A DNA stretch of 64,000 nucleotides, taken from positions 186,001 to 250,000 of the forward strand of contig NZ_JAIWPT010000003.1 in the NCBI RefSeq assembly GCF_021191695.1, given 5' to 3'. Below are positions 1 to 64,000 of this stretch, in pieces (position 1 is the stretch's first letter; each line of letters starts with the position of its first letter). Both the position numbers and the translations under genes were made by a program. This stretch comes from Proluteimonas luteida (GTDB lineage: Bacteria > Pseudomonadota > Gammaproteobacteria > Xanthomonadales > Xanthomonadaceae). The notes beneath the pieces were generated by a model. That model did not search any database. It worked only from the letters and a program-made list of their open reading frames with translations, and was not told the origin of the DNA.

Positions 1-774
1 GGCATCTCGGTCTCGATGACGATGCTGATCGACACCCTGCTGCTGGTCATCGTGGCGCGCGCGCTGTGGCCGCGCTGGCGCCGCTGGGTGTTGCCGTCGT
101 GCGCGCTGTTCATCGTCATCGACATCGCGTTCGTCGTCGCCAACGGCGCCAAGGTGCTGCAGGGCGCCTGGTTCCCGCTGGTGCTCGGCATCACCCTGTT
201 CACCCTGCTGCGCACCTGGCACCGCGGCCGCCAGCTGCTGCGCGCGGAAATCCAGAAGGAGGGCATCAAGCTCGACACCTTCCTGCCCGGGCTGATGCTC
301 GCGCCGCCGGTGCGGGTGCCGGGTACCGCGATCTTCCTGACCGCCGACCCGGGCGTGGTGCCGCATGCGATGCTGCACAACCTCAAGCACAACAAGGTGC
401 TGCACGAGCGCAACGTGTTCCTGACCGTGGAGACGTTGACGCTGCCGTATGCAGGCGCCGACCGGCGGCTGAAGATCGAGTCGATCGGCGACGACTTCTA
501 CCGCATCATCCTGCGCTTCGGTTTCATGGAAACCCCCGACGTGCCGATGGCCCTGATGCGCTGCGGCGACGTCGACGGCGGCATCTGCTTCGACCCGATG
601 GACACCACCTACTTCACCAGCCGCGAGACCATCGTCGCCAGCCCCCGCCGCGGCATGCCGATCTGGCGCGACAAGCTGTTCGCACTGATGCACCGCAACG
701 CGGCGCCGGCGACCGGGTTCTTCCGGATCCCCGGCAACCGGCTGGTGGAGCTGGGCTCGCAGGTGCAGATCTGA
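1..774 (+). CDS. kup: Potassium uptake protein Kup, C-terminal part (5' end outside window)
   Basis: Inner-membrane K+/H+ symporter of the KUP/HAK/KT family. The reading frame is already open at base 1, so only the last 257 residues are present. They hold the final hydrophobic membrane segments (about residues 8-68, including a run rich in L, V and I and the '[13 protein letters not shown]' stretch typical of Kup) followed by the long cytoplasmic C-terminal domain with the conserved '[20 protein letters not shown]' block. The protein ends normally in a hydrophilic tail. It converges with the lipoprotein gene on the other strand across a 40-nt gap that contains a small GC hairpin (784-800) but no T tract. 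Family assignment is secure; the number of missing residues cannot be judged here. Confidence 0.92.
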
Positions 775-814
775 AGCCGGGGCGCGGCGCATCCCGCCGC
801 ACCAGGGCCATCCG

Positions 815-1372
815 CTAACGCGCCAGCAGTGCCTGGTATTCGACCAGCCGGTGCTCGGCCGCGAGGCGCTCGTGGTGCGCGCGGTCGAGGTCGCGTTCCA
901 GTTCCCGCAACCGCCGGATCACCGCCTGCCGGCGTTCCGGCTTGACGTCGTCGCGGCCGAGTTCGCGCGACAGCCGGCCGCGCTCGAGTGCCAGGTCGTC
1001 GACTGCGCGCGTGGCGTCGAGCACCTGCCTGCCGGCGCGGTGGTAGGGCAGCAGCCCGGCCCGCTGGTCGATGGGGCAGACGTCGGGGCTGCCCTCGCCG
1101 CGCAGCGCCAGGCTCATGACCACCTGCGGGCGGCAGTACAGGTCGAGGCCGTCGCGATAGCCCTGCGCATAGCGCGGCTGGTCGGCGGCGATGCCCGCGC
1201 GCGCGCAGGCATCGACATGCCGGCCGATCCTCGGCTGCGCCCCGCGTGCGCTGTCGTCGTGGCCAAGCCGGTACCAGTCGGCCGTCGCGCACTGCTGCGG
1301 CGTCAGGCTCACGCAACCGCCGAGTCCCCATGCCAATGCCAGGCAGGCAAGCATCCGTCGAATCATGCGCAT
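815..1372 (-). CDS. DUF2799-like lipoprotein
   Basis: Predicted lipoprotein of 185 residues. The start gives '[20 protein letters not shown]': a basic n-region, hydrophobic core and lipobox LGGC, so the mature protein should begin at Cys20. The body has several conserved Cys (QQC, DAC, LYC, DVC), a '[13 protein letters not shown]' stretch typical of DUF2799 proteins, and a C-terminal charged helix of about 60 residues, rich in R/E/L, that is probably coiled coil. Function unknown. It stands alone on the minus strand between kup and the flavin oxidoreductase. The call rests on the look of the middle region and the lipoprotein signal; I could not run a domain search. Confidence 0.75.
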
Positions 1373-1589
1373 GTCTCCTCCTTCCTCGGATCCGTGGTGG
1401 TCGCCCCTCCGGCCGGCCGGTGCGGCACGAGCGGCGGGAACGATGGCATCAACGGGCGAGGGGCCGACCCGGGTGCAGTGGCGGAAGGTGCGGGGGGCGG
1501 GGCGTTCAGCTTCGGCGCGGGCGCGCCGCGGCCATGGAAATGCGGGCTGGCGCCCCCAACTCGGAGGGACCCTTTCCGAGCGGCCGCAG

Positions 1590-2573
<984 letters not shown>

Positions 2574-2697
2574 GAACCGGAGTCGGCGCCGGCCTTCCGG
2601 CATGACCGGCGAATCCGTCGGACACGACGGGGCGGAAGCGGCGCTGCCCCGGGTTCCCGGACCCCGGTTTTCGATCCCGGCATGCGATCATGCGCGG

Positions 2698-3741
2698 ATG
2701 ACCGAAGACCGCATCATCGCCCCGGCGGCGAGCCGCGAGGACGCCGCCATCGACGCCAGCATCCGGCCGCAGCGGCTGGCCGACTATCTCGGGCAGCAGC
2801 CGGTCCGCGAGCAGATGTCGATCTACATCGAGGCCGCGAAGCACCGCGCCGAATCGCTGGACCACGTGCTGATCTTCGGCCCGCCGGGGCTGGGCAAGAC
2901 CACGCTCAGCCACGTCATCGCCAACGAGCTCGGCGTCGCGCTGCGGGTCACGTCCGGGCCGGTGATCGAGAAGGCCGGCGACCTGGCCGCGCTGCTGACC
3001 AACCTGCAGCCGCACGACGTGCTGTTCATCGACGAGATCCACCGCCTGTCGCCGGTGGTCGAGGAAGTGCTGTACCCGGCGATGGAGGATTTCCAGCTCG
3101 ACATCATGATCGGCGAGGGCCCGGCCGCGCGCTCGATCAAGATCGACCTGCCGCCGTTCACGCTGATCGGCGCGACCACCCGCGCCGGCCTGCTGACCGC
3201 GCCGCTGCGCGACCGCTTCGGCATCGTCCAGCGGCTGGAGTTCTACAGCGTCGGGGAACTGACCCGGATCGTCGCCCGGTCCGCGCAGATCCTCGGCATC
3301 GCCTGCGCACCGGAGGGCGCGGCCGAGATCGCCCGGCGCGCGCGCGGCACGCCGCGCATCGCCAACCGGCTGCTGCGTCGGGTCCGCGACTACGCCCAGG
3401 TCCGCGCCGGCGGCCACATCACCGACGAGGTCGCGCATGCCGCGATGCAGATGCTCAAGGTCGACCCGGAAGGATTCGACGAGCTCGACCGGCGCCTGCT
3501 CGGCCTGATCATCGACAATTTCGACGGCGGCCCGGTCGGCGTGGAGTCGATGGCGGCGGCGTTGAGCGAGGAGCGCGGCACGCTGGAGGACGTCATCGAG
3601 CCCTACCTGATCCAGCAGGGTTTCCTGGTGCGCACCGCGCGCGGGCGCATGGCCACGCGCAAGGCTTATCTGCACCTCGGGCTGACGCCCAAGGCGCGGG
3701 CGCCGGAATTCGGGGATGGGGATTCGGGCGCGTTGTTTTGA
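2698..3741 (+). CDS. ruvB: Holliday junction branch-migration ATPase RuvB
   Basis: Hexameric AAA+ motor of the RuvABC Holliday junction resolvasome; 347 residues, the usual length. Walker A '[10 protein letters not shown]' is near residue 61, Walker B/DEIH '[11 protein letters not shown]' near 108, the sensor region '[18 protein letters not shown]' near 160, and the winged-helix end '[19 protein letters not shown]' near the C-terminus. ATG 2698 was chosen because it begins the conserved 'MTEDRIIAP' start. ruvA and ruvC are not in the window. The last dozen residues ([13 protein letters not shown]) are encoded by a copy of the CCCGAATCCCCG-type repeat in reverse orientation and are probably acquired rather than family sequence. 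Confidence 0.97.
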
Positions 3742-3827
3742 CGCCGCCGAAGGCCCGGGCCGTTCCATCGACCTTGAAACAGACGACATGACCTCCGAAT
3801 CCCAGATCCCCGACCCCGAATCCCCGG
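3705..3827. repeat. Inverted short repeats spanning the ruvB end and ybgC start
   Basis: Bases 3705-3728 carry GGAATTCGGGGATGGGGATTCGGG-like sequence (two tandem units), and 3795-3827 carry the opposite orientation, CCGAATCC...CCCCGAATCCCCGG. The 12-mer CCCGAATCCCCG at 3815-3826 is also found twice before queC. Both arms lie inside coding sequence: the left arm encodes the RuvB C-terminal tail and the right arm encodes YbgC residues 3-14. Such short repeats are common between genes in Xanthomonadaceae. Here they have been absorbed into the ends of two proteins. Confidence 0.6.
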
Positions 3828-4237
3828 TATTCAGTTGGCCGACACGCGTCTACTGGGAAGATACCGACGCCGGCGGGGTGGTCTACCACGCGCAGTACCT
3901 GGCCTTCATGGAGCGCGCCCGCAGCGAGTGGCTGCGGGCGCACGGATACGGCCAGGCCATGTTGCAGGACGACCACGGCACGGTGTTCGCGGTGCGGGCG
4001 ATGCGGATCGATTTCCGCAAGCCCGCGCGGCTCGACGACGCGCTGCAGGTGTCGGTCGCGCTGCGCGAATGCCGGCGGGCCAGCGCGGTGTTCGTGCAGG
4101 AGATCCGCCGCGACGGCGTGCTGCTGCTCGATGCCGAGGTGCGGGTGGCGGCGCTGTCGGCGGGCGATTTCCGTCCGCGCGCCATCCCCGACGCCCTGTT
4201 CGCACAACTCAAATCACTTGAAACATCAGCGGAGTAA
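3788..4237 (+). CDS. ybgC: Tol-Pal-associated acyl-CoA thioesterase YbgC
   Basis: Hotdog-fold thioesterase of 149 residues and first gene of the tol-pal operon. The catalytic motif 'YWEDTDAGGVVYHAQYLAFM' (Asp in DTDAGG, Tyr-His pair) lies near residues 20-39, followed by the 'ERARSEWLRAHG' helix. Family members hydrolyse short- or long-chain acyl thioesters and associate with acyl carrier protein; the exact role in Tol-Pal is unsettled. I chose ATG 3788. Residues 3-14 (SESQIPDPESPV) are encoded by the repeat at 3795-3827, so a real start closer to the hotdog domain is possible, although no Met is nearer. The stop is 6 nt before tolQ. Confidence 0.93.
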   Translation: MTSESQIPDPESPVFSWPTRVYWEDTDAGGVVYHAQYLAFMERARSEWLRAHGYGQAMLQDDHGTVFAVRAMRIDFRKPARLDDALQVSVALRECRRASAVFVQEIRRDGVLLLDAEVRVAALSAGDFRPRAIPDALFAQLKSLETSAE

Positions 4238-4243
4238 GCCTGG

Positions 4244-5035
4244 ATGAGTTTTTTGCCGATGCTGTTGCAGTCCGCCGCGCGGGTGCAGTCGCTGCCCGAT
4301 GAGTCCCCGGCCGCCGCCACCGAACTGGCGAACACCGCCGCCGCTGCCGCCGCGCCGGTCGCCAACGACCTGAGCATCCTCGAACTGATCCTGCACGCCT
4401 CGATCCCGGTACAGCTGGTGATGCTGCTGCTGCTGTTCGCGTCGATCTCGTCCTGGGTCATCATCTTCCGCAAGAAGCGTGTGCTCGACCGCGCCGAGAA
4501 GGAAGCCGACCGCTTCGAGGAGCGCTTCTGGTCGGGCGCGGAGATCGGCAAGCTCTACGCCTCGGCGACCGAGCGCAACCGCGAGATCGAGGGCCTGGAG
4601 GCGATCTTCGAGGCCGGCTACCGCGAGTACTCGCGCCAGCGCCAGCGCCGCGGCGTCGATCCGCGCGCGCAGCTCGAAGGCGCGCAGCGCGGCATGCGCG
4701 TGGCCGGCGCGCGCGAGCTCGACGGGCTGGAGCGCAACCTCGAGTTCCTCGCCAACGTCGGCTCGATCGCGCCCTACGTCGGCCTGCTCGGCACCGTGTG
4801 GGGCATCATGATCTCGTTCCACGGCCTGGCCAGCATGAAGGAGGCGACCATCGCCACCGTCGCGCCGGGCATTTCCGAGGCGTTGATCGCGACCGCCATG
4901 GGCCTGTTCGCGGCGATCCCGGCGGTGTGGGCCTACAACCGCTTCGCGACCAAGGTCGAGCGCGTGGCCACGCGCTTCGAGGCCTTCTCCGACGAGTTCT
5001 CCTCGATCCTGGAACGGCAGACCAGCGCCGACTGA
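4244..5035 (+). CDS. tolQ: Tol-Pal system proton-channel protein TolQ
   Basis: Inner-membrane subunit of the TolQRA energy-transducing complex (ExbB/TolQ/MotA family), 263 residues. Three membrane spans are visible: about residues 46-73 (LILHASIPVQLVMLLLLFAS), about 165-190 (the 'APYVGLLGTVWGIM' block with the conserved Thr), and about 205-230 (ISEALIATAMGLFAAIPAVW). The large cytoplasmic loop between the first two contains the 'EAIFEAGYREY' region. The N-terminus has an Ala-rich stretch of about 20 residues not typical of the family. It works with TolR to use the proton gradient to drive TolA during envelope constriction at division. Confidence 0.96.
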   Translation: MSFLPMLLQSAARVQSLPDESPAAATELANTAAAAAAPVANDLSILELILHASIPVQLVMLLLLFASISSWVIIFRKKRVLDRAEKEADRFEERFWSGAEIGKLYASATERNREIEGLEAIFEAGYREYSRQRQRRGVDPRAQLEGAQRGMRVAGARELDGLERNLEFLANVGSIAPYVGLLGTVWGIMISFHGLASMKEATIATVAPGISEALIATAMGLFAAIPAVWAYNRFATKVERVATRFEAFSDEFSSILERQTSAD

Positions 5036-5095
5036 CCCGGCTTCGCGCGCGTTGGCGCGCCCGGTTCTCGACCGTCCCCCTCACCGGATCCCGTC

Positions 5096-5533
<438 letters not shown>

Positions 5534-6490
5534 ATGCGTGAGTCGCGCGCCGATACCGCGCTGGCAGTGGGACTGGCCGTCCTGCTGCACGTGCTGCTGT
5601 TCGGGTTGATCTTCATCGGCATGTGGTGGAGCCGCTCGTCGACGCCGCAGTCGGCGCAGGGCTCGCCGGTCAGCGCCGATGTCATCGACCCGAACGCACT
5701 GAGTGCCGCCGACCGGCGCGCGCTCGACACGCGCCCGCAGCCGGTGGTCGAGCCGGAACCCGAACCGCTGCCCGAACCCTTGCCCGAACCGGTCGAGGAG
5801 CCGGCTGCCGCACCGCCGCAGCCGCTGCCCGAGCCGCGTCCCGAGGACGCGCCCGAGACGCCGCAGCCACAGTTGCAGGAAGTCATTCCCGATCCCGCGC
5901 CGGTGGCCCAGCCCGAGGTGCGCCGCGATTCGCAGGCCGAGCAGGCGCGCGAGCGCGAGCAGGAGGAAAAGCGGCGCCAGGCGCAGGTCGAGCTGGCCGA
6001 ACGCCAGAAGCAGGAAGAGGCCGAGCAGAAGCGCCGCCTCGCGCAGCAGGAACTGGAGAAGATCCGCGCCGAGCGCGAGCGCACCGAGCGCCAGGCGCGG
6101 CTGGCCGAGGAGCGGCTCAAGCAGATCGCCGACCGCGAGGCCCGGCAGGCCGCCGAACGTGCGTCGGCATCGGCTGCAAGTCCGCCGCCCGGCCGCCCGG
6201 AGGGCGACAGCGGGCTCGCGGCCAAGTACGCCGCGGCGATCCAGGAGGTGGTGCGCCGCAACTGGCGCAGGCCGGACAATGTTCCGCTGGGGCAGGCCTG
6301 CCGGATGTACATCACCCAGTTGCCGGGCGGCGAGGTGATGAATGTCGAGTTCGATGCTTCGTGTCCCTACGATGCGCAGGGCCGGCGTTCGGTCGAGGCG
6401 GCGGTTCGCGCCGCCGAGCCGTTGCCCTACGCCGGTTTCGAGCCGGTCTTCAATCGTCGCCTGAACTTCACGTTCAGGGCCCAGGACTGA
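5534..6490 (+). CDS. tolA: Cell envelope integrity protein TolA
   Basis: Energy-transducing arm of the Tol system, 318 residues. Domain I is a single N-terminal membrane span (residues about 9-32, 'LAVGLAVLLHVLLFGLIFIG'). Domain II begins with a Pro/Glu-rich stretch (about 70-140) and continues as a long charged helix rich in Q, E, R and A (about 140-220). Domain III ('YAAAIQEVVRRNWRRP' to the end) is the globular part that binds TolB/Pal and carries 'QLPGGEVMNVEF' and 'PLPYAGFEPVF'. Its two Cys are in 'QACRMY' and 'ASCPYD'. The start immediately follows the tolR stop, suggesting translational coupling. Confidence 0.95.
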   Translation: MRESRADTALAVGLAVLLHVLLFGLIFIGMWWSRSSTPQSAQGSPVSADVIDPNALSAADRRALDTRPQPVVEPEPEPLPEPLPEPVEEPAAAPPQPLPEPRPEDAPETPQPQLQEVIPDPAPVAQPEVRRDSQAEQAREREQEEKRRQAQVELAERQKQEEAEQKRRLAQQELEKIRAERERTERQARLAEERLKQIADREARQAAERASASAASPPPGRPEGDSGLAAKYAAAIQEVVRRNWRRPDNVPLGQACRMYITQLPGGEVMNVEFDASCPYDAQGRRSVEAAVRAAEPLPYAGFEPVFNRRLNFTFRAQD

Positions 6491-6495
6491 TCCGC

Positions 6496-6870
6496 ATGCG
6501 CGCCATGCCGCGATGCCGGGCCGCGGCCCTGTGCGCGGCGCTGCTGGCTGCCGGCGGGTCTGGCGCCCCGGCGGCATGGGCCTCGGACGATCTGCGGGCC
6601 GGCTACGCCGCCGCGCTGCGGGCCGCGGTCCAGCGCACCTGGTTGCGGCCGGACACGCTGGCCGAGGGGCAGCATTGCCGGGTCCTGGTCCGGCAGTTGC
6701 CGGGCGGCGAGGTGGTGGCGGTCGAGCCGCTGCCCGATTGCGATTTCGATGCGCAGGCGCGCCAGTCGCTGGTGCGTGCGGTCCACCGGGCCTCGCCGCT
6801 GCCGTACGCGGGCTTCGAGCGGGTGTTCGAGCGCAGTCTCGATCTGGGCTTCACGGCCCCGGACCGATGA
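6496..6870 (+). CDS. Secreted stand-alone copy of the TolA C-terminal domain
   Basis: A 124-residue protein 5 nt after tolA in the same direction. After a signal-like N-terminus (MRAMPRCRAAALCAALLAAG, cleavage probably near 'AWAS') the whole mature part aligns with TolA domain III: 'YAAALRAAVQRTWLRPDTL' against 'YAAAIQEVVRRNWRRPDNV', then 'QLPGGEVVAVE' against 'QLPGGEVMNVE', and 'PLPYAGFERVFERSLDL' against 'PLPYAGFEPVFNRRLNF'. The two Cys pairs are conserved. It therefore looks like a tandem duplication of tolA in which the membrane and helical domains were lost and a Sec signal gained. It should be soluble in the periplasm, where it could bind TolB or Pal in competition with TolA. This role is inference. 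An ATG at 6505 is a possible alternative start. Confidence 0.85.
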   Translation: MRAMPRCRAAALCAALLAAGGSGAPAAWASDDLRAGYAAALRAAVQRTWLRPDTLAEGQHCRVLVRQLPGGEVVAVEPLPDCDFDAQARQSLVRAVHRASPLPYAGFERVFERSLDLGFTAPDR

Positions 6871-6978
6871 TTGCGGCGCTATTCATCCTCCGACCCCTGC
6901 CAGCGTCCAAGCTGCCGGGGTCCTGCCGGCGCTGCTGCACGCGGTTCCGGCCCGCCTCCAATCCAACCCGGTAGTCCG

Positions 6979-8301
6979 ATGAAGCCCATCCTGATCCGCT
7001 GTCTGCTTGCCCTGTTCGCGCTGACCCTGCCGATGCTGGCGGTTGCGCAGCAGCAGGGGCTCGAAATCGACATCACAGGCGGCAGCGCGCAGGCCATGCC
7101 GATCGCCGTCGTGCCGATGCCCTACCAGGGCAGCGGGACCACGCCGGACACCGACATCGCCGCGGTGATCCGCGCCGACCTCGACCGCTCCGGCCAGTTC
7201 CGCACGCTGCCCGAGCGCGACATCGTCGAGCGCCCGACCCGCGGCAGCGAGGTCCAGTACCCGACCTGGCGCGCGCTGCGGCAGGACTTCCTGGTGGTCG
7301 GCCGCATCGTCGACGCCGGCGGCGGCAGCTACCGCGTCGAGTACGAGCTGTTCGACGTCGCCAAGCAGGAGCGGGTGCTGGGGCTGGCAATGACCGCGCG
7401 GGCGAATGCGATGCGCGATGTCGCCCACCAGATGGCCGACGCGATCTACGAGAAGATCACCGGTGTCCGCGGCGCGTTCTGGACCCGTATCGCCTACATC
7501 ACCCAGACCGGGCTCGGTCGCGACGCGCGCTATGCGCTGATCGTCGCCGATTCCGATGGCCACAACCCGCAGACCGTGGTCCGCTCCAACGAGCCGCTGC
7601 TGTCGCCGTCGTGGAGCCCGGACGGGCGCCGGCTGGCCTACGTCAGCTTCGAAAGCGGCAATTCGGCGATCTACATCCAGGACATCAACAGCGGCAGCCG
7701 CGAGCTGGTGTCGAGCTTCCGCGGCATCAACGGCGCGCCGGCGTTCTCGCCCGATGGTTCGCGCCTGGCGCTGTCGCTGTCGCGCAGCGGCAACCCGGAG
7801 ATCTACGTGATGGACCTGGGCAGCAAGGCGCTGACCCAGCTGACCAACCACTTCGCCATCGACACCTCGCCGGCCTGGGCGCCCGACGGCGGCAGCCTGT
7901 ACTTCATCTCCGACCGCGGCGGCCGGCCGCAGGTCTACCAGGTGCCGGCAAGCGGCGGCAACGCCACCCGGGTGACCCACGAGGGCAGTTACAACGCCGA
8001 CCCCAGCGTTTCCTACGACGGCAAGAAGATCGCCGTGGCGCAGGGCGCCGGCAACGTGTACCGTATCGCCGTGCTGGACCGCAGCCTGGGGTCGCCGCGC
8101 TGGTCCACGCTGTCGCCGGGGTCGCTCGATGAATCGCCGAGCTTCGCCCCGAACGCCGGCATGGTGCTGTACGCGGCACGCGAGGGGCGTCGGGGTGTGC
8201 TGTATTCGGCGTCGTCGGACGGCCGGGTGCGTCAGCGCCTCGCCCTTGCGGAAGGTGATGTGCGCGAACCGGCATGGGGGCCGTTCCGGGAGCAGCGTTG
8301 A
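6979..8301 (+). CDS. tolB: Tol-Pal system beta-propeller protein TolB
   Basis: Periplasmic TolB, 440 residues. It has a Sec signal '[20 protein letters not shown]...VAQQ'. The N-terminal domain (about residues 22-160) includes '[19 protein letters not shown]'. A six-bladed propeller follows with repeated '[16 protein letters not shown]', '[16 protein letters not shown]' and '[16 protein letters not shown]' motifs. TolB bridges TolA and Pal. ATG 6979 was chosen because it starts the signal peptide; the frame is open upstream but without features. A 108-nt gap separates it from the TolA-domain copy, and nothing notable is seen in that gap. Confidence 0.97.
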
Positions 8302-8374
8302 CCACGCGGCCTGCACGTCCCGTTGTTTGATACTGCTTGCCCTGTTGAGTCAAAAAAAACCAAGGATCGACGAG

Positions 8375-8890
8375 ATGAAAACGACCACCCGTGTGTTGCT
8401 CGCCGCGCTGCTCTGCACCGCTGCCGTTGCATGTTCCAAGAAGGTGAAGGAAGAGCCGCCGGCAGACACCGGCCCGTCTACCGGCACCGTGGCCCCGACC
8501 GGTCCTGCCACCGCAGGCGCCTACACCCCGGCCGACCTCGACAGCGATGCCTGCCTGCGTCAGCGCGTCGTCTACTTCGATCTGGACCAAGACACCCTGC
8601 GTCCCGAGTTCCAGGCCATCATCGCCTGCCACGCCAAGTACCTGCGTGACCGCAACTCGTCGCGCATCTCGCTGGAAGGCCACGCCGACGAGCGCGGCAG
8701 CCGCGAGTACAACCAGGGTCTGGGCGAGCGCCGCGGCAATGGCGTGTCCTCGGCGCTGCAGGCCAACGGCGGTTCCGCCGCCCAGCTGGCCGTGGTCAGC
8801 TACGGTGAGGAGCGTCCGGTCTGCACCGAGTCGAACGAGGATTGCTGGGCCCGCAATCGTCGCGTCGAGATCATCTACACCGCGCGCTGA
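8375..8890 (+). CDS. pal: Peptidoglycan-associated lipoprotein Pal
   Basis: Outer-membrane lipoprotein, 171 residues. The signal peptide runs to a lipobox ending at the Cys of 'AVACSKK' (about residue 20). A Thr/Pro/Ala-rich linker follows, then an OmpA-like peptidoglycan-binding domain: 'VVYFDLDQDTLRPEF' near residue 68 and 'LEGHADERGSREYNQGLGER' near residue 103, with the expected Asp and Arg that contact meso-diaminopimelate. The C-terminal half has two extra Cys ('PVCTESNEDCW'). It anchors the outer membrane to the wall and binds TolB. The stop overlaps the cpoB start. Confidence 0.97.
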   Translation: MKTTTRVLLAALLCTAAVACSKKVKEEPPADTGPSTGTVAPTGPATAGAYTPADLDSDACLRQRVVYFDLDQDTLRPEFQAIIACHAKYLRDRNSSRISLEGHADERGSREYNQGLGERRGNGVSSALQANGGSAAQLAVVSYGEERPVCTESNEDCWARNRRVEIIYTAR

Positions 8891-9708
8891 TGCCTGCGGC
8901 AATGCGTCATTGGCTGGTGTTTCCAGTCGCGTTCGCGGCGGCCCTCGTGGCCGCCGCGCCCGCGTCCGCGCAGCGCGTCAGCCTGGCCGACCGGGTGGCC
9001 GCGCTCGAGGCACGTTCCAGCGACAATAGCGCCAACCTGGACATGCTCAACCAGGTCAACCAGCTGCGCCAGGAAATCCAGACGCTGCGGTCCCAGGTCG
9101 AGGACCTCCAACAGCAGAACGAACAGCTCAAGTCCAGCGGCCGCAGCCAGTACCTGGACATCGACGGGCGCCTGAACCGCCTCGAGAGCGGGGCCCAGCC
9201 TGCCGGTGAACTGCCCGATCTCGTCGGGGGCACGAGTGCCCCCGCGCCGGCATCGGCGGCAGCCGCGTCCGAGCGCCCACCCGCGATCCATGGCGACCGC
9301 AGCGCGATCGCCGGCATGGCCGACGAGCGCGGTGCCTACGAACACGCCTTCGACGCGCTGAAGAATGCCCGCTACGCGGAGTCGGCCGATCTGTTCCAGC
9401 AGTTCCTGCAGCAGTATCCGCAGGGCAGCTACGCGCCCAATGCCATCTACTGGCTCGGCGAAAGCTATTACGTCACCCAGAACTATCCGCTGGCGGAGGA
9501 GCAGTTCCGTGCGCTCATCCAGCGTTATCCGACCCACGACAAGACGCCCGGCGCGCTGCTGAAGGTGGGGCTGTCGCAGTACGGCATGAAGGACCTCGAT
9601 GCCGCCGAGGCCACGCTCGAGTCGGTGGGCAAGCAGTATCCCGGCACCGATGCCGCCCGGACCGCATCCGACCGGCTGCGCGCGATCCAGCTCTCGCGCC
9701 TGCGCTAG
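8890..9708 (+). CDS. cpoB: Cell division coordinator CpoB (YbgF)
   Basis: Periplasmic Tol-Pal accessory protein, 272 residues. The signal peptide (HWLVFPVAFAAALVAAAPAS) is followed by a coiled-coil trimerisation region (about residues 30-95, 'LNQVNQLRQEIQTLRSQVED'), a Ser/Ala/Pro linker, and three TPRs beginning with 'AYEHAFDALKNARYAESADL'. In E. coli CpoB couples PBP1B activity to Tol-driven constriction. The ATG at 8890 shares one base with the pal stop; a second Met (8902) would also give a good signal peptide. mrcB (PBP1B) is elsewhere in this window, at 41.9 kb. Confidence 0.94.
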   Translation: MPAAMRHWLVFPVAFAAALVAAAPASAQRVSLADRVAALEARSSDNSANLDMLNQVNQLRQEIQTLRSQVEDLQQQNEQLKSSGRSQYLDIDGRLNRLESGAQPAGELPDLVGGTSAPAPASAAAASERPPAIHGDRSAIAGMADERGAYEHAFDALKNARYAESADLFQQFLQQYPQGSYAPNAIYWLGESYYVTQNYPLAEEQFRALIQRYPTHDKTPGALLKVGLSQYGMKDLDAAEATLESVGKQYPGTDAARTASDRLRAIQLSRLR

Positions 9709-9712
9709 TCCA

Positions 9713-10393
9713 ATGACCGCCGTCGCGCCCGATGCGGTCGCCGCATCCCAGGCCGACCGACTCAAGCTCACCGAGATCTTCCTGTCCCTGCAGGGCGAGG
9801 CGCGGGATGCCGGCTGGCCGACGGTGTTCGTCCGCCTGACCGGCTGCCCGCTGCGTTGTACCTACTGCGATACCGCGTACGCGTTCCACGGCGGCGATTG
9901 GTGGCCGATCGACGCGATCCTCGACGAGGTCGCGCGCCATGGCGTGCGGCATGTCTGCGTCACCGGCGGCGAGCCGCTGGCGCAGAAGCGTTGCATCGGC
10001 CTGTTGCGGCGGCTGTGCGACGCCGGCTACCAGGTGTCGCTGGAGACTTCCGGCGCACTGGACATCGCCGCGGTCGACCCGCGCGTGAGCCGGGTGCTCG
10101 ACATCAAGACGCCGGATTCGGGCGAAGCGCATCGCAACCTGTGGGCCAACCTGCCGCTGCTGACGCCGCACGACCAGGTCAAGTTCGTCATCTGCTCGCG
10201 CGGCGACTACGAATGGGCACGCGACGTCGTGCTGACGCGCGGACTGGCGCAACGTTGCGACGTGCTGTTCTCGCCGAGCAAGGGCGAGCTGTCCGCACGC
10301 GATCTCGCCGACTGGATCGTCGCCGACCGCCTGCCGGTGCGGTTCCAGATGCAGTTGCACAAGCTGCTGTGGAACGACGAGCCGGGGCGGTAA
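9713..10393 (+). CDS. queE: 7-carboxy-7-deazaguanine synthase QueE
   Basis: Radical SAM enzyme that turns 6-carboxytetrahydropterin into 7-carboxy-7-deazaguanine in queuosine (preQ0) synthesis; 226 residues. The iron-sulphur motif CxxxCxxC is in 'GCPLRCTYCDTAY' (about residues 44-56), preceded by 'LSLQGEARDAGWPTVFVRL', and the SAM-binding 'VCVTGGEPLAQK' is near residue 84. ATG 9713, 4 nt after the cpoB stop, was chosen. It forms one unit with queC downstream, across a 45-nt gap that contains two perfect copies of a 14-bp repeat. Confidence 0.95.
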   Translation: MTAVAPDAVAASQADRLKLTEIFLSLQGEARDAGWPTVFVRLTGCPLRCTYCDTAYAFHGGDWWPIDAILDEVARHGVRHVCVTGGEPLAQKRCIGLLRRLCDAGYQVSLETSGALDIAAVDPRVSRVLDIKTPDSGEAHRNLWANLPLLTPHDQVKFVICSRGDYEWARDVVLTRGLAQRCDVLFSPSKGELSARDLADWIVADRLPVRFQMQLHKLLWNDEPGR

Positions 10394-10399
10394 GCTTTT

Positions 10400-10440
10400 C
10401 CCGAATCCCCGATTCTCAATTCCGATCCCGAATCCCCGAT
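10400..10440. repeat. Two direct copies of CCCGAATCCCCGAT between queE and queC
   Basis: The 14-mer CCCGAATCCCCGAT occurs at 10400-10413 and again at 10427-10440, with related sequence (GATTCTCAATTCC) between. The second copy supplies the first two bases of the queC start codon. The same 12-base core occurs at the ruvB/ybgC junction (3815-3826). The copies leave no standard Shine-Dalgarno site before queC. They are probably a lineage-specific intergenic repeat. Confidence 0.65.
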
Positions 10441-11113
10441 GAAAAAAGCCGTCGTCCTGTTGTCCGGAGGCATGGACTCCGCCGCCGTCGTCGCCATTGC
10501 CCGCGAGCGGGGCTTCGCCGTGCATGCGCTGAGCGTGCGCTACGGCCAGCGGCACACGTCCGAACTCGTGGCCGCCACGCGTGTCGCCGCGATGCTGGAT
10601 GTCGCCGCGCACAAGACCGTCGACGTCGACCTGCGCGCGTTCGGCGGCTCCGCGCTGACCGACGACATCGAGGTGCCGGAAGCGGGGGGCGCCGGCATCC
10701 CGTCGACCTACGTGCCCGCGCGCAACACCATCATGCTGTCGCTGGCGCTCGGCTGGGCCGAGGTGCTGGGCGCGGCCGACATCTTCTGCGGCGTCAATGC
10801 GGTGGACTATTCCGGCTATCCGGACTGTCGCCCCGAGTTCATCGATGCCTTCGAGCGGCTGGCCAACCTTGCCACCCGCGCGGGCGTGGAAGGCGCGGGC
10901 CTACGCATCCACGCGCCGCTGCAGCGGATGAGCAAGGCCGACATCGTCCGCGAAGGCGTGCGGCTGGGCGTCGACTTCGGGCAGACCGTGTCGTGCTACC
11001 GCGCGGATGCCGACGGGCGCGCCTGCGGCCGCTGCGATGCCTGCCGCCTGCGTGCCGACGGATTCGCCGCAGCCGGCGTCGCCGATCCCACGCATTACGT
11101 CGACGCGGGTTGA
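10439..11113 (+). CDS. queC: 7-cyano-7-deazaguanine synthase QueC
   Basis: ATP-dependent enzyme making preQ0 from 7-carboxy-7-deazaguanine; 224 residues, the usual length. The PP-loop '[20 protein letters not shown]' is at residues 5-24. '[20 protein letters not shown]' and '[18 protein letters not shown]' are in the middle. The zinc-binding Cys cluster '[20 protein letters not shown]' is near residue 187. With queE it gives two steps of preQ0 synthesis; queD and queF are not seen here. The start codon lies within an intergenic repeat copy. Confidence 0.96.
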
Positions 11114-11175
11114 TGCGTTAGACTTGCCGCCGCCATAGTCCGGCAGCGGCTCACCTGCCATGCTGCCGCTACTCC

Positions 11176-11251
11176 GGGTCGTTAGCTCAGTTGGTAGAGC
11201 ATCGGACTTTTAATCCGCTGGTCGATGGTTCGAATCCATCACGACCCACCA
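11176..11251 (+). tRNA. tRNA-Lys (TTT)
   Basis: Complete cloverleaf with encoded CCA. The acceptor arm GGGTCGT (11176-11182) pairs with ACGACCC (11241-11247), followed by A and CCA. The D-arm 'GCTCAGTTGGTAGAGC', the anticodon loop CTTTTAA with anticodon TTT at 11209-11211, and the T-arm 'GATGGTTCGAATCCATC' are all present. The outermost pair of the anticodon stem appears to be a T/C mismatch. A weak promoter (TTGATG, 18 nt, CATAGT; 11110-11139) lies before it. Confidence 0.97.
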
Positions 11252-11397
11252 TTCCTCCGATTTTCCATGCCTCGCAGCGCATCGGGCGCCGGCACGTCGC
11301 CTGCCCGCGGGATGACGTTGACTTCGGATGTGCATCTATTTGCTATGGTCCGCCGGCAAGGGCAATCAATCGTGGGATCTACGTGCTGGAAGCATCT

Positions 11398-12105
11398 ATG
11401 GCCGGGCAGGGGCAGCAGCAGTTGCAGCATCGTATTGCAGTCGTCGAGGACGACGAAGAACTTCGCGAAGGGATCCTGGTCCCTTTGCTGCGTGATGCCG
11501 GATTCCACGTGGTCGGCCTGCCGAGCGCGCTGGCCCTGTATCGGACCATGATCGGCGATCGTTTCGATGCGGTGATGCTGGATGTCGGGCTGCCTGACGA
11601 ACGCGGGACGGCCATCGCCCGCCACCTGCGGGAACTGCTGCCCGAACTCGCCATCGTCATGCTCAGCGGTTACGGAAGCGCCATGGACCGGCAACGTGGT
11701 CTGGAGGCCGGGGCCGATGCCTATCTGGTCAAGCCGGTCGAGCCGACGATGCTCGTCAATACGATCCATGCCGTGTTGCGTTCGAGGCTGGCGGTGCCGA
11801 CGCCCACCGCCGGCAGCAGCGGTTGGTCTCTCGATGAAAGCGGTTGGCGGATCCATGCACCCGATGGCGTCCCCGTGCAGCTGACGCTTGCCGAACAGCA
11901 GATCATGAAACTGCTCGCCGCGACACCGGGCGTGGCGGTATCGCGCGAAGCATTGATCGCACGGCTGGTTGGTAACGTGCACGATTTCGATCCACACCGG
12001 CTGGAGATGCTGGTGTTCCGCCTGCGGCGCAAATGCCTGCGCGAAACCGGGACGGCGCTGCCACTGCAGACCGTGCGTGGCGTGGGCTACGTTCTTGCCT
12101 GGTAA
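11398..12105 (+). CDS. OmpR-type response regulator without a partner kinase
   Basis: Two-domain response regulator of 235 residues. The receiver domain (about 10-125) has the acidic pair in 'VVEDDEE' (residues 17-18), phospho-acceptor Asp62 in 'VMLDVGLPDERG', Ser90 in 'IVMLSGYG' and Lys112 in 'AYLVKPVEP'. The C-terminal winged helix (about 140-235) has 'LTLAEQQIMKLLAATPGVAV' and ends 'LQTVRGVGYVLAW' as in OmpR/PhoB proteins. No histidine kinase gene is adjacent. ATG 11398 was chosen because it directly precedes the receiver domain. It reads toward the large surface-protein gene 586 nt downstream, so it may regulate that cluster; this is inference from position. Confidence 0.92.
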   Translation: MAGQGQQQLQHRIAVVEDDEELREGILVPLLRDAGFHVVGLPSALALYRTMIGDRFDAVMLDVGLPDERGTAIARHLRELLPELAIVMLSGYGSAMDRQRGLEAGADAYLVKPVEPTMLVNTIHAVLRSRLAVPTPTAGSSGWSLDESGWRIHAPDGVPVQLTLAEQQIMKLLAATPGVAVSREALIARLVGNVHDFDPHRLEMLVFRLRRKCLRETGTALPLQTVRGVGYVLAW

Positions 12106-12691
12106 TCCGATCCGGTTCACGTCGTCACTGCGGTGCATGTGGGGATGAAGCGCATGCGCCGGTTTGGCGCGTGTCCGTCACGCCGGCACCGGTGTGAGAA
12201 CGACCCGGTCGCCTGACGGGACCGTGGAGATTTCCACAGCGCCGCGTCGCGGCGTCTGCATCCTCCGTCGATACCGACGTCTGGTGCCATCGGTCCGGTC
12301 GGCGTTCCCTTATTGACGACGTGTCGATGACATGTCCGTCACGACGCCAACGGGCGGCTTTCGATTCCCTGCTTCCGCAGTGAAATCTCACTCTTGGTGA
12401 GAAGTTGCAAGCATCCGTGCGTGTTCCGGATGTGACAAGCATCCACAATTCACAGTGAAGTCAGTTCGTCCGCAACGTGCAGTGGGCATGCCATCAGATT
12501 GCATGCCGACGGGGAGGCGGGACGTGACTGGGGATGTCACTTATCAACGAATCGAGCCGGCGCGGTTGGCGGCTTTTCGTACCGGGTTTGCCGTCCGGGC
12601 CTGATTTGTGACGATTGGAATGATTTTTGTGTGACGTACTTCGAAATAATCCGTGCCTGCACGCATGCGGGCGCCAACAGGGGGCGGTACG
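12106..12691. promoter_or_regulatory. 586-nt non-coding region with stacked dyads before the surface-protein operon
   Basis: No convincing gene is present. Three dyad symmetries stand out: TCTCAC-N5-GTGAGA at 12386-12402, GGCATGC-N9-GCATGCC at 12485-12507, and GTGAC-N7-GTCAC at 12524-12540. The last 150 nt before the gene are noticeably more AT-rich than the surroundings. A weak Clp-like half-match, TGTGA-N6-TCGAA, is at 12630-12645. Together these look like a long regulated promoter region. Candidate binders are the adjacent response regulator or Clp; neither is proven. Confidence 0.5.
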
Positions 12692-15600
12692 GTGTTCGTG
12701 AAAAGACCGGGTTTCTTCAAGGCCGCAGGGTTCGGCCTTGCGATGTCTGTCGTGCTGGGCTGGGCCGGGTTGGGTTCGACGCCAGTCCAGGCGCAGGCGT
12801 CGACACTGACGAATACCGCCACCGTGACCGCGCCTTCCGGGGTGGTGGATCCGAATCCGGACAACGACACCGATACCGCGACGGTCTCCGTTCAGGCGGT
12901 GCCGGCCTACGACTTCTGCCCGGCCGGTGAGAGTCCGATCTTCAGCGTGCCGAATGTCGCCAGCGGCGCCCAGCGTGTCTTCAGCTACGTCCCGGGAGCA
13001 GCCAGCGACGTGCTGGTGCCGGAACTGGCGCTGCCGGTTGGTGGCGACGCCAATGGCGTCATGGTGGATCCGATCAAGAACCGGCTGCTGTTCGTCACCC
13101 GCAGCGGTGGCAACACGACCCTCTGGGCCTACGACGCAGCCAACGGCGGCTGGTATGAGGCGCTTCCGCCCTTCGCGTCGCCGGACTTCCCGCGCGCGGG
13201 CATGGCGCCGGACGGCACCGGCTACCTGGTCGCAGGCAACTCGGCCACACCCCAGGTGTGGCGGGTCGAGGCCGATCCGGCCCCGGGCAGCTTCGGCTAT
13301 TCGGTGAGCAACATCGGCACGCTGAGCTACAACGTCACGCCTGGAGGACCCAGCCCCTACAGTTCGGGTGATATCGCGTTCGATGGCAACGGAGTGGGTT
13401 GGCTGGCGGCAGGCCTGGATCTGTACACCGTCGATATGGCTACGTTGCAGGCGACACGCCAGACACGGCCGCTGCTGGATGGCAATCCGGCAGGAATCAG
13501 CTGGGCAGGCGTTGCCTTCGCCAACGACGGCACTCTGTACGTCGCCAACAACAGCAGTCCCAGCCGGTATTACGCATACGATCCGGCCACCGGCAACCTG
13601 ACCCAGGGGCCGCAGACCACGGCCAACTCCTCGCGCGACCTTGCGTCGTGCGCTTTCCCGATCCCGGCCGAGCCCGAGCTGTCGGTAACCAAGACCCTGG
13701 CCCTGGTCAACGGCATCGCTTATGTCGCCGGCAGCCCTGTCGGTCCGGGCGACACGCTGACCTATCAGATCGAGATCGAGAACACCGGCGGTGCCGTTGC
13801 CACCCTGTTCCCGGGAGACGTCGTCGAGACGCTGCCGGCCAGTACCTCGGTCGTTACGACTGGCAACGACTTCATCTGCAGCGGCAGCAACTGCCCGAAC
13901 GCCAATGCCGTCAACGTGGCGGCCAATGACAGCGTCGTCCTGAATTTCGTCGTCCTGGTTGACGATCCGTTGCCTGCATCGGTCACCAGCATCGACAACG
14001 CGGTGACGGTGGAAGGCATCGATTGCGCGGAAGCCGGAAACGACTGCGACGAGTCGACGCCACTCAGGCCGGCGGTGACGGTGGCCAAGAGCGCCGACCC
14101 GGCGTCGGGCACGGCCGTGGCTGTCGGCCAGACGATCACCTACACGCTGACGGTGGATGTGGCCAATGCCGCGCTGCTGAGCGACGTGGTCGTGACCGAT
14201 ACGCTGGGCACCGGCTTGGAGCTGGGCACGGTGACTGCGCCGGACTTCAGCTGCAACACGAGCAATCCGCTCGCTTGCACGCTGCTGGAAGGCACGGGTG
14301 TGGGCACCTACACGGTGGTCTATACCGCGACGGTGACCGCTGATGCGACCACGTCGGTCGCCAATAGTGTCGAGGCGACCGGCGGCAACAGCCCCGATGA
14401 TCCGAACGCGCCGGATCCGGACTGCACCAGCTGCTCGACCGAGCATCCGGTGAACAAGCCGGCGGTGACGGTGGCCAAGGTGGCCAACCCGGCCTCCGGT
14501 ACGGCCGTGACTGTCGGCCAGGCGATCACCTACACGCTGACGGTGGATGTGGCCAATGCCGCGCTGCTGAGCGACGTGGTGGTGACCGATACGCTGGGCA
14601 CCGGCCTGGAGCTGGGCACGGTGACTGCGCCGGACTTCAGCTGCAACACGAGCAATCCGCTCGCTTGCACGCTGCTGGAAGGCACGGGCGTGGGCACCTA
14701 TACGGTGGTCTATACCACGACGGTGACCGCTGATGCGACTACGTCGGTCGCCAACAGCGCCGAGGCGACCGGCGGCAACAGCCCCGATGACCCGAACGCA
14801 CCGGATCCGGACTGCACCAGCTGCTCGACCGAGCATCCGGTGAACAAGCCGGAAGTGACGGTGGCCAAGTCGGCCAACCCAACCAGTGGCCAGTCTGTGA
14901 CCGTCGGCCAGGTGATCACCTACACGCTGACGGTGGACGTGGCCAATGCCGCGCTGCTGAGCGACGTGGTGGTGACCGACACGTTGGGCACCGGCCTGGA
15001 ACTGGGCACGGTGACCGCACCGGACTTCAGCTGCAACACGAGCAATCCGCTCGCGTGCACGCTGCTGGAAGGCACGGGCGTGGGCACCTACACGGTGGTC
15101 TATACCGCGACGGTGACCGCTGATGCGACCACGTCGGTCGCCAACAGCGTCGAGGCGACCGGCGGCAACAGCCCCGATGACCCGAACGCACCGGATCCCG
15201 ACTGCACCAGCTGCTCGACCGAGCATCCGGTGAACAAGCCGACGGTGACGGTGGCCAAGAGCGCAGATCCGGCGTCGGGCACGGCGGTGACTGTCGGCCA
15301 GACGATCACCTACACGCTGACGGTGGACGTGACCAACGCCCCGACGCTGAGCGACGTGCTGGTGACCGATACCCTCGGCACGGGCCTGAGCCTGGGCACC
15401 GTGACCGCGCCTGGTTTCAGCTGCGGGACGACCAATCCGCTGGCCTGCGCGCTGCCGTCTGGCACCGCGCCGGGCAGCTACCTGGTGACCTATGAAGCGA
15501 CGGTGACAGCCGACGCGACCACCAGTGTCGCCAACAGCGTGACCGCGAGCGGTGGCAACAGCCCCGATGATCCGAACGCACCGGATCCCGACTGCACCAG

Positions 15601-18600
15601 CTGCTCGACCGAGCATCCGGTGAACAAGCCGGAAGTGACGGTGGCCAAGGCGGCCGATCCGGCGTCGGGCACGGCGGTGACCGTGGGGCAGACGATCACC
15701 TACACGCTGACGGTGGACGTGGCCAATGCTCCGACGCTGAGCGATGTGGTGCTGACCGATACGCTGGGCACCGGCCTGAGCCTGGGCACCGTGACCGCGC
15801 CTGGTTTCAGCTGCGGGACGACCAATCCGCTGGCCTGCACGCTGCCGTCTGGCACCGCGCCGGGCAGCTACCTGGTGACCTATGAAGCGACGGTGACTGC
15901 CGACGCGACCACCAGTGTCGCCAACAGCGTGACCGCGAGCGGCGGCAACAGCCCGGACGACCCGAACGCACCGGACCCGGACTGCACCAGCTGCTCGACC
16001 GAGCATCCGGTGAACAAGCCGGAAGTGACGGTGGCCAAGAGCGCCGACCCGGCGTCGGGCACGGCGGTGACCGTGGGGCAGACGATCACCTACACGCTGA
16101 CGGTGGACGTGGCCAATGCCGCGACGCTGAGCGACGTGGTGCTGACCGATACGCTGGGCACGGGCCTGTCGCTGGATACGGCCTCGCTGCCGGCCGGCTG
16201 TTCGGCAGCTGGCCAGACGGTGACCTGCACGCTGGTCGCTGGCGCGGCGATCGACACGTACACGTTCGCGTACACCGCGACGGTGACCGCCGACGCGACC
16301 ACGGCGGTGGCCAACAGCGTCGAGGCGACCGGTGGCAACAGCCCCGATGATCCGAATGCACCGGACCCGGACTGCACCAGCTGCTCGACCGAGCATCCGG
16401 TGAACAAGCCGGCGGTGACGGTGGCCAAGAGCGCCGACCCGGCGTCGGGCACGGCCGTGACCGTGGGCCAGACGATCACCTACACGTTGACGGTGGACGT
16501 GGCCAACGCCCCGACGCTGAGCGACGTGGTGGTGACCGATACGCTGGGTACGGGCCTGAGCCTGGGCACGGTGACTGCGCCGGACTTCAGCTGCAATACC
16601 AGCAATCCGCTTGCATGCACGTTGCCGCTCGGCACGGCGCCGGGCAGCTACGTGGTGACCTATACCGCAACGGTGACTGCCGACGCGACCACGAGCGTGG
16701 CCAACAGCGTGACCGCGAGCGGCGGCAACAGCCCGGACGACCCGAACGCACCGGACCCGGACTGCACCAGCTGCTCGACCGAGCATCCGGTGAACAAGCC
16801 GACGGTGACGGTGGCCAAGAGCGCCGATCCGGCGTCGGGCACGGCGGTGACCGTGGGCCAGGTGATCACCTACACGCTGACGGTGGACGTGGCCAACGCC
16901 GCGCTGCTGAGCGATGTGGTGGTGACCGATACGCTGGGCACCGGCCTGGCACTGGGCACGGTGACCGCGCCGGACTTCGACTGCAACGCGACCAATCCGC
17001 TCGTGTGCACGTTGCCGGTCGGCACGGCGCCGGGCAGCTACGTGGTGACCTACGAAGCGACGGTGACCGCCGACGCGACCACCAGTGTCGCCAACAGCGT
17101 CGAGGCGACTGGCGGCAACAGCCCCGACGACCCGAACGCACCGGATCCCGACTGCACCAGCTGCTCGACCGAGCATCCGGTGAACAAGCCGGCGGTGACG
17201 GTGGCCAAGAGCGCCGATCCGGCGTCGGGCACGGCGGTGACTGTCGGCCAGGCGATCAACTACACGCTGACGGTGGACGTGGCCAATGCCGCGCTGCTGA
17301 GCGATGTGGTGGTGACCGATACGCTGGGCACCGGCCTGGAACTGGGCACGGTGACCGCGCCGGGCTTCAGCTGCAACGCGACCAATCCGCTCGCATGCAC
17401 GCTGCCGTCCGGCACCGCGCCGGGCAGCTACGTGGTGACCTATGAAGCGACGGTGACCGCCGACGCGACCACCAGTGTCGCCAACAGCGTGACCGCGACC
17501 GGCGGCAACAGCCCGGACGACCCGAACGCGCCGGCGCCCGACTGCACCAGCTGCACGACCGAGCATCCGGTCGACAAGCCCGTCGTACGGGTCAGCAAGT
17601 CCGCCAACCCGGTCGATGGCACCGAAGTCCAGGTCAACGATGTCATCGAGTACACGCTGACGGTGACGGTCGAGAACGCCGCGACACTGAGTCCGGTGCG
17701 CCTGGTGGATACGCCGGATGCCGGCCTGACCATCGGCGCGCTGCCGGCAGGCTGCGCGACCTCGGGTGGCGACATCGTCTGCGTGCTCGAAGCGGGCGCC
17801 CTCCCGGGCATCCACACCTTCGTCTATCCGGCGACGGTCAATGCCGATGCCGCGGGCGACCTGGGCAACGTGGTGGTCGCCAGCTATGACGGCGGCGTGC
17901 CCAACGTGCCGGAGCCGGAGTGCACCACCTGCGAGACCTCGCACAAGGTCGTCGACACGACTGCGCTGCGTATCGTCAAGACCGCGGGCAGCCGCTACGT
18001 CAAGACCGGCGACCTGGTCCGCTACACGCTGACGGTCGAGAACGTGGGCGACAGCAACGTCGTCGATGGCACGGTCGTCGATACGCCGGCGCCCGGCTTC
18101 AGCTACGTCGATGGTTCGATGACGGTGGCCGATACCGATGGTGCGTTCACGCTGGCGTCGAGCCAGTCGCCGCTGCGCATCGGCGGGCTCGACATTCCGG
18201 TCGGCCGCAGCGCGACGATCGTCTACCTGATGCGCGTCGGCGCCGGTGTCAAGCCGGGCGTGCACATCAACCAGGCGGTCGCGGTCAACGACGCGGGCAC
18301 GCCGGTGTCGAACGTCGCCACCGCGCAGGTCACGCTCGATACCGATCCGCTGCTGGACGACAGTCTGATCTTCGGTACGGTCTTCGACGACCGCGACGGC
18401 GACGGCTGGCAGGACAGCGCTGCGCTCAGCGGCGTCAGGGTCCAGGGCGGTTTCGCACCCGCGGCGTATGTCGCCAACTCGACGACCGTCGACCGCGGCC
18501 AGGGCCACCAGTCCGAGCCAGACGCCAGCTCGCCGCTGCTGCACGGCATCGCCGTCGGCGGCATCGCAGGCCGGCAGTCGGTGGCCGATCCGGTCGACGC

Positions 18601-19693
18601 GCACCAGGTGGTGATCCGCCAGGTCCTGAGCGCGCCCGAGTTCACCGGTGATTTCGTGCTGACCAGCGACCAGGGCGTGACGGTGCGGATGGATGCCGAT
18701 GGCAACACCCGCGTCGAACAGGATGGCGAGGCCGCACGCGGCCTGACCGCGGCCGAGCCGACCGTCGAGCGTCGTGTCGCCAGGACCGAGGCGGGTTACG
18801 TGGTCGACTACGTCATCACCAATGCCGGCATCGACGAACGCGGTATCCCCGGCGTGCGCATCGCATCGGTGGAAGGCCTGCTGATCGAGACCGACCAGTA
18901 CGGCCGCTATCACCTGGTGGACGTGTGGGGCGGCGACTGGGGCCATGGTCGCAACTTCATCCTCAAGGTCGATCCGGCCACGCTGCCGCCGGGCACAGGC
19001 TTCACCACGCCCAATCCGCTGGTGCGTCGCGTGACTCCGGGTCTTCCGGTCCGCTTCGACTTCGGCGTGCAGTTGCCGGTGCAGCAGATCGAGGGCGGCA
19101 CCGAGCGTGTCGAGCTCGAACTGGGCGAGGTGATCTTCGAGCCGGGAAGCGCAGTGGTGCGTCCGCGGTATCTGCCGGCGATCGAGGCGATGGCCGCGCA
19201 GGTCAACCGCTACGGCGGCGGCGAGGTCGTGATCGTGGCCGATGGCGGTTCCGAGGCACTGGCCTTCGCCAGGGCCGCGGCGGTCCGCGACGCGCTGCAG
19301 GTGCAGGTGGACGAATCCGCGCGCGGCGCGCTGACGGTGGCGCTCAGGACCAATGTCGCCGACCCGCATTCGCTGGTCGCCGGCGTCGATGCCGACGGCG
19401 CCCTGCTCGGCACGGTGCTGTTCGACACCGACCGTTCGGCGATCCGTCCGGAGTTCAACGCCCTGCTCGACCAGGTGGCGCAGCGGCTCGAGGCATTGGG
19501 CGGGGGCGTGATCGGCATCGTCGGCCACACCGATGTGCGCGGTTCGCACCAGTACAACGTCGGCCTGGGCCTGCGTCGCGCGACCGCGGTCTACGAGGCC
19601 ATTCGCAACCGACTCAGCCCGGAGGTGCGCAACAACGTGCGCGTGGAATCCAGCAGCGATCCGACAGCCCCTGTCGGCGTGGAACGTGAGTAA
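12692..19693 (+). CDS. Giant secreted DUF11-repeat protein with C-terminal OmpA-like domains
   Basis: About 2,333 residues. Order: signal region (basic 'VFVKRPGFFKAAGF', hydrophobic 'GLAMSVVLGWAGLG', then 'VQAQAS'); a beta-propeller-like domain (about 70-325); one DUF11-like module (about 328-455); nine nearly identical 130-residue DUF11-like repeats (about 460-1629); two divergent DUF11 modules (to about 1890); an SdrD-B-like Ca-type motif (FDDRDGDGWQD, then 'VRIASVEGLLIETDQYGRYH'); a degenerate OmpA-like domain (about 2146, 'IFEPGSAVVRPRYL'); and a canonical OmpA/Pal domain (about 2242, 'VLFDTDRSAIRPEF', 'IGIVGHTDVRGSHQYN'). The end should bind peptidoglycan, leaving a long repetitive stalk. 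Start uncertain: GTG 12692 follows CAGGGGG at good spacing; GTG 12698 and ATG 12665 are alternatives. It is 13 nt before the barrel gene, so co-transcribed. Function (adhesin, envelope spanner) is inferred. Confidence 0.85.
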   Translation: MFVKRPGFFKAAGFGLAMSVVLGWAGLGSTPVQAQASTLTNTATVTAPSGVVDPNPDNDTDTATVSVQAVPAYDFCPAGESPIFSVPNVASGAQRVFSYVPGAASDVLVPELALPVGGDANGVMVDPIKNRLLFVTRSGGNTTLWAYDAANGGWYEALPPFASPDFPRAGMAPDGTGYLVAGNSATPQVWRVEADPAPGSFGYSVSNIGTLSYNVTPGGPSPYSSGDIAFDGNGVGWLAAGLDLYTVDMATLQATRQTRPLLDGNPAGISWAGVAFANDGTLYVANNSSPSRYYAYDPATGNLTQGPQTTANSSRDLASCAFPIPAEPELSVTKTLALVNGIAYVAGSPVGPGDTLTYQIEIENTGGAVATLFPGDVVETLPASTSVVTTGNDFICSGSNCPNANAVNVAANDSVVLNFVVLVDDPLPASVTSIDNAVTVEGIDCAEAGNDCDESTPLRPAVTVAKSADPASGTAVAVGQTITYTLTVDVANAALLSDVVVTDTLGTGLELGTVTAPDFSCNTSNPLACTLLEGTGVGTYTVVYTATVTADATTSVANSVEATGGNSPDDPNAPDPDCTSCSTEHPVNKPAVTVAKVANPASGTAVTVGQAITYTLTVDVANAALLSDVVVTDTLGTGLELGTVTAPDFSCNTSNPLACTLLEGTGVGTYTVVYTTTVTADATTSVANSAEATGGNSPDDPNAPDPDCTSCSTEHPVNKPEVTVAKSANPTSGQSVTVGQVITYTLTVDVANAALLSDVVVTDTLGTGLELGTVTAPDFSCNTSNPLACTLLEGTGVGTYTVVYTATVTADATTSVANSVEATGGNSPDDPNAPDPDCTSCSTEHPVNKPTVTVAKSADPASGTAVTVGQTITYTLTVDVTNAPTLSDVLVTDTLGTGLSLGTVTAPGFSCGTTNPLACALPSGTAPGSYLVTYEATVTADATTSVANSVTASGGNSPDDPNAPDPDCTSCSTEHPVNKPEVTVAKAADPASGTAVTVGQTITYTLTVDVANAPTLSDVVLTDTLGTGLSLGTVTAPGFSCGTTNPLACTLPSGTAPGSYLVTYEATVTADATTSVANSVTASGGNSPDDPNAPDPDCTSCSTEHPVNKPEVTVAKSADPASGTAVTVGQTITYTLTVDVANAATLSDVVLTDTLGTGLSLDTASLPAGCSAAGQTVTCTLVAGAAIDTYTFAYTATVTADATTAVANSVEATGGNSPDDPNAPDPDCTSCSTEHPVNKPAVTVAKSADPASGTAVTVGQTITYTLTVDVANAPTLSDVVVTDTLGTGLSLGTVTAPDFSCNTSNPLACTLPLGTAPGSYVVTYTATVTADATTSVANSVTASGGNSPDDPNAPDPDCTSCSTEHPVNKPTVTVAKSADPASGTAVTVGQVITYTLTVDVANAALLSDVVVTDTLGTGLALGTVTAPDFDCNATNPLVCTLPVGTAPGSYVVTYEATVTADATTSVANSVEATGGNSPDDPNAPDPDCTSCSTEHPVNKPAVTVAKSADPASGTAVTVGQAINYTLTVDVANAALLSDVVVTDTLGTGLELGTVTAPGFSCNATNPLACTLPSGTAPGSYVVTYEATVTADATTSVANSVTATGGNSPDDPNAPAPDCTSCTTEHPVDKPVVRVSKSANPVDGTEVQVNDVIEYTLTVTVENAATLSPVRLVDTPDAGLTIGALPAGCATSGGDIVCVLEAGALPGIHTFVYPATVNADAAGDLGNVVVASYDGGVPNVPEPECTTCETSHKVVDTTALRIVKTAGSRYVKTGDLVRYTLTVENVGDSNVVDGTVVDTPAPGFSYVDGSMTVADTDGAFTLASSQSPLRIGGLDIPVGRSATIVYLMRVGAGVKPGVHINQAVAVNDAGTPVSNVATAQVTLDTDPLLDDSLIFGTVFDDRDGDGWQDSAALSGVRVQGGFAPAAYVANSTTVDRGQGHQSEPDASSPLLHGIAVGGIAGRQSVADPVDAHQVVIRQVLSAPEFTGDFVLTSDQGVTVRMDADGNTRVEQDGEAARGLTAAEPTVERRVARTEAGYVVDYVITNAGIDERGIPGVRIASVEGLLIETDQYGRYHLVDVWGGDWGHGRNFILKVDPATLPPGTGFTTPNPLVRRVTPGLPVRFDFGVQLPVQQIEGGTERVELELGEVIFEPGSAVVRPRYLPAIEAMAAQVNRYGGGEVVIVADGGSEALAFARAAAVRDALQVQVDESARGALTVALRTNVADPHSLVAGVDADGALLGTVLFDTDRSAIRPEFNALLDQVAQRLEALGGGVIGIVGHTDVRGSHQYNVGLGLRRATAVYEAIRNRLSPEVRNNVRVESSSDPTAPVGVERE
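14069..17578 (+). repeat. Nine tandem 390-bp (130-residue) DUF11-like repeats
   Basis: The unit starts at 14069, 14459, 14849, 15239, 15629, 16019, 16409, 16799 and 17189, exactly 390 bp apart and always in frame; a clearly diverged tenth unit follows at 17579. Each unit begins with 'P(A/E/T)VTVAK', contains 'GQ(T/V/A)ITYTLTVDV' and 'VTDTLGTGL', and ends with 'NSPDDPNAPDPDCTSCSTEH'. Each has a Cys pair in the centre and a CxxC at the end. Copies differ by blocks rather than scattered changes: units 1-3, 4-5 and 6 have different central segments and 7-9 look like recombinants, which points to recent duplication and gene conversion. Confidence 0.95.
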
Positions 19694-19706
19694 GGGGAGA
19701 CGGATC

Positions 19707-22700
19707 ATGAAGATGAAACTGCTCGATACTGCGCTGATCAGCATCCTCGCGGGCATGGCGCCGGCCGCGTTCGCCCAGCAGGCGGCGCCGGCCGATGCCG
19801 CCGCGGCCAGCCCTGCGGCAACCGACGCGCCGCTCGAATGCGAAGGCGAAAGCTGCAGCTCCGACGAGGGCCTGCTGTTCCAGCTGCGCACCCGCAGCTA
19901 CGACCAGCCGGTCACGACCGGCCTGTCGGAACATTCGGGTTCGGCCGCGCTGCAGCCCGACCGCCGGGTCAGCGTCGCGCTCGAATCGCCGGGCAAGGCC
20001 GTCGCTACCGGCCAGTTCCAGATCCAGCTGCCGGGCGGCGGTGTGATCTGGGCGACTGAGGATCCCAATCTCGGCCAGCCCGAGTTGTCGATCTCCTCGC
20101 CGACGATGGTCGCCTTCGACGGCACGCGTATTGCCAAGCCGGTGCGGTTCTACGTGCGCGGCAACTACGCGGATTTCGTCGACCACTACGAGCTGACCCT
20201 CTACCGCGCCAGCGACGCCGACCTGATCACGCCGCTGACCCGGGTCGAGATTCCGTCCGCGGCCGTCGCCACGTTCGAATGGGACGGCGCCCTGCCGGCC
20301 GACCTGCGCCTGCGTACCGGCGACGAGCTCGCCTACGTGCTGCGCGCCTACGACGCCGACGGCAATTTCGACGAGACCCATACCAAGCGCATCCAGTTGG
20401 TGACGCCGGCCGAGGCCGAGCGCGGCACCCAGCTGCTGCGCGATGGCGTCGAGAAATCGCTCGGCACCGCCCTGAGCGGCGACGAGGCCACGACCCAGTC
20501 GCTGGTCAACGAGGCCTTCGCCGGCAATGGCCTGCGCCAGCAGAACATCCCGATCTACGGCTCGCGCGTGCGCATCACCGGCCGCAACATCCCGGCCGGC
20601 TACGGTCTGGCGATCAACGGCGAGAACTACCCGGTCGACCTGGAACGCAAGTTCGTCGCCGAATACCTGATGCCGGTCGGCGAGCACCGCTTCGACATCG
20701 CACTCAACGGCGAGGGCGGCCAGATCAGCCACCATGCGCTGGACGTCGACGTCAGCGGCGGCTACTTCTTCGGCGTCGGCCTTGCCGACCTGACCGTCTA
20801 CCAGAACAAGGCCAGCGGCCCCGGCACCCAGATCGCGCTCGCCGGCCGCGACGACGACATCCTCAGCGATGGCCGGTTGGCGTTCTACGTCAAGGGCAAG
20901 GCCAAGGGCAAATACCTGATCACCGCCCAGGCCGACACCCAGAACCGTCCGCTCGAAGACCTGTTCGACGGCTTCACTTCGGCCGATCCGCAGGACATCT
21001 TCCGCCGCCTGGACCCGGACCTGTACTATCCGACCTACGGCGACGACTCCACCACCTGGCGCGACATCGACACGATGGGGCGGTTCTACGTGCGGGTCGA
21101 CTGGGACAAGAACCAGGCGCTGTGGGGCAACTTCTACACCGGCATCACCGGTACCGAGTACGGCCAGTACGCGCGTTCGCTGTACGGCGGTGCGCTGCGC
21201 TGGCGCTCGCGCATGGCCAACGCCTGGGGCGACCCGGTGACCGAGCTGCGTGCGTTCGGCTCCGAGGCGCAGACCGCCCCCGGCCACAGCGAATTCATCG
21301 GTACCGGCGGCAGCCTCTACTACCTGCGCCATACCGATGTGCTGCCGGGTTCGGACCACGTCGTGCTGGAAGTGCGCGACCGCACCACCGGCCGTACCGA
21401 GCAGCGCATCGAACTGCTGCGCGGCGCCGACTACGAGATCGACGAACTGCAGGGCCGCATCCTGCTGACCCGGCCGCTGGCCCAGGTCACCCGCGAGAAC
21501 GTGCCGACCATCACCCGCGACGCGCCGCTCGACGGCTTCGAGCAGCGCCTGATCGTCGACTACGAATGGGTGCCGGCGGACTTCGATCCCGACGAGATCG
21601 CCGCCGGCGTGCGCGGCAAGCACTGGTTCGGCGACCATATCGGCGTCGGCGCCACCTACGTCGACGAGAACCGCGCCGGCGAGGACTACTCGCTGATGTC
21701 GGCCGACGTCACCCTGCAGGCCGGCAAGGGCACCTACCTGAAGCTCGAGCACAGCCGCACCGAGGCCACCAGCGCGCCGGTGTTCTTCTCCGACAACGGC
21801 GGCCTGAGCTTCCTGCAGCTCAATCCGACGGGCCCGCGCAAGGGCGAGGCGTCGGCGGTCGAGGCGCGGATCAACTTCCGCGAGCTGGGCGTCACCGAGC
21901 AGGAGTGGAGTGCGGGTGCATGGTGGCGGCAGGTCGACGCCGGCTTCTCGGTGTCGCGCTTCGATCTGGGCGCGGACATCCGCGAACATGGCGCCGAGGT
22001 CCTGGGCCGCGTCAACGAGTCGTTCAGCACCTACGCCCGCTACAGCGAAGCCGAGCGCGGCACCGAGTCGCTGACCCAGGCCCAGTTGAGCGGCGAGTGG
22101 CGCTTCAGCGATGCCAATGCCCTGTCGGCCGAGTTCCGCCGGGTCGAGGAGCAGCGGACCTCCGGCGATGCCGCAGGCCTGCTGGGCGCACTGCGCTACA
22201 CCCACCGTTTCGGCACCGCGCTGGACCTGTACGGCATCGCCCAGTTCACGCTGGACGACGATGACGGCGCCTACGCCGACAACGACGCCTTCACCCTCGG
22301 CGGCCGCTACAACTTCGCCAACCTGTCGACGGTCGGCGCGGAAGTGACCACCGGCGACCGCGGTGACGCCGCGCAGGTCAGCGCCGAATACCGGCTGACC
22401 CCGCAGCACAGCTTCTACGGCGCCTATACCCAGTCGACCGACCGCACCGACTACGACCCGCTGTTCAACCGCACCGCCCAGAACGGCTGGACGCTGGGCC
22501 AGCGCTGGCGCCTGTCGAACCAGGTCAACCTGTTCAACGAGAGCCAGTTCCTCAAGACCCGCAACGAGTCGGGGCTGGCGCACACCTACGGCATGGATTT
22601 CTATCCGGCGGTGGGCTGGAACCTCGGCTTCACGCTGTCCGATGGCGACCTGACCAACAGCGCAGGCGGGCAGATCGACCGGCGCGCGATCAGCGTCAGC

Positions 22701-23396
22701 GGCGGCCGCACCTCGCCCGACACCGACTGGCAGAGCAAGCTGGAGTGGCGCGAGGACAGCGGTTTCGAGCAGCGTACCCAGTGGATCAGCACCAACCGGG
22801 TGATGCACAAGCTCAACGAGAGCTGGCGCATCGCTGCGCGCTTCAACTACGCCGACACCGACGACACGCTCAACCCGGCCGCCGGTGCGAAGTTCATCGA
22901 GGGCAACTTCGGCTTCGCCTACCGGCCGTGGAACAGCACGCGCTGGGGCCTGTTCGGCCGCTACACCTACCTCTACGACCTGGCGACGCTGGGCCAGCTG
23001 GGCGGTGCGCAGTACGACCAGAAGTCGCAGATCCTGTCGTTCGAAGGCGTCTACCACCTCGACCACAACTGGGAACTGGCCGGCAAGCTGGCGCGTCGCG
23101 AGGGCGAGGTCCGCTACGGCCGCGGCACCGGCGACTGGTTCGATTCGGCGACCACCTTCGCCGCGGCCCAGGTCCGCTACGAGCTGCTGTTCAAGTGGCA
23201 CGCGATGGCCGAGTACCGCTGGCTCGACGTCGACGACGGCGGCACCCGGCAGGGCTGGATGGCCGGCGTCGACCGCGATATCGGCCGCAACTTCCGCATC
23301 GGCGTCGGCTACAACTTCACCGATTTCAGCGACGACCTGACCGACTTCGACTACGACCACAAGGGCTGGTTCATCAACTTCGTCGGCAGCTACTGA
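19707..23396 (+). CDS. Large outer-membrane beta-barrel protein coupled to the DUF11/OmpA protein
   Basis: 1,229 residues. The signal peptide (MKMKLLDTALISILAGMAPAAFAQQ) is followed by a periplasmic or extracellular part of Ig-like strands (about 60-230: 'VSVALESPGKAVATGQFQIQ', 'DELAYVLRAYDADGNF') and a second beta domain with 'NIPAGYGLAINGENYPVDL' (about 290-370). From about residue 385 ('LAFYVKGKAKGKYLITAQAD') to the end it is a long series of alternating aromatic/polar strands typical of an outer-membrane barrel, including the 'GADYEIDELQGRILLTRPL' turn near 570. The last residues 'WFINFVGSY' end in an aromatic residue, as a BAM signal would. RBS AGGGGAGA precedes ATG 19707. No TonB plug is recognised. 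Because it directly follows the giant repeat protein, it may display or anchor it; this is inference. Confidence 0.85.
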   Translation: MKMKLLDTALISILAGMAPAAFAQQAAPADAAAASPAATDAPLECEGESCSSDEGLLFQLRTRSYDQPVTTGLSEHSGSAALQPDRRVSVALESPGKAVATGQFQIQLPGGGVIWATEDPNLGQPELSISSPTMVAFDGTRIAKPVRFYVRGNYADFVDHYELTLYRASDADLITPLTRVEIPSAAVATFEWDGALPADLRLRTGDELAYVLRAYDADGNFDETHTKRIQLVTPAEAERGTQLLRDGVEKSLGTALSGDEATTQSLVNEAFAGNGLRQQNIPIYGSRVRITGRNIPAGYGLAINGENYPVDLERKFVAEYLMPVGEHRFDIALNGEGGQISHHALDVDVSGGYFFGVGLADLTVYQNKASGPGTQIALAGRDDDILSDGRLAFYVKGKAKGKYLITAQADTQNRPLEDLFDGFTSADPQDIFRRLDPDLYYPTYGDDSTTWRDIDTMGRFYVRVDWDKNQALWGNFYTGITGTEYGQYARSLYGGALRWRSRMANAWGDPVTELRAFGSEAQTAPGHSEFIGTGGSLYYLRHTDVLPGSDHVVLEVRDRTTGRTEQRIELLRGADYEIDELQGRILLTRPLAQVTRENVPTITRDAPLDGFEQRLIVDYEWVPADFDPDEIAAGVRGKHWFGDHIGVGATYVDENRAGEDYSLMSADVTLQAGKGTYLKLEHSRTEATSAPVFFSDNGGLSFLQLNPTGPRKGEASAVEARINFRELGVTEQEWSAGAWWRQVDAGFSVSRFDLGADIREHGAEVLGRVNESFSTYARYSEAERGTESLTQAQLSGEWRFSDANALSAEFRRVEEQRTSGDAAGLLGALRYTHRFGTALDLYGIAQFTLDDDDGAYADNDAFTLGGRYNFANLSTVGAEVTTGDRGDAAQVSAEYRLTPQHSFYGAYTQSTDRTDYDPLFNRTAQNGWTLGQRWRLSNQVNLFNESQFLKTRNESGLAHTYGMDFYPAVGWNLGFTLSDGDLTNSAGGQIDRRAISVSGGRTSPDTDWQSKLEWREDSGFEQRTQWISTNRVMHKLNESWRIAARFNYADTDDTLNPAAGAKFIEGNFGFAYRPWNSTRWGLFGRYTYLYDLATLGQLGGAQYDQKSQILSFEGVYHLDHNWELAGKLARREGEVRYGRGTGDWFDSATTFAAAQVRYELLFKWHAMAEYRWLDVDDGGTRQGWMAGVDRDIGRNFRIGVGYNFTDFSDDLTDFDYDHKGWFINFVGSY

Positions 23397-23493
23397 GCCG
23401 GTGCCGGCCCCGGTCGGCATCGTCGACGAGGCAGACGTACCAGAACGTGCTGCGGCCTTCGAGGGCTGCGCCACCTGCAAGGGATACATCACA

Positions 23494-25146
23494 ATGAAGA
23501 CCCATCATTCCCGTCTGGCATCCGGCCTGCTCGTGCTGGCCACCGGGCTTGCCGCCGTCCTCGGCAACCAGGCGCACGCGGCCGCCTATGCAACGGGCGG
23601 CGAAGGCCAGTACCGCAGCGAGATCCTGTGGCTGACCTGGGGCGGCGGCGTCAACGGAACCAATGGCGTGGCGTTGGCCAACGGGGCGAGCACGTCCGCG
23701 ACCATCCCGGTGACGGCGACCCAGAGCCTCGCGCTGACCTGTTCGCTTGCGGATGTCAGCGGAACCATCACCAGCTATCGGCCCGGCAACTACAGCGGCG
23801 ATGCGCTCGACAACATGTACAACATCGGCGGCACCGGCAGCGCCAACCAGCTGATCGCCGGCATCATGGGCAGCGGGACGAAAAGCTTCACCGTGAACTG
23901 CTCGGCGACGATCGGCGGACAACCGTACCGGATTCCCGGCCTGGTGATGGCCGATGCCGAATCGATGGATACCGGGCAGGAGTATCTGCAGGGCACCGCG
24001 CGTGGCGGCTGGAACGTGGTCGAGATGTACAGCGGCAACGGCGGCAACTACATGGCCACGAAAACCGACGAAACGGATGGCCGGCAGACCATCAAGTTCG
24101 GTCCGGGCGGGCAGGGTTCGGGCACCAGCCCGGCCGCGGTCACGTTCCTGACGTTCGCCGACGACGCCTATGGCGCAGACGCGTCGATCTCGATGGATTT
24201 CGAGATATACGGTTCCGGCAACACCGCCATCGCGATCGGCCTGCTGGCGCCAGTCGCCGACTTCGGCGATGCCCCGGCCACTTATGGCGACGCATCCCAC
24301 GTCATCCAGGCGCTGGTGCCGGCGCCCGATGGCCTGTCCGTCGGTCCCCCGACCAACATCAACGCACCCGGTTTCCAGTTGGGCGGCCTGCAGCCGCCGG
24401 CCAGCGAGTACATCGGCAGCCGTGGCCCCGACGGGGAAGCCGGCTCGCAGTACAGCGCCGACGCGCGGGGCGACGACAACAACGGCAGTGCCGGTTCGAC
24501 CGAAGAGGATGCGTGGCCGTCCGACTACACCCTGACCATCAACCAGGTCGCGCAACCGCTGACCCAGACCATCCAATGCATGGGCACGGGCACCGTGGCC
24601 GGATGGATCGACTTCGACCGCAACGGCACTTTCGATGCAGGCGAGCGCGCGGAGGCGATCTGCAGTGGCGGCTCGGCAGCGCTGGCGTGGACCGTGCCCG
24701 CGACCGCGCAGGCCGGCACCAGCTATGTGCGCCTGCGCTTTGCCAGCGACCCGGCGCAGGTCCAGTTGCCGACCGGCGAGGCCGCCGACGGCGAGGTCGA
24801 GGACCATGCGATCAGCATCGAGTTCGAGGCCGACCTGGCGATCGAAAAAACGGTGAATCCGGCTTCTGCGTCAGTCGGCGACTCGGTGACCTACACGCTG
24901 GTCGCGCGCAACGAGGGTCCGATGGCGGCCGATGGTGCGCTGATCCAGGATCCGGCAGTGCCGGGGCTGGACTGCAGCGCCGCCACGCCGCAATGCGCCG
25001 TCACCGGTGGCGCTGCCGTTTGCCCCGCAGGTGGTGTCGCCATCGGCGACCTGCAAGGCACCGGCGTGGTGATCGACACGTTCCCGGTCGGGGGCGAAGT
25101 CACCATCACCCTGACCTGCGAAGTGACCGCCAGCGGCGGTCCCTGA
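23494..25146 (+). CDS. Secreted protein with GEVED-like and DUF11 domains
   Basis: 550 residues. Signal peptide 'HSRLASGLLVLATGLAAVLG' to 'AHAA', then a beta-rich domain (about 28-250) resembling CshA-type fibril sequence, a 'DFGDAPATYGDASHV' motif (about 252), and a GEVED-like domain (about 345-445) with 'GWIDFDRNGTFDAGERAE' and 'DGEVEDHAISI'. A C-terminal DUF11 module (about 450-550) starts 'ADLAIEKTVNPASASVGDSV' and contains three spaced Cys. It ends with no sorting signal or barrel. The gene is 97 nt after the barrel gene in the same direction, so it may share the transcript. Likely exported to the surface or medium; the precise role is unknown. Confidence 0.85.
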   Translation: MKTHHSRLASGLLVLATGLAAVLGNQAHAAAYATGGEGQYRSEILWLTWGGGVNGTNGVALANGASTSATIPVTATQSLALTCSLADVSGTITSYRPGNYSGDALDNMYNIGGTGSANQLIAGIMGSGTKSFTVNCSATIGGQPYRIPGLVMADAESMDTGQEYLQGTARGGWNVVEMYSGNGGNYMATKTDETDGRQTIKFGPGGQGSGTSPAAVTFLTFADDAYGADASISMDFEIYGSGNTAIAIGLLAPVADFGDAPATYGDASHVIQALVPAPDGLSVGPPTNINAPGFQLGGLQPPASEYIGSRGPDGEAGSQYSADARGDDNNGSAGSTEEDAWPSDYTLTINQVAQPLTQTIQCMGTGTVAGWIDFDRNGTFDAGERAEAICSGGSAALAWTVPATAQAGTSYVRLRFASDPAQVQLPTGEAADGEVEDHAISIEFEADLAIEKTVNPASASVGDSVTYTLVARNEGPMAADGALIQDPAVPGLDCSAATPQCAVTGGAAVCPAGGVAIGDLQGTGVVIDTFPVGGEVTITLTCEVTASGGP

Positions 25147-25290
25147 CCCCACGGGGTCACGCGGGGCGTCGGGCGCGATGTCCGGCGCCCGGCCATGTCA
25201 CCGGGACCACACGGTTGGCGGAAGCAGTCGATGCTGTTCGATGGAAGCGGCGCTGCCGCCGCTTTCGTTGGCGCGTCCGGCGTCCAGAAT

Positions 25291-25319
25291 TGTGAGATCA
25301 ATCACATTTGGCATGTGAT
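25291..25319. promoter_or_regulatory. Perfect Clp/CRP-type site with an overlapping second dyad
   Basis: Bases 25291-25306 read TGTGA-GATCAA-TCACA, the full consensus for CRP and for Clp, its c-di-GMP-responsive relative in Xanthomonadaceae. The right half is shared with a second dyad, ATCACAT-TTGGC-ATGTGAT (25301-25319). The site is 58 nt before the start of the next secreted-protein gene and is the only AT-rich part of a 218-nt gap. It suggests separate control of that gene; whether it activates or represses cannot be told without the transcription start. Confidence 0.75.
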
Positions 25320-25364
25320 TTGCTTTGCATTGGAGGTTTCTCGCAGAAGTGCAAAGAGTTCCGC

Positions 25365-27647
25365 ATGAAGACGTCTCCGACGAGGTCCTGCCTCCACCTG
25401 TTGTCGCTGCTGACCCTCCCGCTGCTGCTGATGGCGCAGCCCGCAGGCGCACAGGAGGTCAAGCGCACCTTCACCAACATGAGCTTCGAGGACCCGAAAC
25501 TGCAGACGCCGGGGTGTCGCGTCTACATCCCCAGCCAGCTCGTGGAGGGCTGGGAGACCGACCACCCGGATTACCGGTCCGAGAACGTCGGCAACTGTGT
25601 CGTGCCGGCCGAGTTCGTCAACGAAGTGGTGCAGGGTGGCATCCTGGAGCTGTGGCACGGTCCGCGCAGCAACAACAGCGGTGGGTCGGTTGAGGGCCGA
25701 CAGGGGCCGCAGTTCGCCGAACTCAATGCCGAGGTGGCGTCGCGCATCTACCAGGACGTCTGCCTGATCCAGAACGAGCGCGTCGACTACTTCTTCAGTC
25801 ACCGGGGACGGCAGAGCGCCACCACCCGGGACATCATGACCATGCACGTCGGGACCGGCGTGGGTGCGAGCATCGTGACCGTCGGCACGACCAACAACGG
25901 TGCATTCAATACCCCGGTCGTCCACCAGGGCACGATCCAGGCACCCGCTCCGGCGGGCGGCGGTTGGGTCGACTACCGCGGCCAGTACACCTACCAGGGC
26001 GCCTCCGGCAACGGCAACATCGGCTTCGAGGCGGTCAGCGCGGCGGGCGGCTCCAACCAGGGCAACTTCCTCGACGACATCCAGGTCGAACTCGCCCCGT
26101 TCGTCGATTTCGCGCAGGTATCCAGTTCGACCCCGGAAAGCAACGCGATCAACGTACCGGCGGTGCGGATCAACGGCACGCTGCCCAGCGACATCGTCGT
26201 GCAGGTGCAGGTCACCGGCGGCAGCGCGGTGCTGGGGACGGATTTCGTGTTCCTGCCCGGCGCCGATCTGGTCAATGCCACGACGGTACGCCTGCACATC
26301 CCTGCCGGAACCTACGACTGGAGCGCGAACGGCCAGTTTCCGCTGCCGATCCAGACCGTCGACAACACCATCGTCGACGGCAACCGCAACGTGCAGTTCA
26401 GCATCCTGCCCGCGACCGACGGCAGCTACCTGCTGGCGTCGAACAGCAGCTGCGGCGGGCCGGCCAATACGCGCTGGGACTACACCATCGTCGACGACGA
26501 TGCGACCGTGGTGGTGACCAAGGAGTTCGCCTCCATGACCCAGGTCGCGGGCGACCCGACGCGCTACGACCTCGTCTACGAGATCGTCGTGAACAACCCC
26601 AGCACCGCCAACACCGCGACCTACAACCTGGTCGACCGGCCCGGCATGGATCCCGATGTCGGCATCGAAAGCGCCAGCTACGAACTCAACGATGGCAGTG
26701 CCGTGACCCTGACGCCGCCGGCGACCGGCAGCGCGACCGAGTGGCCGCTCGCGACCGACCGCGCGCTTGCGCCGACGCTGACCGACACCTACCGGCTCAG
26801 CATGCGGGTGGTGATCGCGCGTGGCGGCAACCCGGGCAACGACGCCTGTACCGGTGCGCCCGGGAACGGCCTGTTCAATCTGGCGGCGGCGACGGTGGAG
26901 GCCGAGGAAGGCGAACTGACGTCGGCTGCCTGCCAGAACACGCCGACGCCGGTCTGGGTCACGCTGGACAAGGTGCTGCATGGTCGCGCTGCCGCGGGCG
27001 ACCAGATCGCCGTGCACATCTATGCGGGCGGCATCAGCAGGGCCGAGGTGCGGACCACCGGAACCGCCGCGCCGCAGACGGTCAGCACCGGCACGCACGT
27101 GTTCGCCGCCGGCAACCTGCTGGGCTTCTCGGACGTCGTCGGCCCCAACAACGTCTTCTCACCGGGTACGGCGCCAACTGCCTACGACGTGGAGATCGTC
27201 TGCAGCAATGCCTATGCTGGCTCGAACACCGTATTGCCCAGCGGCAGCGGCGTGACGGAAAGCAACCGGCAATTCTGGGGGCAGTTCTCCACCACCGCGG
27301 GCGACGACATCAGCTGCACCATCCACAACCGCCTGCCGAACGCGGACCTGTCGCTGGTCAAGACCGTCGCCCCGGAAACGGCGGTCATCGGCGAATCGGT
27401 GACCTATACCCTGACCGTCCGCAACGGCGGTCCGGGCGCGGCCAACAACGCCGTGGTCACCGACCCGGCGGTCCCCGGCATCGACTGCGGCGCCGCGACG
27501 TTGCAGTGCGCCGCGCAGGACAACGCGGCCTGCCCGGTGCCGGCGCCGACCGTCAGCGATCTGCAGGGCAGCGGCGTGGTGATCCCGACCTTCCCGGCCG
27601 GCGGCAGCGTCGTGCTGACGATGGCCTGTACGCTCACCGCGCCGTAG
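25365..27647 (+). CDS. Secreted protein with Calx-beta-like and DUF11 domains
   Basis: 760 residues. Signal peptide 'LHLLSLLTLPLLLMAQPAGA' ends near 'AQEV'. The first 220 residues ('FTNMSFEDPKL', 'GWVDYRGQYTY', 'NFLDDIQVEL') resemble a carbohydrate-binding-like sandwich. A Calx-beta-like segment follows (about 235-330; 'VTGGSAVLGTDFVFLPGADL'). Two further beta modules (about 385-520 and 525-650) lead to a C-terminal DUF11 domain (about 660-760; 'ADLSLVKTVAPETAVIGESV'). That last domain is clearly paralogous to the end of the preceding gene ('DPAVPGIDC' against 'DPAVPGLDC', 'GDLQGTGVVIDTFP' against 'SDLQGSGVVIPTFP'). No catalytic site is seen. A Clp-type site lies upstream. It is convergent with recQ. 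Confidence 0.82.
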   Translation: MKTSPTRSCLHLLSLLTLPLLLMAQPAGAQEVKRTFTNMSFEDPKLQTPGCRVYIPSQLVEGWETDHPDYRSENVGNCVVPAEFVNEVVQGGILELWHGPRSNNSGGSVEGRQGPQFAELNAEVASRIYQDVCLIQNERVDYFFSHRGRQSATTRDIMTMHVGTGVGASIVTVGTTNNGAFNTPVVHQGTIQAPAPAGGGWVDYRGQYTYQGASGNGNIGFEAVSAAGGSNQGNFLDDIQVELAPFVDFAQVSSSTPESNAINVPAVRINGTLPSDIVVQVQVTGGSAVLGTDFVFLPGADLVNATTVRLHIPAGTYDWSANGQFPLPIQTVDNTIVDGNRNVQFSILPATDGSYLLASNSSCGGPANTRWDYTIVDDDATVVVTKEFASMTQVAGDPTRYDLVYEIVVNNPSTANTATYNLVDRPGMDPDVGIESASYELNDGSAVTLTPPATGSATEWPLATDRALAPTLTDTYRLSMRVVIARGGNPGNDACTGAPGNGLFNLAAATVEAEEGELTSAACQNTPTPVWVTLDKVLHGRAAAGDQIAVHIYAGGISRAEVRTTGTAAPQTVSTGTHVFAAGNLLGFSDVVGPNNVFSPGTAPTAYDVEIVCSNAYAGSNTVLPSGSGVTESNRQFWGQFSTTAGDDISCTIHNRLPNADLSLVKTVAPETAVIGESVTYTLTVRNGGPGAANNAVVTDPAVPGIDCGAATLQCAAQDNAACPVPAPTVSDLQGSGVVIPTFPAGGSVVLTMACTLTAP

Positions 27648-27689
27648 GCCGAGGCGGTCGCAGTCGGCGGGCGAATCGCCCTCAGCCTC

Positions 27690-29534
27690 TCAGTCCGCTT
27701 CGAGCACGGTGTCGATGACCTGCGCGCCGTAGCGTTCGAGCTTGCCGGCGCCGACGCCGCCGATGCCGGCCAGCTGCGTGGTCGTCGTCGGGCGCAGCCG
27801 GGCGATCTCGCGCAGCGTGGCGTCGTGGAAGATCACGTAGGCGGGCACGTTCTGTTCGCGCGCCAGGCGCCCGCGCAACGCACGCAGGGCGTCGAACAGC
27901 GGCCGGTCCTCGGGCGGCAGCTCGGCATCCGGCGCGGCGGTGCGGGTCGTGCGCGTGCGTTCGCGCGACGGCGCGATCTTGCGCAGCATCACCGGCCGCT
28001 CGCCCTTGAGCACCTCGCGGCTGGCCGCGGTCAGGCGCAGGCCGCCGTAGCCCTCGGCGTCGACGTCGAGCAGGCCGTGCGCGACCAGTTGCCGGAACAC
28101 GCCCTTCCAGCTACGGGCATCGAGGTCGGTGCCGACGCCGTAGGTGCTGAGCCGGTCGTGGCCGAACTGGCGGATGCGCTCGCTGTCGCTCCCACGCAGG
28201 ATGTCGATGACATGCGCGGCGCCGAAGCGCTGGCCGCTGCGGTAGACGCAGCTCAGCGCCTTCTGCGCGGCGACGGTCGCATCCCAGGCCTCCGGCGGCT
28301 GCAGGCAGTTGTCGCAGTTGTTGCAGGCTGTTCCAGGGCCGGTCTGGTCGATCCCGTTGCCGGCATAGTCCTCGCCGAAGTTCGCCAGCAGCACCTGGCG
28401 GCGGCAGCGCATCGTCTCGCAGTAGCCGACCAGCGCGTCGAGCTTGCGGTGCTCGAGCCGCTTGCGCTCCTCGCCCGAGTCCGACTGCTCGATCATCTGC
28501 CGCAGCAGCACCAGGTCGCCGAGGCCGTAGCACATCCAGGCCTCGGCGGGCTCGCCGTCGCGGCCGGCGCGGCCGGTCTCCTGGTAGTAGCCCTCGATGG
28601 ATTTCGGCAGGTCGGTATGCGCGACGAAGCGCACGTCCGGCTTGTCGATGCCCATGCCGAAGGCGATCGTCGCGACCACGACGACGCCTTCGCTGCGCAG
28701 GAAGCGCCGCTGGTTGGCCGCGCGCAGTTCCGCGTCCATGCCGGCGTGGTAGGGGATCGCGTCGATGCCGTGGCCGGCGAGGTACTCGGCGGTTTCCTCG
28801 ACCTTGCGCCGCGACAGGCAGTAGACGATGCCGGCCTCGCCGCGATGCGCCTGCAGGAAATCCAGCAGCTGGCGCCGTGCGTTGTCCTTCTGCACCACGG
28901 TGTAGCGGATGTTGGGCCGGTCGAAGGAACTGACGAAGCGGCGCGCGTCCTCGAGCTGCAGGCGCTCGGCGATCTCGCGCTGGGTCGGCGGGTCGGCGGT
29001 CGCGGTCAGCGCGATCCGTGGTACCTCCGGCCAGCGCTCGTGCAGGATCGTCAGTTCGCGGTACTCGCGGCGGAAGTCGTGGCCCCACTGCGAGACGCAA
29101 TGGGCCTCGTCGATCGCGAACAGGGCCAGCGGCGCGCGGTCGAGCAGCGACAGGAACCGCGGCGTCAGCAGGCGCTCGGGCGCGACGTACAGCAGGTCGA
29201 GGTCGCCGGCCAGCAGTTCGCGCTCGACCCGTTGCGCGGTCTCGGCGTCGAGCGTGGAATTCAGATAGGCCGCGCGCACGCCCAGCTGCAGCAGCGCGTC
29301 GACCTGGTCCTGCATCAGCGCGATCAGCGGCGAGACCACGATCGCCACGCCGTCACGCAGTAGCGCCGGCACCTGGTAGCACAGCGACTTGCCGCCGCCG
29401 GTGGGCATCAGCACCAGCGCATCGTGGCCGCTGCCGACGTGCTCGACGATGGCGGCCTGTTCGCCGCGGAACGCGGCATGGCCGAAGACGCGCTGCAGTA
29501 TGTCGCGCGCGGGAGAAGCGGGGGAGACATCCAT
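27690..29534 (-). CDS. recQ: ATP-dependent DNA helicase RecQ
   Basis: 3'-5' helicase of recombination repair, 614 residues. Walker A '[17 protein letters not shown]' is near residue 44 and the DEAH box '[18 protein letters not shown]' near 138. Motif V/VI '[17 protein letters not shown]' and '[16 protein letters not shown]' are near 295-330. The zinc-binding cysteines are in '[10 protein letters not shown]' and 'CNNCDNC' (about 375-405). The winged-helix domain and a C-terminal HRDC domain (about 535-610) complete the usual RecQ plan. It converges with the secreted-protein gene across 42 nt. Confidence 0.96.
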
Positions 29535-29640
29535 TGCGACAAGGATACCGGCTGCGGGGCGGGTGCACCTGGCGCCCCGAGCCGGTCCCGACGCGCGACG
29601 CCCGGCGCAGGGCCGGGCGTCGTGGGCGGTGGCGGGTGCG

Positions 29641-30231
29641 CTACTGCAGCAGCGAGCGCAGCATCCAGGCGTTCTTCTCGTGGGTCTGCAGGCGCTGGGT
29701 CAGCAGGTCCTCGGTCGGGTCGTCGTCGGCGTCGTCGGCCACGTCCAGCGCCTTGCGGGCGGTACGGCAGACGGCCTCGTTGCCGAGCACCAGCTGGCGC
29801 ACCATCTCGCGCCAGTCCGGCGACTGCTCCAGGCCCGGCTCTTCCTTGATCGACGACAGCGCGATGAACTCCGCGTACGATCCCGGCGCGTTGTAGCCCA
29901 GCGCACGGATGCGCTCGGCGATGTCGTCGAGCGCGTTCCACTGCTCGGTGTACTGGGTCTCGAACATCACGTGCAGCGCGTTGAACATCGGGCCGGTGAC
30001 GTTCCAGTGGAAGTTGTGGGTCTTCAGGTACAGCGTATAGGCATCGGCCAGGAACGCCGACAGATGCTGGGCGACGAGCTTGCGATCGGTGTCGCTGATC
30101 CCGATATCGATGGCTGGTGCGCTGGATCCGGCGCCGGGCGAGGCCACCGCGGCGACGGGGGCTACCGGCTTCTTTCCGGCGGATTTCGCGGAGCTGGACG
30201 ATTTCTTGTTCTTCGGTGTGGCCTTTGCCAT
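29641..30231 (-). CDS. dps: Dps-family DNA-binding ferritin
   Basis: Dodecameric ferritin-like protein that oxidises iron with peroxide and may protect DNA; 196 residues. The ferroxidase motif '[19 protein letters not shown]' (His, Asp/Glu of the inter-subunit site) is at about 68-86, continued by '[15 protein letters not shown]'. A further helix, '[20 protein letters not shown]'-like, carries an acidic patch. The N-terminal 45 residues are an unusual extension rich in Lys, Ser, Ala and Pro ([19 protein letters not shown]), longer than in E. coli Dps and likely to bind DNA. Divergent from hrpA across a 100-nt gap. Confidence 0.93.
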
Positions 30232-30331
30232 GTGCGGGGACTCCGTTGGGCGGGAAAATTCAATGGAAACCAGCGGCCACGATACGGCCGCGATCGTATG
30301 GGATATGTGACTTGAAGGCAGGTTTGCAAGC

Positions 30332-33300
30332 GTGACCGGGGATGCCACCCGGCGACAGGCGGATGCCACCGTGGCCCGGGCGCGCGCGGCGATCGACGGT
30401 GCCCGCAGCCGCGATCGCGGGCGCCTGCTGGGGCTGTGGTCGCGCTGGCGCCGTGCACCGCTGGACGGCGACGCGCGCGCCGCGTTCGAGGCGCGCCTGG
30501 CGGCGTCGGTCGAAGCCCGCGAGGCCCAGGCACGGCGGCTGCCGCGGGCCGACGTGGACCCGGCACTGCCGATCGCCGGCAGGGCCGAGGAGATCGTCCG
30601 GCTGATCCGCACCCACCAGGTCGTCGTCGTCGCCGGCGAGACCGGCTCGGGCAAGACCACCCAGCTGCCCAAGCTGTGCCTGGCGGCGGGGCGCGGCGCG
30701 GCCGGCATGATCGGCTGCACCCAGCCGCGCCGGATCGCCGCGCGCACCGTGGCCCGGCGCGTGGCCGAGGAACTGCAGGTGCCGCTGGGCGGCGCGGTCG
30801 GCTACCAGGTGCGTTTCAACGACAACGTCAGCGATGCCACCGCGATCAAGTTCATGACCGACGGCATCCTGCTGGCGGAGATCGCCGCCGATCGCTGGCT
30901 GTCGGCCTACGACACCATCATCATCGACGAGGCGCACGAGCGCAGCCTCAACATCGACTTCCTGCTGGGCTACCTGAAGCAGCTGCTGCCGCGCCGACCC
31001 GACCTGAAGCTGATCGTGACCTCGGCGACGATCGACACCGCGCGCTTTTCCTCGCATTTCGGCGACGCGCCGGTGGTCGATGTCGAGGGGCGCGGCCATC
31101 CGGTCGAGGTGCGCTACCGGCCGCTGGAGTCGGCGTCGCTTTCCCGGGATGGGGTCTCGAACCGCAATGGATCAGGGCGGGACGGTGACGCCGACCCCGG
31201 CGCCATGTCGGTCCTCGACGGCATCGTCGCGGTCTGCGACGAGATCTACCTGGGCGCCGGTTCGCGGGCATTGGGCGATACCCTGATTTTCCTGCCCGGC
31301 GAGCGCGAGATCCGCGACGCGCACCAGGCGCTCGAACGCCGCAAGTACCGCCACACCGAAGTGCTGCCGCTGTATGCGCGGCTGTCGGCGCGCGACCAGG
31401 ACCAGGTGTTCAATCCCGGGCCGCAGCGGCGCATCGTGCTGGCGACCAACGTCGCCGAGACCTCGCTGACGGTGCCGCGGATCCACTACGTGGTCGATCC
31501 GGGGCTGGCCCGGGTCAAGCGCTACAGCCCGCGGCAGAAACTCGACCGGCTGCACGTCGAGCCGGTCAGCCAGGCCAGTGCCGACCAGCGCAAGGGCCGC
31601 TGCGGCCGCATCGCGCCGGGCATCTGCTACCGGGTGTACGCCGAGGCCGATTTCCTGTCGCGGCCGCAGTACACCGACCCCGAGATCCGCCGCGCCTCGC
31701 TGGCCGGCGTGATCCTGCGCATGCTCGCGCTGGGGCTCGGCGATCTGGATGGACGCGGCTCCGGCAAGGGCAGGCGCGGCGGCGCGGCAGGCGGCGACGG
31801 CAACGCGGATATCATCGCGGATTTTCCGTTCGTCGAGCCGCCCGATCCGCGCGCGATCGCCGACGGCTGGCAGCAGTTGGCCGAGCTCGGCGCGATCGAT
31901 GCCGACCGGCGGCTCACCGCGACCGGGCGCAGCATGGCCCGCCTGCCGGTCGACCCCAAGCTGGCGCGCATGCTGGTCGCCGCGCAGGCGCACGGCTGCC
32001 TGCACGACATGCTGGCGATCGTGTCGTTCCTGGGCATCCAGGATCCGCGCGAGCGCCCGGCCGACCAGCGCGCCGCGGCCGATGGCGCGCACGCGCAGTT
32101 CGCCGACCCCAAGTCCGAGTTCGTCGGCATCGTGACGCTGTGGAACGCCTACCGGCAGGCGCACGAGGACATGACCCAGTCGCAGCTGCGCAAGTGGTGC
32201 GAGCGCAACTTCCTCGGTTTCCTGCGCATGCGCGAGTGGCGCGAGCTGCACCGGCAGCTGAAGCTGCAGTGCGAGGATCAGGGCTGGCGCGACCGTGGCG
32301 CGGGTCTCGACCCGCCATCGGCGACGGAGGGAGGCAAGCCCGGAAACCAGGCGGGTCGGGACCCGCGCTACGTGGCGCTGCACCGCGCGCTGCTGGCCGG
32401 ACTGCCGACCCAGATCGGTCACCGCGCCGATCCGTCCGGCGGTGGCCGCGCGTCCGGCCAGTTCGAGGGACCGCGCGGGCGCCGGTTCCAGCTGTTTCCC
32501 GGCTCCCCACTGGCGAAGAAGCCGCCGCCGTGGGTGCTGTCGGCCACGCTGCTCGACACCGAGAAGGTCTGGTCGCTGACCAACGCGGCGATCGAGCCGG
32601 ACTGGGCGATCACCGAACTCGGCCATCTGCTCGCGCGCCGGCATCACGACCCGCGCTGGTCGCGGTCGCAGGGACGGGTGATCGGCAGCGAGCAGATCAG
32701 CCTGTTCGGCCTGGTGCTGGCGCCGAAGAAGCCGGTCGACTACGGCCGCCTGTATCCGGACGAGGCCCGTGCGCTGTTCCTGCGCGATGGCCTGGTGACC
32801 GGCGAGATCAACACCCGCGCCGGGTTCGTCGAGCGCAACCTGCGCATGCTGGCGCGCGCGAGAGAGGAAGAGGCCAAGCAGCGTCGTGCCGGCCTCGTCG
32901 TCGACGAGGACTGGATGGCGCAGTGGTACGCCCAGCGCCTGCCGGCGGACGTGCTGTCGGCGCAGGCGCTCGACGCGTGGTACCGCAAGGCGCCCGACGC
33001 CGCGAAGCGCGCGCTCGAGTGGAGCCGCGACGACCTGCTGGTCGCCGATGGCGTCGATGCCGAGCTGTTCCCGGCGTTCATCGCGCTGGGCGATGCGCGG
33101 CTTGCGGTGTCGTACCGCTTCGAGCCGGGCGAGCCCGACGACGGCATGACCGTGTCGGTGCCGCTGCACCTGCTGGGCGCGATCGACCCGGTGCGGCTGT
33201 CGTGGCTGGCGCCGGGCTTCGTCGAGGACAAGGCCGCGGCCCTGATCCGCGGGCTGCCGAAGGCGCTGCGGCGCAACTTCGTGCCGGCGCCGGATTTCGC

Positions 33301-34453
33301 GCGCGCGTTCGCGCAAGCCTGGCGCGACGGCGATGCCGACGCCTTCACCGGCACGCTGGCGCGGTTCCTGAAGAAGCTGACCGGCGTCGACATCGCCGCC
33401 TCCGATTTCGACGAGGCCGCGCTGGAGCCGCACCTGCGCGCGAACCTGCGGCTGGTCGACACCGGTCGCGACCGGAAGGGCGCTGCGGTGCTGGCCGAAT
33501 CGCGCGATCTCGACGACCTGCGCGTCCGCTTCGGCGCGCGCGCCGCGCAGGCGTTCGCCCTGCATGCCGCCGATGGCATGCAGCGCCGCGGCCTGACCAC
33601 GTTCCCGGAGACGCCGGTGCCGGTGTCGGTGCCGGGTGCCGGCGGCCTGCCGGCCTGGCCGGCGCTGCAGGACGACGGCGACAGCGCCGCGCTGGCGGTG
33701 CACGCCGACGCCGCCAAGGCGCGGCGCCTGCATCCGCAGGGCGTGCGCCGGCTGCTGCGCATCGCGCTGGCCGACCGCGCGCGCCAGGCGCGCCGGCAGT
33801 TGCCAGTGCAGCCGAAGACCGCGCTGCTGTATGCGGCGATCGAGTCCGCGGCGCCGCGTCCCGGCAAGGACGGCGACCGCCTGCGCGAGGACCTGGTCGA
33901 AGGCGCGCTGTCGGCGCTGCTGCAGGACGGGCTGGACACCATCCGCGACGCCGGCGCGTTCGCCGCGCACGCCGAACAGGTCGGCAAGGTGCTGTTTGGC
34001 GAGGCGATGGCGCGGCTGCAGCGCGCCGAGGCGATCCTGGCGCTGGTCGCCGAGGTGCGCGCGAAGCTCGATTCAAAGCTGGTCGGCTGGGCGCGCGCCA
34101 ACCTCGACGACATGCAGGGCCAACTGGCCGCGCTGGTGCCGCCGGGTTTCCTGCGCGACGTGCCGGCCGAAGCGCTGGCGGCGTATCCGCGCTATCTCAA
34201 GGCGCTGGCACTGCGCGCCGAGCGTGCGCTGCGCGACCCGCTGCGCGACCAGCAGCGGATGCTCGACATCCAGCCTTTCACCGACGCGCTGCTCGAACGC
34301 GCCGCGGCCGGCGCCGCCGACGATCCCGACTGGCAGGCCCTGCGCTGGGACATCGAAGAGCTGCGGGTGTCGCTGTTCGCGCAGGAACTGGGCGCGAAAA
34401 GCGGCGTGTCGGTCAAGAAACTGGCGACGCGGCTGGCGGCGCTGTGCGGTTGA
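30332..34453 (+). CDS. hrpA: ATP-dependent RNA helicase HrpA
   Basis: DEAH-box RNA helicase of 1,373 residues. Walker A 'VVVVAGETGSGKTTQLPKLC' is near 94; 'IIIDEAHERSLNIDFLLGYL' (DEAH) near 193; 'LIVTSATIDTARFSSHFG' (SAT) near 228; motif VI 'QRKGRCGRIAPGICYRVY' near 418. The helicase-associated and OB-fold regions follow, and the C-terminal third is the DUF3418 region typical of HrpA. The start is GTG 30332. Three low-complexity inserts are seen: near 270 (SLSRDGVSNRNGSGRDGD), near 472 (GRGSGKGRRGGAAGGDG) and near 656-679. The last is encoded by a palindromic element. In E. coli HrpA acts on stalled ribosomes. Confidence 0.95.
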   Translation: MTGDATRRQADATVARARAAIDGARSRDRGRLLGLWSRWRRAPLDGDARAAFEARLAASVEAREAQARRLPRADVDPALPIAGRAEEIVRLIRTHQVVVVAGETGSGKTTQLPKLCLAAGRGAAGMIGCTQPRRIAARTVARRVAEELQVPLGGAVGYQVRFNDNVSDATAIKFMTDGILLAEIAADRWLSAYDTIIIDEAHERSLNIDFLLGYLKQLLPRRPDLKLIVTSATIDTARFSSHFGDAPVVDVEGRGHPVEVRYRPLESASLSRDGVSNRNGSGRDGDADPGAMSVLDGIVAVCDEIYLGAGSRALGDTLIFLPGEREIRDAHQALERRKYRHTEVLPLYARLSARDQDQVFNPGPQRRIVLATNVAETSLTVPRIHYVVDPGLARVKRYSPRQKLDRLHVEPVSQASADQRKGRCGRIAPGICYRVYAEADFLSRPQYTDPEIRRASLAGVILRMLALGLGDLDGRGSGKGRRGGAAGGDGNADIIADFPFVEPPDPRAIADGWQQLAELGAIDADRRLTATGRSMARLPVDPKLARMLVAAQAHGCLHDMLAIVSFLGIQDPRERPADQRAAADGAHAQFADPKSEFVGIVTLWNAYRQAHEDMTQSQLRKWCERNFLGFLRMREWRELHRQLKLQCEDQGWRDRGAGLDPPSATEGGKPGNQAGRDPRYVALHRALLAGLPTQIGHRADPSGGGRASGQFEGPRGRRFQLFPGSPLAKKPPPWVLSATLLDTEKVWSLTNAAIEPDWAITELGHLLARRHHDPRWSRSQGRVIGSEQISLFGLVLAPKKPVDYGRLYPDEARALFLRDGLVTGEINTRAGFVERNLRMLARAREEEAKQRRAGLVVDEDWMAQWYAQRLPADVLSAQALDAWYRKAPDAAKRALEWSRDDLLVADGVDAELFPAFIALGDARLAVSYRFEPGEPDDGMTVSVPLHLLGAIDPVRLSWLAPGFVEDKAAALIRGLPKALRRNFVPAPDFARAFAQAWRDGDADAFTGTLARFLKKLTGVDIAASDFDEAALEPHLRANLRLVDTGRDRKGAAVLAESRDLDDLRVRFGARAAQAFALHAADGMQRRGLTTFPETPVPVSVPGAGGLPAWPALQDDGDSAALAVHADAAKARRLHPQGVRRLLRIALADRARQARRQLPVQPKTALLYAAIESAAPRPGKDGDRLREDLVEGALSALLQDGLDTIRDAGAFAAHAEQVGKVLFGEAMARLQRAEAILALVAEVRAKLDSKLVGWARANLDDMQGQLAALVPPGFLRDVPAEALAAYPRYLKALALRAERALRDPLRDQQRMLDIQPFTDALLERAAAGAADDPDWQALRWDIEELRVSLFAQELGAKSGVSVKKLATRLAALCG
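32299..32367. repeat. 69-bp palindromic element inserted in frame in hrpA
   Basis: CGCGGGTCTCGACCCGCC (32299-32316) and GGCGGGTCGGGACCCGCG (32350-32367) form 18-bp terminal inverted repeats with one mismatch. Each arm is itself a small dyad (GCGGGTC..GACCCGC). The length is 69 bp, exactly 23 codons, with no stop in the hrpA frame. It adds the residues 'GAGLDPPSATEGGKPGNQAG' plus a few more between two conserved parts of HrpA. It looks like a REP/MITE-type element tolerated in coding sequence. Confidence 0.7.
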
Positions 34454-34481
34454 CGCACCGCCGGCCGTGTCGGTCCGGGCA

Positions 34482-35030
34482 TCAACGCACGCGTTCGACC
34501 TTGGCCTGGGTGTTGTAGCCGTCGACCTTGAGCCACCACACGCCCATCATGCCCGGACGGATGCGTACGCCGATGTCGTTGCCACGCGCCCCCGCCAGCG
34601 TTGCGCCATCGGTCTGCCGCCACACCTGGCCGTTGGCCAGCGTGTACTGGCGGCCCTGGGCGAAACCGTTGAAGGGGCCGGGGAGGGTGCTCTCGACCGG
34701 CTCGCGCGAAGCGGTTGCCGGTGCCAGTCCCTGCTGGTCGCCCGCGGCTTCGCGTCGGCCTTCCTCGCGGGCCTGGGCGAGTCGCGCCTCCAGGTCCGCA
34801 TCGGCGCCCGCGGTCACCGCAGGTGCAGCCGGCGCAGGCACGGTCGCTGCGGCGCCATGTCGCGAGAGCCAGTCGTTGAGCCGTGCCAGTTCCTCCGCAC
34901 TGAGCTTGTTCAGGCCGGTGGCCGTGAAATCCTCGGCCGTCATCTGCTGCTCGATGCGCGGCTGCTGGGCGAACGCGGGCAGCGAAACGGCGAGCATGGA
35001 CGCAAGCAGGACGGTGTGGATTCGACGCAT
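34482..35030 (-). CDS. Periplasmic protein of unknown function
   Basis: 182 residues, not recognised. The signal peptide (MRRIHTVLLASMLAVSLPAF, cleaved near 'AQQ') is followed by a short amphipathic region 'TAEDFTATGLNKLSAEELAR' reminiscent of helices found near SPOR-type or EF-hand-like segments, an Ala/Pro linker, a charged helix (ARLAQAREEGRREAAGD), and a C-terminal beta-rich part of about 70 residues ('YTLANGQVWRQTDGATLAG', 'VRIRPGMMGVWWLKVDGYNT'). Proteins of this shape are common in Xanthomonadaceae without known role. It lies between hrpA (convergent) and relA (divergent, 54-nt gap, which must hold both promoters). Confidence 0.75.
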   Translation of the reverse strand: MRRIHTVLLASMLAVSLPAFAQQPRIEQQMTAEDFTATGLNKLSAEELARLNDWLSRHGAAATVPAPAAPAVTAGADADLEARLAQAREEGRREAAGDQQGLAPATASREPVESTLPGPFNGFAQGRQYTLANGQVWRQTDGATLAGARGNDIGVRIRPGMMGVWWLKVDGYNTQAKVERVR

Positions 35031-35084
35031 GGTCTGTATCTCCGGGCAGGTGCCCGCTAGTGTAGACCGTCCCCCGCCCGAGTC

Positions 35085-37256
35085 ATGACGCGCATGTCCG
35101 ACCGCCCGCAACGGCTCCTCGACAGCCTGCTGGCGCTGCCCGCCGCGGCCGCGCTGGGCGAGCCGCTGCGCGCGGCCCTGCGCGCGGCCGACGCCGATGC
35201 GGAGGCCACGGAGGACGGTGCCGGCGATGCCGCGGCGGTGCTGCACGACACGCTCGACGCGCTGCACCGGCTCGGCGCCGACGGCGATGTCGTCGCGGCG
35301 GCGATCCTCGATGCGGTGCCGGCCTGGCGCGAGGCCGTGATCGCGCGCGTTCCCGCGCTGGCGCCGCTGGTCGACGGGCTGCGCGCGGCGGAACAGGTCT
35401 GGTCGCTGCATGCCGAGCGTGGCGGTCACGGCAATCCGGAAGGCCTGCGCCGCCTGCTGCTGGCGTTGATCCGCGACCTGCGGGTGGTGCTGATCCTGCT
35501 GGCGCGACAACTGGCGCAGATGCGCGCGGCCACCCGGGCCGACGAGCCCCAGCGGCGCGCGCTGGCCGCGCTGACCCGCGACATCCACGCGCCGCTGGCC
35601 AACCGCCTCGGCATCTGGCAGCTGAAGTGGGAGCTGGAGGACCTGGCGTTCCGCTACCTGCAGCCCGACACCTACCGGCAGATCGCGTCGCTGCTCGACG
35701 ACAACCGCGCCGGGCGCGAGCGCTACATCGCCGAGGTGCGCCGGCAGCTCGGCGAGGCGCTGGCCGCGCAGGGCATCGAGGCCGACGTCGCCGGGCGCCC
35801 GAAGCACATCTTCAGCATCTGGAAGAAGATGCAGAAGAAACACGTGCCGATCAGCGAGCTCTACGACCTGCGCGCGGTGCGCGTGCTGGTCGACGACGTG
35901 CCCGCCTGCTACGCGGCGCTGGGCGTGGTGCATGCGCTGTGGACGCCGATCCCGAGCGAATTCGACGACTACATCGCCCGGCCCAAGCAGAACGACTACC
36001 GCTCGCTGCACACCGCGGTCGTCGGGCCCGAGGGCAAGACCCTGGAGGTGCAGATCCGCACGCACGAGATGCACGAGGCCTCGGAACTCGGCGTCGCCGC
36101 GCACTGGCGCTACAAGGAGACCGGCGGCTCGCAGCGTTCCTCGGCCGGCGACGCCGCGCTTGAGCGCAAGATCGAATGGATGCGGCGGCTGCTCGACGCG
36201 ACGACCGACGGCGGCCGCGATGCCGATGCGCTGGCCGGCGCGCTGGACACCGAGCTGGTCGAGGACCGGGTGTTCGTGCTCACCCCCAAGGGCGAGGTCA
36301 TCGACCTGCCGCAGGGCGCGACGCCGCTGGATTTCGCCTACCACGTGCATACGATGGTCGGCCATCGCTGCCGCGGCGCCAAGGTCGACGGCCGCATCGT
36401 GCCGCTGGACACCGTGCTGCACAGCGGCGAGCGGGTCGAGATCCTCACAGGCAAGACGCCGTCGCCGCGTCGCGACTGGCTGCTGGCCTCGAACGGATTC
36501 CTCGCCAGCCCGCGTTCGCGCGAGAAGGTGCGCGTCTGGTTCCACAAGCTCGACCGCGAGCGCAACGTCGCGGCCGGCCGCGAGCTGCTGGAGAAGGACC
36601 TGCGCCGCCTCGGGCTGCTGCAGGCGGACCTCGCGCCGGTGCTGCCGCGCTTCAACGTCGCGACCGCCGACGAGCTTTACGTATTGGTGGCGCTGGGCGA
36701 CGTCGGGCCGAACCAGGTCGGCCGCGCGCTGCTGGAGCTTGATCGTAGCGAGCCGGAGGAGGAAGCCCCGCCGACGTTGCCGCTGCGGCGACCGCGGCGT
36801 GCGCCGAAGGTCGCCGATTCCGCGTTCAAGGTGGTCGGCGTCGACAACCTGCTGGTGCAGATCGCGCGCTGCTGCAAGCCGGTGCCGGGCGAGCCGATCG
36901 CCGGCTACCTGACCCGGACGCGCGGGGTGACCGTGCACCGGCGCGACTGCCCGTCGTTCCTGCGCCTGTCGGCCGACCAGCCGCAGCGCGTGCTGCCGGT
37001 CGACTGGGGGCAGTCCGGCGGCGGCCACGAGTCGGAGATCCTGATCGAGGCGGTCGACCGCAAGCACCTGCTCAAGGACCTGAGCAACCTGATCGCGCAG
37101 GAGGACGTGCACGTGCTGTCGATCGAGGGCGGGCAGCAGCGGCGGGCGCGCGTGCAACTGCGGTTGCGGCTGCGCATCGCCGACTACGGCCAGCTGGCGC
37201 GGCTGCTCGGCAAGCTCGACAGCCTGCCGGGCGTGGAGCGTGCGCGGCGGGCATAG
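35085..37256 (+). CDS. relA: (p)ppGpp synthetase RelA
   Basis: 723 residues. The N-terminal hydrolase-like region (about 45-205) lacks the HD pair and acidic residues of active hydrolases, so this is a synthesis-only RelA. The synthetase domain (about 235-345) has 'GRPKHIFSIWKKMQKKHVPI', 'LYDLRAVRVLVDDVPACYAA' and 'PKQNDYRSLHT'. A TGS domain (about 400-460; 'LTPKGEVIDLPQGATPLDFA'), a zinc-finger-like segment ('CCKPVPGEPIAGYLTRTRG' near 605) and an ACT/RRM domain at the end complete the RelA plan. ATG 35094 is an alternative start. It makes the stringent-response alarmone on the ribosome. The stop codon overlaps the left end of an inverted-repeat element. Confidence 0.95.
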   Translation: MTRMSDRPQRLLDSLLALPAAAALGEPLRAALRAADADAEATEDGAGDAAAVLHDTLDALHRLGADGDVVAAAILDAVPAWREAVIARVPALAPLVDGLRAAEQVWSLHAERGGHGNPEGLRRLLLALIRDLRVVLILLARQLAQMRAATRADEPQRRALAALTRDIHAPLANRLGIWQLKWELEDLAFRYLQPDTYRQIASLLDDNRAGRERYIAEVRRQLGEALAAQGIEADVAGRPKHIFSIWKKMQKKHVPISELYDLRAVRVLVDDVPACYAALGVVHALWTPIPSEFDDYIARPKQNDYRSLHTAVVGPEGKTLEVQIRTHEMHEASELGVAAHWRYKETGGSQRSSAGDAALERKIEWMRRLLDATTDGGRDADALAGALDTELVEDRVFVLTPKGEVIDLPQGATPLDFAYHVHTMVGHRCRGAKVDGRIVPLDTVLHSGERVEILTGKTPSPRRDWLLASNGFLASPRSREKVRVWFHKLDRERNVAAGRELLEKDLRRLGLLQADLAPVLPRFNVATADELYVLVALGDVGPNQVGRALLELDRSEPEEEAPPTLPLRRPRRAPKVADSAFKVVGVDNLLVQIARCCKPVPGEPIAGYLTRTRGVTVHRRDCPSFLRLSADQPQRVLPVDWGQSGGGHESEILIEAVDRKHLLKDLSNLIAQEDVHVLSIEGGQQRRARVQLRLRLRIADYGQLARLLGKLDSLPGVERARRA

Positions 37257-37347
37257 AACCTGTCCACGATCCCCGAACCGGCCCGCGTGGCCGCTGCGCG
37301 GCCACCCTTCGGGCCGCGCGACCCATTGGAGATCGTGAGCAGGTTCT
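37255..37347. repeat. 93-bp element with 17-bp terminal inverted repeats after relA
   Basis: AGAACCTGTCCACGATC (37255-37271) and GATCGTGAGCAGGTTCT (37331-37347) are inverted copies with two mismatches. Inside is a perfect hairpin GTGGCCGC-TGC-GCGGCCAC (37287-37305). The relA stop TAG overlaps its first bases. A related element with the same overall layout starts at the stop codon of the di-haem protein gene (59436). It could act as a transcription terminator or be a small mobile repeat. Confidence 0.65.
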
Positions 37348-37429
37348 TAGCCCCGTCCGGCATCGCGGACTGCCGTTGCCGGCCGTGCGGTGACGCTTCC
37401 ATTCAGGCATTTCTTCCATACTTCGCGTC

Positions 37430-39025
37430 GTGAACCGCGACCCGGCCCCGATGACTGCGCAACCCGACGGCGATGGCCGCGGAGACGACCTCGGCCGCCT
37501 GCGCGCGCAGGCGCCGCTGGCACGCCGCGGTCGTGGTGACCATGGCGGCGGCACGCCGCCCGCGTCGCGGCGCTGGCGCTGGATCGCCGTGGCTGCGGCG
37601 GCGACGCTGCTGTTGCTGATCGTGCTGGTGCGCACGTTCGTCGTCGACTGCGTGTGGCCGGAAACCCGTGTGCAGGCATTGCTCGGGCAGGGCGCGGAGG
37701 CACTGGTCGCCGGCAGGCTCAGCGCCGAGGACGGCAGCGGCGCACGCCAGTTCTACGAGGCGGCCCTGGCGCTCGATCCCGACGACACCCGCCCGCGGAC
37801 CGGGCTGGCGGACGTGGCCGATGCCGCGGTCGCCCAGGCCCGCCAGGCCGTCGACGAAGGCCGCCATGCGGATGCGCACGCGGCGCTGCGGCTGGCACGC
37901 GAGCTGTCGGCGCCGCGCCAGGATACCGACGCGATCGCCGAATGGTTGCGCACGCGCGAAGCCGCCGATGCCGGTCTGCCGTCGCTGCTGGCGGATGCGC
38001 AGGCGGCGCAGGAAGCGGGGCATCTGGATGGCGACGAGGCCGCGGCGCTGCCGCTGTACCGGCGCATCCTTGCCCTGCAGCCGGACGACGCCGACGCCTT
38101 GCGCGGCCGCGAGGATGCGCTCGGCACGCTGCTGGACCGGGCGCGCGACCAGCTCCGCAGCGGTGGCCTGCGCGAGGCTGCCGACCTGATCGCGACCGTG
38201 CGGCGCTACGACGCCGGCCATGTCGACCTGCCCGATACCGAGGCGCGCCTGACCGAGGAACTCGACGCGCTGCGGCGCCGCGCGGACGCCCACCTCGCGG
38301 GTGGGCGGGTCGAGCAGGCCGTCGCCGACTGGCGCGCGCTGCTGGCCTTCGATCCCGACGATGCCGCGGCGGTCCGCGGCCTGCACGAGGCGGCGGCCTT
38401 CCACGCGCGCAGCGCCCGGCGGCTGGCGCGGGATTTCGATTTCGCCGGCGCCGATGCCGCGTTGCGGCAGGCCGATGCGCTTGCCGCCGACGACGACGCG
38501 GTGCGCGCCGCGCATGCCGCCGTCGCCCAGTCGCGCAGCCGCTTCGGGGCGATGACCCCGGCATTGCCCGCCGCGGAACGCCGCCAGCGCGTGGCCACCC
38601 TGCTGCGGCAGGCGGCCGCCGCGGAGGCCCGCGGCGACCTGCTGACGCCGCCGGGCGACAGCGCCTACGACAAGATCCGCGCCGCGCGCGCGCTGGCGCC
38701 CGATGACGCATCCGTGGTCACGGCGGCGGCACGGCTGCTGCCGACGGCGCGGCAATGCTTCGATGCCGGCCTGCGCGCCAACAACCTCGCGCGGGCGCGC
38801 AGCTGCCTGGAGGCCCGCGACCTGCTCGGCGATGACGAGCCCGCGCTGGCCCAGGCGCGGCGACGCCTGGCGCAACGCTGGCTGGCGATCGGCGACGAGC
38901 GCCTCGGCGCCGACAACTTCGACGGCGCCCGCGCCGCGCTCGCATCCGCGCGCGAACTCGACAGCGGCGTGCCCGGACATGCGGAGCTGGAACGGCGGCT
39001 GCGCGCGGCGGCGGGAGATCCCTGA
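37430..39025 (+). CDS. Single-span membrane protein with TPR-like repeats
   Basis: 531 residues, function not known. A hydrophilic cytoplasmic N-terminus (about 1-45, basic RRGRGDHGGG) is followed by one membrane span (about 48-68, 'WIAVAAAATLLLLIVLVRTF'). The periplasmic part is almost all helical with TPR-like units: 'GARQFYEAALALDPDDTRPR', 'LYRRILALQPDDADALRG', 'DWRALLAFDPDDAAAVRGL', and 'YDKIRAARALAPDDASVV'. Cys occurs only near the span and near 'TARQCFDAGLRANNLARARSC'. The start is GTG 37430 or ATG 37451. TPR proteins of this topology usually scaffold envelope complexes. Nothing in the neighbours defines its partner. Confidence 0.8.
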   Translation: MNRDPAPMTAQPDGDGRGDDLGRLRAQAPLARRGRGDHGGGTPPASRRWRWIAVAAAATLLLLIVLVRTFVVDCVWPETRVQALLGQGAEALVAGRLSAEDGSGARQFYEAALALDPDDTRPRTGLADVADAAVAQARQAVDEGRHADAHAALRLARELSAPRQDTDAIAEWLRTREAADAGLPSLLADAQAAQEAGHLDGDEAAALPLYRRILALQPDDADALRGREDALGTLLDRARDQLRSGGLREAADLIATVRRYDAGHVDLPDTEARLTEELDALRRRADAHLAGGRVEQAVADWRALLAFDPDDAAAVRGLHEAAAFHARSARRLARDFDFAGADAALRQADALAADDDAVRAAHAAVAQSRSRFGAMTPALPAAERRQRVATLLRQAAAAEARGDLLTPPGDSAYDKIRAARALAPDDASVVTAAARLLPTARQCFDAGLRANNLARARSCLEARDLLGDDEPALAQARRRLAQRWLAIGDERLGADNFDGARAALASARELDSGVPGHAELERRLRAAAGDP

Positions 39026-39146
39026 GGCGGCATGGGGAATGGGCGTTGCCGCGGTGCCGTGCCAGTCCGCTTTCCTGTCATCCGGTCCGGCCGGACGCGC
39101 GGATGCGCCATTGCGACGCGCGGCGCATGCGAGGGGGACCGTAGCC

Positions 39147-40496
39147 TCAGTGCCGCGTCGCCGCGGGTTCCCTGACCGCATCCGCGTGGATTTCTCCAGG
39201 CGCCAGCGCCTGCAGGTAGGTGTCGAGGCGGGCGGCGATCGATCGCCAGCTCCTGTCGAGGATCGGTGCCGGCGACAGGTCCAGTCCATCGTCGAGCCGC
39301 GATGCCTGTTTCGCCTGCGCCAGGCGCGTCAGCAATGCACCGATCGCATCGGGCGTATTGGCGCAGTTGTAGCCTCGCCGCAGCGACGCGATCATCGTGG
39401 AAGTGGGATCGCCACCTGCGCCCAGATTGAGGATCGGGCGGCGTGCGCCCAGGTACTCGTTGACCTTGCCCGGGATCTGCGTGGCGTCGTCGTTGGCGAT
39501 GTTGACCAAGACATCGGCGGCGCGCTGCAGGTCGAGAATGGCGGTGTGGGGCAGGAAGCCCAGCAAGCGGATGCTGTCGGGACGGCGGCTGGCCGCCGCG
39601 AGTACGGACTCCGGTACCGCGATGGACGCGATGTTCAGGCGCAGCGCCGGGTTGGCCTGCAGCGCTTCGAGGAGGGCGTCCGGTCGCCTGAACCGATAGA
39701 AGCTGCCGGTGTACAGCAGTTCCAGACGATCCGCATCGAACAGCGCCACGCCCTCCGTCGGCTCGCCGCGGCGGTCATCGAATCCCTGCGGCAGCACGAG
39801 CATCGGCCGCTCGCGCCCGTGGCGATGCTGCATCAGTGCGGCCGTGGCGTCGGTGGTCACCGTCAGCAGGTCGGCATGACGGCACATCGCGCGTTCGATC
39901 CGCGCGGAGCGGGCCCGCCAGCGGCGAGGTGTATAGCTGGCCAGAACCGGATCGCCGATGTCGGAGACCCAGTGGAATCCGCGGCGCTTGGCGATCAGCG
40001 CGAGTTCGATCGTGGTCGCCGGCTCGTGGGAACTGACGACGACGTCCGGCTGGACGGCGTCGAGCGTGCGCCGCAGGCCACGACGCGCCCAGAACCGCCA
40101 CTCGCCGCGGATGTCGGGGAAATGCACGAATTGCGCCACTGTCTGGATGGCTTCGGAGATCCGCTGCTTCCAGTTGCGCGGCGGCCGGATCGCCTGCGGC
40201 TGTCCGGCCGCAGGCGCGGCATCGCCGGGGGCATCGGGCAGCAGGCCGGCGTCGCGTTTGCGCTGCTGGCGCTTGCGCAGCAGCGACAGCATGCCGCGGA
40301 CCGGCCCCGGGAACGTACGGTGGACGCGGATCGTGTCGGGTAGTTCCGGCAGGCCGGGCGTCTCGCCACCGAGATCGGCAGTCAGTACGTGGATTTCGTG
40401 TCCCAGGCTGTCGAGCTCGCGGCTCAGATACGTCCAGCGCAGCGACTGCGGCGAGGGACTCGGCGGGAATTCGTAGGCGATCAGCAGGATGCGCAT
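39147..40496 (-). CDS. Glycosyltransferase, GT-B fold (group 1/4-like)
   Basis: 449 residues. The N-terminus 'MRILLIAYEFPPSPSPQSLR' is typical of family 4 glycosyltransferases. The acceptor-side domain contains 'DVVVSSHEPATTIELALIAK' (about 175) and the sugar-nucleotide domain 'RLELLYTGSFYRFRRPDALL', 'IRLLGFLPHTAILDLQRAAD' and 'IPGKVNEYLGARRPILNLG'. The Lys-Glu pair in 'PGKVNEYLG' fits the GPGTF catalytic region. The ATG overlaps the stop of the upstream glycosyltransferase by one base (TAATG), so the two are translationally coupled. The donor and acceptor cannot be read from sequence. An extracellular polysaccharide or surface-glycan role is likely. Confidence 0.88.
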   Translation of the reverse strand: MRILLIAYEFPPSPSPQSLRWTYLSRELDSLGHEIHVLTADLGGETPGLPELPDTIRVHRTFPGPVRGMLSLLRKRQQRKRDAGLLPDAPGDAAPAAGQPQAIRPPRNWKQRISEAIQTVAQFVHFPDIRGEWRFWARRGLRRTLDAVQPDVVVSSHEPATTIELALIAKRRGFHWVSDIGDPVLASYTPRRWRARSARIERAMCRHADLLTVTTDATAALMQHRHGRERPMLVLPQGFDDRRGEPTEGVALFDADRLELLYTGSFYRFRRPDALLEALQANPALRLNIASIAVPESVLAAASRRPDSIRLLGFLPHTAILDLQRAADVLVNIANDDATQIPGKVNEYLGARRPILNLGAGGDPTSTMIASLRRGYNCANTPDAIGALLTRLAQAKQASRLDDGLDLSPAPILDRSWRSIAARLDTYLQALAPGEIHADAVREPAATRH

Positions 40497-41788
40497 TAAG
40501 GGCCGGAGGCAGGCAGGTCGAACGAGGCCGCGATGGTCGCGTGCGCTGCCTCGAAAGAAAAGTGGCGTCGCACGTTTTCGAGTCCGGCCCCGGACAGCGC
40601 GTGCCACAGGGCCTCGTCCTGGTACAGCCGGACCACGGCGTCGCAGAACGCGTCCGCGCTCCCGGCGATCAACGCATCGCGACCGTCGACCAGATGCATG
40701 CCCTCGGCGGCGCAAGGGGTCAGCACGACGGGAAGACCCGCCGCCATGCACAGGTTCACCTTGCCTTTCACGCCCGCGCCGAACCGCAGCGGCGCGAGCC
40801 CGATCCTGCAGCGATCAAGCAGAGGCGCCAGCTCCGGCACGTAGCCGTGCGCCACGACACCGGCGGGCGGTTGCGGGACCAGGGCATCGAGTCCGTCGCC
40901 GACCAGGTGCAGTTCGCAGGCCGGCAGCCGGGCCCGGATCGCGGGAAACAACGAGGAGACGAGCCAGTCGACGGCGTCGACGTTCGGCGGATGACCGGCG
41001 CCGCCGACGAACAGAAGCCCATGCCGCGCTGCGGGCAGGACGGGGCCGGTTGCGATGGCGTGCAGGTTGGGCAGCACGTGCACCGCGGGCGCGACCTGCT
41101 GCGAACGCAGCATCTGCGCTTCCGCCTCGCTGACGACCCACGTCAGATCGGCCTCGGCCATCGCGCGCAGTTCCCGCCTGCGCGTGCCGCGGGCCAACCG
41201 GCGCAGCGTGGCGTGGTCGCGGTGGTCGGCTTCCCGCTGCTCCCGCACGTGATGGAGGTCGACCGTATCCAGGACCAGCCGGGCCTGCGGCGCCAGTCGC
41301 CGCAGCAACGGGAACAGGAACTCGGCGAGGTGATAGCGGCTGACGACGACCCCCGCGTAGCGGTGGCCGTGCTGCGCCAGCCAGGCCGGATAGTCCGGGA
41401 CATCGTCGCCGGCATGCACGGTGACGCCGAGCGCTTGCAGGTCGCGGGTGTAGTGCCCCTGCACACCCCGGTCGTCGGGCAGGAAATCGACGGCGAAGCC
41501 CGTGTCCAGCAGCACCCGCATCAGATTGACGGCACGCATGGACCCGGAGTCGCGGTCGGGCCGGGGCGTGCCGACATCGATGAGCAGGATGCGCGTTGCC
41601 TGCGCATTGCGCGGCGCCGGCGCGGGAGCCGGTGCCGGCGAGGAGGGTGCCTCCGGCGCCTTGCCGTGCGGCGAGCGGTTGGCAACGCGCGTCAGTGCGC
41701 TGCGCCAGCCGCGCGTCGCCACGGCGATGCGCAGCCGATGCAGACGCGCGGACAGCCGGCGCAACTGGTAACGCAAATGGAACGGCAA
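40496..41788 (-). CDS. Glycosyltransferase, GT-B fold, with basic N-terminus
   Basis: About 430 residues. After a basic N-terminus of about 65 residues with a Pro/Ala linker (APAPAPAP), the glycosyltransferase fold begins at 'ATRILLIDVGTPRPDRDSGS'. Acceptor-domain marks include 'YAGVVVSRYHLAEFLFPLLR' and 'RLVLDTVDLHHVREQREAD'. The donor-domain marks are 'GLLFVGGAGHPPNVDAVDWL' and 'LRFGAGVKGKVNLCMAAGLP', followed by 'VVLTPCAAEGMHLVDG', all typical of GT4-type enzymes. No ATG exists upstream of the fold; I placed the start at TTG 41788, preceded by GCGAGA. Other TTG or GTG codons (for example the one giving 'LRYQL' or the one before 'ATRGW') are possible. It is the first gene of the pair. Confidence 0.8.
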   Translation of the reverse strand: MPFHLRYQLRRLSARLHRLRIAVATRGWRSALTRVANRSPHGKAPEAPSSPAPAPAPAPRNAQATRILLIDVGTPRPDRDSGSMRAVNLMRVLLDTGFAVDFLPDDRGVQGHYTRDLQALGVTVHAGDDVPDYPAWLAQHGHRYAGVVVSRYHLAEFLFPLLRRLAPQARLVLDTVDLHHVREQREADHRDHATLRRLARGTRRRELRAMAEADLTWVVSEAEAQMLRSQQVAPAVHVLPNLHAIATGPVLPAARHGLLFVGGAGHPPNVDAVDWLVSSLFPAIRARLPACELHLVGDGLDALVPQPPAGVVAHGYVPELAPLLDRCRIGLAPLRFGAGVKGKVNLCMAAGLPVVLTPCAAEGMHLVDGRDALIAGSADAFCDAVVRLYQDEALWHALSGAGLENVRRHFSFEAAHATIAASFDLPASGP

Positions 41789-41908
41789 GATCGGTCTCGC
41801 TAGGCTGAATGGAGATGGACCCGGCCGGAGGCGGTCCAGCGTTGCTGCGCTAGACTCGCGCCGCTGCCCATTGTCGCATCCCGCGACAGGCGACTGCCGA
41901 CAGGTTTC

Positions 41909-44365
41909 ATGGCCCGCATCGACTACGAAGACGACGACACCGACGCCGACGACGCGTCGCCGGGCTGGCGCCGCCGCCTCGTCACCTGGACGCTGGCGCT
42001 GGTCGCGCTGGGGCTGGGCTTCCTGATCCCCTACACGCTGTACCTGAACAACCAGGTCAGCGAGCGCTTCGGCGCGCTGCAGTGGCAGGTGCCCACGCGC
42101 GTGTACGCACGGCCGCTGCTGCTGACGCCGGGCCTGGCGATGAACGCCCGTACCCTGAAGACCGAACTCGACGCCGCCGGCTATCGCGAGGGCGACGGCG
42201 TGCGGGCCGGCACGTACGTCGACGATGGCGGACGCTGGACGATCGCCAGCCGCGGCTTCCGCGACGTCGACGGCGTCGTCGCGCCCAGCCGGGTGCAGCT
42301 GACCCTGTCCGGTGGACGGGTGACCGACCTGCGCGATGCCGACGGCGGCAGGCGCGAGGCCGCGCGCATGGATCCGGCGCGCATCGCCACCCTGTACGGG
42401 CAGCGGCAGGAGGAGCGCCGGCTGGTCAGGGTGCAGGAGGTGCCCGCGCTGCTGACCGACACGCTGCAGGCGGTCGAGGACCGCGACTTCGCTCACCATC
42501 ACGGCATCGACCTCAGCGGCATGGCGCGCGCGGCGCTGGTCAACCTGCGCGCCGGCGAGGCGAGGCAGGGCGCGAGCACGCTGACCCAGCAGCTCGCGCG
42601 CAGCGGCCTGCTCGGCATCGGCCGCGAACAGACCTGGACCCGCAAGCTCAACGAGATCCTCTACGCGCTGATCATCGAGGCGCGCTACGGCAAGGAAGCG
42701 ATCCTCGAGGCCTATCTCAACCAGGTCTACCTGGGCCAGCGCGGCGCGCAGGCGATCCACGGCGTCGCCGCGGGCGCGGAGTTCTGGTTCGGCCGCCGGA
42801 TCGACGACCTGGAAACCGAGCAGGTCGCGCTGCTGGTCGGCATCATCCGCGGGCCGTCGTACTACGATCCGCGCCGGCAGCCGGAACGTGCCAAGGCGCG
42901 GCGCGATTTCGTGCTGGCCAACATGCTGCGCACGGGGCTGATCGACCAGGCCGAGCACGACCGTGCGCTCGCCCAGCCGCTGGGCATCACCGACACGCCG
43001 GGCAACATCGCCGCGAACCGCTTCCCCGCCTACGTCGACCTGATCCGCCACCAGCTGGCGCACGACTATCCCACCGGCGCGCTGCAGGGCGCCGGGCTCA
43101 CGGTGATGAGCGCGATGTCGCCGTCGGCGCAGGCCTATGCCGAAGGCGCAGTGACCCGTACGCTCGACGAGCTGTCCACCGGCAAGCGTCCGCCGCTGCA
43201 GGCCGGGCTGGTGCTGACCGACGTGCACGACGGCGAGGTCATTGCCGCGGTGGGCAGCCGCAATCCGGTCGAGCACGGCTTCAACCGCGCCATCGAGGCG
43301 CATCGCCCGGTCGGTTCGCTGCTCAAGCCGTTCGTCTACCTGATCGCACTCGGCGATCCCAGCCGCTATTCGCTGGCCAGCTGGGTCGACGACTCGCCGG
43401 TCGACATCACCCTGGCCAACGGCAAGCGCTGGAGCCCGGGCAATGCCGACGGCCGCAGCCACGGCACGGTGCGCCTGATCGATGCGCTGGCGCGCTCCTA
43501 CAACCAGGCGACGGTGCGGATCGGCATGGACGTCGGCCCGGGCGCGCTGGCCGACCTGGTGCACATGCTGATCAGCGTGCGCGTGGACGCCAACCCTTCG
43601 CTGATCCTCGGCTCGATGGACCAGTCCCCGTACGCCATGGCGCAGCTCTACCAGTTCCTCGCCTCCGGCGGCGAAGTGCAGATCCTGCACACGGTGCGTG
43701 GCGTGCTGGATGCGCAGGGCAGGGTGGTCAACCGCTACGACCACACACCCAAGGCCGCCACCCGCAGCGACGCACTGGCCGCGCGCATCGTCACCATCGG
43801 CCTGCAGCACGCGGTGTCGTCGGGCACTGGACGCCAGCTGATCAACGACGGCCTGGGCCGGCTCAATGCCGCCGGCAAGACCGGCACCAGCAACGATGGC
43901 CGCGACAGCTGGTTCGCCGGCTGGACCGGCGATCATCTGGCCGTGGTCTGGGTCGGCAACGACCAGAACGAATCGACCGGGCTGCAGGGCGCGACCGGCG
44001 CGATGCGGGTGTGGTCGGGGCTGTTCGCGCGGCTGCCCAGCGCACCGCTGGACGTCGGCAGTGAAGGGCTGGAATGGCAGTGGGTGGTACAGTCGAGCAG
44101 CAGCGATGCGGACTGTCCCGATGCGCGCCGCTTCGCCTTCGCGCAGGGGTATGCGCCACCCTACCGGTCGTGCCGCTACCAGCCGGGCCAGGACACCTTC
44201 GTCGACGCCGACGGCAATCTCGTCGATGCCACGGGCGCGCCGGTGCAGCAGGCCCGGCGCGGCTGGCGCGAGTGGTTCGGCTTCGGTCGTCGCGACGAGG
44301 ACGCTGCCGCGTCGGAACCGGAACCGCCGCCACCGCCGCCCCCACCCGCCGAGGAACCCCGATGA
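41909..44365 (+). CDS. mrcB: Penicillin-binding protein 1B
   Basis: Bifunctional peptidoglycan synthase of 818 residues. One N-terminal span (about 24-48, 'VTWTLALVALGLGFLIPYTL'), a UB2H-like region (about 60-140), then the GT51 domain with 'TLQAVEDRDFAHHHGIDLSG' (catalytic Glu) and 'RQGASTLTQQLARSGLLG'. The transpeptidase domain has Ser-x-x-Lys in 'RPVGSLLKPFVYL' (about 471), Ser-x-Asn in 'LARSYNQATVRIG' and the KTG motif 'AAGKTGTSNDGRDSWF' (about 655). The tail is Pro/Glu-rich. It overlaps the next gene (ATGA), a TPR lipoprotein that is likely its activator. Confidence 0.95.
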   Translation: MARIDYEDDDTDADDASPGWRRRLVTWTLALVALGLGFLIPYTLYLNNQVSERFGALQWQVPTRVYARPLLLTPGLAMNARTLKTELDAAGYREGDGVRAGTYVDDGGRWTIASRGFRDVDGVVAPSRVQLTLSGGRVTDLRDADGGRREAARMDPARIATLYGQRQEERRLVRVQEVPALLTDTLQAVEDRDFAHHHGIDLSGMARAALVNLRAGEARQGASTLTQQLARSGLLGIGREQTWTRKLNEILYALIIEARYGKEAILEAYLNQVYLGQRGAQAIHGVAAGAEFWFGRRIDDLETEQVALLVGIIRGPSYYDPRRQPERAKARRDFVLANMLRTGLIDQAEHDRALAQPLGITDTPGNIAANRFPAYVDLIRHQLAHDYPTGALQGAGLTVMSAMSPSAQAYAEGAVTRTLDELSTGKRPPLQAGLVLTDVHDGEVIAAVGSRNPVEHGFNRAIEAHRPVGSLLKPFVYLIALGDPSRYSLASWVDDSPVDITLANGKRWSPGNADGRSHGTVRLIDALARSYNQATVRIGMDVGPGALADLVHMLISVRVDANPSLILGSMDQSPYAMAQLYQFLASGGEVQILHTVRGVLDAQGRVVNRYDHTPKAATRSDALAARIVTIGLQHAVSSGTGRQLINDGLGRLNAAGKTGTSNDGRDSWFAGWTGDHLAVVWVGNDQNESTGLQGATGAMRVWSGLFARLPSAPLDVGSEGLEWQWVVQSSSSDADCPDARRFAFAQGYAPPYRSCRYQPGQDTFVDADGNLVDATGAPVQQARRGWREWFGFGRRDEDAAASEPEPPPPPPPPAEEPR

Positions 44366-44895
44366 AGTCGATGACCGCCGTCCGCACAGGCCTGTGCCTG
44401 CCGTTGCTGCTGCTCGCCGCATGCGCGAGCCAGGCGCCGGTCGCGGACGAGACGGCGCCGCCGGCGACGTCGGCCACGGCGCAGGAAATGGTCGCCCTGA
44501 TCCGCGCCTCGGGCGGCGACGGCGAAGGCGAACTCGCCGTGCAGCCGCTGCGCGACCCGATGGTCGACGACCTGCGCGAGCAGGCGCTCGCGCTCGAGGC
44601 CCGGGGCGATGTGCCGGCCGCGGTCGTCGCGCTCGACCAGGCACTGGAGATCGTCGCCGACGACCCGGCGCTGTTGCAGGAGCGCGCCGAACTGGCGGTG
44701 CTGCAGCAGGACTACGCGGCCGCGGCGACGCTGGCCGAACGCGCCTATGCGATCGGGTCGCAGCTCGGCCCGCTGTGCCGCCGCCACTGGACGACCCTGG
44801 AGCAGGTTCGGCTGGCCGGGGGCGACGTCGCCGGGGCGGCGCAGGCGCGGGCGCAGGTCGACGGTTGCCGCGTGTCCGGTCCCGAACGCTACTGA
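44362..44895 (+). CDS. TPR lipoprotein, probable PBP1B activator (LpoP-like)
   Basis: 177 residues. The signal peptide 'LCLPLLLLAACASQ' ends in a classic lipobox LAAC (Cys near 20). A linker rich in Pro, Ala and Thr follows, then TPR-like helices: 'MVDDLREQALALEARGDVPA', 'AVVALDQALEIVADDPALLQ', 'ERAELAVLQQDYAAAATLAE'. The start codon overlaps the mrcB stop by ATGA, so synthesis is coupled to PBP1B. In Pseudomonas aeruginosa LpoP, a TPR lipoprotein encoded beside ponB/mrcB, activates PBP1B. Gene position, lipobox and TPR content here match. Residue-level homology was not tested. Confidence 0.8.
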   Translation: MKSMTAVRTGLCLPLLLLAACASQAPVADETAPPATSATAQEMVALIRASGGDGEGELAVQPLRDPMVDDLREQALALEARGDVPAAVVALDQALEIVADDPALLQERAELAVLQQDYAAAATLAERAYAIGSQLGPLCRRHWTTLEQVRLAGGDVAGAAQARAQVDGCRVSGPERY

Positions 44896-45095
44896 GGAGT
44901 TGAGCGTCATTCGTCCACCTGTCGCGACCGCTGCCGCACGCCCGTGGCCGCAGCGCGGTGGGCGAAGACCGCGGTCATCCGGTTCGCAGGCCGCCCTTGT
45001 TTGCGCCCGCCGCGCCTTGCCGCGGGCGCCCGGCAACGGTCCCGCCAGGGTGTTCGATCCACTCCCGACCGTCGACCCCGCGGCCGCTGCGCGCC

Positions 45096-47249
45096 ATGAC
45101 ATCCCGTGACGGCAGCCTCGCGGCACGCAGCCGCGAGGCGCTGGCCGACGGTGGCCTGCTGGCCGCGTGCATCCCCGCGTTCCGGCCGCGTGCGGCGCAG
45201 CAGACCCTGTCGATGGCGGTCGCCGATGCGTTCGAGCAGCGCGCGACACTGCTTGCCGAGGCCGGCACCGGCACCGGCAAGACCTTCGCCTACCTGGTGC
45301 CGGCGCTGCTGTCGGGGCTGAAGACTATCGTCTCGACGGGGACGCGCGCGCTGCAGGACCAGCTCTACCACCGCGACCTGCCGCGCGTGCGCGACGCCCT
45401 GGGCACGGGGCTGCGGACCGCGCTGCTGAAGGGCCGCGCCAACTACCTGTGCCTGCACCGCCTGGAACAGGCCCGCGGCGAACCGCAGCTGGCCGTGCGC
45501 GGGCACGGCGCGCAGTTCCAGCGCATCGTCGCCTGGGCCGGGCGCACGCGCATGGGCGACATGGCCGAACTCGACGGCCTCGGCGACGACTCGCCGCTGC
45601 TGCCGCTGGTCACCTCGACCGTCGACAACTGCCTGGGCAACGACTGCCCGTTCTGGAGCGAGTGCTTCCTGGTGCGTGCGCGGCAGCGTGCGCAGGAGGC
45701 CGACATCGTCGTCGTCAACCATCACCTGCTGCTCGCCGACCTGGCGCTGAAGCAGGAGGGCTTCGGCGAGATCCTGCCCGGCGCCCAGGCCTTCGTCGTC
45801 GACGAGGCGCACCAGCTGCCGGAACTCGCCGCGCAGTTCTTCGGCGAAGGCCTGAGCGCCCGGCCGCTGGTCGAGCTGGCGCGCGACGCGGTCGCCGAAG
45901 GCCGTAGCGTGCCCGGCGCGCTGCCGGTGCTGCAGTCGCCGGCCGAGGCGCTGGACCTGGCGGCGCGCGCACTGCGCGCGGCGATGGAAGGACTGCCGGT
46001 GCGCGGCACCCGCTACCGCGCCTTGTACGAGCCGGCGGTCGAGGACGCGCTGCATGCGCTCGACGATGCACTGGTGTACCTGCGCGACGCCCTGGCGCCG
46101 CTGCGCGAGGCGGCGCCGGGCCTGGACAGCTGTCATGCGCGCGCCGGCCTGTTCATCGCGCGCCTGCGCAACTGGAACGACGGCGACTCGTGCGCCGAGG
46201 CCGGCGCGGCGTTCGACGATGGCGCGCCTGCGGGCTTCGGCGACGCGGAGGTTCCTGGCGATCCGGTCACCGACGGCGATCCACACCAGGCGCCCGCGCG
46301 CGGCGGCGACAGCGTGCTGTGGTACGAGCTGACCCCGCGCGGCTTCCGCCTGCAGCGCACCCCGCTGGACGTATCCGGGCCGCTGCGCACGCATCGCGAG
46401 CTCTCGCGCGCGGCCTGGGTGTTCACCTCGGCCACGCTGGCCGTCGACGGCCATTTCGACCATGTCGCCGCGCGGCTGGGCCTGGACGCGCCGCAGACCC
46501 TGCTCTCGCCCAGTCCGTTCGACTGGCCGCGACAGGCGCTGTGCTATCTGCCGCCGGCGCTGCCGCATCCGCAGGCGCCGGGCTACACCGCGGCGATCAT
46601 CGATGCGGTGCGGCCGGTGCTGGCGGCCTCCGGCGGCCGCGCGTTCCTGCTGTTCGCCTCGCACCGTGCGCTGCGTGAGGCCGCTGCGCTGCTGCGCGCC
46701 GCCGGCGATGCCTGCCCGTGGCCGCTGTTCGTGCAGGGCGAGGCGCCGCGCCACGTGCTGCTGCAGCAGTTCCGCGATTCCGGCAATGGCGTGCTGCTCG
46801 GCGCGGCGAGTTTCCGCGAGGGGGTCGACGTGGCCGGCGACGCGCTCAGTGTCGTGGTCATCGACAAGCTGCCGTTCGCCGCGCCCGACGATCCGGTGTT
46901 CGAGGCCCGGCTCGATGCGATCCGCCGCGCCGGCGGCCAGCCGTTCCGCGACGAACAGCTGCCGCAGGCGGTGATCGCGCTCAAGCAGGGCGTCGGCCGG
47001 CTGATCCGCACCGAGCGCGACCGTGGCGTACTGGTGCTGTGCGATCCGCGGCTGGTCGGCAAGAGCTATGGCCGGCGTTTTCTCGATTCCCTGCCGCCGT
47101 TGCCGCGCACGCGCGACGTTGCCGATGTCGCGGCGTTCTTCGCCGCGCACGGCCATGGCACCGCGGAGACCGACGCTGCGACAATCGCGGCGTCGGCGGC
47201 GTTGGCCGGCGAAGACGCCCCGATTCCGATCCACGAAGCCCGCCCATGA
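45096..47249 (+). CDS. yoaA: ATP-dependent DNA helicase YoaA/DinG-type
   Basis: XPD-like superfamily 2 helicase with an iron-sulphur cluster, 717 residues. Walker A is 'LLAEAGTGTGKTFAYLVPAL' (about 52-71), followed by 'IVSTGTRALQDQLYHRDLPR'. The likely FeS cysteines are in 'NYLCLHR' (about 121) and 'CLGNDCPFWSECF' (about 179). The DEAH box is 'VVDEAHQLPELAAQFF' and the C-terminal helicase motifs are 'AASFREGVDVAGDALSVVVI' and 'QAVIALKQGVGRLIRTERDR'. ATG 45096 was chosen because the frame upstream contains only low-complexity residues. The stop overlaps tsaB (ATGA). The role is probably repair of replication-blocking lesions. Confidence 0.94.
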   Translation: MTSRDGSLAARSREALADGGLLAACIPAFRPRAAQQTLSMAVADAFEQRATLLAEAGTGTGKTFAYLVPALLSGLKTIVSTGTRALQDQLYHRDLPRVRDALGTGLRTALLKGRANYLCLHRLEQARGEPQLAVRGHGAQFQRIVAWAGRTRMGDMAELDGLGDDSPLLPLVTSTVDNCLGNDCPFWSECFLVRARQRAQEADIVVVNHHLLLADLALKQEGFGEILPGAQAFVVDEAHQLPELAAQFFGEGLSARPLVELARDAVAEGRSVPGALPVLQSPAEALDLAARALRAAMEGLPVRGTRYRALYEPAVEDALHALDDALVYLRDALAPLREAAPGLDSCHARAGLFIARLRNWNDGDSCAEAGAAFDDGAPAGFGDAEVPGDPVTDGDPHQAPARGGDSVLWYELTPRGFRLQRTPLDVSGPLRTHRELSRAAWVFTSATLAVDGHFDHVAARLGLDAPQTLLSPSPFDWPRQALCYLPPALPHPQAPGYTAAIIDAVRPVLAASGGRAFLLFASHRALREAAALLRAAGDACPWPLFVQGEAPRHVLLQQFRDSGNGVLLGAASFREGVDVAGDALSVVVIDKLPFAAPDDPVFEARLDAIRRAGGQPFRDEQLPQAVIALKQGVGRLIRTERDRGVLVLCDPRLVGKSYGRRFLDSLPPLPRTRDVADVAAFFAAHGHGTAETDAATIAASAALAGEDAPIPIHEARP

Positions 47250-47971
47250 AACTGCTCGCCTTCGAAACCGCCACCGAAGCCTGTTCCGTCGCCGTCTGGG
47301 ACGACGGTCGCGTGCTGGAGCGCTTCGGGATCGTCCCGCGCCGGCACGCGGAGCTGGCATTGCCCTGGGCCGAGGATCTGCTGGCCGAGGCCGGCGTGGC
47401 GCGCAGCCAGCTCGATGCGATCGCGGTCGGCCGCGGACCCGGTGCCTTCACCGGCGTGCGGCTGGCGATCGCGCTCGCGCAGGGCATCGCGCTGGCGCTG
47501 GACCGGCCGGTCGTCGCGCTGTCGACGCTCGCGGTTCTGGCGATGCGCGGCGCCGACGCCGCCGGCCCCGGCGGCCACGTGCTGGCCGCGATCGACGCGC
47601 GCATGGGCGAGGTCTACAGCGCCGCGTTCGCACTGGATGCCGAGGGTCCGCGGCTGCTCGACGACGAGCGCGTCGGTCCGCCGGCATCGGTGGCGCTGCC
47701 GGAGCCGCTTGCGCAATCCGCTGGCGGTGCGTGGCACGGCGTCGGCACCGGCTTCGCCGCCGGCGATGGCGCGCTGGCGGCGCGGCTGGGCGCGCGCATG
47801 GCCGGCGTCGACGCGACCGCCTTGCCGCGGGCCGGCGATCTGGCCCGGCTCGGCGCGGCCGCGTTCGCGCGTGGCGAGGCGGTCGCCGCCGATCGCATCG
47901 AGCCGGCCTACCTGCGCGACAATGTCGCACTGACCATCGCCGAGCAGCAGGCGCTGCGCGCGGCACGCTGA
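47246..47971 (+). CDS. tsaB: tRNA threonylcarbamoyladenosine synthesis protein TsaB
   Basis: Partner of TsaD/TsaE in making t6A37 of ANN-decoding tRNAs; 241 residues. The actin-like ATPase fold starts 'MKLLAFETATEACSVAVWDD'. 'AELALPWAEDLLAEAGV' and the hallmark 'IAVGRGPGAFTGVRLAIALA' (about 57-76) follow, then 'ALSTLAVLAMRGADA' and 'VLAAIDARMGEVYSAAF'. TsaB has no metal-binding site and none is seen. It overlaps yoaA by four bases, an arrangement common in Xanthomonadaceae. Confidence 0.94.
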   Translation: MKLLAFETATEACSVAVWDDGRVLERFGIVPRRHAELALPWAEDLLAEAGVARSQLDAIAVGRGPGAFTGVRLAIALAQGIALALDRPVVALSTLAVLAMRGADAAGPGGHVLAAIDARMGEVYSAAFALDAEGPRLLDDERVGPPASVALPEPLAQSAGGAWHGVGTGFAAGDGALAARLGARMAGVDATALPRAGDLARLGAAAFARGEAVAADRIEPAYLRDNVALTIAEQQALRAAR

Positions 47972-48041
47972 CGCACCCGGGGCGGGGAACCACCGGCGCA
48001 GGTCGGCGGTCCCATCCCCATCGACCAGAGGGAACCCGCCG

Positions 48042-48686
48042 ATGACCGCAACGCCACCCGATGCCACGTCCGACCGGCTCGCGTTTCCGGCGCGCCTGCG
48101 CCGCTGGCTGCGCAGCGAGGGCCTGCCGCTGCTGGTGATGCTGACCCTGCTGCTGGTTGCGCGCTCGTCGCTGGCCAACCACTACAACGTGCCCAGTGGC
48201 TCGATGGAGCCGACGCTGATGCCCGGCGACCGCGTCGTCGTCGACATGCGCGCCTACGGCCTGCGGGTACCGTTCACCCAGGTCGCGCTGATCCCGGTGG
48301 ACACCCCGCAGCGTGGCGACGTCGTGGTGTTCAAGTCGCCGGCCGACGGCACCCGGCTGATCAAGCGCGTGGTCGCGGTGGCCGGTGACCGGGTCGACCT
48401 GGTCGACGGCCGCCTGTCGATCAACGGCACGCCGCTGGCGGCGGATGCCGACGGCGCGCAAGAGGATTTCGGCGCGCGCGTGGCGACGCTCGACCTCGAC
48501 GCCGGCGGCGGTCCCGACCTGCACGACGTGCTGGTGCCGCAGGGGCAGGTGCTGGTGCTCGGCGACCATCGCGGCGAGAGCTTCGACGGTCGCTACTTCG
48601 GCTTCGTGCCCGCGGCGTCGATCTACGGCCAGGCGCGTGGCGTGTTCTGGCGCAGGGGCGACGGGTTCGGCTGGCGCCGGCTGTAG
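48042..48686 (+). CDS. lepB: Signal peptidase I
   Basis: Membrane-bound Ser-Lys protease that cleaves Sec/Tat signal peptides; 214 residues, shorter than E. coli LepB. One membrane span (about 29-45, 'LPLLVMLTLLLVARSSL'), catalytic Ser in 'YNVPSGSMEPTLMPGDRVVV' (about 50-69), catalytic Lys in 'TRLIKRVVAVAGDRVDLVDG' (about 105-124), and the family box 'VLVLGDHRGESFDGRYFGFV' near the end. RBS-like GAGGGAA precedes ATG 48042. A second, longer lepB may exist elsewhere. It converges with thiS across 30 nt. Confidence 0.92.
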   Translation: MTATPPDATSDRLAFPARLRRWLRSEGLPLLVMLTLLLVARSSLANHYNVPSGSMEPTLMPGDRVVVDMRAYGLRVPFTQVALIPVDTPQRGDVVVFKSPADGTRLIKRVVAVAGDRVDLVDGRLSINGTPLAADADGAQEDFGARVATLDLDAGGGPDLHDVLVPQGQVLVLGDHRGESFDGRYFGFVPAASIYGQARGVFWRRGDGFGWRRL

Positions 48687-48716
48687 TCCGCATCCACCGC
48701 TGCGGCCGGGCGGGGC

Positions 48717-48920
48717 TCAGCCGCCGCCGAGCGCATGCACGATCTCGACGCGGTCGCCGTCGTGCAGCCGCGTGTCCGCATGCCGGCCGCGCGGCACGAT
48801 CTCGCCGTTGACCTCGACCGCGACCCGGCGTTCGGCCAGTCCCTGCTGCTGCAGCAGGGCGAGCACGGTGGTGGTGGTGTCTTCGAGCGACAGCGCGTCG
48901 CCATTGAGCAGGATGTCCAT
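48717..48920 (-). CDS. thiS: Sulphur carrier protein ThiS
   Basis: Ubiquitin-like sulphur carrier for the thiazole half of thiamine; 67 residues. It begins '[20 protein letters not shown]' and ends '[11 protein letters not shown]', with the C-terminal Gly-Gly that is adenylated and thiocarboxylated. '[20 protein letters not shown]' matches the central family region. No thiG lies directly after it, which is unusual because thiS-thiG are usually together. Downstream is the convergent lepB. Confidence 0.9.
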
Positions 48921-49108
48921 TGCGGTATTGTCGCCGCCCCGCGCGGCGCGCGCACCCGCCCGGTACGCCCTGTCACAAATTTGTCGCACTGCGGCGTGAG
49001 TCGCCTGTGGCGCTGTGGAACGATCCGCATCCGTGCGCCGACGTATGTCGCCGGCGCAGCCACCGGCGGATGTCCGCCGTCCGTGTTTTCCCGAGGAGAA
49101 TCCCCACG

Positions 49109-50959
49109 ATGTCGTCCTGGCCCGTCCGTGCCGCCCTCGCGAGCGCGCTTGCGCTTGCCGCCGCCCCCGCGCTTGCCGCGGAACCGTTCTCCAAGACCGT
49201 GTTCTTCGGCGACAGCCTGACCGATTCCGGTCATTTCCGTCCGGTCCTGGTCCAGATGATCGGCCCGCAGGGCGCGATCCTGGGCCGCTTCACCACCAAT
49301 CCCGGCCTGGTCTGGTCCGAGCACCTCGCCGACCGCTACGGCACCGACGCCAGCGCCAACGGCAACGGCCAGGGCGGCGACAACTATGCGGTCGGCGGCG
49401 CCCGGGTGGGCGTCGATTCGGTGGGCGGCCTCGGCTTCACGCCGTCGCTGGTCACCCAGACGACCAGCTACCTCGCCGCGAACGGCGGCCGCGCCGATGC
49501 CGATGCGCTGTACAGCGTCTGGGGTGGCGCCAACGACCTGTTCTCGATTGCCGCCGACCCGACCCAGGCGCCGCAGATCATCGGCGCGGCGGTCGCTGCG
49601 CAGGTCGGCATCGTCGGCACGCTGCAGGGGGCGGGTGCGCGCTACGTCATGGTGCCGTCGATTCCCGACATCGGCCTGACCCCGGCCTCGCGCGCCGGCG
49701 GCGCCGCGGCGATGGCGCAGGGCACCGCGCTGGCCACCGCCTACAACGACGCGCTGTATGGCGGACTGGCGGCGCAGGGCCTGCGGGTGATCCCGGTCGA
49801 TACCTTCCACTTCCTGCAGGAGGTCGTCGCCGATCCGGGCCTGTACGGCTTCGCCAACGTCACTTCGCCGGGATGCGGCGCGCAGCCGCCGCCGGCCGGC
49901 GACTCGTCGCTGTTCTGTAATCCCAATTCGCTGCTCGACCCCAGTGCCGCCGACACCTACCTGTTCGCCGACGGCATCCATCCGGCCAGCCGCGCGCATG
50001 CGCTGATCGCGGACCTGGCGATCTCGATGATCGACGGGCCGCAGCAGATCGCGGTGCTGCCGCAGTCGGCGGCGATGACCGGCCGCGCCCGCGCCGACCG
50101 CATCGCGCACCGGCTGTCGTTCCAGCCGGGCGAGGCCGACGGCAGGCGCTGGTGGGTCGACGTGCGCGGCGACTTCCAGCGCTACGACCACGGCAAGGCT
50201 TACGACGGCGCCGGCCCGGCGGTCACCGCCGGCATCGACTGGAACCGCGGCAACGCCACGTTCGGCGGCTTCCTCGGCTACGGCCGCCAGGGCAACGACT
50301 GGGGCCTGCGCCGCGGCAGCTGGGACCAGGGCGAGGCCAGCGTCGGCGGCTTCGTCGGCTGGCACGCCGATGGCGGCGCCTGGGTCAACGCCCAGCTGAG
50401 CTACAGCTGGCTGGACTTCGACATCGACCGCACCGTGCAGATCGGTCCGGCGACGCGCGTGCATCACGGCGACGCCGACGGCAGCAACCTCACTGCGGCG
50501 GTCAACGCCGGCTGGAACTTCGGCGACGGCCGGTTGCAGCATGGCCCGGTGCTGTCGCTGGTCGCCCAGCGGATCGAGGTCGACGGCTTCGCCGAGAGCG
50601 ATCCGACCCTGTCCAGCTCGCTGGCCTATCCCTCGCAGGACTTCGACTCGCTGATCGGCAGCGCCGGCTGGCAGTTCGCCTACGCGGCCGGCGACAGCCT
50701 GCGCCCGTATGCCAGGCTGACCGTCGACCGCGAGTTCGAGGATGTCCCGGCCGAGGCCTGGGCATGGTCGCAGTCGTTGCCGTCGACGCTGCCCTACGCG
50801 GTGCCCGCGCGCGGCTACGACCGCAGCTATGGCAGCCTGACCTTCGGCGCCCAGACCCGCGTGTCCGGCCTGGAAGCGAACCTGGGCGCCACGCTGACCG
50901 TCGGCCAGAAGGGCGGCAGCCACGCGACCGTGTTCGCGACGGTCGGCGGCGGGTTCTGA
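49109..50959 (+). CDS. GDSL-family esterase autotransporter (EstA-like)
   Basis: 616 residues. The signal peptide '[19 protein letters not shown]' precedes the passenger, a GDSL/SGNH hydrolase: block I '[19 protein letters not shown]' (catalytic Ser), block II '[14 protein letters not shown]' (Gly), block III '[13 protein letters not shown]' (Asn), block V '[20 protein letters not shown]' (Asp and His). The C-terminal part (about 345-616) is an autotransporter barrel ending '[12 protein letters not shown]' with terminal Phe. RBS GAGGAGAA precedes ATG 49109. It should be displayed at the cell surface and hydrolyse esters; in P. aeruginosa EstA affects rhamnolipid and motility. Substrate here unknown. 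Confidence 0.95.
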
Positions 50960-50994
50960 GCATCGCGCGTGAGCCGGCGACGCCGTCCGCGGCG

Positions 50995-51024
50995 TTGCCA
51001 ACGCGCGCGATCGCGGCATAGACT
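50995..51024 (+). promoter_or_regulatory. Sigma-70-type promoter for tRNA-Gly
   Basis: TTGCCA (50995-51000), 18-nt spacer, TAGACT (51019-51024). The start would be a few bases before the tRNA at 51036. The spacer is purely GC-rich with GCGCGCG. Confidence 0.6.
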
Positions 51025-51035
51025 GCGTGGCCTGC

Positions 51036-51109
51036 GCGGGTGTAGCTCAATGGCAGAGCTGTTGCTTCCCAAGCAACTGACGAGGGTTCGATTCCCTTCA
51101 CCCGCTCCA
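51036..51109 (+). tRNA. tRNA-Gly (CCC)
   Basis: Acceptor arm GCGGGTG (51036-51042) pairs with CACCCGC (51099-51105), then T and encoded CCA. The D-arm 'GCTCAATGGCAGAGC', the anticodon stem GTTGC/GCAAC with loop TTCCCAA (anticodon CCC at 51068-51070) and the T-arm 'GAGGGTTCGATTCCCTT' are present. A strong promoter precedes it and a strong terminator follows. Confidence 0.97.
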
Positions 51110-51114
51110 ATCTT

Positions 51115-51156
51115 GAACGGCGGCATCATCTCGCGGTGATGCCGCCGTTCTCTTTG
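51115..51156 (+). terminator. Strong hairpin terminator after tRNA-Gly
   Basis: GAACGGCGGCATCA (51115-51128) and TGATGCCGCCGTTC (51137-51150) form a perfect 14-bp stem with an 8-nt loop, followed by TCTTTG. It lies 5 nt after the tRNA CCA end and should isolate the tRNA from rimK. Confidence 0.85.
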
Positions 51157-51201
51157 CCGGCGTGTCGTGGTCCGGCCCCGGCGGGGTCTTCCGGTGATGC
51201 G

Positions 51202-52131
51202 ATGAAGCTTGCGATCCTGTCCCGCAATACGAAGCTCTATTCCACGCGTCGCCTGCTGGAAGCGGCGCGGGTGCGCGGGCATACCGCGCGGGTGCTCGAT
51301 CCGCTGCGCTGCTACATGCGCATCAGCAACGACGGCTTCTCGATGCGCTACAAGGGCAAGCCGATCGACGGCTTCGATGCGGTGATCCCGCGCTTCTCCG
51401 CGTCGATCACCCGCTACGGCAACGCGGTGCTGCACCAGTTCGAGCTGATGGGCACGCATGCGCCCAACCCGTCGGCGGCGTTCGCGCGCGCGCGCGACAA
51501 GCTGCGCTGCCAGCAACTGCTGGCGGCCGAGGGCATCGGCCTGCCGGCCACGGTGTTCGGCGACAATCCCGACGATACCGACGACCTGCTGGCGATGCTC
51601 GGGCCGCCGCCGCACGTCATCAAGCTCAACGAGGGCACCCAGGGCGCCGGGGTGATGCTGGCCGAGAAGCCGTCGGCCTCGCGCGGCGTGGTCGAAGCGC
51701 TGCGCGGACTGTATGCGAACTTCCTCGTGCAGGAGTTCATCGCCGAGGCGCAGGGGGCGGACCTGCGCTGCTTCGTCGTCGGCGACCGCGTCATCGGCGC
51801 GATGCAGCGGCAGGCGCCGGCCGGCGATTTCCGTTCCAACCTGCATCGCGGCGGGACCGCGTCGGCGGTATGCGCCACGCCCGAGGAGCAGGCGGTCGCG
51901 GTACGGGCCGCGCAGGTCGTCGGGCTGGGCATAGCCGGCGTCGACCTGATCCGGGCCAAACGCGGCCCGCTGGTGCTCGAGGTCAACGCCTCGCCCGGCC
52001 TGGAGGGGATCGAGGCGGTCACCGGACTGGATATTGCCGGCGGCATCATCGAGCACATCGCCAGCCACGCCGCCCCGGGGCGGCCGCCTGCGCGGAAATC
52101 CCGCAGGACGCCTGCCGCTAATGGAAATTGA
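51202..52131 (+). CDS. rimK: ATP-grasp ligase RimK
   Basis: 309 residues. It begins '[20 protein letters not shown]' as in E. coli RimK. The ATP-grasp fold shows '[20 protein letters not shown]' (about 92), '[19 protein letters not shown]' (about 140, nucleotide loop), '[20 protein letters not shown]' and the metal-binding end '[16 protein letters not shown]'. RimK adds glutamates to the C-terminus of ribosomal protein S6 and can make poly-glutamate; in Pseudomonas it responds to c-di-GMP. The C-terminal tail is basic ([12 protein letters not shown]). ATG 51202 was chosen. A terminator follows at 52257. Confidence 0.93.
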
Positions 52132-52615
52132 ACGTTTTTTTTCCGGTTTTCGACGCGCCCGGGACTATCGTGCACATCCGGAATGCGCTCGCGCTCTCTC
52201 TGCCCTGGTCTCGCCGGGGTCGCGACGGATGACGGCAATCGGGGCAACACTCCTTTGACCCGGGCGGGCCTACCGCCTGGGTCTTTTTGTGGTTCTTCTT
52301 GTGGTTCTTCGCCGATTGCCGGGTACCTCGATCGCAGGTCGGGCGCTCGACACTGGTATTTCCGGTCAGGCCGCACCGGCGGGTCCGCCGACAGCTCACG
52401 AATCGCGGCGCGGGACCGACCTCCGCAAGGCCGGGGCAGTCGTCTTCCTCGCGTCCGGCCCCGGTGACGGTTGTGTCGTCGAACTTCGTGCCGCAAGCGC
52501 TGTCGTATGCGTTGCCGCGACAGCCCGGGCCGCACCATGCCGCCCTGTGCCATCATTCGCTCATGGCGACATCGCATGCCGGAACCGGCCCGCGCCCCGC
52601 CCCCAAGGACATCCC
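52132..52615. other. 484-nt gap between rimK and the two-component genes
   Basis: No gene is convincing here. The first 125 nt after rimK contain a T-rich stretch (TTTTTTTT near 52133-52142). A terminator sits at 52257-52288. From 52303 to about 52374 the sequence resembles a stretch before metF (56434-56519): GGTTCTTCGCCGATT and CCGGG..CCTCG..AGGTCGGG are shared. The rest (52380-52615) is plain GC-rich sequence that must hold the promoter of the response regulator. No clear -35/-10 was found. Confidence 0.55.
52257..52288 (+). terminator. Rho-independent terminator after rimK
   Basis: GACCCGGGCGG (52257-52267), loop GCCTA, CCGCCTGGGTC (52273-52283): 11-bp stem with one G-T pair, followed by TTTTT (52284-52288). 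It fits the end of the rimK transcript 125 nt after the stop. Confidence 0.85.
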
Positions 52616-53299
52616 ATGCATATTCTCGTCATCGAAGACAACCAGGACATCGCCGCCAACCTTGGCGACTACCTCGAGGATCGCGGCCACACCGTGGATT
52701 TCGCCGCGGATGGCGTGACCGGCCTGCACCTGGCGGTGGTGCACGATTTCGATGCGATCGTGCTCGACCTCAACCTGCCGGGCATGGACGGCCTGGAGGT
52801 CTGCCGCAAGCTGCGCAACGACGCGCGCAAGCAGACCCCGGTGCTGATGCTGACCGCGCGCGACAGCCTCGACAACAAGCTCGCCGGCTTCGATTCCGGG
52901 GCCGACGACTACCTGGTCAAGCCGTTCGCGCTGCAGGAGGTCGAGGTCCGCCTCAACGCGCTGTCGCGCCGCGGCAAGGGCACCCATACCCGGGTGCTGG
53001 ATGTCGGCGACCTCGAATACAACCTCGATACGCTGGAAGTGCGCCGCGGCGGCAAGCTGCTGCAGCTCAACCCGACCGCGCTGAAGATCCTGCAGTCGCT
53101 GATGGAGGCCTCGCCGGCGGTGGTCACGCGGCAGGAGCTCGAGACCCGGGTCTGGGGCGAGGAACTGCCGGATTCCGATTCGCTGCGCGTGCACATCCAC
53201 GGCCTGCGCGCGGTCGTCGACAAGCCGTTCGACACGCCGTACATCCAGACCCGCCACGGCATCGGCTACCGCATCGCGGTCCCCGATGGCGGCAACTGA
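52616..53299 (+). CDS. OmpR-family response regulator
   Basis: 227 residues. Receiver: 'MHILVIEDNQDIAANLGDYL' with the acidic residues at 8-9, phospho-acceptor Asp51 in 'IVLDLNLPGMDGLE', Thr80 in 'LMLTARDS', Lys102 in 'DYLVKPFAL'. The winged-helix effector domain (about 130-225) has 'LLQLNPTALKILQSLMEASP' and ends 'YIQTRHGIGYRIAVP'. ATG 52616 was chosen because upstream frame codes no conserved sequence. It overlaps the histidine kinase gene by 14 nt, so the two form a pair. The signal is not known. Confidence 0.94.
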   Translation: MHILVIEDNQDIAANLGDYLEDRGHTVDFAADGVTGLHLAVVHDFDAIVLDLNLPGMDGLEVCRKLRNDARKQTPVLMLTARDSLDNKLAGFDSGADDYLVKPFALQEVEVRLNALSRRGKGTHTRVLDVGDLEYNLDTLEVRRGGKLLQLNPTALKILQSLMEASPAVVTRQELETRVWGEELPDSDSLRVHIHGLRAVVDKPFDTPYIQTRHGIGYRIAVPDGGN

Positions 53300-54632
53300 C
53301 GGCGGGGGCCCGGCGCCGGGACGCGTGCGCCGGCGCCGTTACCGGCGGCGTCTGCGCAGCCGCATCATCCTGTCGTTCGCGCTGTTCGGGCTGGGCCTGA
53401 CGGCACTGTTCGCGGTGCTGACCCAGGAAGCGCGCAACCGGGTCGAGAACGCCCTGGTCGAAGATGCGATGAACCGCAACATCGACGAGTTCGCCGGGCG
53501 CTGGTTCAGCGATCCGGACAGCCCGCCGGAGGTGCCGTTCGAGCAGGTGAAGGCCTGGTTCTATACCCCGGACCGCTTCGACGTGGTCCGCGCCAACCGG
53601 CCGGAATGGGCCTCGCTGTCCGACGGCATCCACGGCTTCAGCGGCACCGACGAGTTCGGCCATCCGATGGCCTACAAGCTGGCGGTGCGCAAGACGCCCG
53701 AGGCCTGGTTCTTCCTCGCCTACGACATGACCCAGACCCAGCGCGGCGAGGCGCAGTTCCAGCGTGCGATCACCAGTGCGTTGATCGTGGTGTCGCTGCT
53801 GTCGCTGCTGATCGGCTGGTGGGCGGCGTCGCGGGTGATGAGCCCGGTGACCGAACTGGCCAACCGGCTCAGCCGTTCCGGCGACAGCTCCACGCCGCAG
53901 GCGCTGGCGCCGCACTTCGCCGACGACGAGGTCGGCCAGCTGGCCAGCGCACTCGACGACTACGCCTTCCGCCTGACCGAGGTCGTGCAGCGCGACCGCG
54001 AGTTCAATGCCGACGTCAGCCACGAGCTGCGCACGCCGCTGGCGGTGATCCGCGGTGCGGTGGAGCTGCTGCTGTCGCGGCCGGACCTGGACGAGAAGAC
54101 CCGGACCCGCCTGCTGCGCATCCAGCGCGCCGAGCAGCAGTGCACCGATCTGATCAGCGCGCTGCTGCTGCTGTCGCGCAACGAGCGCGGCCATGGCGCG
54201 ACCGACGTCGGCAAGGTCGTCGAGCAGCTGTTCGACGCGCATCGCCCGCAGCTCGCCGGCAAGCCGCTGGCGTTGGTGCTCGAGGGCGATCAGCCGCTGG
54301 TCGTCGATGCGCCGGAGGCCGCGATCACCGTCGCGCTGGGCAACCTGGTCGGCAATGCGATCAAGTACACGCACGAGGGCGAGGTCGTCGTGCGGTTGCG
54401 CGGGGACGCGGTCGAGGTCGCCGATTCTGGTCCCGGGCTCAGCGCCGAGGACGCCGCGCGGCTGTTCGAACGCGGCTATCGCGGTACCCATGCCGAGCAT
54501 TCGCAGGGCGGCGGGATCGGCCTGTCGATCGTGCGCCGGCTATGCGCGCTGTACGGCTGGCACGTGCGGGTGGTGCCCGGGCCGGTGCGCGGCGTGGTGG
54601 CGACGCTGTCGTTCCGCCCCGACGTGGACTGA
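53286..54632 (+). CDS. Sensor histidine kinase, partner of the upstream regulator
   Basis: 448 residues. Very basic N-terminus (RRRRYRRRLRSR), span 1 about 27-46, periplasmic loop about 47-160 ('WFSDPDSPPEVPFEQVKAWF' to 'KTPEAWFFLAYDMTQTQ'), span 2 about 162-182, a HAMP-like segment, then the H-box 'REFNADVSHELRTPLAVIRG' with His246. The ATPase has N-box 'GNLVGNAIKYTHEG', G1 'VADSGPGLSAEDAARLF' and G2 'GGGIGLSIVRRL'. The loop is small and has two Trp; no metal-binding Cys or His cluster is seen, so the stimulus is unclear. Confidence 0.93.
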   Translation: MAATDGGGPAPGRVRRRRYRRRLRSRIILSFALFGLGLTALFAVLTQEARNRVENALVEDAMNRNIDEFAGRWFSDPDSPPEVPFEQVKAWFYTPDRFDVVRANRPEWASLSDGIHGFSGTDEFGHPMAYKLAVRKTPEAWFFLAYDMTQTQRGEAQFQRAITSALIVVSLLSLLIGWWAASRVMSPVTELANRLSRSGDSSTPQALAPHFADDEVGQLASALDDYAFRLTEVVQRDREFNADVSHELRTPLAVIRGAVELLLSRPDLDEKTRTRLLRIQRAEQQCTDLISALLLLSRNERGHGATDVGKVVEQLFDAHRPQLAGKPLALVLEGDQPLVVDAPEAAITVALGNLVGNAIKYTHEGEVVVRLRGDAVEVADSGPGLSAEDAARLFERGYRGTHAEHSQGGGIGLSIVRRLCALYGWHVRVVPGPVRGVVATLSFRPDVD

Positions 54633-54717
54633 CGTCGCGCGCCCGGGCCTGGAAGTACATCGAGCGCCGCAGCGAGACCGGGTGGTCGCGGCAGACGGGA
54701 GAGCTACGCCCTGCCTC

Positions 54718-55635
54718 TCACCCCTGCAGCGGCTCCAGCCAGCCATGGGTATCCGGCGTGCTGCCGTCGAACAGGCCGAAGAACAGCGACTGGATCCGGC
54801 GCGTCAGCGGGCCGGCCTTGCCGCTGCCGACCTGGCGGCCGTCGACCGAACGGATCGGGGTGATCTCGGCCGCGGTGCCGCACATGAACAGCTCGTCGCA
54901 CAGGTACAGGTACTCGCGCGGCAGGTCGCGCTCGACGACCTCGATGCCGTTCGCCCGCGCCAGGGTGATGATCGAATGCCGGGTCAGGCCGTTGAGCAGC
55001 GCCGCGCTGACCGGCGTGGTGTGCAGCATGCCATCGAACACCAGGAACAGGTTCTCGCCCGCGCCTTCGCTGAGCAGTCCGGTCGAGGCCAGCGCGATGC
55101 CCTCGCCGAAGCCCAGGCGCCGCGCCTCGCGTGCGACCAGTTGGCCCGACAGGTAGTTGCCGCCGGCCTTGGCGCCGGCCGGGATCGTGTTCGGCGCGAA
55201 GCGCTGCCAGCTCGACACGCAGGCGTCGATGCCGTTCTCCAACACGTCGTCACCGAGATACGCGCCCATCTGCCAGGTGGCGACCGCGACATCGACCGGC
55301 GTATCCGCCGACAGGCCGAACCCGCCGAGGCCGCGGTAGGCCACCGGGCGCAGGTAGGCGGCCTTGAAGCCGTTGCGCACGATCACCGCATGGCAGGCGG
55401 CGTTGATGTCCTCGAGCGAGTAGGGGATCTCGATCTCGTGGATCTTCGCCGACTGGAACAGCCGCCGGTTGTGGTCGGTCAGGCGGAAGATCGCCGGGCC
55501 GTGCGGCGTGTCGTAGCTGCGGATGCCCTCGAACACCGACGAACCGTAGTGCAGCGCATGCGACATCACATGGGTCGTGGCCTCGGCCCAGGGCTTGATG
55601 CTGCCGTTCTGCCAGATCCATTCGGGGTAATGCAT
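54718..55635 (-). CDS. ilvE: Branched-chain amino-acid aminotransferase
   Basis: PLP enzyme for the last step of Ile, Leu and Val synthesis; 305 residues. Family marks: 'YGSSVFEGIRSYDTPHGPAI' (about 30-49), 'AYLRPVAYRGLGGFGLS', the PLP lysine in 'NTIPAGAKAGGNYLSGQLVA' (about 152-171), 'LLSEGAGENLFLVFDG' and 'LYLCDELFMCGTAAEITPIR'. ATG 55635 begins 'MHYPEWIWQNG', the usual start. It is convergent with the kinase gene across 85 nt and stands alone. Confidence 0.95.
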   Translation of the reverse strand: MHYPEWIWQNGSIKPWAEATTHVMSHALHYGSSVFEGIRSYDTPHGPAIFRLTDHNRRLFQSAKIHEIEIPYSLEDINAACHAVIVRNGFKAAYLRPVAYRGLGGFGLSADTPVDVAVATWQMGAYLGDDVLENGIDACVSSWQRFAPNTIPAGAKAGGNYLSGQLVAREARRLGFGEGIALASTGLLSEGAGENLFLVFDGMLHTTPVSAALLNGLTRHSIITLARANGIEVVERDLPREYLYLCDELFMCGTAAEITPIRSVDGRQVGSGKAGPLTRRIQSLFFGLFDGSTPDTHGWLEPLQG

Positions 55636-55690
55636 GGCGCGCGCTCGCGGTCGGGAAACCGCCATTTTGCCTGAATCGGCGGCCCCGACG

Positions 55691-56278
55691 TCAGAGGCTG
55701 ACCCACCAGCAGCCGAGATGCCGGTGCAGCGAGAACACCGTCTGCGAGGCGCCGGCGCCATTGGCGCCGGTCTGGTCGAGCCGCAGCGACGTCGGCGGCA
55801 GCTGGCGCGGCGCGGTGGGGATGTCGCGCGCGCTGGTCCAGCCGCTGAAGCCGCGCTGCTGCGCCGCAACCACCGATTGCGCCGGGCGCTGGGCGGTGAT
55901 GTTGACCAGCGGCCGCTGGGCGACCGTGTCCAGCCGCTGCAGCACCTGGTAGCCGCCGGCGTGGCTCATGCCCGGCCAGTGGTACAGGCCGGCAAGGCGA
56001 TTGGTGTCGCGCGCATCGATCGCGTGCTGCATTTCCTGCATCAGCGCACGCACGCTGCGCGCGCAGCCGCTGCGGACGGCCGTGGCCCGGTTGCGGTCGG
56101 CGCTGCGCGCCGGTTGCGGGCTGCCGCCGACCTCGCTGCACTTGCGGTCGGTGAAGATGGTGCCGCCATCGGCCGCCACGCAGCGCCGGACCTGGGCGTC
56201 CGCCGGGCGCGGGGACCACCACGATGCCAGTGCCGCCGAGGCGAGCAGCAGAGCGGCGATGGGCTTGGCGGCGGACAT
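55691..56278 (-). CDS. Secreted DUF4124-like protein
   Basis: 195 residues. Signal peptide 'AAKPIAALLLASAALASWW', cleaved near 'ADA'. The start of the mature part, 'QVRRCVAADGGTIFTDRKCS', looks like the DUF4124 domain (Cys-x(n)-G-x(n)-DRxC). The rest (about 80-195) contains 'LAGLYHWPGMSHAGGYQVLQ' and ends 'VFSLHRHLGCWWVSL', a Cys-Trp-Trp pattern. Function unknown; such proteins are common in Xanthomonadaceae. It lies upstream of ilvE on the same strand, separated by 55 nt, and may be transcribed with it. Confidence 0.75.
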   Translation of the reverse strand: MSAAKPIAALLLASAALASWWSPRPADAQVRRCVAADGGTIFTDRKCSEVGGSPQPARSADRNRATAVRSGCARSVRALMQEMQHAIDARDTNRLAGLYHWPGMSHAGGYQVLQRLDTVAQRPLVNITAQRPAQSVVAAQQRGFSGWTSARDIPTAPRQLPPTSLRLDQTGANGAGASQTVFSLHRHLGCWWVSL

Positions 56279-56433
56279 CGGGCCAGCGTACCGGCTGGCG
56301 GGCCCGCGGAGAAGCGACGTCCGGCCGGTGCGGGGCGCGGGAGGGATGGACCCGGCAGCGGAGCCGGCGCCCGGCGTTCCGGGCCACCGCCACGGGCGTC
56401 CGGCCGCAGCCGCGGCCGATGGCGGTTTTTTTC

Positions 56434-56519
56434 GGTTCTTCGCCGATTCCCGGGGGCCTCGCCGTAGGTCGGGGCAACGCCCCCGACGCCGGGACTTCCC
56501 ACTGTCATCGGACAAGCCG
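56434..56519. repeat. GTAG/REP-like hairpin repeat between metF and the DUF4124-like gene
   Basis: CCGTAGGTCGGGG (56462-56474), CAACGC, CCCCGAC (56481-56487): a GTAG-headed hairpin like the REP families of Stenotrophomonas and Xanthomonas. It is preceded by GGTTCTTCGCCGATTCCCGGG, which is nearly repeated at 52303-52323. A GC hairpin (56402-56418, CGGCCGC-AGCC-GCGGCCG) and TTTTTTT (56426-56432) lie just before. No transposase of the RAYT type is in the window. Confidence 0.55.
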
Positions 56520-56536
56520 CATGTTCTCCGGCCCTG

Positions 56537-57361
56537 TCAGCCCAGCCGGTCGAGCACCGCCTGCGTCGGCCTGGCCAGGTTCAGGGTATAGAAGTGCAGC
56601 GCCGGCGCGCCGCCGGCGACCAGTCGCTCGCACAGGCGCGCGACGATGTCCGCGCCCAGTTCGCGGATGCCTGCCGCATCGTCGCCGAGCGACTGCATGC
56701 TGCGCAGCATCCAGCGCGGGATCTCCGCGCCGCAGGCCTCCGAGAAGCGCCGCAGCTGGCTGAAGTTCGACACCGGCATGATGCCCGGGATGATCGGGAT
56801 CTCCACCCCGTCGCGGCGCACGCTGTCGACGAAATGGAAGTAGGCGTCGGCGTTGTAGAAATACTGGGTGATCGCCGCGTCCGCGCCGGCTTCCACCTTG
56901 GTCCGGAAATGGCGCAGGTCGGCGCGCGCGTCGCCGGCCTGCGGATGCACTTCCGGATAGCAGCCGACCTCGATGCGGAAACGGTCGCCGAATTCGCTGC
57001 GGATGAACGCCACCAGTTCCGAGGCATAGCGCAGGTCGCCCGGATGGCCCATGCCCGACGGCAGGTCGCCGCGCAGCGCGACGATGCGGGTGCAGCCGAT
57101 CGCCCGGTAGAGCTTGAGCAGCTCGCGGATCTCCTCGCGGCTGCCGCCGACGCACGACAGGTGCGGCGCCGCGTCCAGCCCGTGCTGCTGCTTCAGCCGC
57201 CGCACCGTCTCCGGGGTGTGGCTCAGCGTCGAGCCGCCCGCGCCGAACGTGCACGACACGTATTCGGGTGCATGCACGGCGAGCTTCTTCGCGGTGCGGT
57301 CGAGCTGCGCGCGCTGCTCGTCGTTCTTGGGCGGGTAGAACTCGAAACTGATCGGGGTCAT
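56537..57361 (-). CDS. metF: Methylenetetrahydrofolate reductase
   Basis: FAD enzyme that makes 5-methyl-THF for methionine synthesis; 274 residues. It begins 'MTPISFEFYPPKNDEQRAQL' (catalytic Glu of EFYPPK), followed by 'YVSCTFGAGGSTLSHTPETV', 'APHLSCVGGSREEIRELL', 'IVALRGDLPSGMGHPGDLRY', 'EVGCYPEVHPQA' and 'DAAITQYFYNADAYFHFVDS'. The C-terminus 'PALHFYTLNLARPTQAVLDR' is also typical. A good promoter is seen 29-56 nt upstream. ahcY, metE and metH are not in the window. Confidence 0.96.
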   Translation of the reverse strand: MTPISFEFYPPKNDEQRAQLDRTAKKLAVHAPEYVSCTFGAGGSTLSHTPETVRRLKQQHGLDAAPHLSCVGGSREEIRELLKLYRAIGCTRIVALRGDLPSGMGHPGDLRYASELVAFIRSEFGDRFRIEVGCYPEVHPQAGDARADLRHFRTKVEAGADAAITQYFYNADAYFHFVDSVRRDGVEIPIIPGIMPVSNFSQLRRFSEACGAEIPRWMLRSMQSLGDDAAGIRELGADIVARLCERLVAGGAPALHFYTLNLARPTQAVLDRLG

Positions 57362-57389
57362 CGCGTCGGACGGGGCGAGGGTGGTGGGG

Positions 57390-57417
57390 ATTATATCTCT
57401 TTATCGCGATGGATCAA
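57390..57417 (-). promoter_or_regulatory. Sigma-70-type promoter of metF
   Basis: On the minus strand TTGATC (57412-57417) and TATAAT (57390-57395) are separated by 16 nt, giving a leader of about 20-25 nt before the ATG at 57361. The -10 box is a perfect match. Confidence 0.7.
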
Positions 57418-57529
57418 TTTTGTTTGCCCGCCGCCACTACCCGTGTGCGGTCTGTCCCGGCGTCCATGCCACCGATACCGGAAGAGGGCCCCACGGAACC
57501 GCCCCGGGACTTGGCCGTTGCGCGCGGCA

Positions 57530-57555
57530 TCGATATATTCGGACGAATATATTGA
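57530..57555. promoter_or_regulatory. ModE-type operator 1, before the small secreted protein/di-haem pair
   Basis: TCGATATATTC (57530-57540), GGAC, GAATATATTGA (57545-57555): 11-bp arms with one mismatched pair. It has the same size, spacer and core (TATATTC-N4-GAATATA) as the site at 59617. Read as CGxTATAT-N8-ATATAxxG it follows the E. coli ModE operator layout. It ends 13 nt before the start codon, so binding there would block transcription or initiation. Confidence 0.78.
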
Positions 57556-57568
57556 ACGGGTCCGCCCC

Positions 57569-58126
57569 ATGTTGAAGCGTCCGGCGCATCGCGCCCTGCT
57601 GGTTGCGTTGCTTGCCGTCGGCCCGGCATCGGCTGGCGAGCCCGTCGTGTCGCCGCCTCCGGCGGGCTGCGACACGTTCTCGTGGGATGTGGCGCGGGAG
57701 CTGGCTGCGCTCGCCGCTGTGCCCGTGGCGATCACGGCGGGCGGCGGCGGTCCGGACGGCGTCGTTCGCATCGAGACGGAGACGTTGTACGGCGCCCGCC
57801 TGTTGCCGCAGCGCGATGTGGCCCTGGCCGCCCGCCCCGGCAAGCCGATGCTCGACGACGACGCCCATGCCGGGCTGTTGACCTTCCGGGTGCCCGCCGA
57901 CGGCCGCTACCGGGTCTCGATCACCACCGGGCACTGGATCGACGTCGTCGACGCCGGCCGGATCGTGCCGTCGCTGGACTTCCAGGGGCGGCGGGGCTGC
58001 CCGCTGGTGCACAAGATCGTCGAGTTCGAACTGCCGGCCGGCCGCGATCTGGTACTGCAGTTCGCAGGCGGCGCGGCGGAAGAGGCGGGTGTGGTGATCA
58101 CCGCGGTCGCCAACGCACCGAAGTGA
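57569..58126 (+). CDS. Small secreted protein of unknown function, paired with the di-haem oxidoreductase
   Basis: 185 residues, not recognised. Signal peptide 'AHRALLVALLAVGPASAGE'. The mature protein is short and beta-rich: 'CDTFSWDVARELAALAAVPV' (about 34), 'VRIETETLYGARLLPQRDVA', 'LLTFRVPADGRYRVSITTGH' (about 111), 'FQGRRGCPLVHKIVEFELPA' (about 147) and a last strand 'AGVVITAVANA'. There are two Cys, which could form a disulphide. This looks like a small jelly-roll or carbohydrate-binding-like fold, but no family is certain. A ModE-type operator lies just before it. The stop overlaps the start of the di-haem gene (GTGA), so the two are translated together. Confidence 0.8.
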   Translation: MLKRPAHRALLVALLAVGPASAGEPVVSPPPAGCDTFSWDVARELAALAAVPVAITAGGGGPDGVVRIETETLYGARLLPQRDVALAARPGKPMLDDDAHAGLLTFRVPADGRYRVSITTGHWIDVVDAGRIVPSLDFQGRRGCPLVHKIVEFELPAGRDLVLQFAGGAAEEAGVVITAVANAPK

Positions 58127-59436
58127 GGTCCGCGTCCGGCCGGCCCGCCGGTCTCGTCGTCGTGGCGGCCCTGCTTGCCGCGACCGCCGCTGCGGTGGTC
58201 GACGAGCAGCCGGATGGACGCACGCCGGGCGCCTGGCGCGCGCTGGATGCCGACGAGGCCGCGCGTTTCGATCTCGGGCATGCCGTCTTCAACACGTCCT
58301 GGGTGCCTGCGGGCCAGCCGGCCGGGCGCCGCGACGGTCTCGGTCCACTGTTCAATTCGGTTTCCTGCGATGCCTGCCACAACAGCCGCCGGCGCGGGCG
58401 CGGGCCGCTGGACGACGGCCCGGCGCCGAGCGATTTCGTGCTCCAGGTCGGGCAGCGGCAGGCCGACGGCGGCATCGCGCGCGGGCATCCGCGTTTCGGC
58501 CATGTCGTCAATACCGATGCGGTCGCCGGGTTCGTGCCCGAGGCCGCGGTTTCGATCCGCTACCGCGCACGGCCGCATGCGCGTCCCGACGGCAGCCGCA
58601 TCACCCTGTGGTCGCCGGCATACCAGGTCGAGACGCCGGATGGCGCGCCACTGCCGGACGACCTGGTGCTGATGCCGCGGATGGCTCCGTCGGCACAGGG
58701 AGTCGGCCTGCTGGAGGCGATTCCCGACAGTGCCATCCTGGCCGGCGCGCAGCCACGCCCCGGCGGCCCCCGGGGAGAACCCGCCTGGATCGACGCTGGC
58801 AACGGCCGCGTGCTCGGCCGCTTCGGCTGGCAGGGGACGGAGGCTACCGTCGCCAGCCAGGTCGCGGTCGCGTTCGCACGCGAGATGGGCCTCACCAGCG
58901 CGATGATCGAGGCCATCGACTGCGCGTCGCACGATGATGCCTGCCGCAATGCCGCGCATGGCGGCACGCCCGAAGTGGAAGCGGAGCTGTTCGAGGCGGT
59001 GCTGGCGTTCCAGCGCCTGGAAACGGTGCGGCGCACGCCGGACGCGGCCCGTCGCCTGCGCGAATCCCGCGACGGCGCCCGGCTGTTCGCCAACACCGGC
59101 TGCGGCGACTGCCACCGCAGTGGCTGGACCACGCACGACGGGCTGCGCATCGATCCGTATACCGACCTGCTGCTGCACGACCTCGGCGATGCGCTTGCCG
59201 ACCGCGACATCCATGGCACTCCGCTGCGCAGCCGCTGGCGGACCGCTCCACTGTGGGGCATCAGCACCGCGCTCGAAGGCGGGCGCCCGATCCGCCTGCT
59301 GCACGACGGGCGCGCACGCAGCATCGAGGAAGCCATCGCCTGGCATGGCGGCGCGGCCGCTCCGGCCCGGGCGCGCTTCGACGCGCTCCATGCCGAAGAG
59401 CGCCAGTGCCTGATCGACTGGGTGTCCTCGCTCTAG
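58123..59436 (+). CDS. DUF1111 di-haem oxidoreductase-like protein
   Basis: 437 residues. The N-terminus has a hydrophobic span (about 9-25, 'AGLVVVAALLAATAAAVV') that is a signal peptide or anchor. Two CxxCH haem-c sites are seen, 'SCDACHNSRRRG' (82-86) and 'GCGDCHRSGW' (327-331), with Met residues near 184-187 as possible axial ligands. 'GLGPLFNSVSCDACH' and the late 'RDIHGTPLRSRWRTAPLWG' with 'RLLHDGRARSIEEAIAWHGG' are hallmarks of the DUF1111/MauG-CCP superfamily ('thiol oxidoreductase'). Such genes are often next to imelysin or iron-uptake genes; here the partner is the small protein. Start GTG 58123 overlaps the previous stop. Confidence 0.88.
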   Translation: MRSASGRPAGLVVVAALLAATAAAVVDEQPDGRTPGAWRALDADEAARFDLGHAVFNTSWVPAGQPAGRRDGLGPLFNSVSCDACHNSRRRGRGPLDDGPAPSDFVLQVGQRQADGGIARGHPRFGHVVNTDAVAGFVPEAAVSIRYRARPHARPDGSRITLWSPAYQVETPDGAPLPDDLVLMPRMAPSAQGVGLLEAIPDSAILAGAQPRPGGPRGEPAWIDAGNGRVLGRFGWQGTEATVASQVAVAFAREMGLTSAMIEAIDCASHDDACRNAAHGGTPEVEAELFEAVLAFQRLETVRRTPDAARRLRESRDGARLFANTGCGDCHRSGWTTHDGLRIDPYTDLLLHDLGDALADRDIHGTPLRSRWRTAPLWGISTALEGGRPIRLLHDGRARSIEEAIAWHGGAAAPARARFDALHAEERQCLIDWVSSL

Positions 59437-59518
59437 GGCCTGTCATCCATTGCCGGATGGCAGGCGCGGCCCTGCGGGCAAGACCCGACGCCGGCTACAG
59501 GAAATGGATGGCAGGCCC
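59436..59518. repeat. 83-bp element with 16-bp terminal inverted repeats after the di-haem gene
   Basis: GGGCCTGTCATCCATT (59436-59451) and AATGGATGGCAGGCCC (59503-59518) are inverted copies with one mismatch. The first base is the last base of the stop codon TAG. Size, position and the CCTGTC..G.CAGG ends match the element after relA (37255). The following bases hold another dyad, CGGCGGAAAC (59531-59540) and GTTTCCGCCG (59565-59574). Confidence 0.65.
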
Positions 59519-59616
59519 CGGCAATGTGGACGGCGGAAACGTTCGGAACTTCGTCGCCTGGACGGTTTCCGCCGCCCGCTTCCGGGGCGCATCCCGGTTG
59601 AGCTGCGGTGACGGTA

Positions 59617-59642
59617 TCGTTATATTCTCGTGAATATAACGA
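59617..59642. promoter_or_regulatory. ModE-type operator 2, before the TonB-dependent receptor
   Basis: TCGTTATATTC (59617-59627), TCGT, GAATATAACGA (59632-59642): a perfect dyad with 11-bp arms. Read as CGTTATAT-N8-ATATAACG it has exactly the half-sites and 8-nt spacing of the E. coli modA operator. It lies 104 nt before the receptor start. A hairpin AGGCCGCC-CCGGG-GGCGGCCT (59644-59664) follows directly in the leader. Confidence 0.85.
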
Positions 59643-59745
59643 CAGGCCGCCCCGGGGGCGGCCTCCCCGGATGCCGGCAGCAGCGACGGACCGCCCCCAC
59701 AGGCCGTCCGCGGTGCCGCGCATCACCACACCAGAGAACCGTCCC

Positions 59746-61812
59746 ATGCGCCCATCCGCCCGTCGCCTGTCCCTTGCCATCGCCTGTGCGCTGGCTCTGC
59801 CCGTCGCCGCGCATGCCGCGGAAGGTGCCGCCACGCCTGACGACGTCTTCACCCTCGGCCAGATCACCGTGACCGCCGAGCGTCCGGACGCCGTCGCCAC
59901 CGGCGACGACGTGATCACCCGCGAGGAGATGTGGACCTTCAACACGCTGACCCTCGACGACGCGGTCAAGCTGACGCCCGGCGTGATGACCACCCAGGAC
60001 AGCAACGGCCGCCGCAACGAGCACGACATCTTCGTGCGCGGCTTCGGGCGCTGGCAGGTGCCGCTGTCGATCGACGGCGTGCGCATCTACCTGCCGGCCG
60101 ACAACCGCCTGGACTTCCGCCGCTTCCTCACCGCCGACCTGGCCGAGGTGCAGGTCAGGAAGGGCTACGTGTCGGTGATCGACGGGCCCGGTGCCATGGG
60201 CGGTGCGATCAACCTGGTCACGCGCAAGCCGACCGAGCCGTTCGAGGCCCGGTTCCAGGCCGGCCTCGATCTCGGCCGCGACGGCAGCCACGACGCCTGG
60301 AACGGCTATGCTTCGGTCGGCACCCGCCAGGACATGTTCTATGCCCAGGCGAGCGTCAGCTACCAGGACCGCAAGCACTGGCGGCTGCCCGGCGATTTCG
60401 AGGGCACCTCGATCCAGGCCCCGGGCGCGCGCGACCGCTCGGCCAGCCGCGACTCGCGCGTCAACCTGAAGTTCGGGTTCGTGCCCAATGCCAGCGACGA
60501 GTACACCCTCAGCTACACCCGCCAGGACGGCAGCAAGGGCGCGCCGCTGAACGTCTACAACGACCCGCCGAATCCGCCCAACAGCTACTGGGACTGGCCG
60601 ATGTGGGACATCGAGAACCTCTACTTCCTGTCGAACACCCGCTTCAGCGACGCCACCCACCTGAAGACCAAGGTCTACTACAACACCTTCGACAACGCGC
60701 TCTACGCGTACGACGATGCCAGCTACACCACGCAGTCGAACAACGGCCGCTTCCAGAGCATCTATGGCGACAAGGGCTACGGCGCCAGCGTCGAGTTCGG
60801 TTTCCGCCTGCTGCCCGACAGCGACAGCCGCGTCGCCGCGCACTGGCGCAGCGACCGCCATTCCGAATACAACCTCAACCGCCCGACCCACCCGACCCTG
60901 AGTTCGCGCGAACCGACCCAGCACAACCGCGAGGACACCTGGTCGCTGGCGCTGGAGAACACCTGGCACGCCAGCGACACCGTCGACGTGCTGGTCGGCG
61001 TCAGCCACGACCGCAACGACGCCAAGCAGGCGCAGGAATACAACGAGACGCAGGGGCTGTTCGAGTATCCGACCGGCGGCAGCGATGCCTGGAACGGACA
61101 GGCCGCGGTGTACTGGCAGCAGAGCGCGGATTCCCGCTTCGGCGCCAGCCTGTCCTCGCGCACGCGGTTCGCGACCACCTTCGAGCGTTTCAGCACCCGC
61201 TTCGGCACCGCGGTGCCCAACCCCGACCTGTCCAGCGAGCGCGGCACCAACCTCGAACTGTCGTGGGAGCGCCGCATGTCCGACGATGTCCATTTCAACA
61301 CCGCGGTCTTCTACTCCGACGTCCGCGACATGATCCAGACGGTGATCGTCGACGCCGGTCCGCCGCAGATGACCCAGACCCGCAACGTCGGCGATGGCGA
61401 GTACTACGGCGCCGAATTCGGCGGCCAGGCCCGGCTGTCCGACACGTGGGTGCTGGGCGGCAATGCGACGTGGCTGCACCGCACGATCAAGGATCCGTTG
61501 CAGCCGGAGTACCGTCCCACCGGCGTGCCGCAGTACCAAGCGCTGCTGTACGCCACCTGGTCGCCGCTGGCGCGCTGGTCGTTCACGCCGAGCATCGAGT
61601 TCGCCGACGACCGCTGGAACGAGGGACCCGGCGGCGCCTACATCCGCACCGGCCAGTACACCCTGGCCAACCTGCAGGTGCAGTGGGACGTGCGCAGCGA
61701 CGTCCGCGTCGCCTTCGGCGGCCGCAATCTGCTGGACGAGGCATACGAACTGGCCTGGGGCTTCCCGGAACAGGGGCGCTCGTTCTACGCCAAGCTGCAA
61801 GTCGGCTTCTGA
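59746..61812 (+). CDS. TonB-dependent outer-membrane receptor under ModE-type control
   Basis: 688 residues. The signal peptide ('LSLAIACALALPVAAHAAE') is followed by a TonB-box-like 'DDVFTLGQITVTAERPD' (about 31-47). The plug domain (about 50-165) has 'LTLDDAVKLTPGVMTTQD', 'IFVRGFGRWQVPLSIDGVRI' and 'VRKGYVSVIDGPGAMGGAIN', then 'LVTRKPTEPFEA'. The barrel (about 170-688) ends 'QGRSFYAKLQVGF' with terminal Phe. The nearest known groups by appearance are siderophore/metal receptors. Because it sits behind a ModE operator and next to a ModE-like gene, the likely cargo is molybdate or a molybdate complex, but sequence alone does not prove it. Nothing upstream of ATG 59746 in frame is convincing. 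Confidence 0.9.
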   Translation: MRPSARRLSLAIACALALPVAAHAAEGAATPDDVFTLGQITVTAERPDAVATGDDVITREEMWTFNTLTLDDAVKLTPGVMTTQDSNGRRNEHDIFVRGFGRWQVPLSIDGVRIYLPADNRLDFRRFLTADLAEVQVRKGYVSVIDGPGAMGGAINLVTRKPTEPFEARFQAGLDLGRDGSHDAWNGYASVGTRQDMFYAQASVSYQDRKHWRLPGDFEGTSIQAPGARDRSASRDSRVNLKFGFVPNASDEYTLSYTRQDGSKGAPLNVYNDPPNPPNSYWDWPMWDIENLYFLSNTRFSDATHLKTKVYYNTFDNALYAYDDASYTTQSNNGRFQSIYGDKGYGASVEFGFRLLPDSDSRVAAHWRSDRHSEYNLNRPTHPTLSSREPTQHNREDTWSLALENTWHASDTVDVLVGVSHDRNDAKQAQEYNETQGLFEYPTGGSDAWNGQAAVYWQQSADSRFGASLSSRTRFATTFERFSTRFGTAVPNPDLSSERGTNLELSWERRMSDDVHFNTAVFYSDVRDMIQTVIVDAGPPQMTQTRNVGDGEYYGAEFGGQARLSDTWVLGGNATWLHRTIKDPLQPEYRPTGVPQYQALLYATWSPLARWSFTPSIEFADDRWNEGPGGAYIRTGQYTLANLQVQWDVRSDVRVAFGGRNLLDEAYELAWGFPEQGRSFYAKLQVGF

Positions 61813-61821
61813 CCGCTGTCG

Positions 61822-61851
61822 CCGGCCCGGCGGTCACCCGCGCCGGGCCGG
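61822..61851. terminator. Bidirectional hairpin between the receptor and modE-like genes
   Basis: CCGGCCCGGCG (61822-61832), loop GTCACCCG, CGCCGGGCCGG (61841-61851): perfect 11-bp stem. It sits between two convergent stop codons. There is no T tract on either side, so efficiency is uncertain. Confidence 0.5.
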
Positions 61852-61856
61852 TGCCG

Positions 61857-62225
61857 TCATTCGTCCTGCGGCGGCCGCAGCCGCGCATGCAACCAGGCGA
61901 GTTCATCGGCGACGGCCTCGGCGCTGCGGGCCTCGATCCGGCGATAGGCCGCCAGCACCTGCTCGCCGAACGGCGTCAGGGTGGCGCCGCCGCCACCGCT
62001 GCCGCCCTTGCTGGTGTGCACGACCGGTTCCCTGAAAAAGCGGTTCATCGCGTCCACCAGGTCCCAGGCGCGCTTGTAGCTCATCTTCATGCGCCGGCCG
62101 GCGGCGGAGATGGAGCCGGTGTCGCGGATGCCGTCCAGCAGATCGGCCTTGCCGGGCCCCAGCACTACATCCGGGTCGAAGATCACCCGCAGCCGCAGCC
62201 TTCCCGGTCCCCGCTTCGTCGCCAT
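61857..62225 (-). CDS. ModE-type winged-helix regulator lacking molybdate-binding domains
   Basis: 122 residues, LysR-like winged helix of the ModE N-terminal family: 'RVIFDPDVVLGPGKADLLDG' (about 15), 'IRDTGSISAAGRRMKMSYKR' (recognition helix, about 32-51), 'AWDLVDAMNRFFREPVVHTS' and the glycine-rich wing 'KGGSGGGGATLTPFGEQVL'. E. coli ModE has two extra TOBE/Mop domains that bind molybdate; these are absent, as in the single-domain ModE proteins of many bacteria. The two operators nearby fit this DNA-binding class. It faces the receptor gene across the hairpin and is divergent from the next gene. How it senses molybdate is an open question. Confidence 0.88.
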   Translation of the reverse strand: MATKRGPGRLRLRVIFDPDVVLGPGKADLLDGIRDTGSISAAGRRMKMSYKRAWDLVDAMNRFFREPVVHTSKGGSGGGGATLTPFGEQVLAAYRRIEARSAEAVADELAWLHARLRPPQDE

Positions 62226-62336
62226 GGCGTCCCGTATCCAACCGCAGTCGATGCATTACGGACATCATAGTCGCGCCCGGTCCGGGGGCCGGGGCTGGTG
62301 TTGTACCGTGTCGGCCACCTCCAGGCGCATCCGACC

Positions 62337-62894
62337 ATGTCCATCGTCCTGACCCCGTTCGCCCGTACCCGCCTGTTCCCGCGCCCGCCGCGCGGCAACA
62401 CCATCCAGGACTGTACGCCGGAGGCCTTCGAGCAGCGGCTCAACGACGAGGCGCCGACGCGCGTGCTCGACGGCTACGCGCCGTTCTGCAGACTGCATGT
62501 GCATCGCAACTGGACCTCGACGCGCTGCCTGACCGTGCCGATCACCGACAGCAACCGGCACCTGCTGCGCTCGGGCTACGAGGCGCGGTCTTCCGCGGAG
62601 TTGCCGGTGCTGGTGCGCTGGTTCGAAGGCGTCGAGGTGCCGGTCGCGCGCTACCTGCTGCCGATCCTCTACAGCCGCGCGCAGCTGGCGAAGGAGGGCG
62701 CGCCGATCGATGCCGACTGGGGCGTCGTCGGCTGCCTGTACACGATGGCGCCCGAGGAGATTCCGATGGCGCCGATCACGATGCTGCGCAATGCGCTGGG
62801 CGTCGAGGAGGGCGGCTCGGGCGTGGCGCTGGACCGCGAGGCCTACCGGCGCAGCGTCGACTTCTGGCAGCACAACGCCAACTGGCGGCCGTAG
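62337..62894 (+). CDS. DUF3228-family protein
   Basis: 185 residues, cytoplasmic, function unknown. Conserved-looking parts are 'FVLTPFAR'-like start 'MSIVLTPFARTRLFPRPPRG', 'AFEQRLNDEAPTRVLDGYAP' and 'FCRLHVHRNWTSTRCLTVPI', then 'ARYLLPILYSRAQLAKEGAP', 'DWGVVGCLYTMAPEEIPMAP' and 'GSGVALDREAYRRSVDFW'. It matches my recollection of the DUF3228 family found in some gammaproteobacteria. No signal peptide or catalytic site is evident. It starts at ATG 62337, divergent from the ModE-like gene (111-nt gap with no clear second operator). Confidence 0.7.
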   Translation: MSIVLTPFARTRLFPRPPRGNTIQDCTPEAFEQRLNDEAPTRVLDGYAPFCRLHVHRNWTSTRCLTVPITDSNRHLLRSGYEARSSAELPVLVRWFEGVEVPVARYLLPILYSRAQLAKEGAPIDADWGVVGCLYTMAPEEIPMAPITMLRNALGVEEGGSGVALDREAYRRSVDFWQHNANWRP

Positions 62895-62906
62895 GCGCGA
62901 CCGCGC

Positions 62907-63851
62907 TCAATCCGCGGCCTGCGCCGGCGCCGCATCGATCTCCTCGCGGAACAGCCCGGTCATCGCCTGGCGATAGACCTCGCCGATGCTCGCCGCATGC
63001 GTGCCCTCCGGCAGGACCAGGTGCCGGATCGTCCACGGCGCGTCGGGTCGCGCGGTCCAGAACGCGTTCCATTCGATCGCATTGCGCATGCGGAACCCTG
63101 CATCGCGCGCACCGCTGGCGAGGACCAGGTCCAGATCGTCGCGGCCGTGCGCGGCAGGCGCGCCGAACAGCGCCTGCCGCGCGGGCGTGAAGGCCGGATT
63201 GCTGGCGATGCGGGCCCGGAACAGATCGGGGTCCTGCAGCGCCGACCACAGCACGAAATAGCCCGAGCGCGATTGCCCGAGCAGCACACGCTGCAACGGA
63301 TCGATCCGGTAGCGGTTTTCGGCCTGCGGCAGCAGTTCGTTCCGCAGGAAATCGAGAAACGCCGGCGCGCCCGCTTCACCCGGTCGGGCATCGTCGCCGG
63401 GTGCCGAGAAATCGACGTTGCGCTTGTTGATCGACGGATCGAAACCGCCGTAGGCGATACCGACCAGGATGGCTTCGGGCAACCGCTCGTCGTAGTGCAG
63501 GAACAGGTGGGTCGGCGCCAGCAGGGGGAACAGGCTGTCGCCGTCGAGCACATAGACGACGGGATAGCGCGCGTGCGGATTCTCCGCGTAGCCTTCGGGC
63601 AGGCGGACGTAGATGTGATGGCGCCGGCCTGTGTGTTGCGAGTCCAGCGCGAAGTAGTCGCCTCGGAGCGCCGGCAGGTGGTCGAGCGGGACCGGGGCGG
63701 CGGCAGCGCGCGCGGCATGCGGACCCGCGAGCGGCGGCGATGCGCAGGCGGCAAGCAGCAGCGTCGCGGTACAGGCGAGGGCGAGGCGAATGCGTTGTGC
63801 ACGGTCGCGGCAGACGCGCAGCTTGCGCAATGCGGACTTCGGGTGTCGCAT
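62907..63851 (-). CDS. Lipoprotein alpha/beta-hydrolase of the esterase D / IroE-like family
   Basis: 314 residues. The signal region 'IRLALACTATLLLAACASPP' ends in lipobox LAAC. The hydrolase domain shows 'YPVVYVLDGDSLFPLLAPTH' (about 106), 'AILVGIAYGGFDPSINKRNV', the nucleophile elbow Gly-x-Ser-x-Ser-Gly in 'VLLGQSRSGYFVLWSAL' (about 203), an Asp candidate in 'DLVLASGARDAGF' and the His in 'LPEGTHAASIGEVYRQAM'. Enzymes of this type include periplasmic siderophore esterases such as IroE. Start ATG 63851 was chosen; the frame is open upstream to the window end, so a longer N-terminus cannot be excluded. Proximity to the receptor is suggestive only. Confidence 0.85.
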   Translation of the reverse strand: MRHPKSALRKLRVCRDRAQRIRLALACTATLLLAACASPPLAGPHAARAAAAPVPLDHLPALRGDYFALDSQHTGRRHHIYVRLPEGYAENPHARYPVVYVLDGDSLFPLLAPTHLFLHYDERLPEAILVGIAYGGFDPSINKRNVDFSAPGDDARPGEAGAPAFLDFLRNELLPQAENRYRIDPLQRVLLGQSRSGYFVLWSALQDPDLFRARIASNPAFTPARQALFGAPAAHGRDDLDLVLASGARDAGFRMRNAIEWNAFWTARPDAPWTIRHLVLPEGTHAASIGEVYRQAMTGLFREEIDAAPAQAAD

Positions 63852-64000
63852 GTCGTGCAGCAGCGCGCCCACGAAGCGGATGCCTTCGACCGGCGCCTTG
63901 ATGCGTACGCGCCCGGCCGCCGTATCCAGCGGCATCGCATCGTGCAGTCCGGCGATCGTGCAGGCGACCGGCCGTGGCCGTGCAGCGCCGTCGCTCACCG

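Follow-up and report, generated by a model that had tools for sequence, protein, structure and literature searches.

The window, i.e., the whole analyzed stretch of 64,000 nucleotides, contains a gene for a TonB-dependent receptor of 688 amino acids (59746-61812, forward strand), which is preceded on the same strand by genes for a secreted protein of 185 amino acids (57569-58126) and a di-haem protein (58123-59436). The GTG start of the latter at 58123 overlaps the stop of the secreted-protein gene. A gene for a ModE-type regulator of 122 amino acids (61857-62225, reverse strand) is convergent to the receptor gene. Two ModE-type dyads are present, dyad 1 (57530-57555, TCGATATATTC-GGAC-GAATATATTGA) 13 nt before the start of the secreted protein and dyad 2 (59617-59642, TCGTTATATTC-TCGT-GAATATAACGA) 103 nt before the start of the receptor. 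The gene order given in a preliminary description, with the dyads before the secreted-protein/DHOR pair and the receptor, was thus borne out. The 11-bp arms and 4-nt spacers claimed at 57530 and 59617 were found at these places and the arms of dyad 2 are perfect (11/11), but the arms of dyad 1 agree at only 10 of 11 positions.

Both dyads match, in spacing and letters, the ModE consensus ATCGCTATATAN6TATATAACGAT that is printed in the accessible part of PMC2700814. By their letters they fit the definition of ModE operators, a CGNTATAT-N8-ATATANCG dyad in promoters of molybdenum genes, and they remain putative operators in the absence of binding data. A pattern built from both dyads was absent from all 100 dinucleotide-preserving shuffles of the window; because it was drawn after the sites had been seen, conservation is the stronger test. 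With up to three mismatches, the two dyads were the only sites in the genome of 4.12 Mb, and a reversed control pattern yielded none. The modABC genes of this genome, which are located on a different contig, are therefore devoid of the dyad, and their control by the same site is unsupported.

Each dyad overlaps a promoter-like site on the forward strand, TTGGCC-N17-TATATT at 57511-57539 and TTGAGC-N17-TATATT at 59598-59626, with the -10 box inside the left arm of dyad 1 and dyad 2, respectively. The consensus scan revealed four such sites between 57340 and 62400, compared with a shuffle mean of 0.3; these matches are no proof of transcription. A conserved -35/-10 arrangement was also sought upstream of the relatives, and it was present at both window sites but could not be demonstrated across genera. 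Regulation by iron and Fur, which according to the preliminary description would have refuted its proposal, did not emerge. The best upstream matches to a Fur-box consensus were 11/19 and 9/19, compared with 9.2 on average and at most 12 in 300 random pieces of the window. Fur control of the locus was not supported, as the matches are not above this background.

The 122-residue protein matched TIGR00637 with 84.9 bits (E 3.1e-24), under the curated cut-off of 98.5, and its closest solved relative is PDB 2ijl (E 8.6e-33), a 135-residue 'molybdenum-binding transcriptional repressor' that is likewise single-domain and ModE-like and similar across 121 residues. Similarity to the winged-helix domain of Escherichia coli ModE was also detected (PDB 1b9m/1o7l, E 8e-12), and a ModE-type winged-helix DNA-binding domain can be assigned to the protein by homology. 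Unlike E. coli ModE, it lacks the Mop/TOBE sensor domain, for which the Pfam search gave no TOBE match. As the chain stops at residue 122 without such a match, the protein is labeled 'ModE-type, single-domain' and not full ModE, and the manner in which it might sense molybdate is unexplained. This poses the question of what serves as the metal sensor when the sensor domain is missing.

The receptor contains a plug (PF07715) and a barrel (PF00593) domain, and its predicted model (mean pLDDT 84.3) also shows barrel plus plug, so that on both predictions it meets the definition of a TonB-dependent receptor. The top NCBIfam match was TonB-siderophor TIGR01783, and with 140.9 bits versus a cut-off of 223.5 its criterion was unmet. 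As fold matches, BtuB, FecA, OprC, ZnuD, and CirA were all within about 2 Z units; the receptor fold thus resembles TonB transporters generally, and the fold comparison is uninformative on the ligand. In an alignment of 21 of the 22 family members (the 22nd was excluded), W282, W284, P285, and D288 were invariant in all 21.

The secreted protein has no match in Pfam or NCBIfam. Relatives adjoin the receptor in two other genomes, G030 (74% identity over 148 residues) and G595 (37% over 150 residues), and in G003 a 93-residue stretch matching it at 75% lies beside ModE. Its AlphaFold2 model is of low confidence (mean pLDDT 68.3); in Foldseek searches it resembled collagenase collagen-binding/PPC domains (TMq about 0.4) and other beta-sandwich domains, which suggests a beta-sandwich, but no family was assigned to it. 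The di-haem protein can be assigned to the DHOR (DUF1111) family by a PF06537 match of 138.5 bits and two CXXCH motifs at residues 82 and 327; no PDB sequence resembled it at E-values up to 0.01. A DHOR was found in six of the 22 receptor loci, though at one of these (G030) just its two ends were detected.

The receptor family was seen in 22 genomes, and relatives beyond the genus are 30-45% identical. The dyad (up to two mismatches) was present in 15 of the 22 receptor loci, compared with none of the 20 control loci, which carry other TonB receptors, and in 12 of the 22 it was located within 250 bp upstream of the receptor. A lack of conservation of the sites before orthologous receptors would, according to the preliminary description, have refuted its proposal; they are conserved for 4/4 receptors of the genus and 8/18 of other genera. 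When a ModE, ModAB, or TupAB gene nearby was counted as well as the dyad, 18/22 receptor loci were positive versus 0/20 control loci, while four (G280, G186, G598, G565) had neither in the inspected stretch. The 20 control loci stem from a single genus and are partly similar to each other. Some markers (TupAB, full ModE) were derived from two of the 22 loci, so that those two match by construction, but NCBIfam names them independently.

Several controls concerned the specificity of the pattern. Forty permuted arm orders, applied to whole loci, gave a mean of 0.33 and a maximum of 2, and 100 orders, applied to upstream windows, gave a mean of 0.22 and a maximum of 12. When each of the 3,360 possible orders of the arm letters was scored, one other order tied at 12/22 and the next highest orders were near-identical to the true arm, showing that high permutation values stem from arms almost equal to the real one. 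Seven receptor genomes belong to the window's family; they contain nine dyads (up to one mismatch), each directly preceding the receptor or the secreted-protein operon, compared with two matches of the reversed control. At this stringency the dyad was missing from 12 of the 22 receptor genomes. In AT-richer genomes the raw count is not informative, e.g., G568 has six dyad sites versus three for the reversed control.

Within the genus the dyad occurs in 4 of 52 genomes, and among the 41 genomes searched for both, these are the same four that have the receptor (Fisher 1e-5, computed on the 41). The dyad before the receptor was retained in G014, G015, and G030. ModE is also present in 10 of 37 receptor-less genomes of the genus; beside it, 27 residues of the receptor are found in G023, and this piece and the secreted-protein stretch in G003, which is receptor-less as well, are possibly relics. 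A ModE-type domain (E up to 1e-10) was found in 21 of the 22 receptor genomes, and in a sample of 369 genomes of the class it occurred in 6/7 with a receptor match versus 58/362 without (Fisher 1.3e-4).

The neighborhoods of the relatives gave indications of the metal. In four genomes (G797, G1028, G893, G1066) modABC-like genes are close to the receptor, with modC called from a generic ABC match, and in the first two modABC, ModE, dyad, and receptor are found at one locus. In G372 TupABC lies immediately before the receptor; the NCBIfam Tup models match under their cut-offs, and TupA matches PDB 3lr1 with an E-value of 4.6e-77, while a TupA-type match in G264 is weak (26% identity). Full-length ModE is also among the neighbors. 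BtuF/FecCD-type importers occur in 9/22 receptor loci, although none was observed at the locus of the window. A profile of their binding proteins, built from seven of the nine loci, scored 89 bits against HI_1472 (MolA) of Haemophilus influenzae, compared with 75 against an iron-complex protein and 60 against BtuF. These neighbors are consistent with molybdenum or tungsten uptake, and they lend support to the regulon for molybdenum acquisition that had been inferred at the outset, with the ligand still inferred. By its genomic link with molybdenum or tungsten genes or ModE dyads the family qualifies as a putative receptor family for these metals. E. coli ModE controls molybdoenzyme genes too, and a lone ModE site is thus no proof of uptake.

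What the sequence itself shows is the presence and conservation of the dyads, the existence of the receptor family, and the molybdenum or tungsten genes that adjoin its members. The explanation that we regard as probable is that the locus encodes a ModE-repressed TonB receptor that imports a molybdenum or tungsten species. This species, either the free oxyanion or a complex of small size, would reach the periplasm through the receptor and then be taken onward by ModABC, which is encoded elsewhere in the genome. The convergent single-domain ModE would bind dyads 1 and 2, which overlap the -10 boxes, and when the metal is plentiful it would most likely repress the receptor and the secreted-protein/DHOR operon. 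Ligand, binding, repression, and sensing are inferred, as is any assistance by the secreted protein and the DHOR. With somewhat less confidence, though still as the favored view, it is proposed that the family is sparsely but widely distributed, serving an oxyanion or complex of molybdenum or tungsten, and that in the window's lineage the visible sites of a stand-alone ModE occur only at the outer-membrane step and not at modABC.

It is possible, but was judged less probable, that the receptor imports not the bare oxyanion but a metal complex, own or foreign, e.g., a catecholate or another 'molybdophore' with molybdenum, tungsten, or vanadium. This reading modifies the favored explanation and does not oppose it. 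TonB receptors classically transport chelates, the nearest sequence matches of the receptor are siderophore and cobalamin types, and the DHOR could, by inference, be a redox enzyme acting on the chelate. Against it, OprC and ZnuD are precedents for TonB-dependent import of bare ions, some receptor loci encode ModABC or TupABC, which import oxyanions in bare form, and no obvious chelate-making genes were noticed among the inspected ORF starts, albeit without a dedicated search. Also in favor of a complex is the case of Azotobacter, where, as far as the accessible part of PMC9542535 shows, three TonB siderophore-receptor genes share operons with ABC components, require VnfA1, and are expressed only in the absence of both molybdenum and vanadium.

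That the receptor is an ordinary iron-siderophore receptor under ModE, reflecting cross-talk between molybdenum and iron demand, is unlikely: the TonB-siderophor model is its top NCBIfam match, yet below cut-off, the upstream Fur-box-like sites do not exceed the background, TupABC and ModABC are neighbors of the family, and the binding proteins of the family's importers are closer to MolA than to named iron-complex or cobalamin proteins. It is very improbable that the dyads belong to another regulator, e.g., of the LysR type, with ModE adjacent by chance, because, although the exact 24-bp core palindrome of dyad 2, found at 13 loci in 84,980 genomes, is remote from ModE or mod genes at six and located at LysR-type gene starts at two of these (L005, L012), ModE or modA adjoins the other seven, three of which (L006, L010, L011; 5.5-8 kb inspected) unite ModE, dyad, and modABC without this receptor, and the dyad accompanies receptor and ModE across genera.

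If the import of molybdenum or tungsten by this receptor is true, these metals join those actively pumped across the outer membrane, via a dedicated, ModE-switched TonB receptor. It would hint at a way in which bacteria manage when molybdenum is very scarce or bound, and it would offer a defined gene family amenable to deletion and assay. Molybdate is generally regarded as crossing the outer membrane by passive diffusion via porins. A TonB-dependent or outer-membrane receptor for molybdate or tungstate was not named in the searched titles and abstract openings of the open-access literature (PubMed Central), and none is described in the accessible parts of PMC2631029, PMC4886054, PMC2700814, PMC8602904, PMC9542535, PMC5343134, PMC11734730, PMC12226641, PMC4687298, and PMC8383342. 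An oxyanion or complex of molybdenum or tungsten would thus be a TonB substrate class not found in print by this search, which does not exclude an earlier prediction in a ModE-site survey or regulon database.

Among known systems, active delivery of molybdate at the outer membrane has a parallel in Pseudomonas aeruginosa, where the H2-T6SS secretes ModA, with IcmP as partner; according to the accessible part of the review PMC8602904, this delivery relies on type VI secretion together with an outer-membrane partner of the metalloproteinase type and not on a TonB receptor. TupABC and ModABC, found near receptor relatives, serve only the inner-membrane step, unlike the outer-membrane receptor. 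MolBCA, the class II molybdate ABC importer of H. influenzae, is similar in that the relatives' binding proteins match HI_1472 (E 2.5e-24), but this match is surpassed by 4pag (E 2e-80) and 4ovk, both solved as 'periplasmic binding protein' without a named substrate. The operators share their dyad form with those of E. coli ModE, but the visible sites precede the gene of an outer-membrane receptor and the secreted-protein/DHOR operon instead of modABC. The receptor itself shares plug and barrel with BtuB, FecA, OprC, and ZnuD (VIA-align Z 34-36, rmsd 2.4-3.1 over 525-591 residues); it differs from these and CirA in that identity is only 13-20% among the 50 matches listed and that its family is a separate one, marked by the invariant residues named above and by molybdenum or tungsten genes as neighbors.

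The two inverted repeats of the locus, dyad 1 (57530-57555) and dyad 2 (59617-59642), were verified at the positions reported in the preliminary description. Arms of 11 bp had been claimed for both, and this was fully true for dyad 2, which is a perfect inverted repeat around TCGT, while the arms of dyad 1 differ by one mismatch. A pattern drawn from both dyads had no match in 100 shuffled windows. In the own genome (GCF_021191695.1; 4,119,078 bases, 51 contigs) the dyads were the only two sites with up to three mismatches, and a reversed control pattern had none in the whole genome at this threshold. Core letters and spacing are common to the dyads and the published ModE consensus, ATCGCTATATA-N6-TATATAACGAT (PMC2700814). 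It is regarded as very likely that the dyads are ModE sites. A promoter scan revealed a promoter-like site, TTG...N17...TATATT, at both dyads, with the -10 box within the left arm. Repression is favoured, because a protein bound at the dyad would block this promoter.

Dyad 1 is followed after 13 nt by the start of a gene for a secreted protein (185 aa) that belongs to no known family. The stop codon of this gene overlaps with the GTG start codon of the gene for DHOR, a DUF1111 di-haem protein with two CXXCH motifs. The 688-aa TonB-dependent receptor starts 103 nt after dyad 2, and the gene for the single-domain ModE (122 aa) is convergent to it. The top PDB match of this ModE was 2ijl (135 aa, E 8.6e-33), followed by E. 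coli ModE, and no TOBE match was found. The modABC genes of the genome were located on contig C3; the ModC encoded there (L072 3255-3938) has only 227 aa and also lacked a TOBE match, so that two of the modules that usually sense molybdate are absent. On contig C6, the stretch 67550-70804 (L017) encodes a further ModE-like helix-turn-helix as a fusion with a PBP_like binding domain (PF12727), and a DUF3228 protein of unknown function (62337-62894) adjoins the ModE gene of the window.

Within the genus, the receptor was present in four of 41 genomes (G000, G014, G015 and G030; 71-100% identity). The dyad (one mismatch allowed) was found in the same four out of 52, 11 of which were outside the receptor search, and the expected conservation before the receptor was borne out, with one dyad at this position in each (Fisher p 1e-5 for the 41 genomes searched for both). 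ModE (E up to 1e-16) was more widespread (15/52); among the 41 it occurred in 4/4 receptor genomes versus 10/37 others (p 0.01). Two genomes with ModE and without receptor contained fragments beside ModE, i.e., a 27-aa receptor piece (G023, L044; 85% identity) and a 93-aa secreted-protein match (G003, L163; 75%), which may be relics or eroded copies of the locus. Short ModE genes (116-123 aa) were also observed near contig starts (G030 C19 and C42, G020 C7, G035 C78, G414 C5), in G030 in two copies, and may belong to a mobile or repeated region.

When 84,980 genomes were searched for exact copies of the core palindrome (24 bp) of dyad 2, 13 loci were obtained. In seven of them (L001, L002, L006, L007, L009, L010, L011) a ModE gene or modA adjoins the palindrome, and L006, L010 and L011 combine it with ModE and modABC. 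The other six palindromes lie away from ModE and modA, so ModE neighbourhoods are not the only setting of the site. Two of these six (L005, L012) lie where genes for LysR-type regulators start, without a ModE or mod match within the 8 kb read.

With the window receptor as query, 7/369 genomes of the class sample were matched (E up to 1e-60), and a 10-row profile detected 9/398 in the phylum and 9/299 in the order sample (E up to 1e-100). Together with the genus search, 22 different receptor genomes were obtained, including one outside the class (G565), and 12-19 kb were read per locus. The dyad (up to two mismatches) was present in 15/22 loci, and in 12 it was situated at most 250 bp before the receptor. 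A dyad was at this position in all receptor loci of the genus (4/4) and in 8/18 outside. ModE, ModA/B or TupA/B were encoded in 13 loci, and either dyad or such a gene was found in 18; neither was detected in the stretches read of G280, G186, G598 and G565. In G186, a protein with a TOBE match only is encoded about 6.5 kb beyond the receptor. The TupAB and full ModE marker sequences were taken from L063 and L061, which consequently match by construction; the markers were named independently by NCBIfam. Twenty other TonB-receptor loci from the genus (330 kb) contained no dyad and no ModE, ModAB or TupAB gene. Because these controls are partly alike and all from one GC-rich genus, the arm letters were also permuted on the receptor loci. 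Among 3,360 orders, 3,281 gave an upstream site in no locus, while the true order gave one in 12, tied only by a near-identical order.

Dyads with at most one mismatch were present in ten of the 22 genomes. In the seven receptor genomes of the window's family all nine such sites immediately preceded either the receptor or the secreted-protein operon, versus two matches of the reversed control. In AT-richer genomes the counts are near control level (G568, 6 versus 3; G760, 2 versus 1; G232, 1 versus 1). A ModE-type domain (E up to 1e-10) was encoded in 21/22 receptor genomes, the exception being G372, which has TupABC, and in 64/369 of the class sample (6/7 with versus 58/362 without a receptor match; Fisher 1.3e-4). 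Weaker ModE matches occurred in long open frames of G014, G015, G030 and G1066.

Within the stretches read, the neighbours were as follows. In G797 modABC, single-domain ModE, dyad and receptor occur together, and G1028 has modABC, full ModE, a perfect dyad, the receptor, DUF2478 and BtuF-FecCD-ABC importer genes, an arrangement shared by G205 and G938 without modABC. TupABC, receptor and a binding protein are found in G372 (TupA versus a solved tungstate-binding protein, E 4.6e-77), ModE, receptor and modAB in G1066, receptor with modAB, DUF2478 and FecCD in G893, ModE, dyad, receptor and secreted protein in G595, ModE, receptor, DHOR and a binding protein in G829, and receptor, binding protein and DHOR in G280, G760 and G565. 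A profile of the BtuF-like proteins, built from seven of the nine loci that encode them, scored HI_1472 (MolA) of Haemophilus higher (89 bits) than an iron-complex protein (75) and BtuF (60); its two top matches, 4pag (274) and 4ovk (103), are both named only "periplasmic binding protein". DUF2478, of unknown function, was part of receptor/BtuF-type importer operons in 6/22 loci (L061, L062, L088, L094, L095, L096) and is a candidate for a helper protein of Mo/W uptake. An accessory role seems likely for DHOR and the secreted protein, because they were present in only 6/22 and 3/22 loci, respectively. The six include G030 (L057 5409-5765), in which just both DHOR ends were recognisable and the haem-motif segments were not.

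A receptor model built on a 21-row alignment (mean pLDDT 84.3) had a plug and a barrel. The predicted fold was near BtuB, FecA, OprC and ZnuD without a clear winner, and such likeness does not name the ligand. Taken together, the genetic links point to a ModE-type switch that governs Mo/W uptake at the outer membrane. That the receptor serves Mo/W uptake is considered probable, while it is undecided whether the bare oxyanion is the cargo.

ModE, TonB receptors, ModABC, TupABC and MolBCA are already known. In the literature searched, which had limited coverage, no family of TonB receptors linked to Mo/W genes and ModE sites was found. Its nearest published counterparts are the TonB siderophore receptors of Azotobacter, which are switched on solely in the absence of Mo and V (PMC9542535), and the T6SS-secreted ModA with IcmP (PMC8602904).
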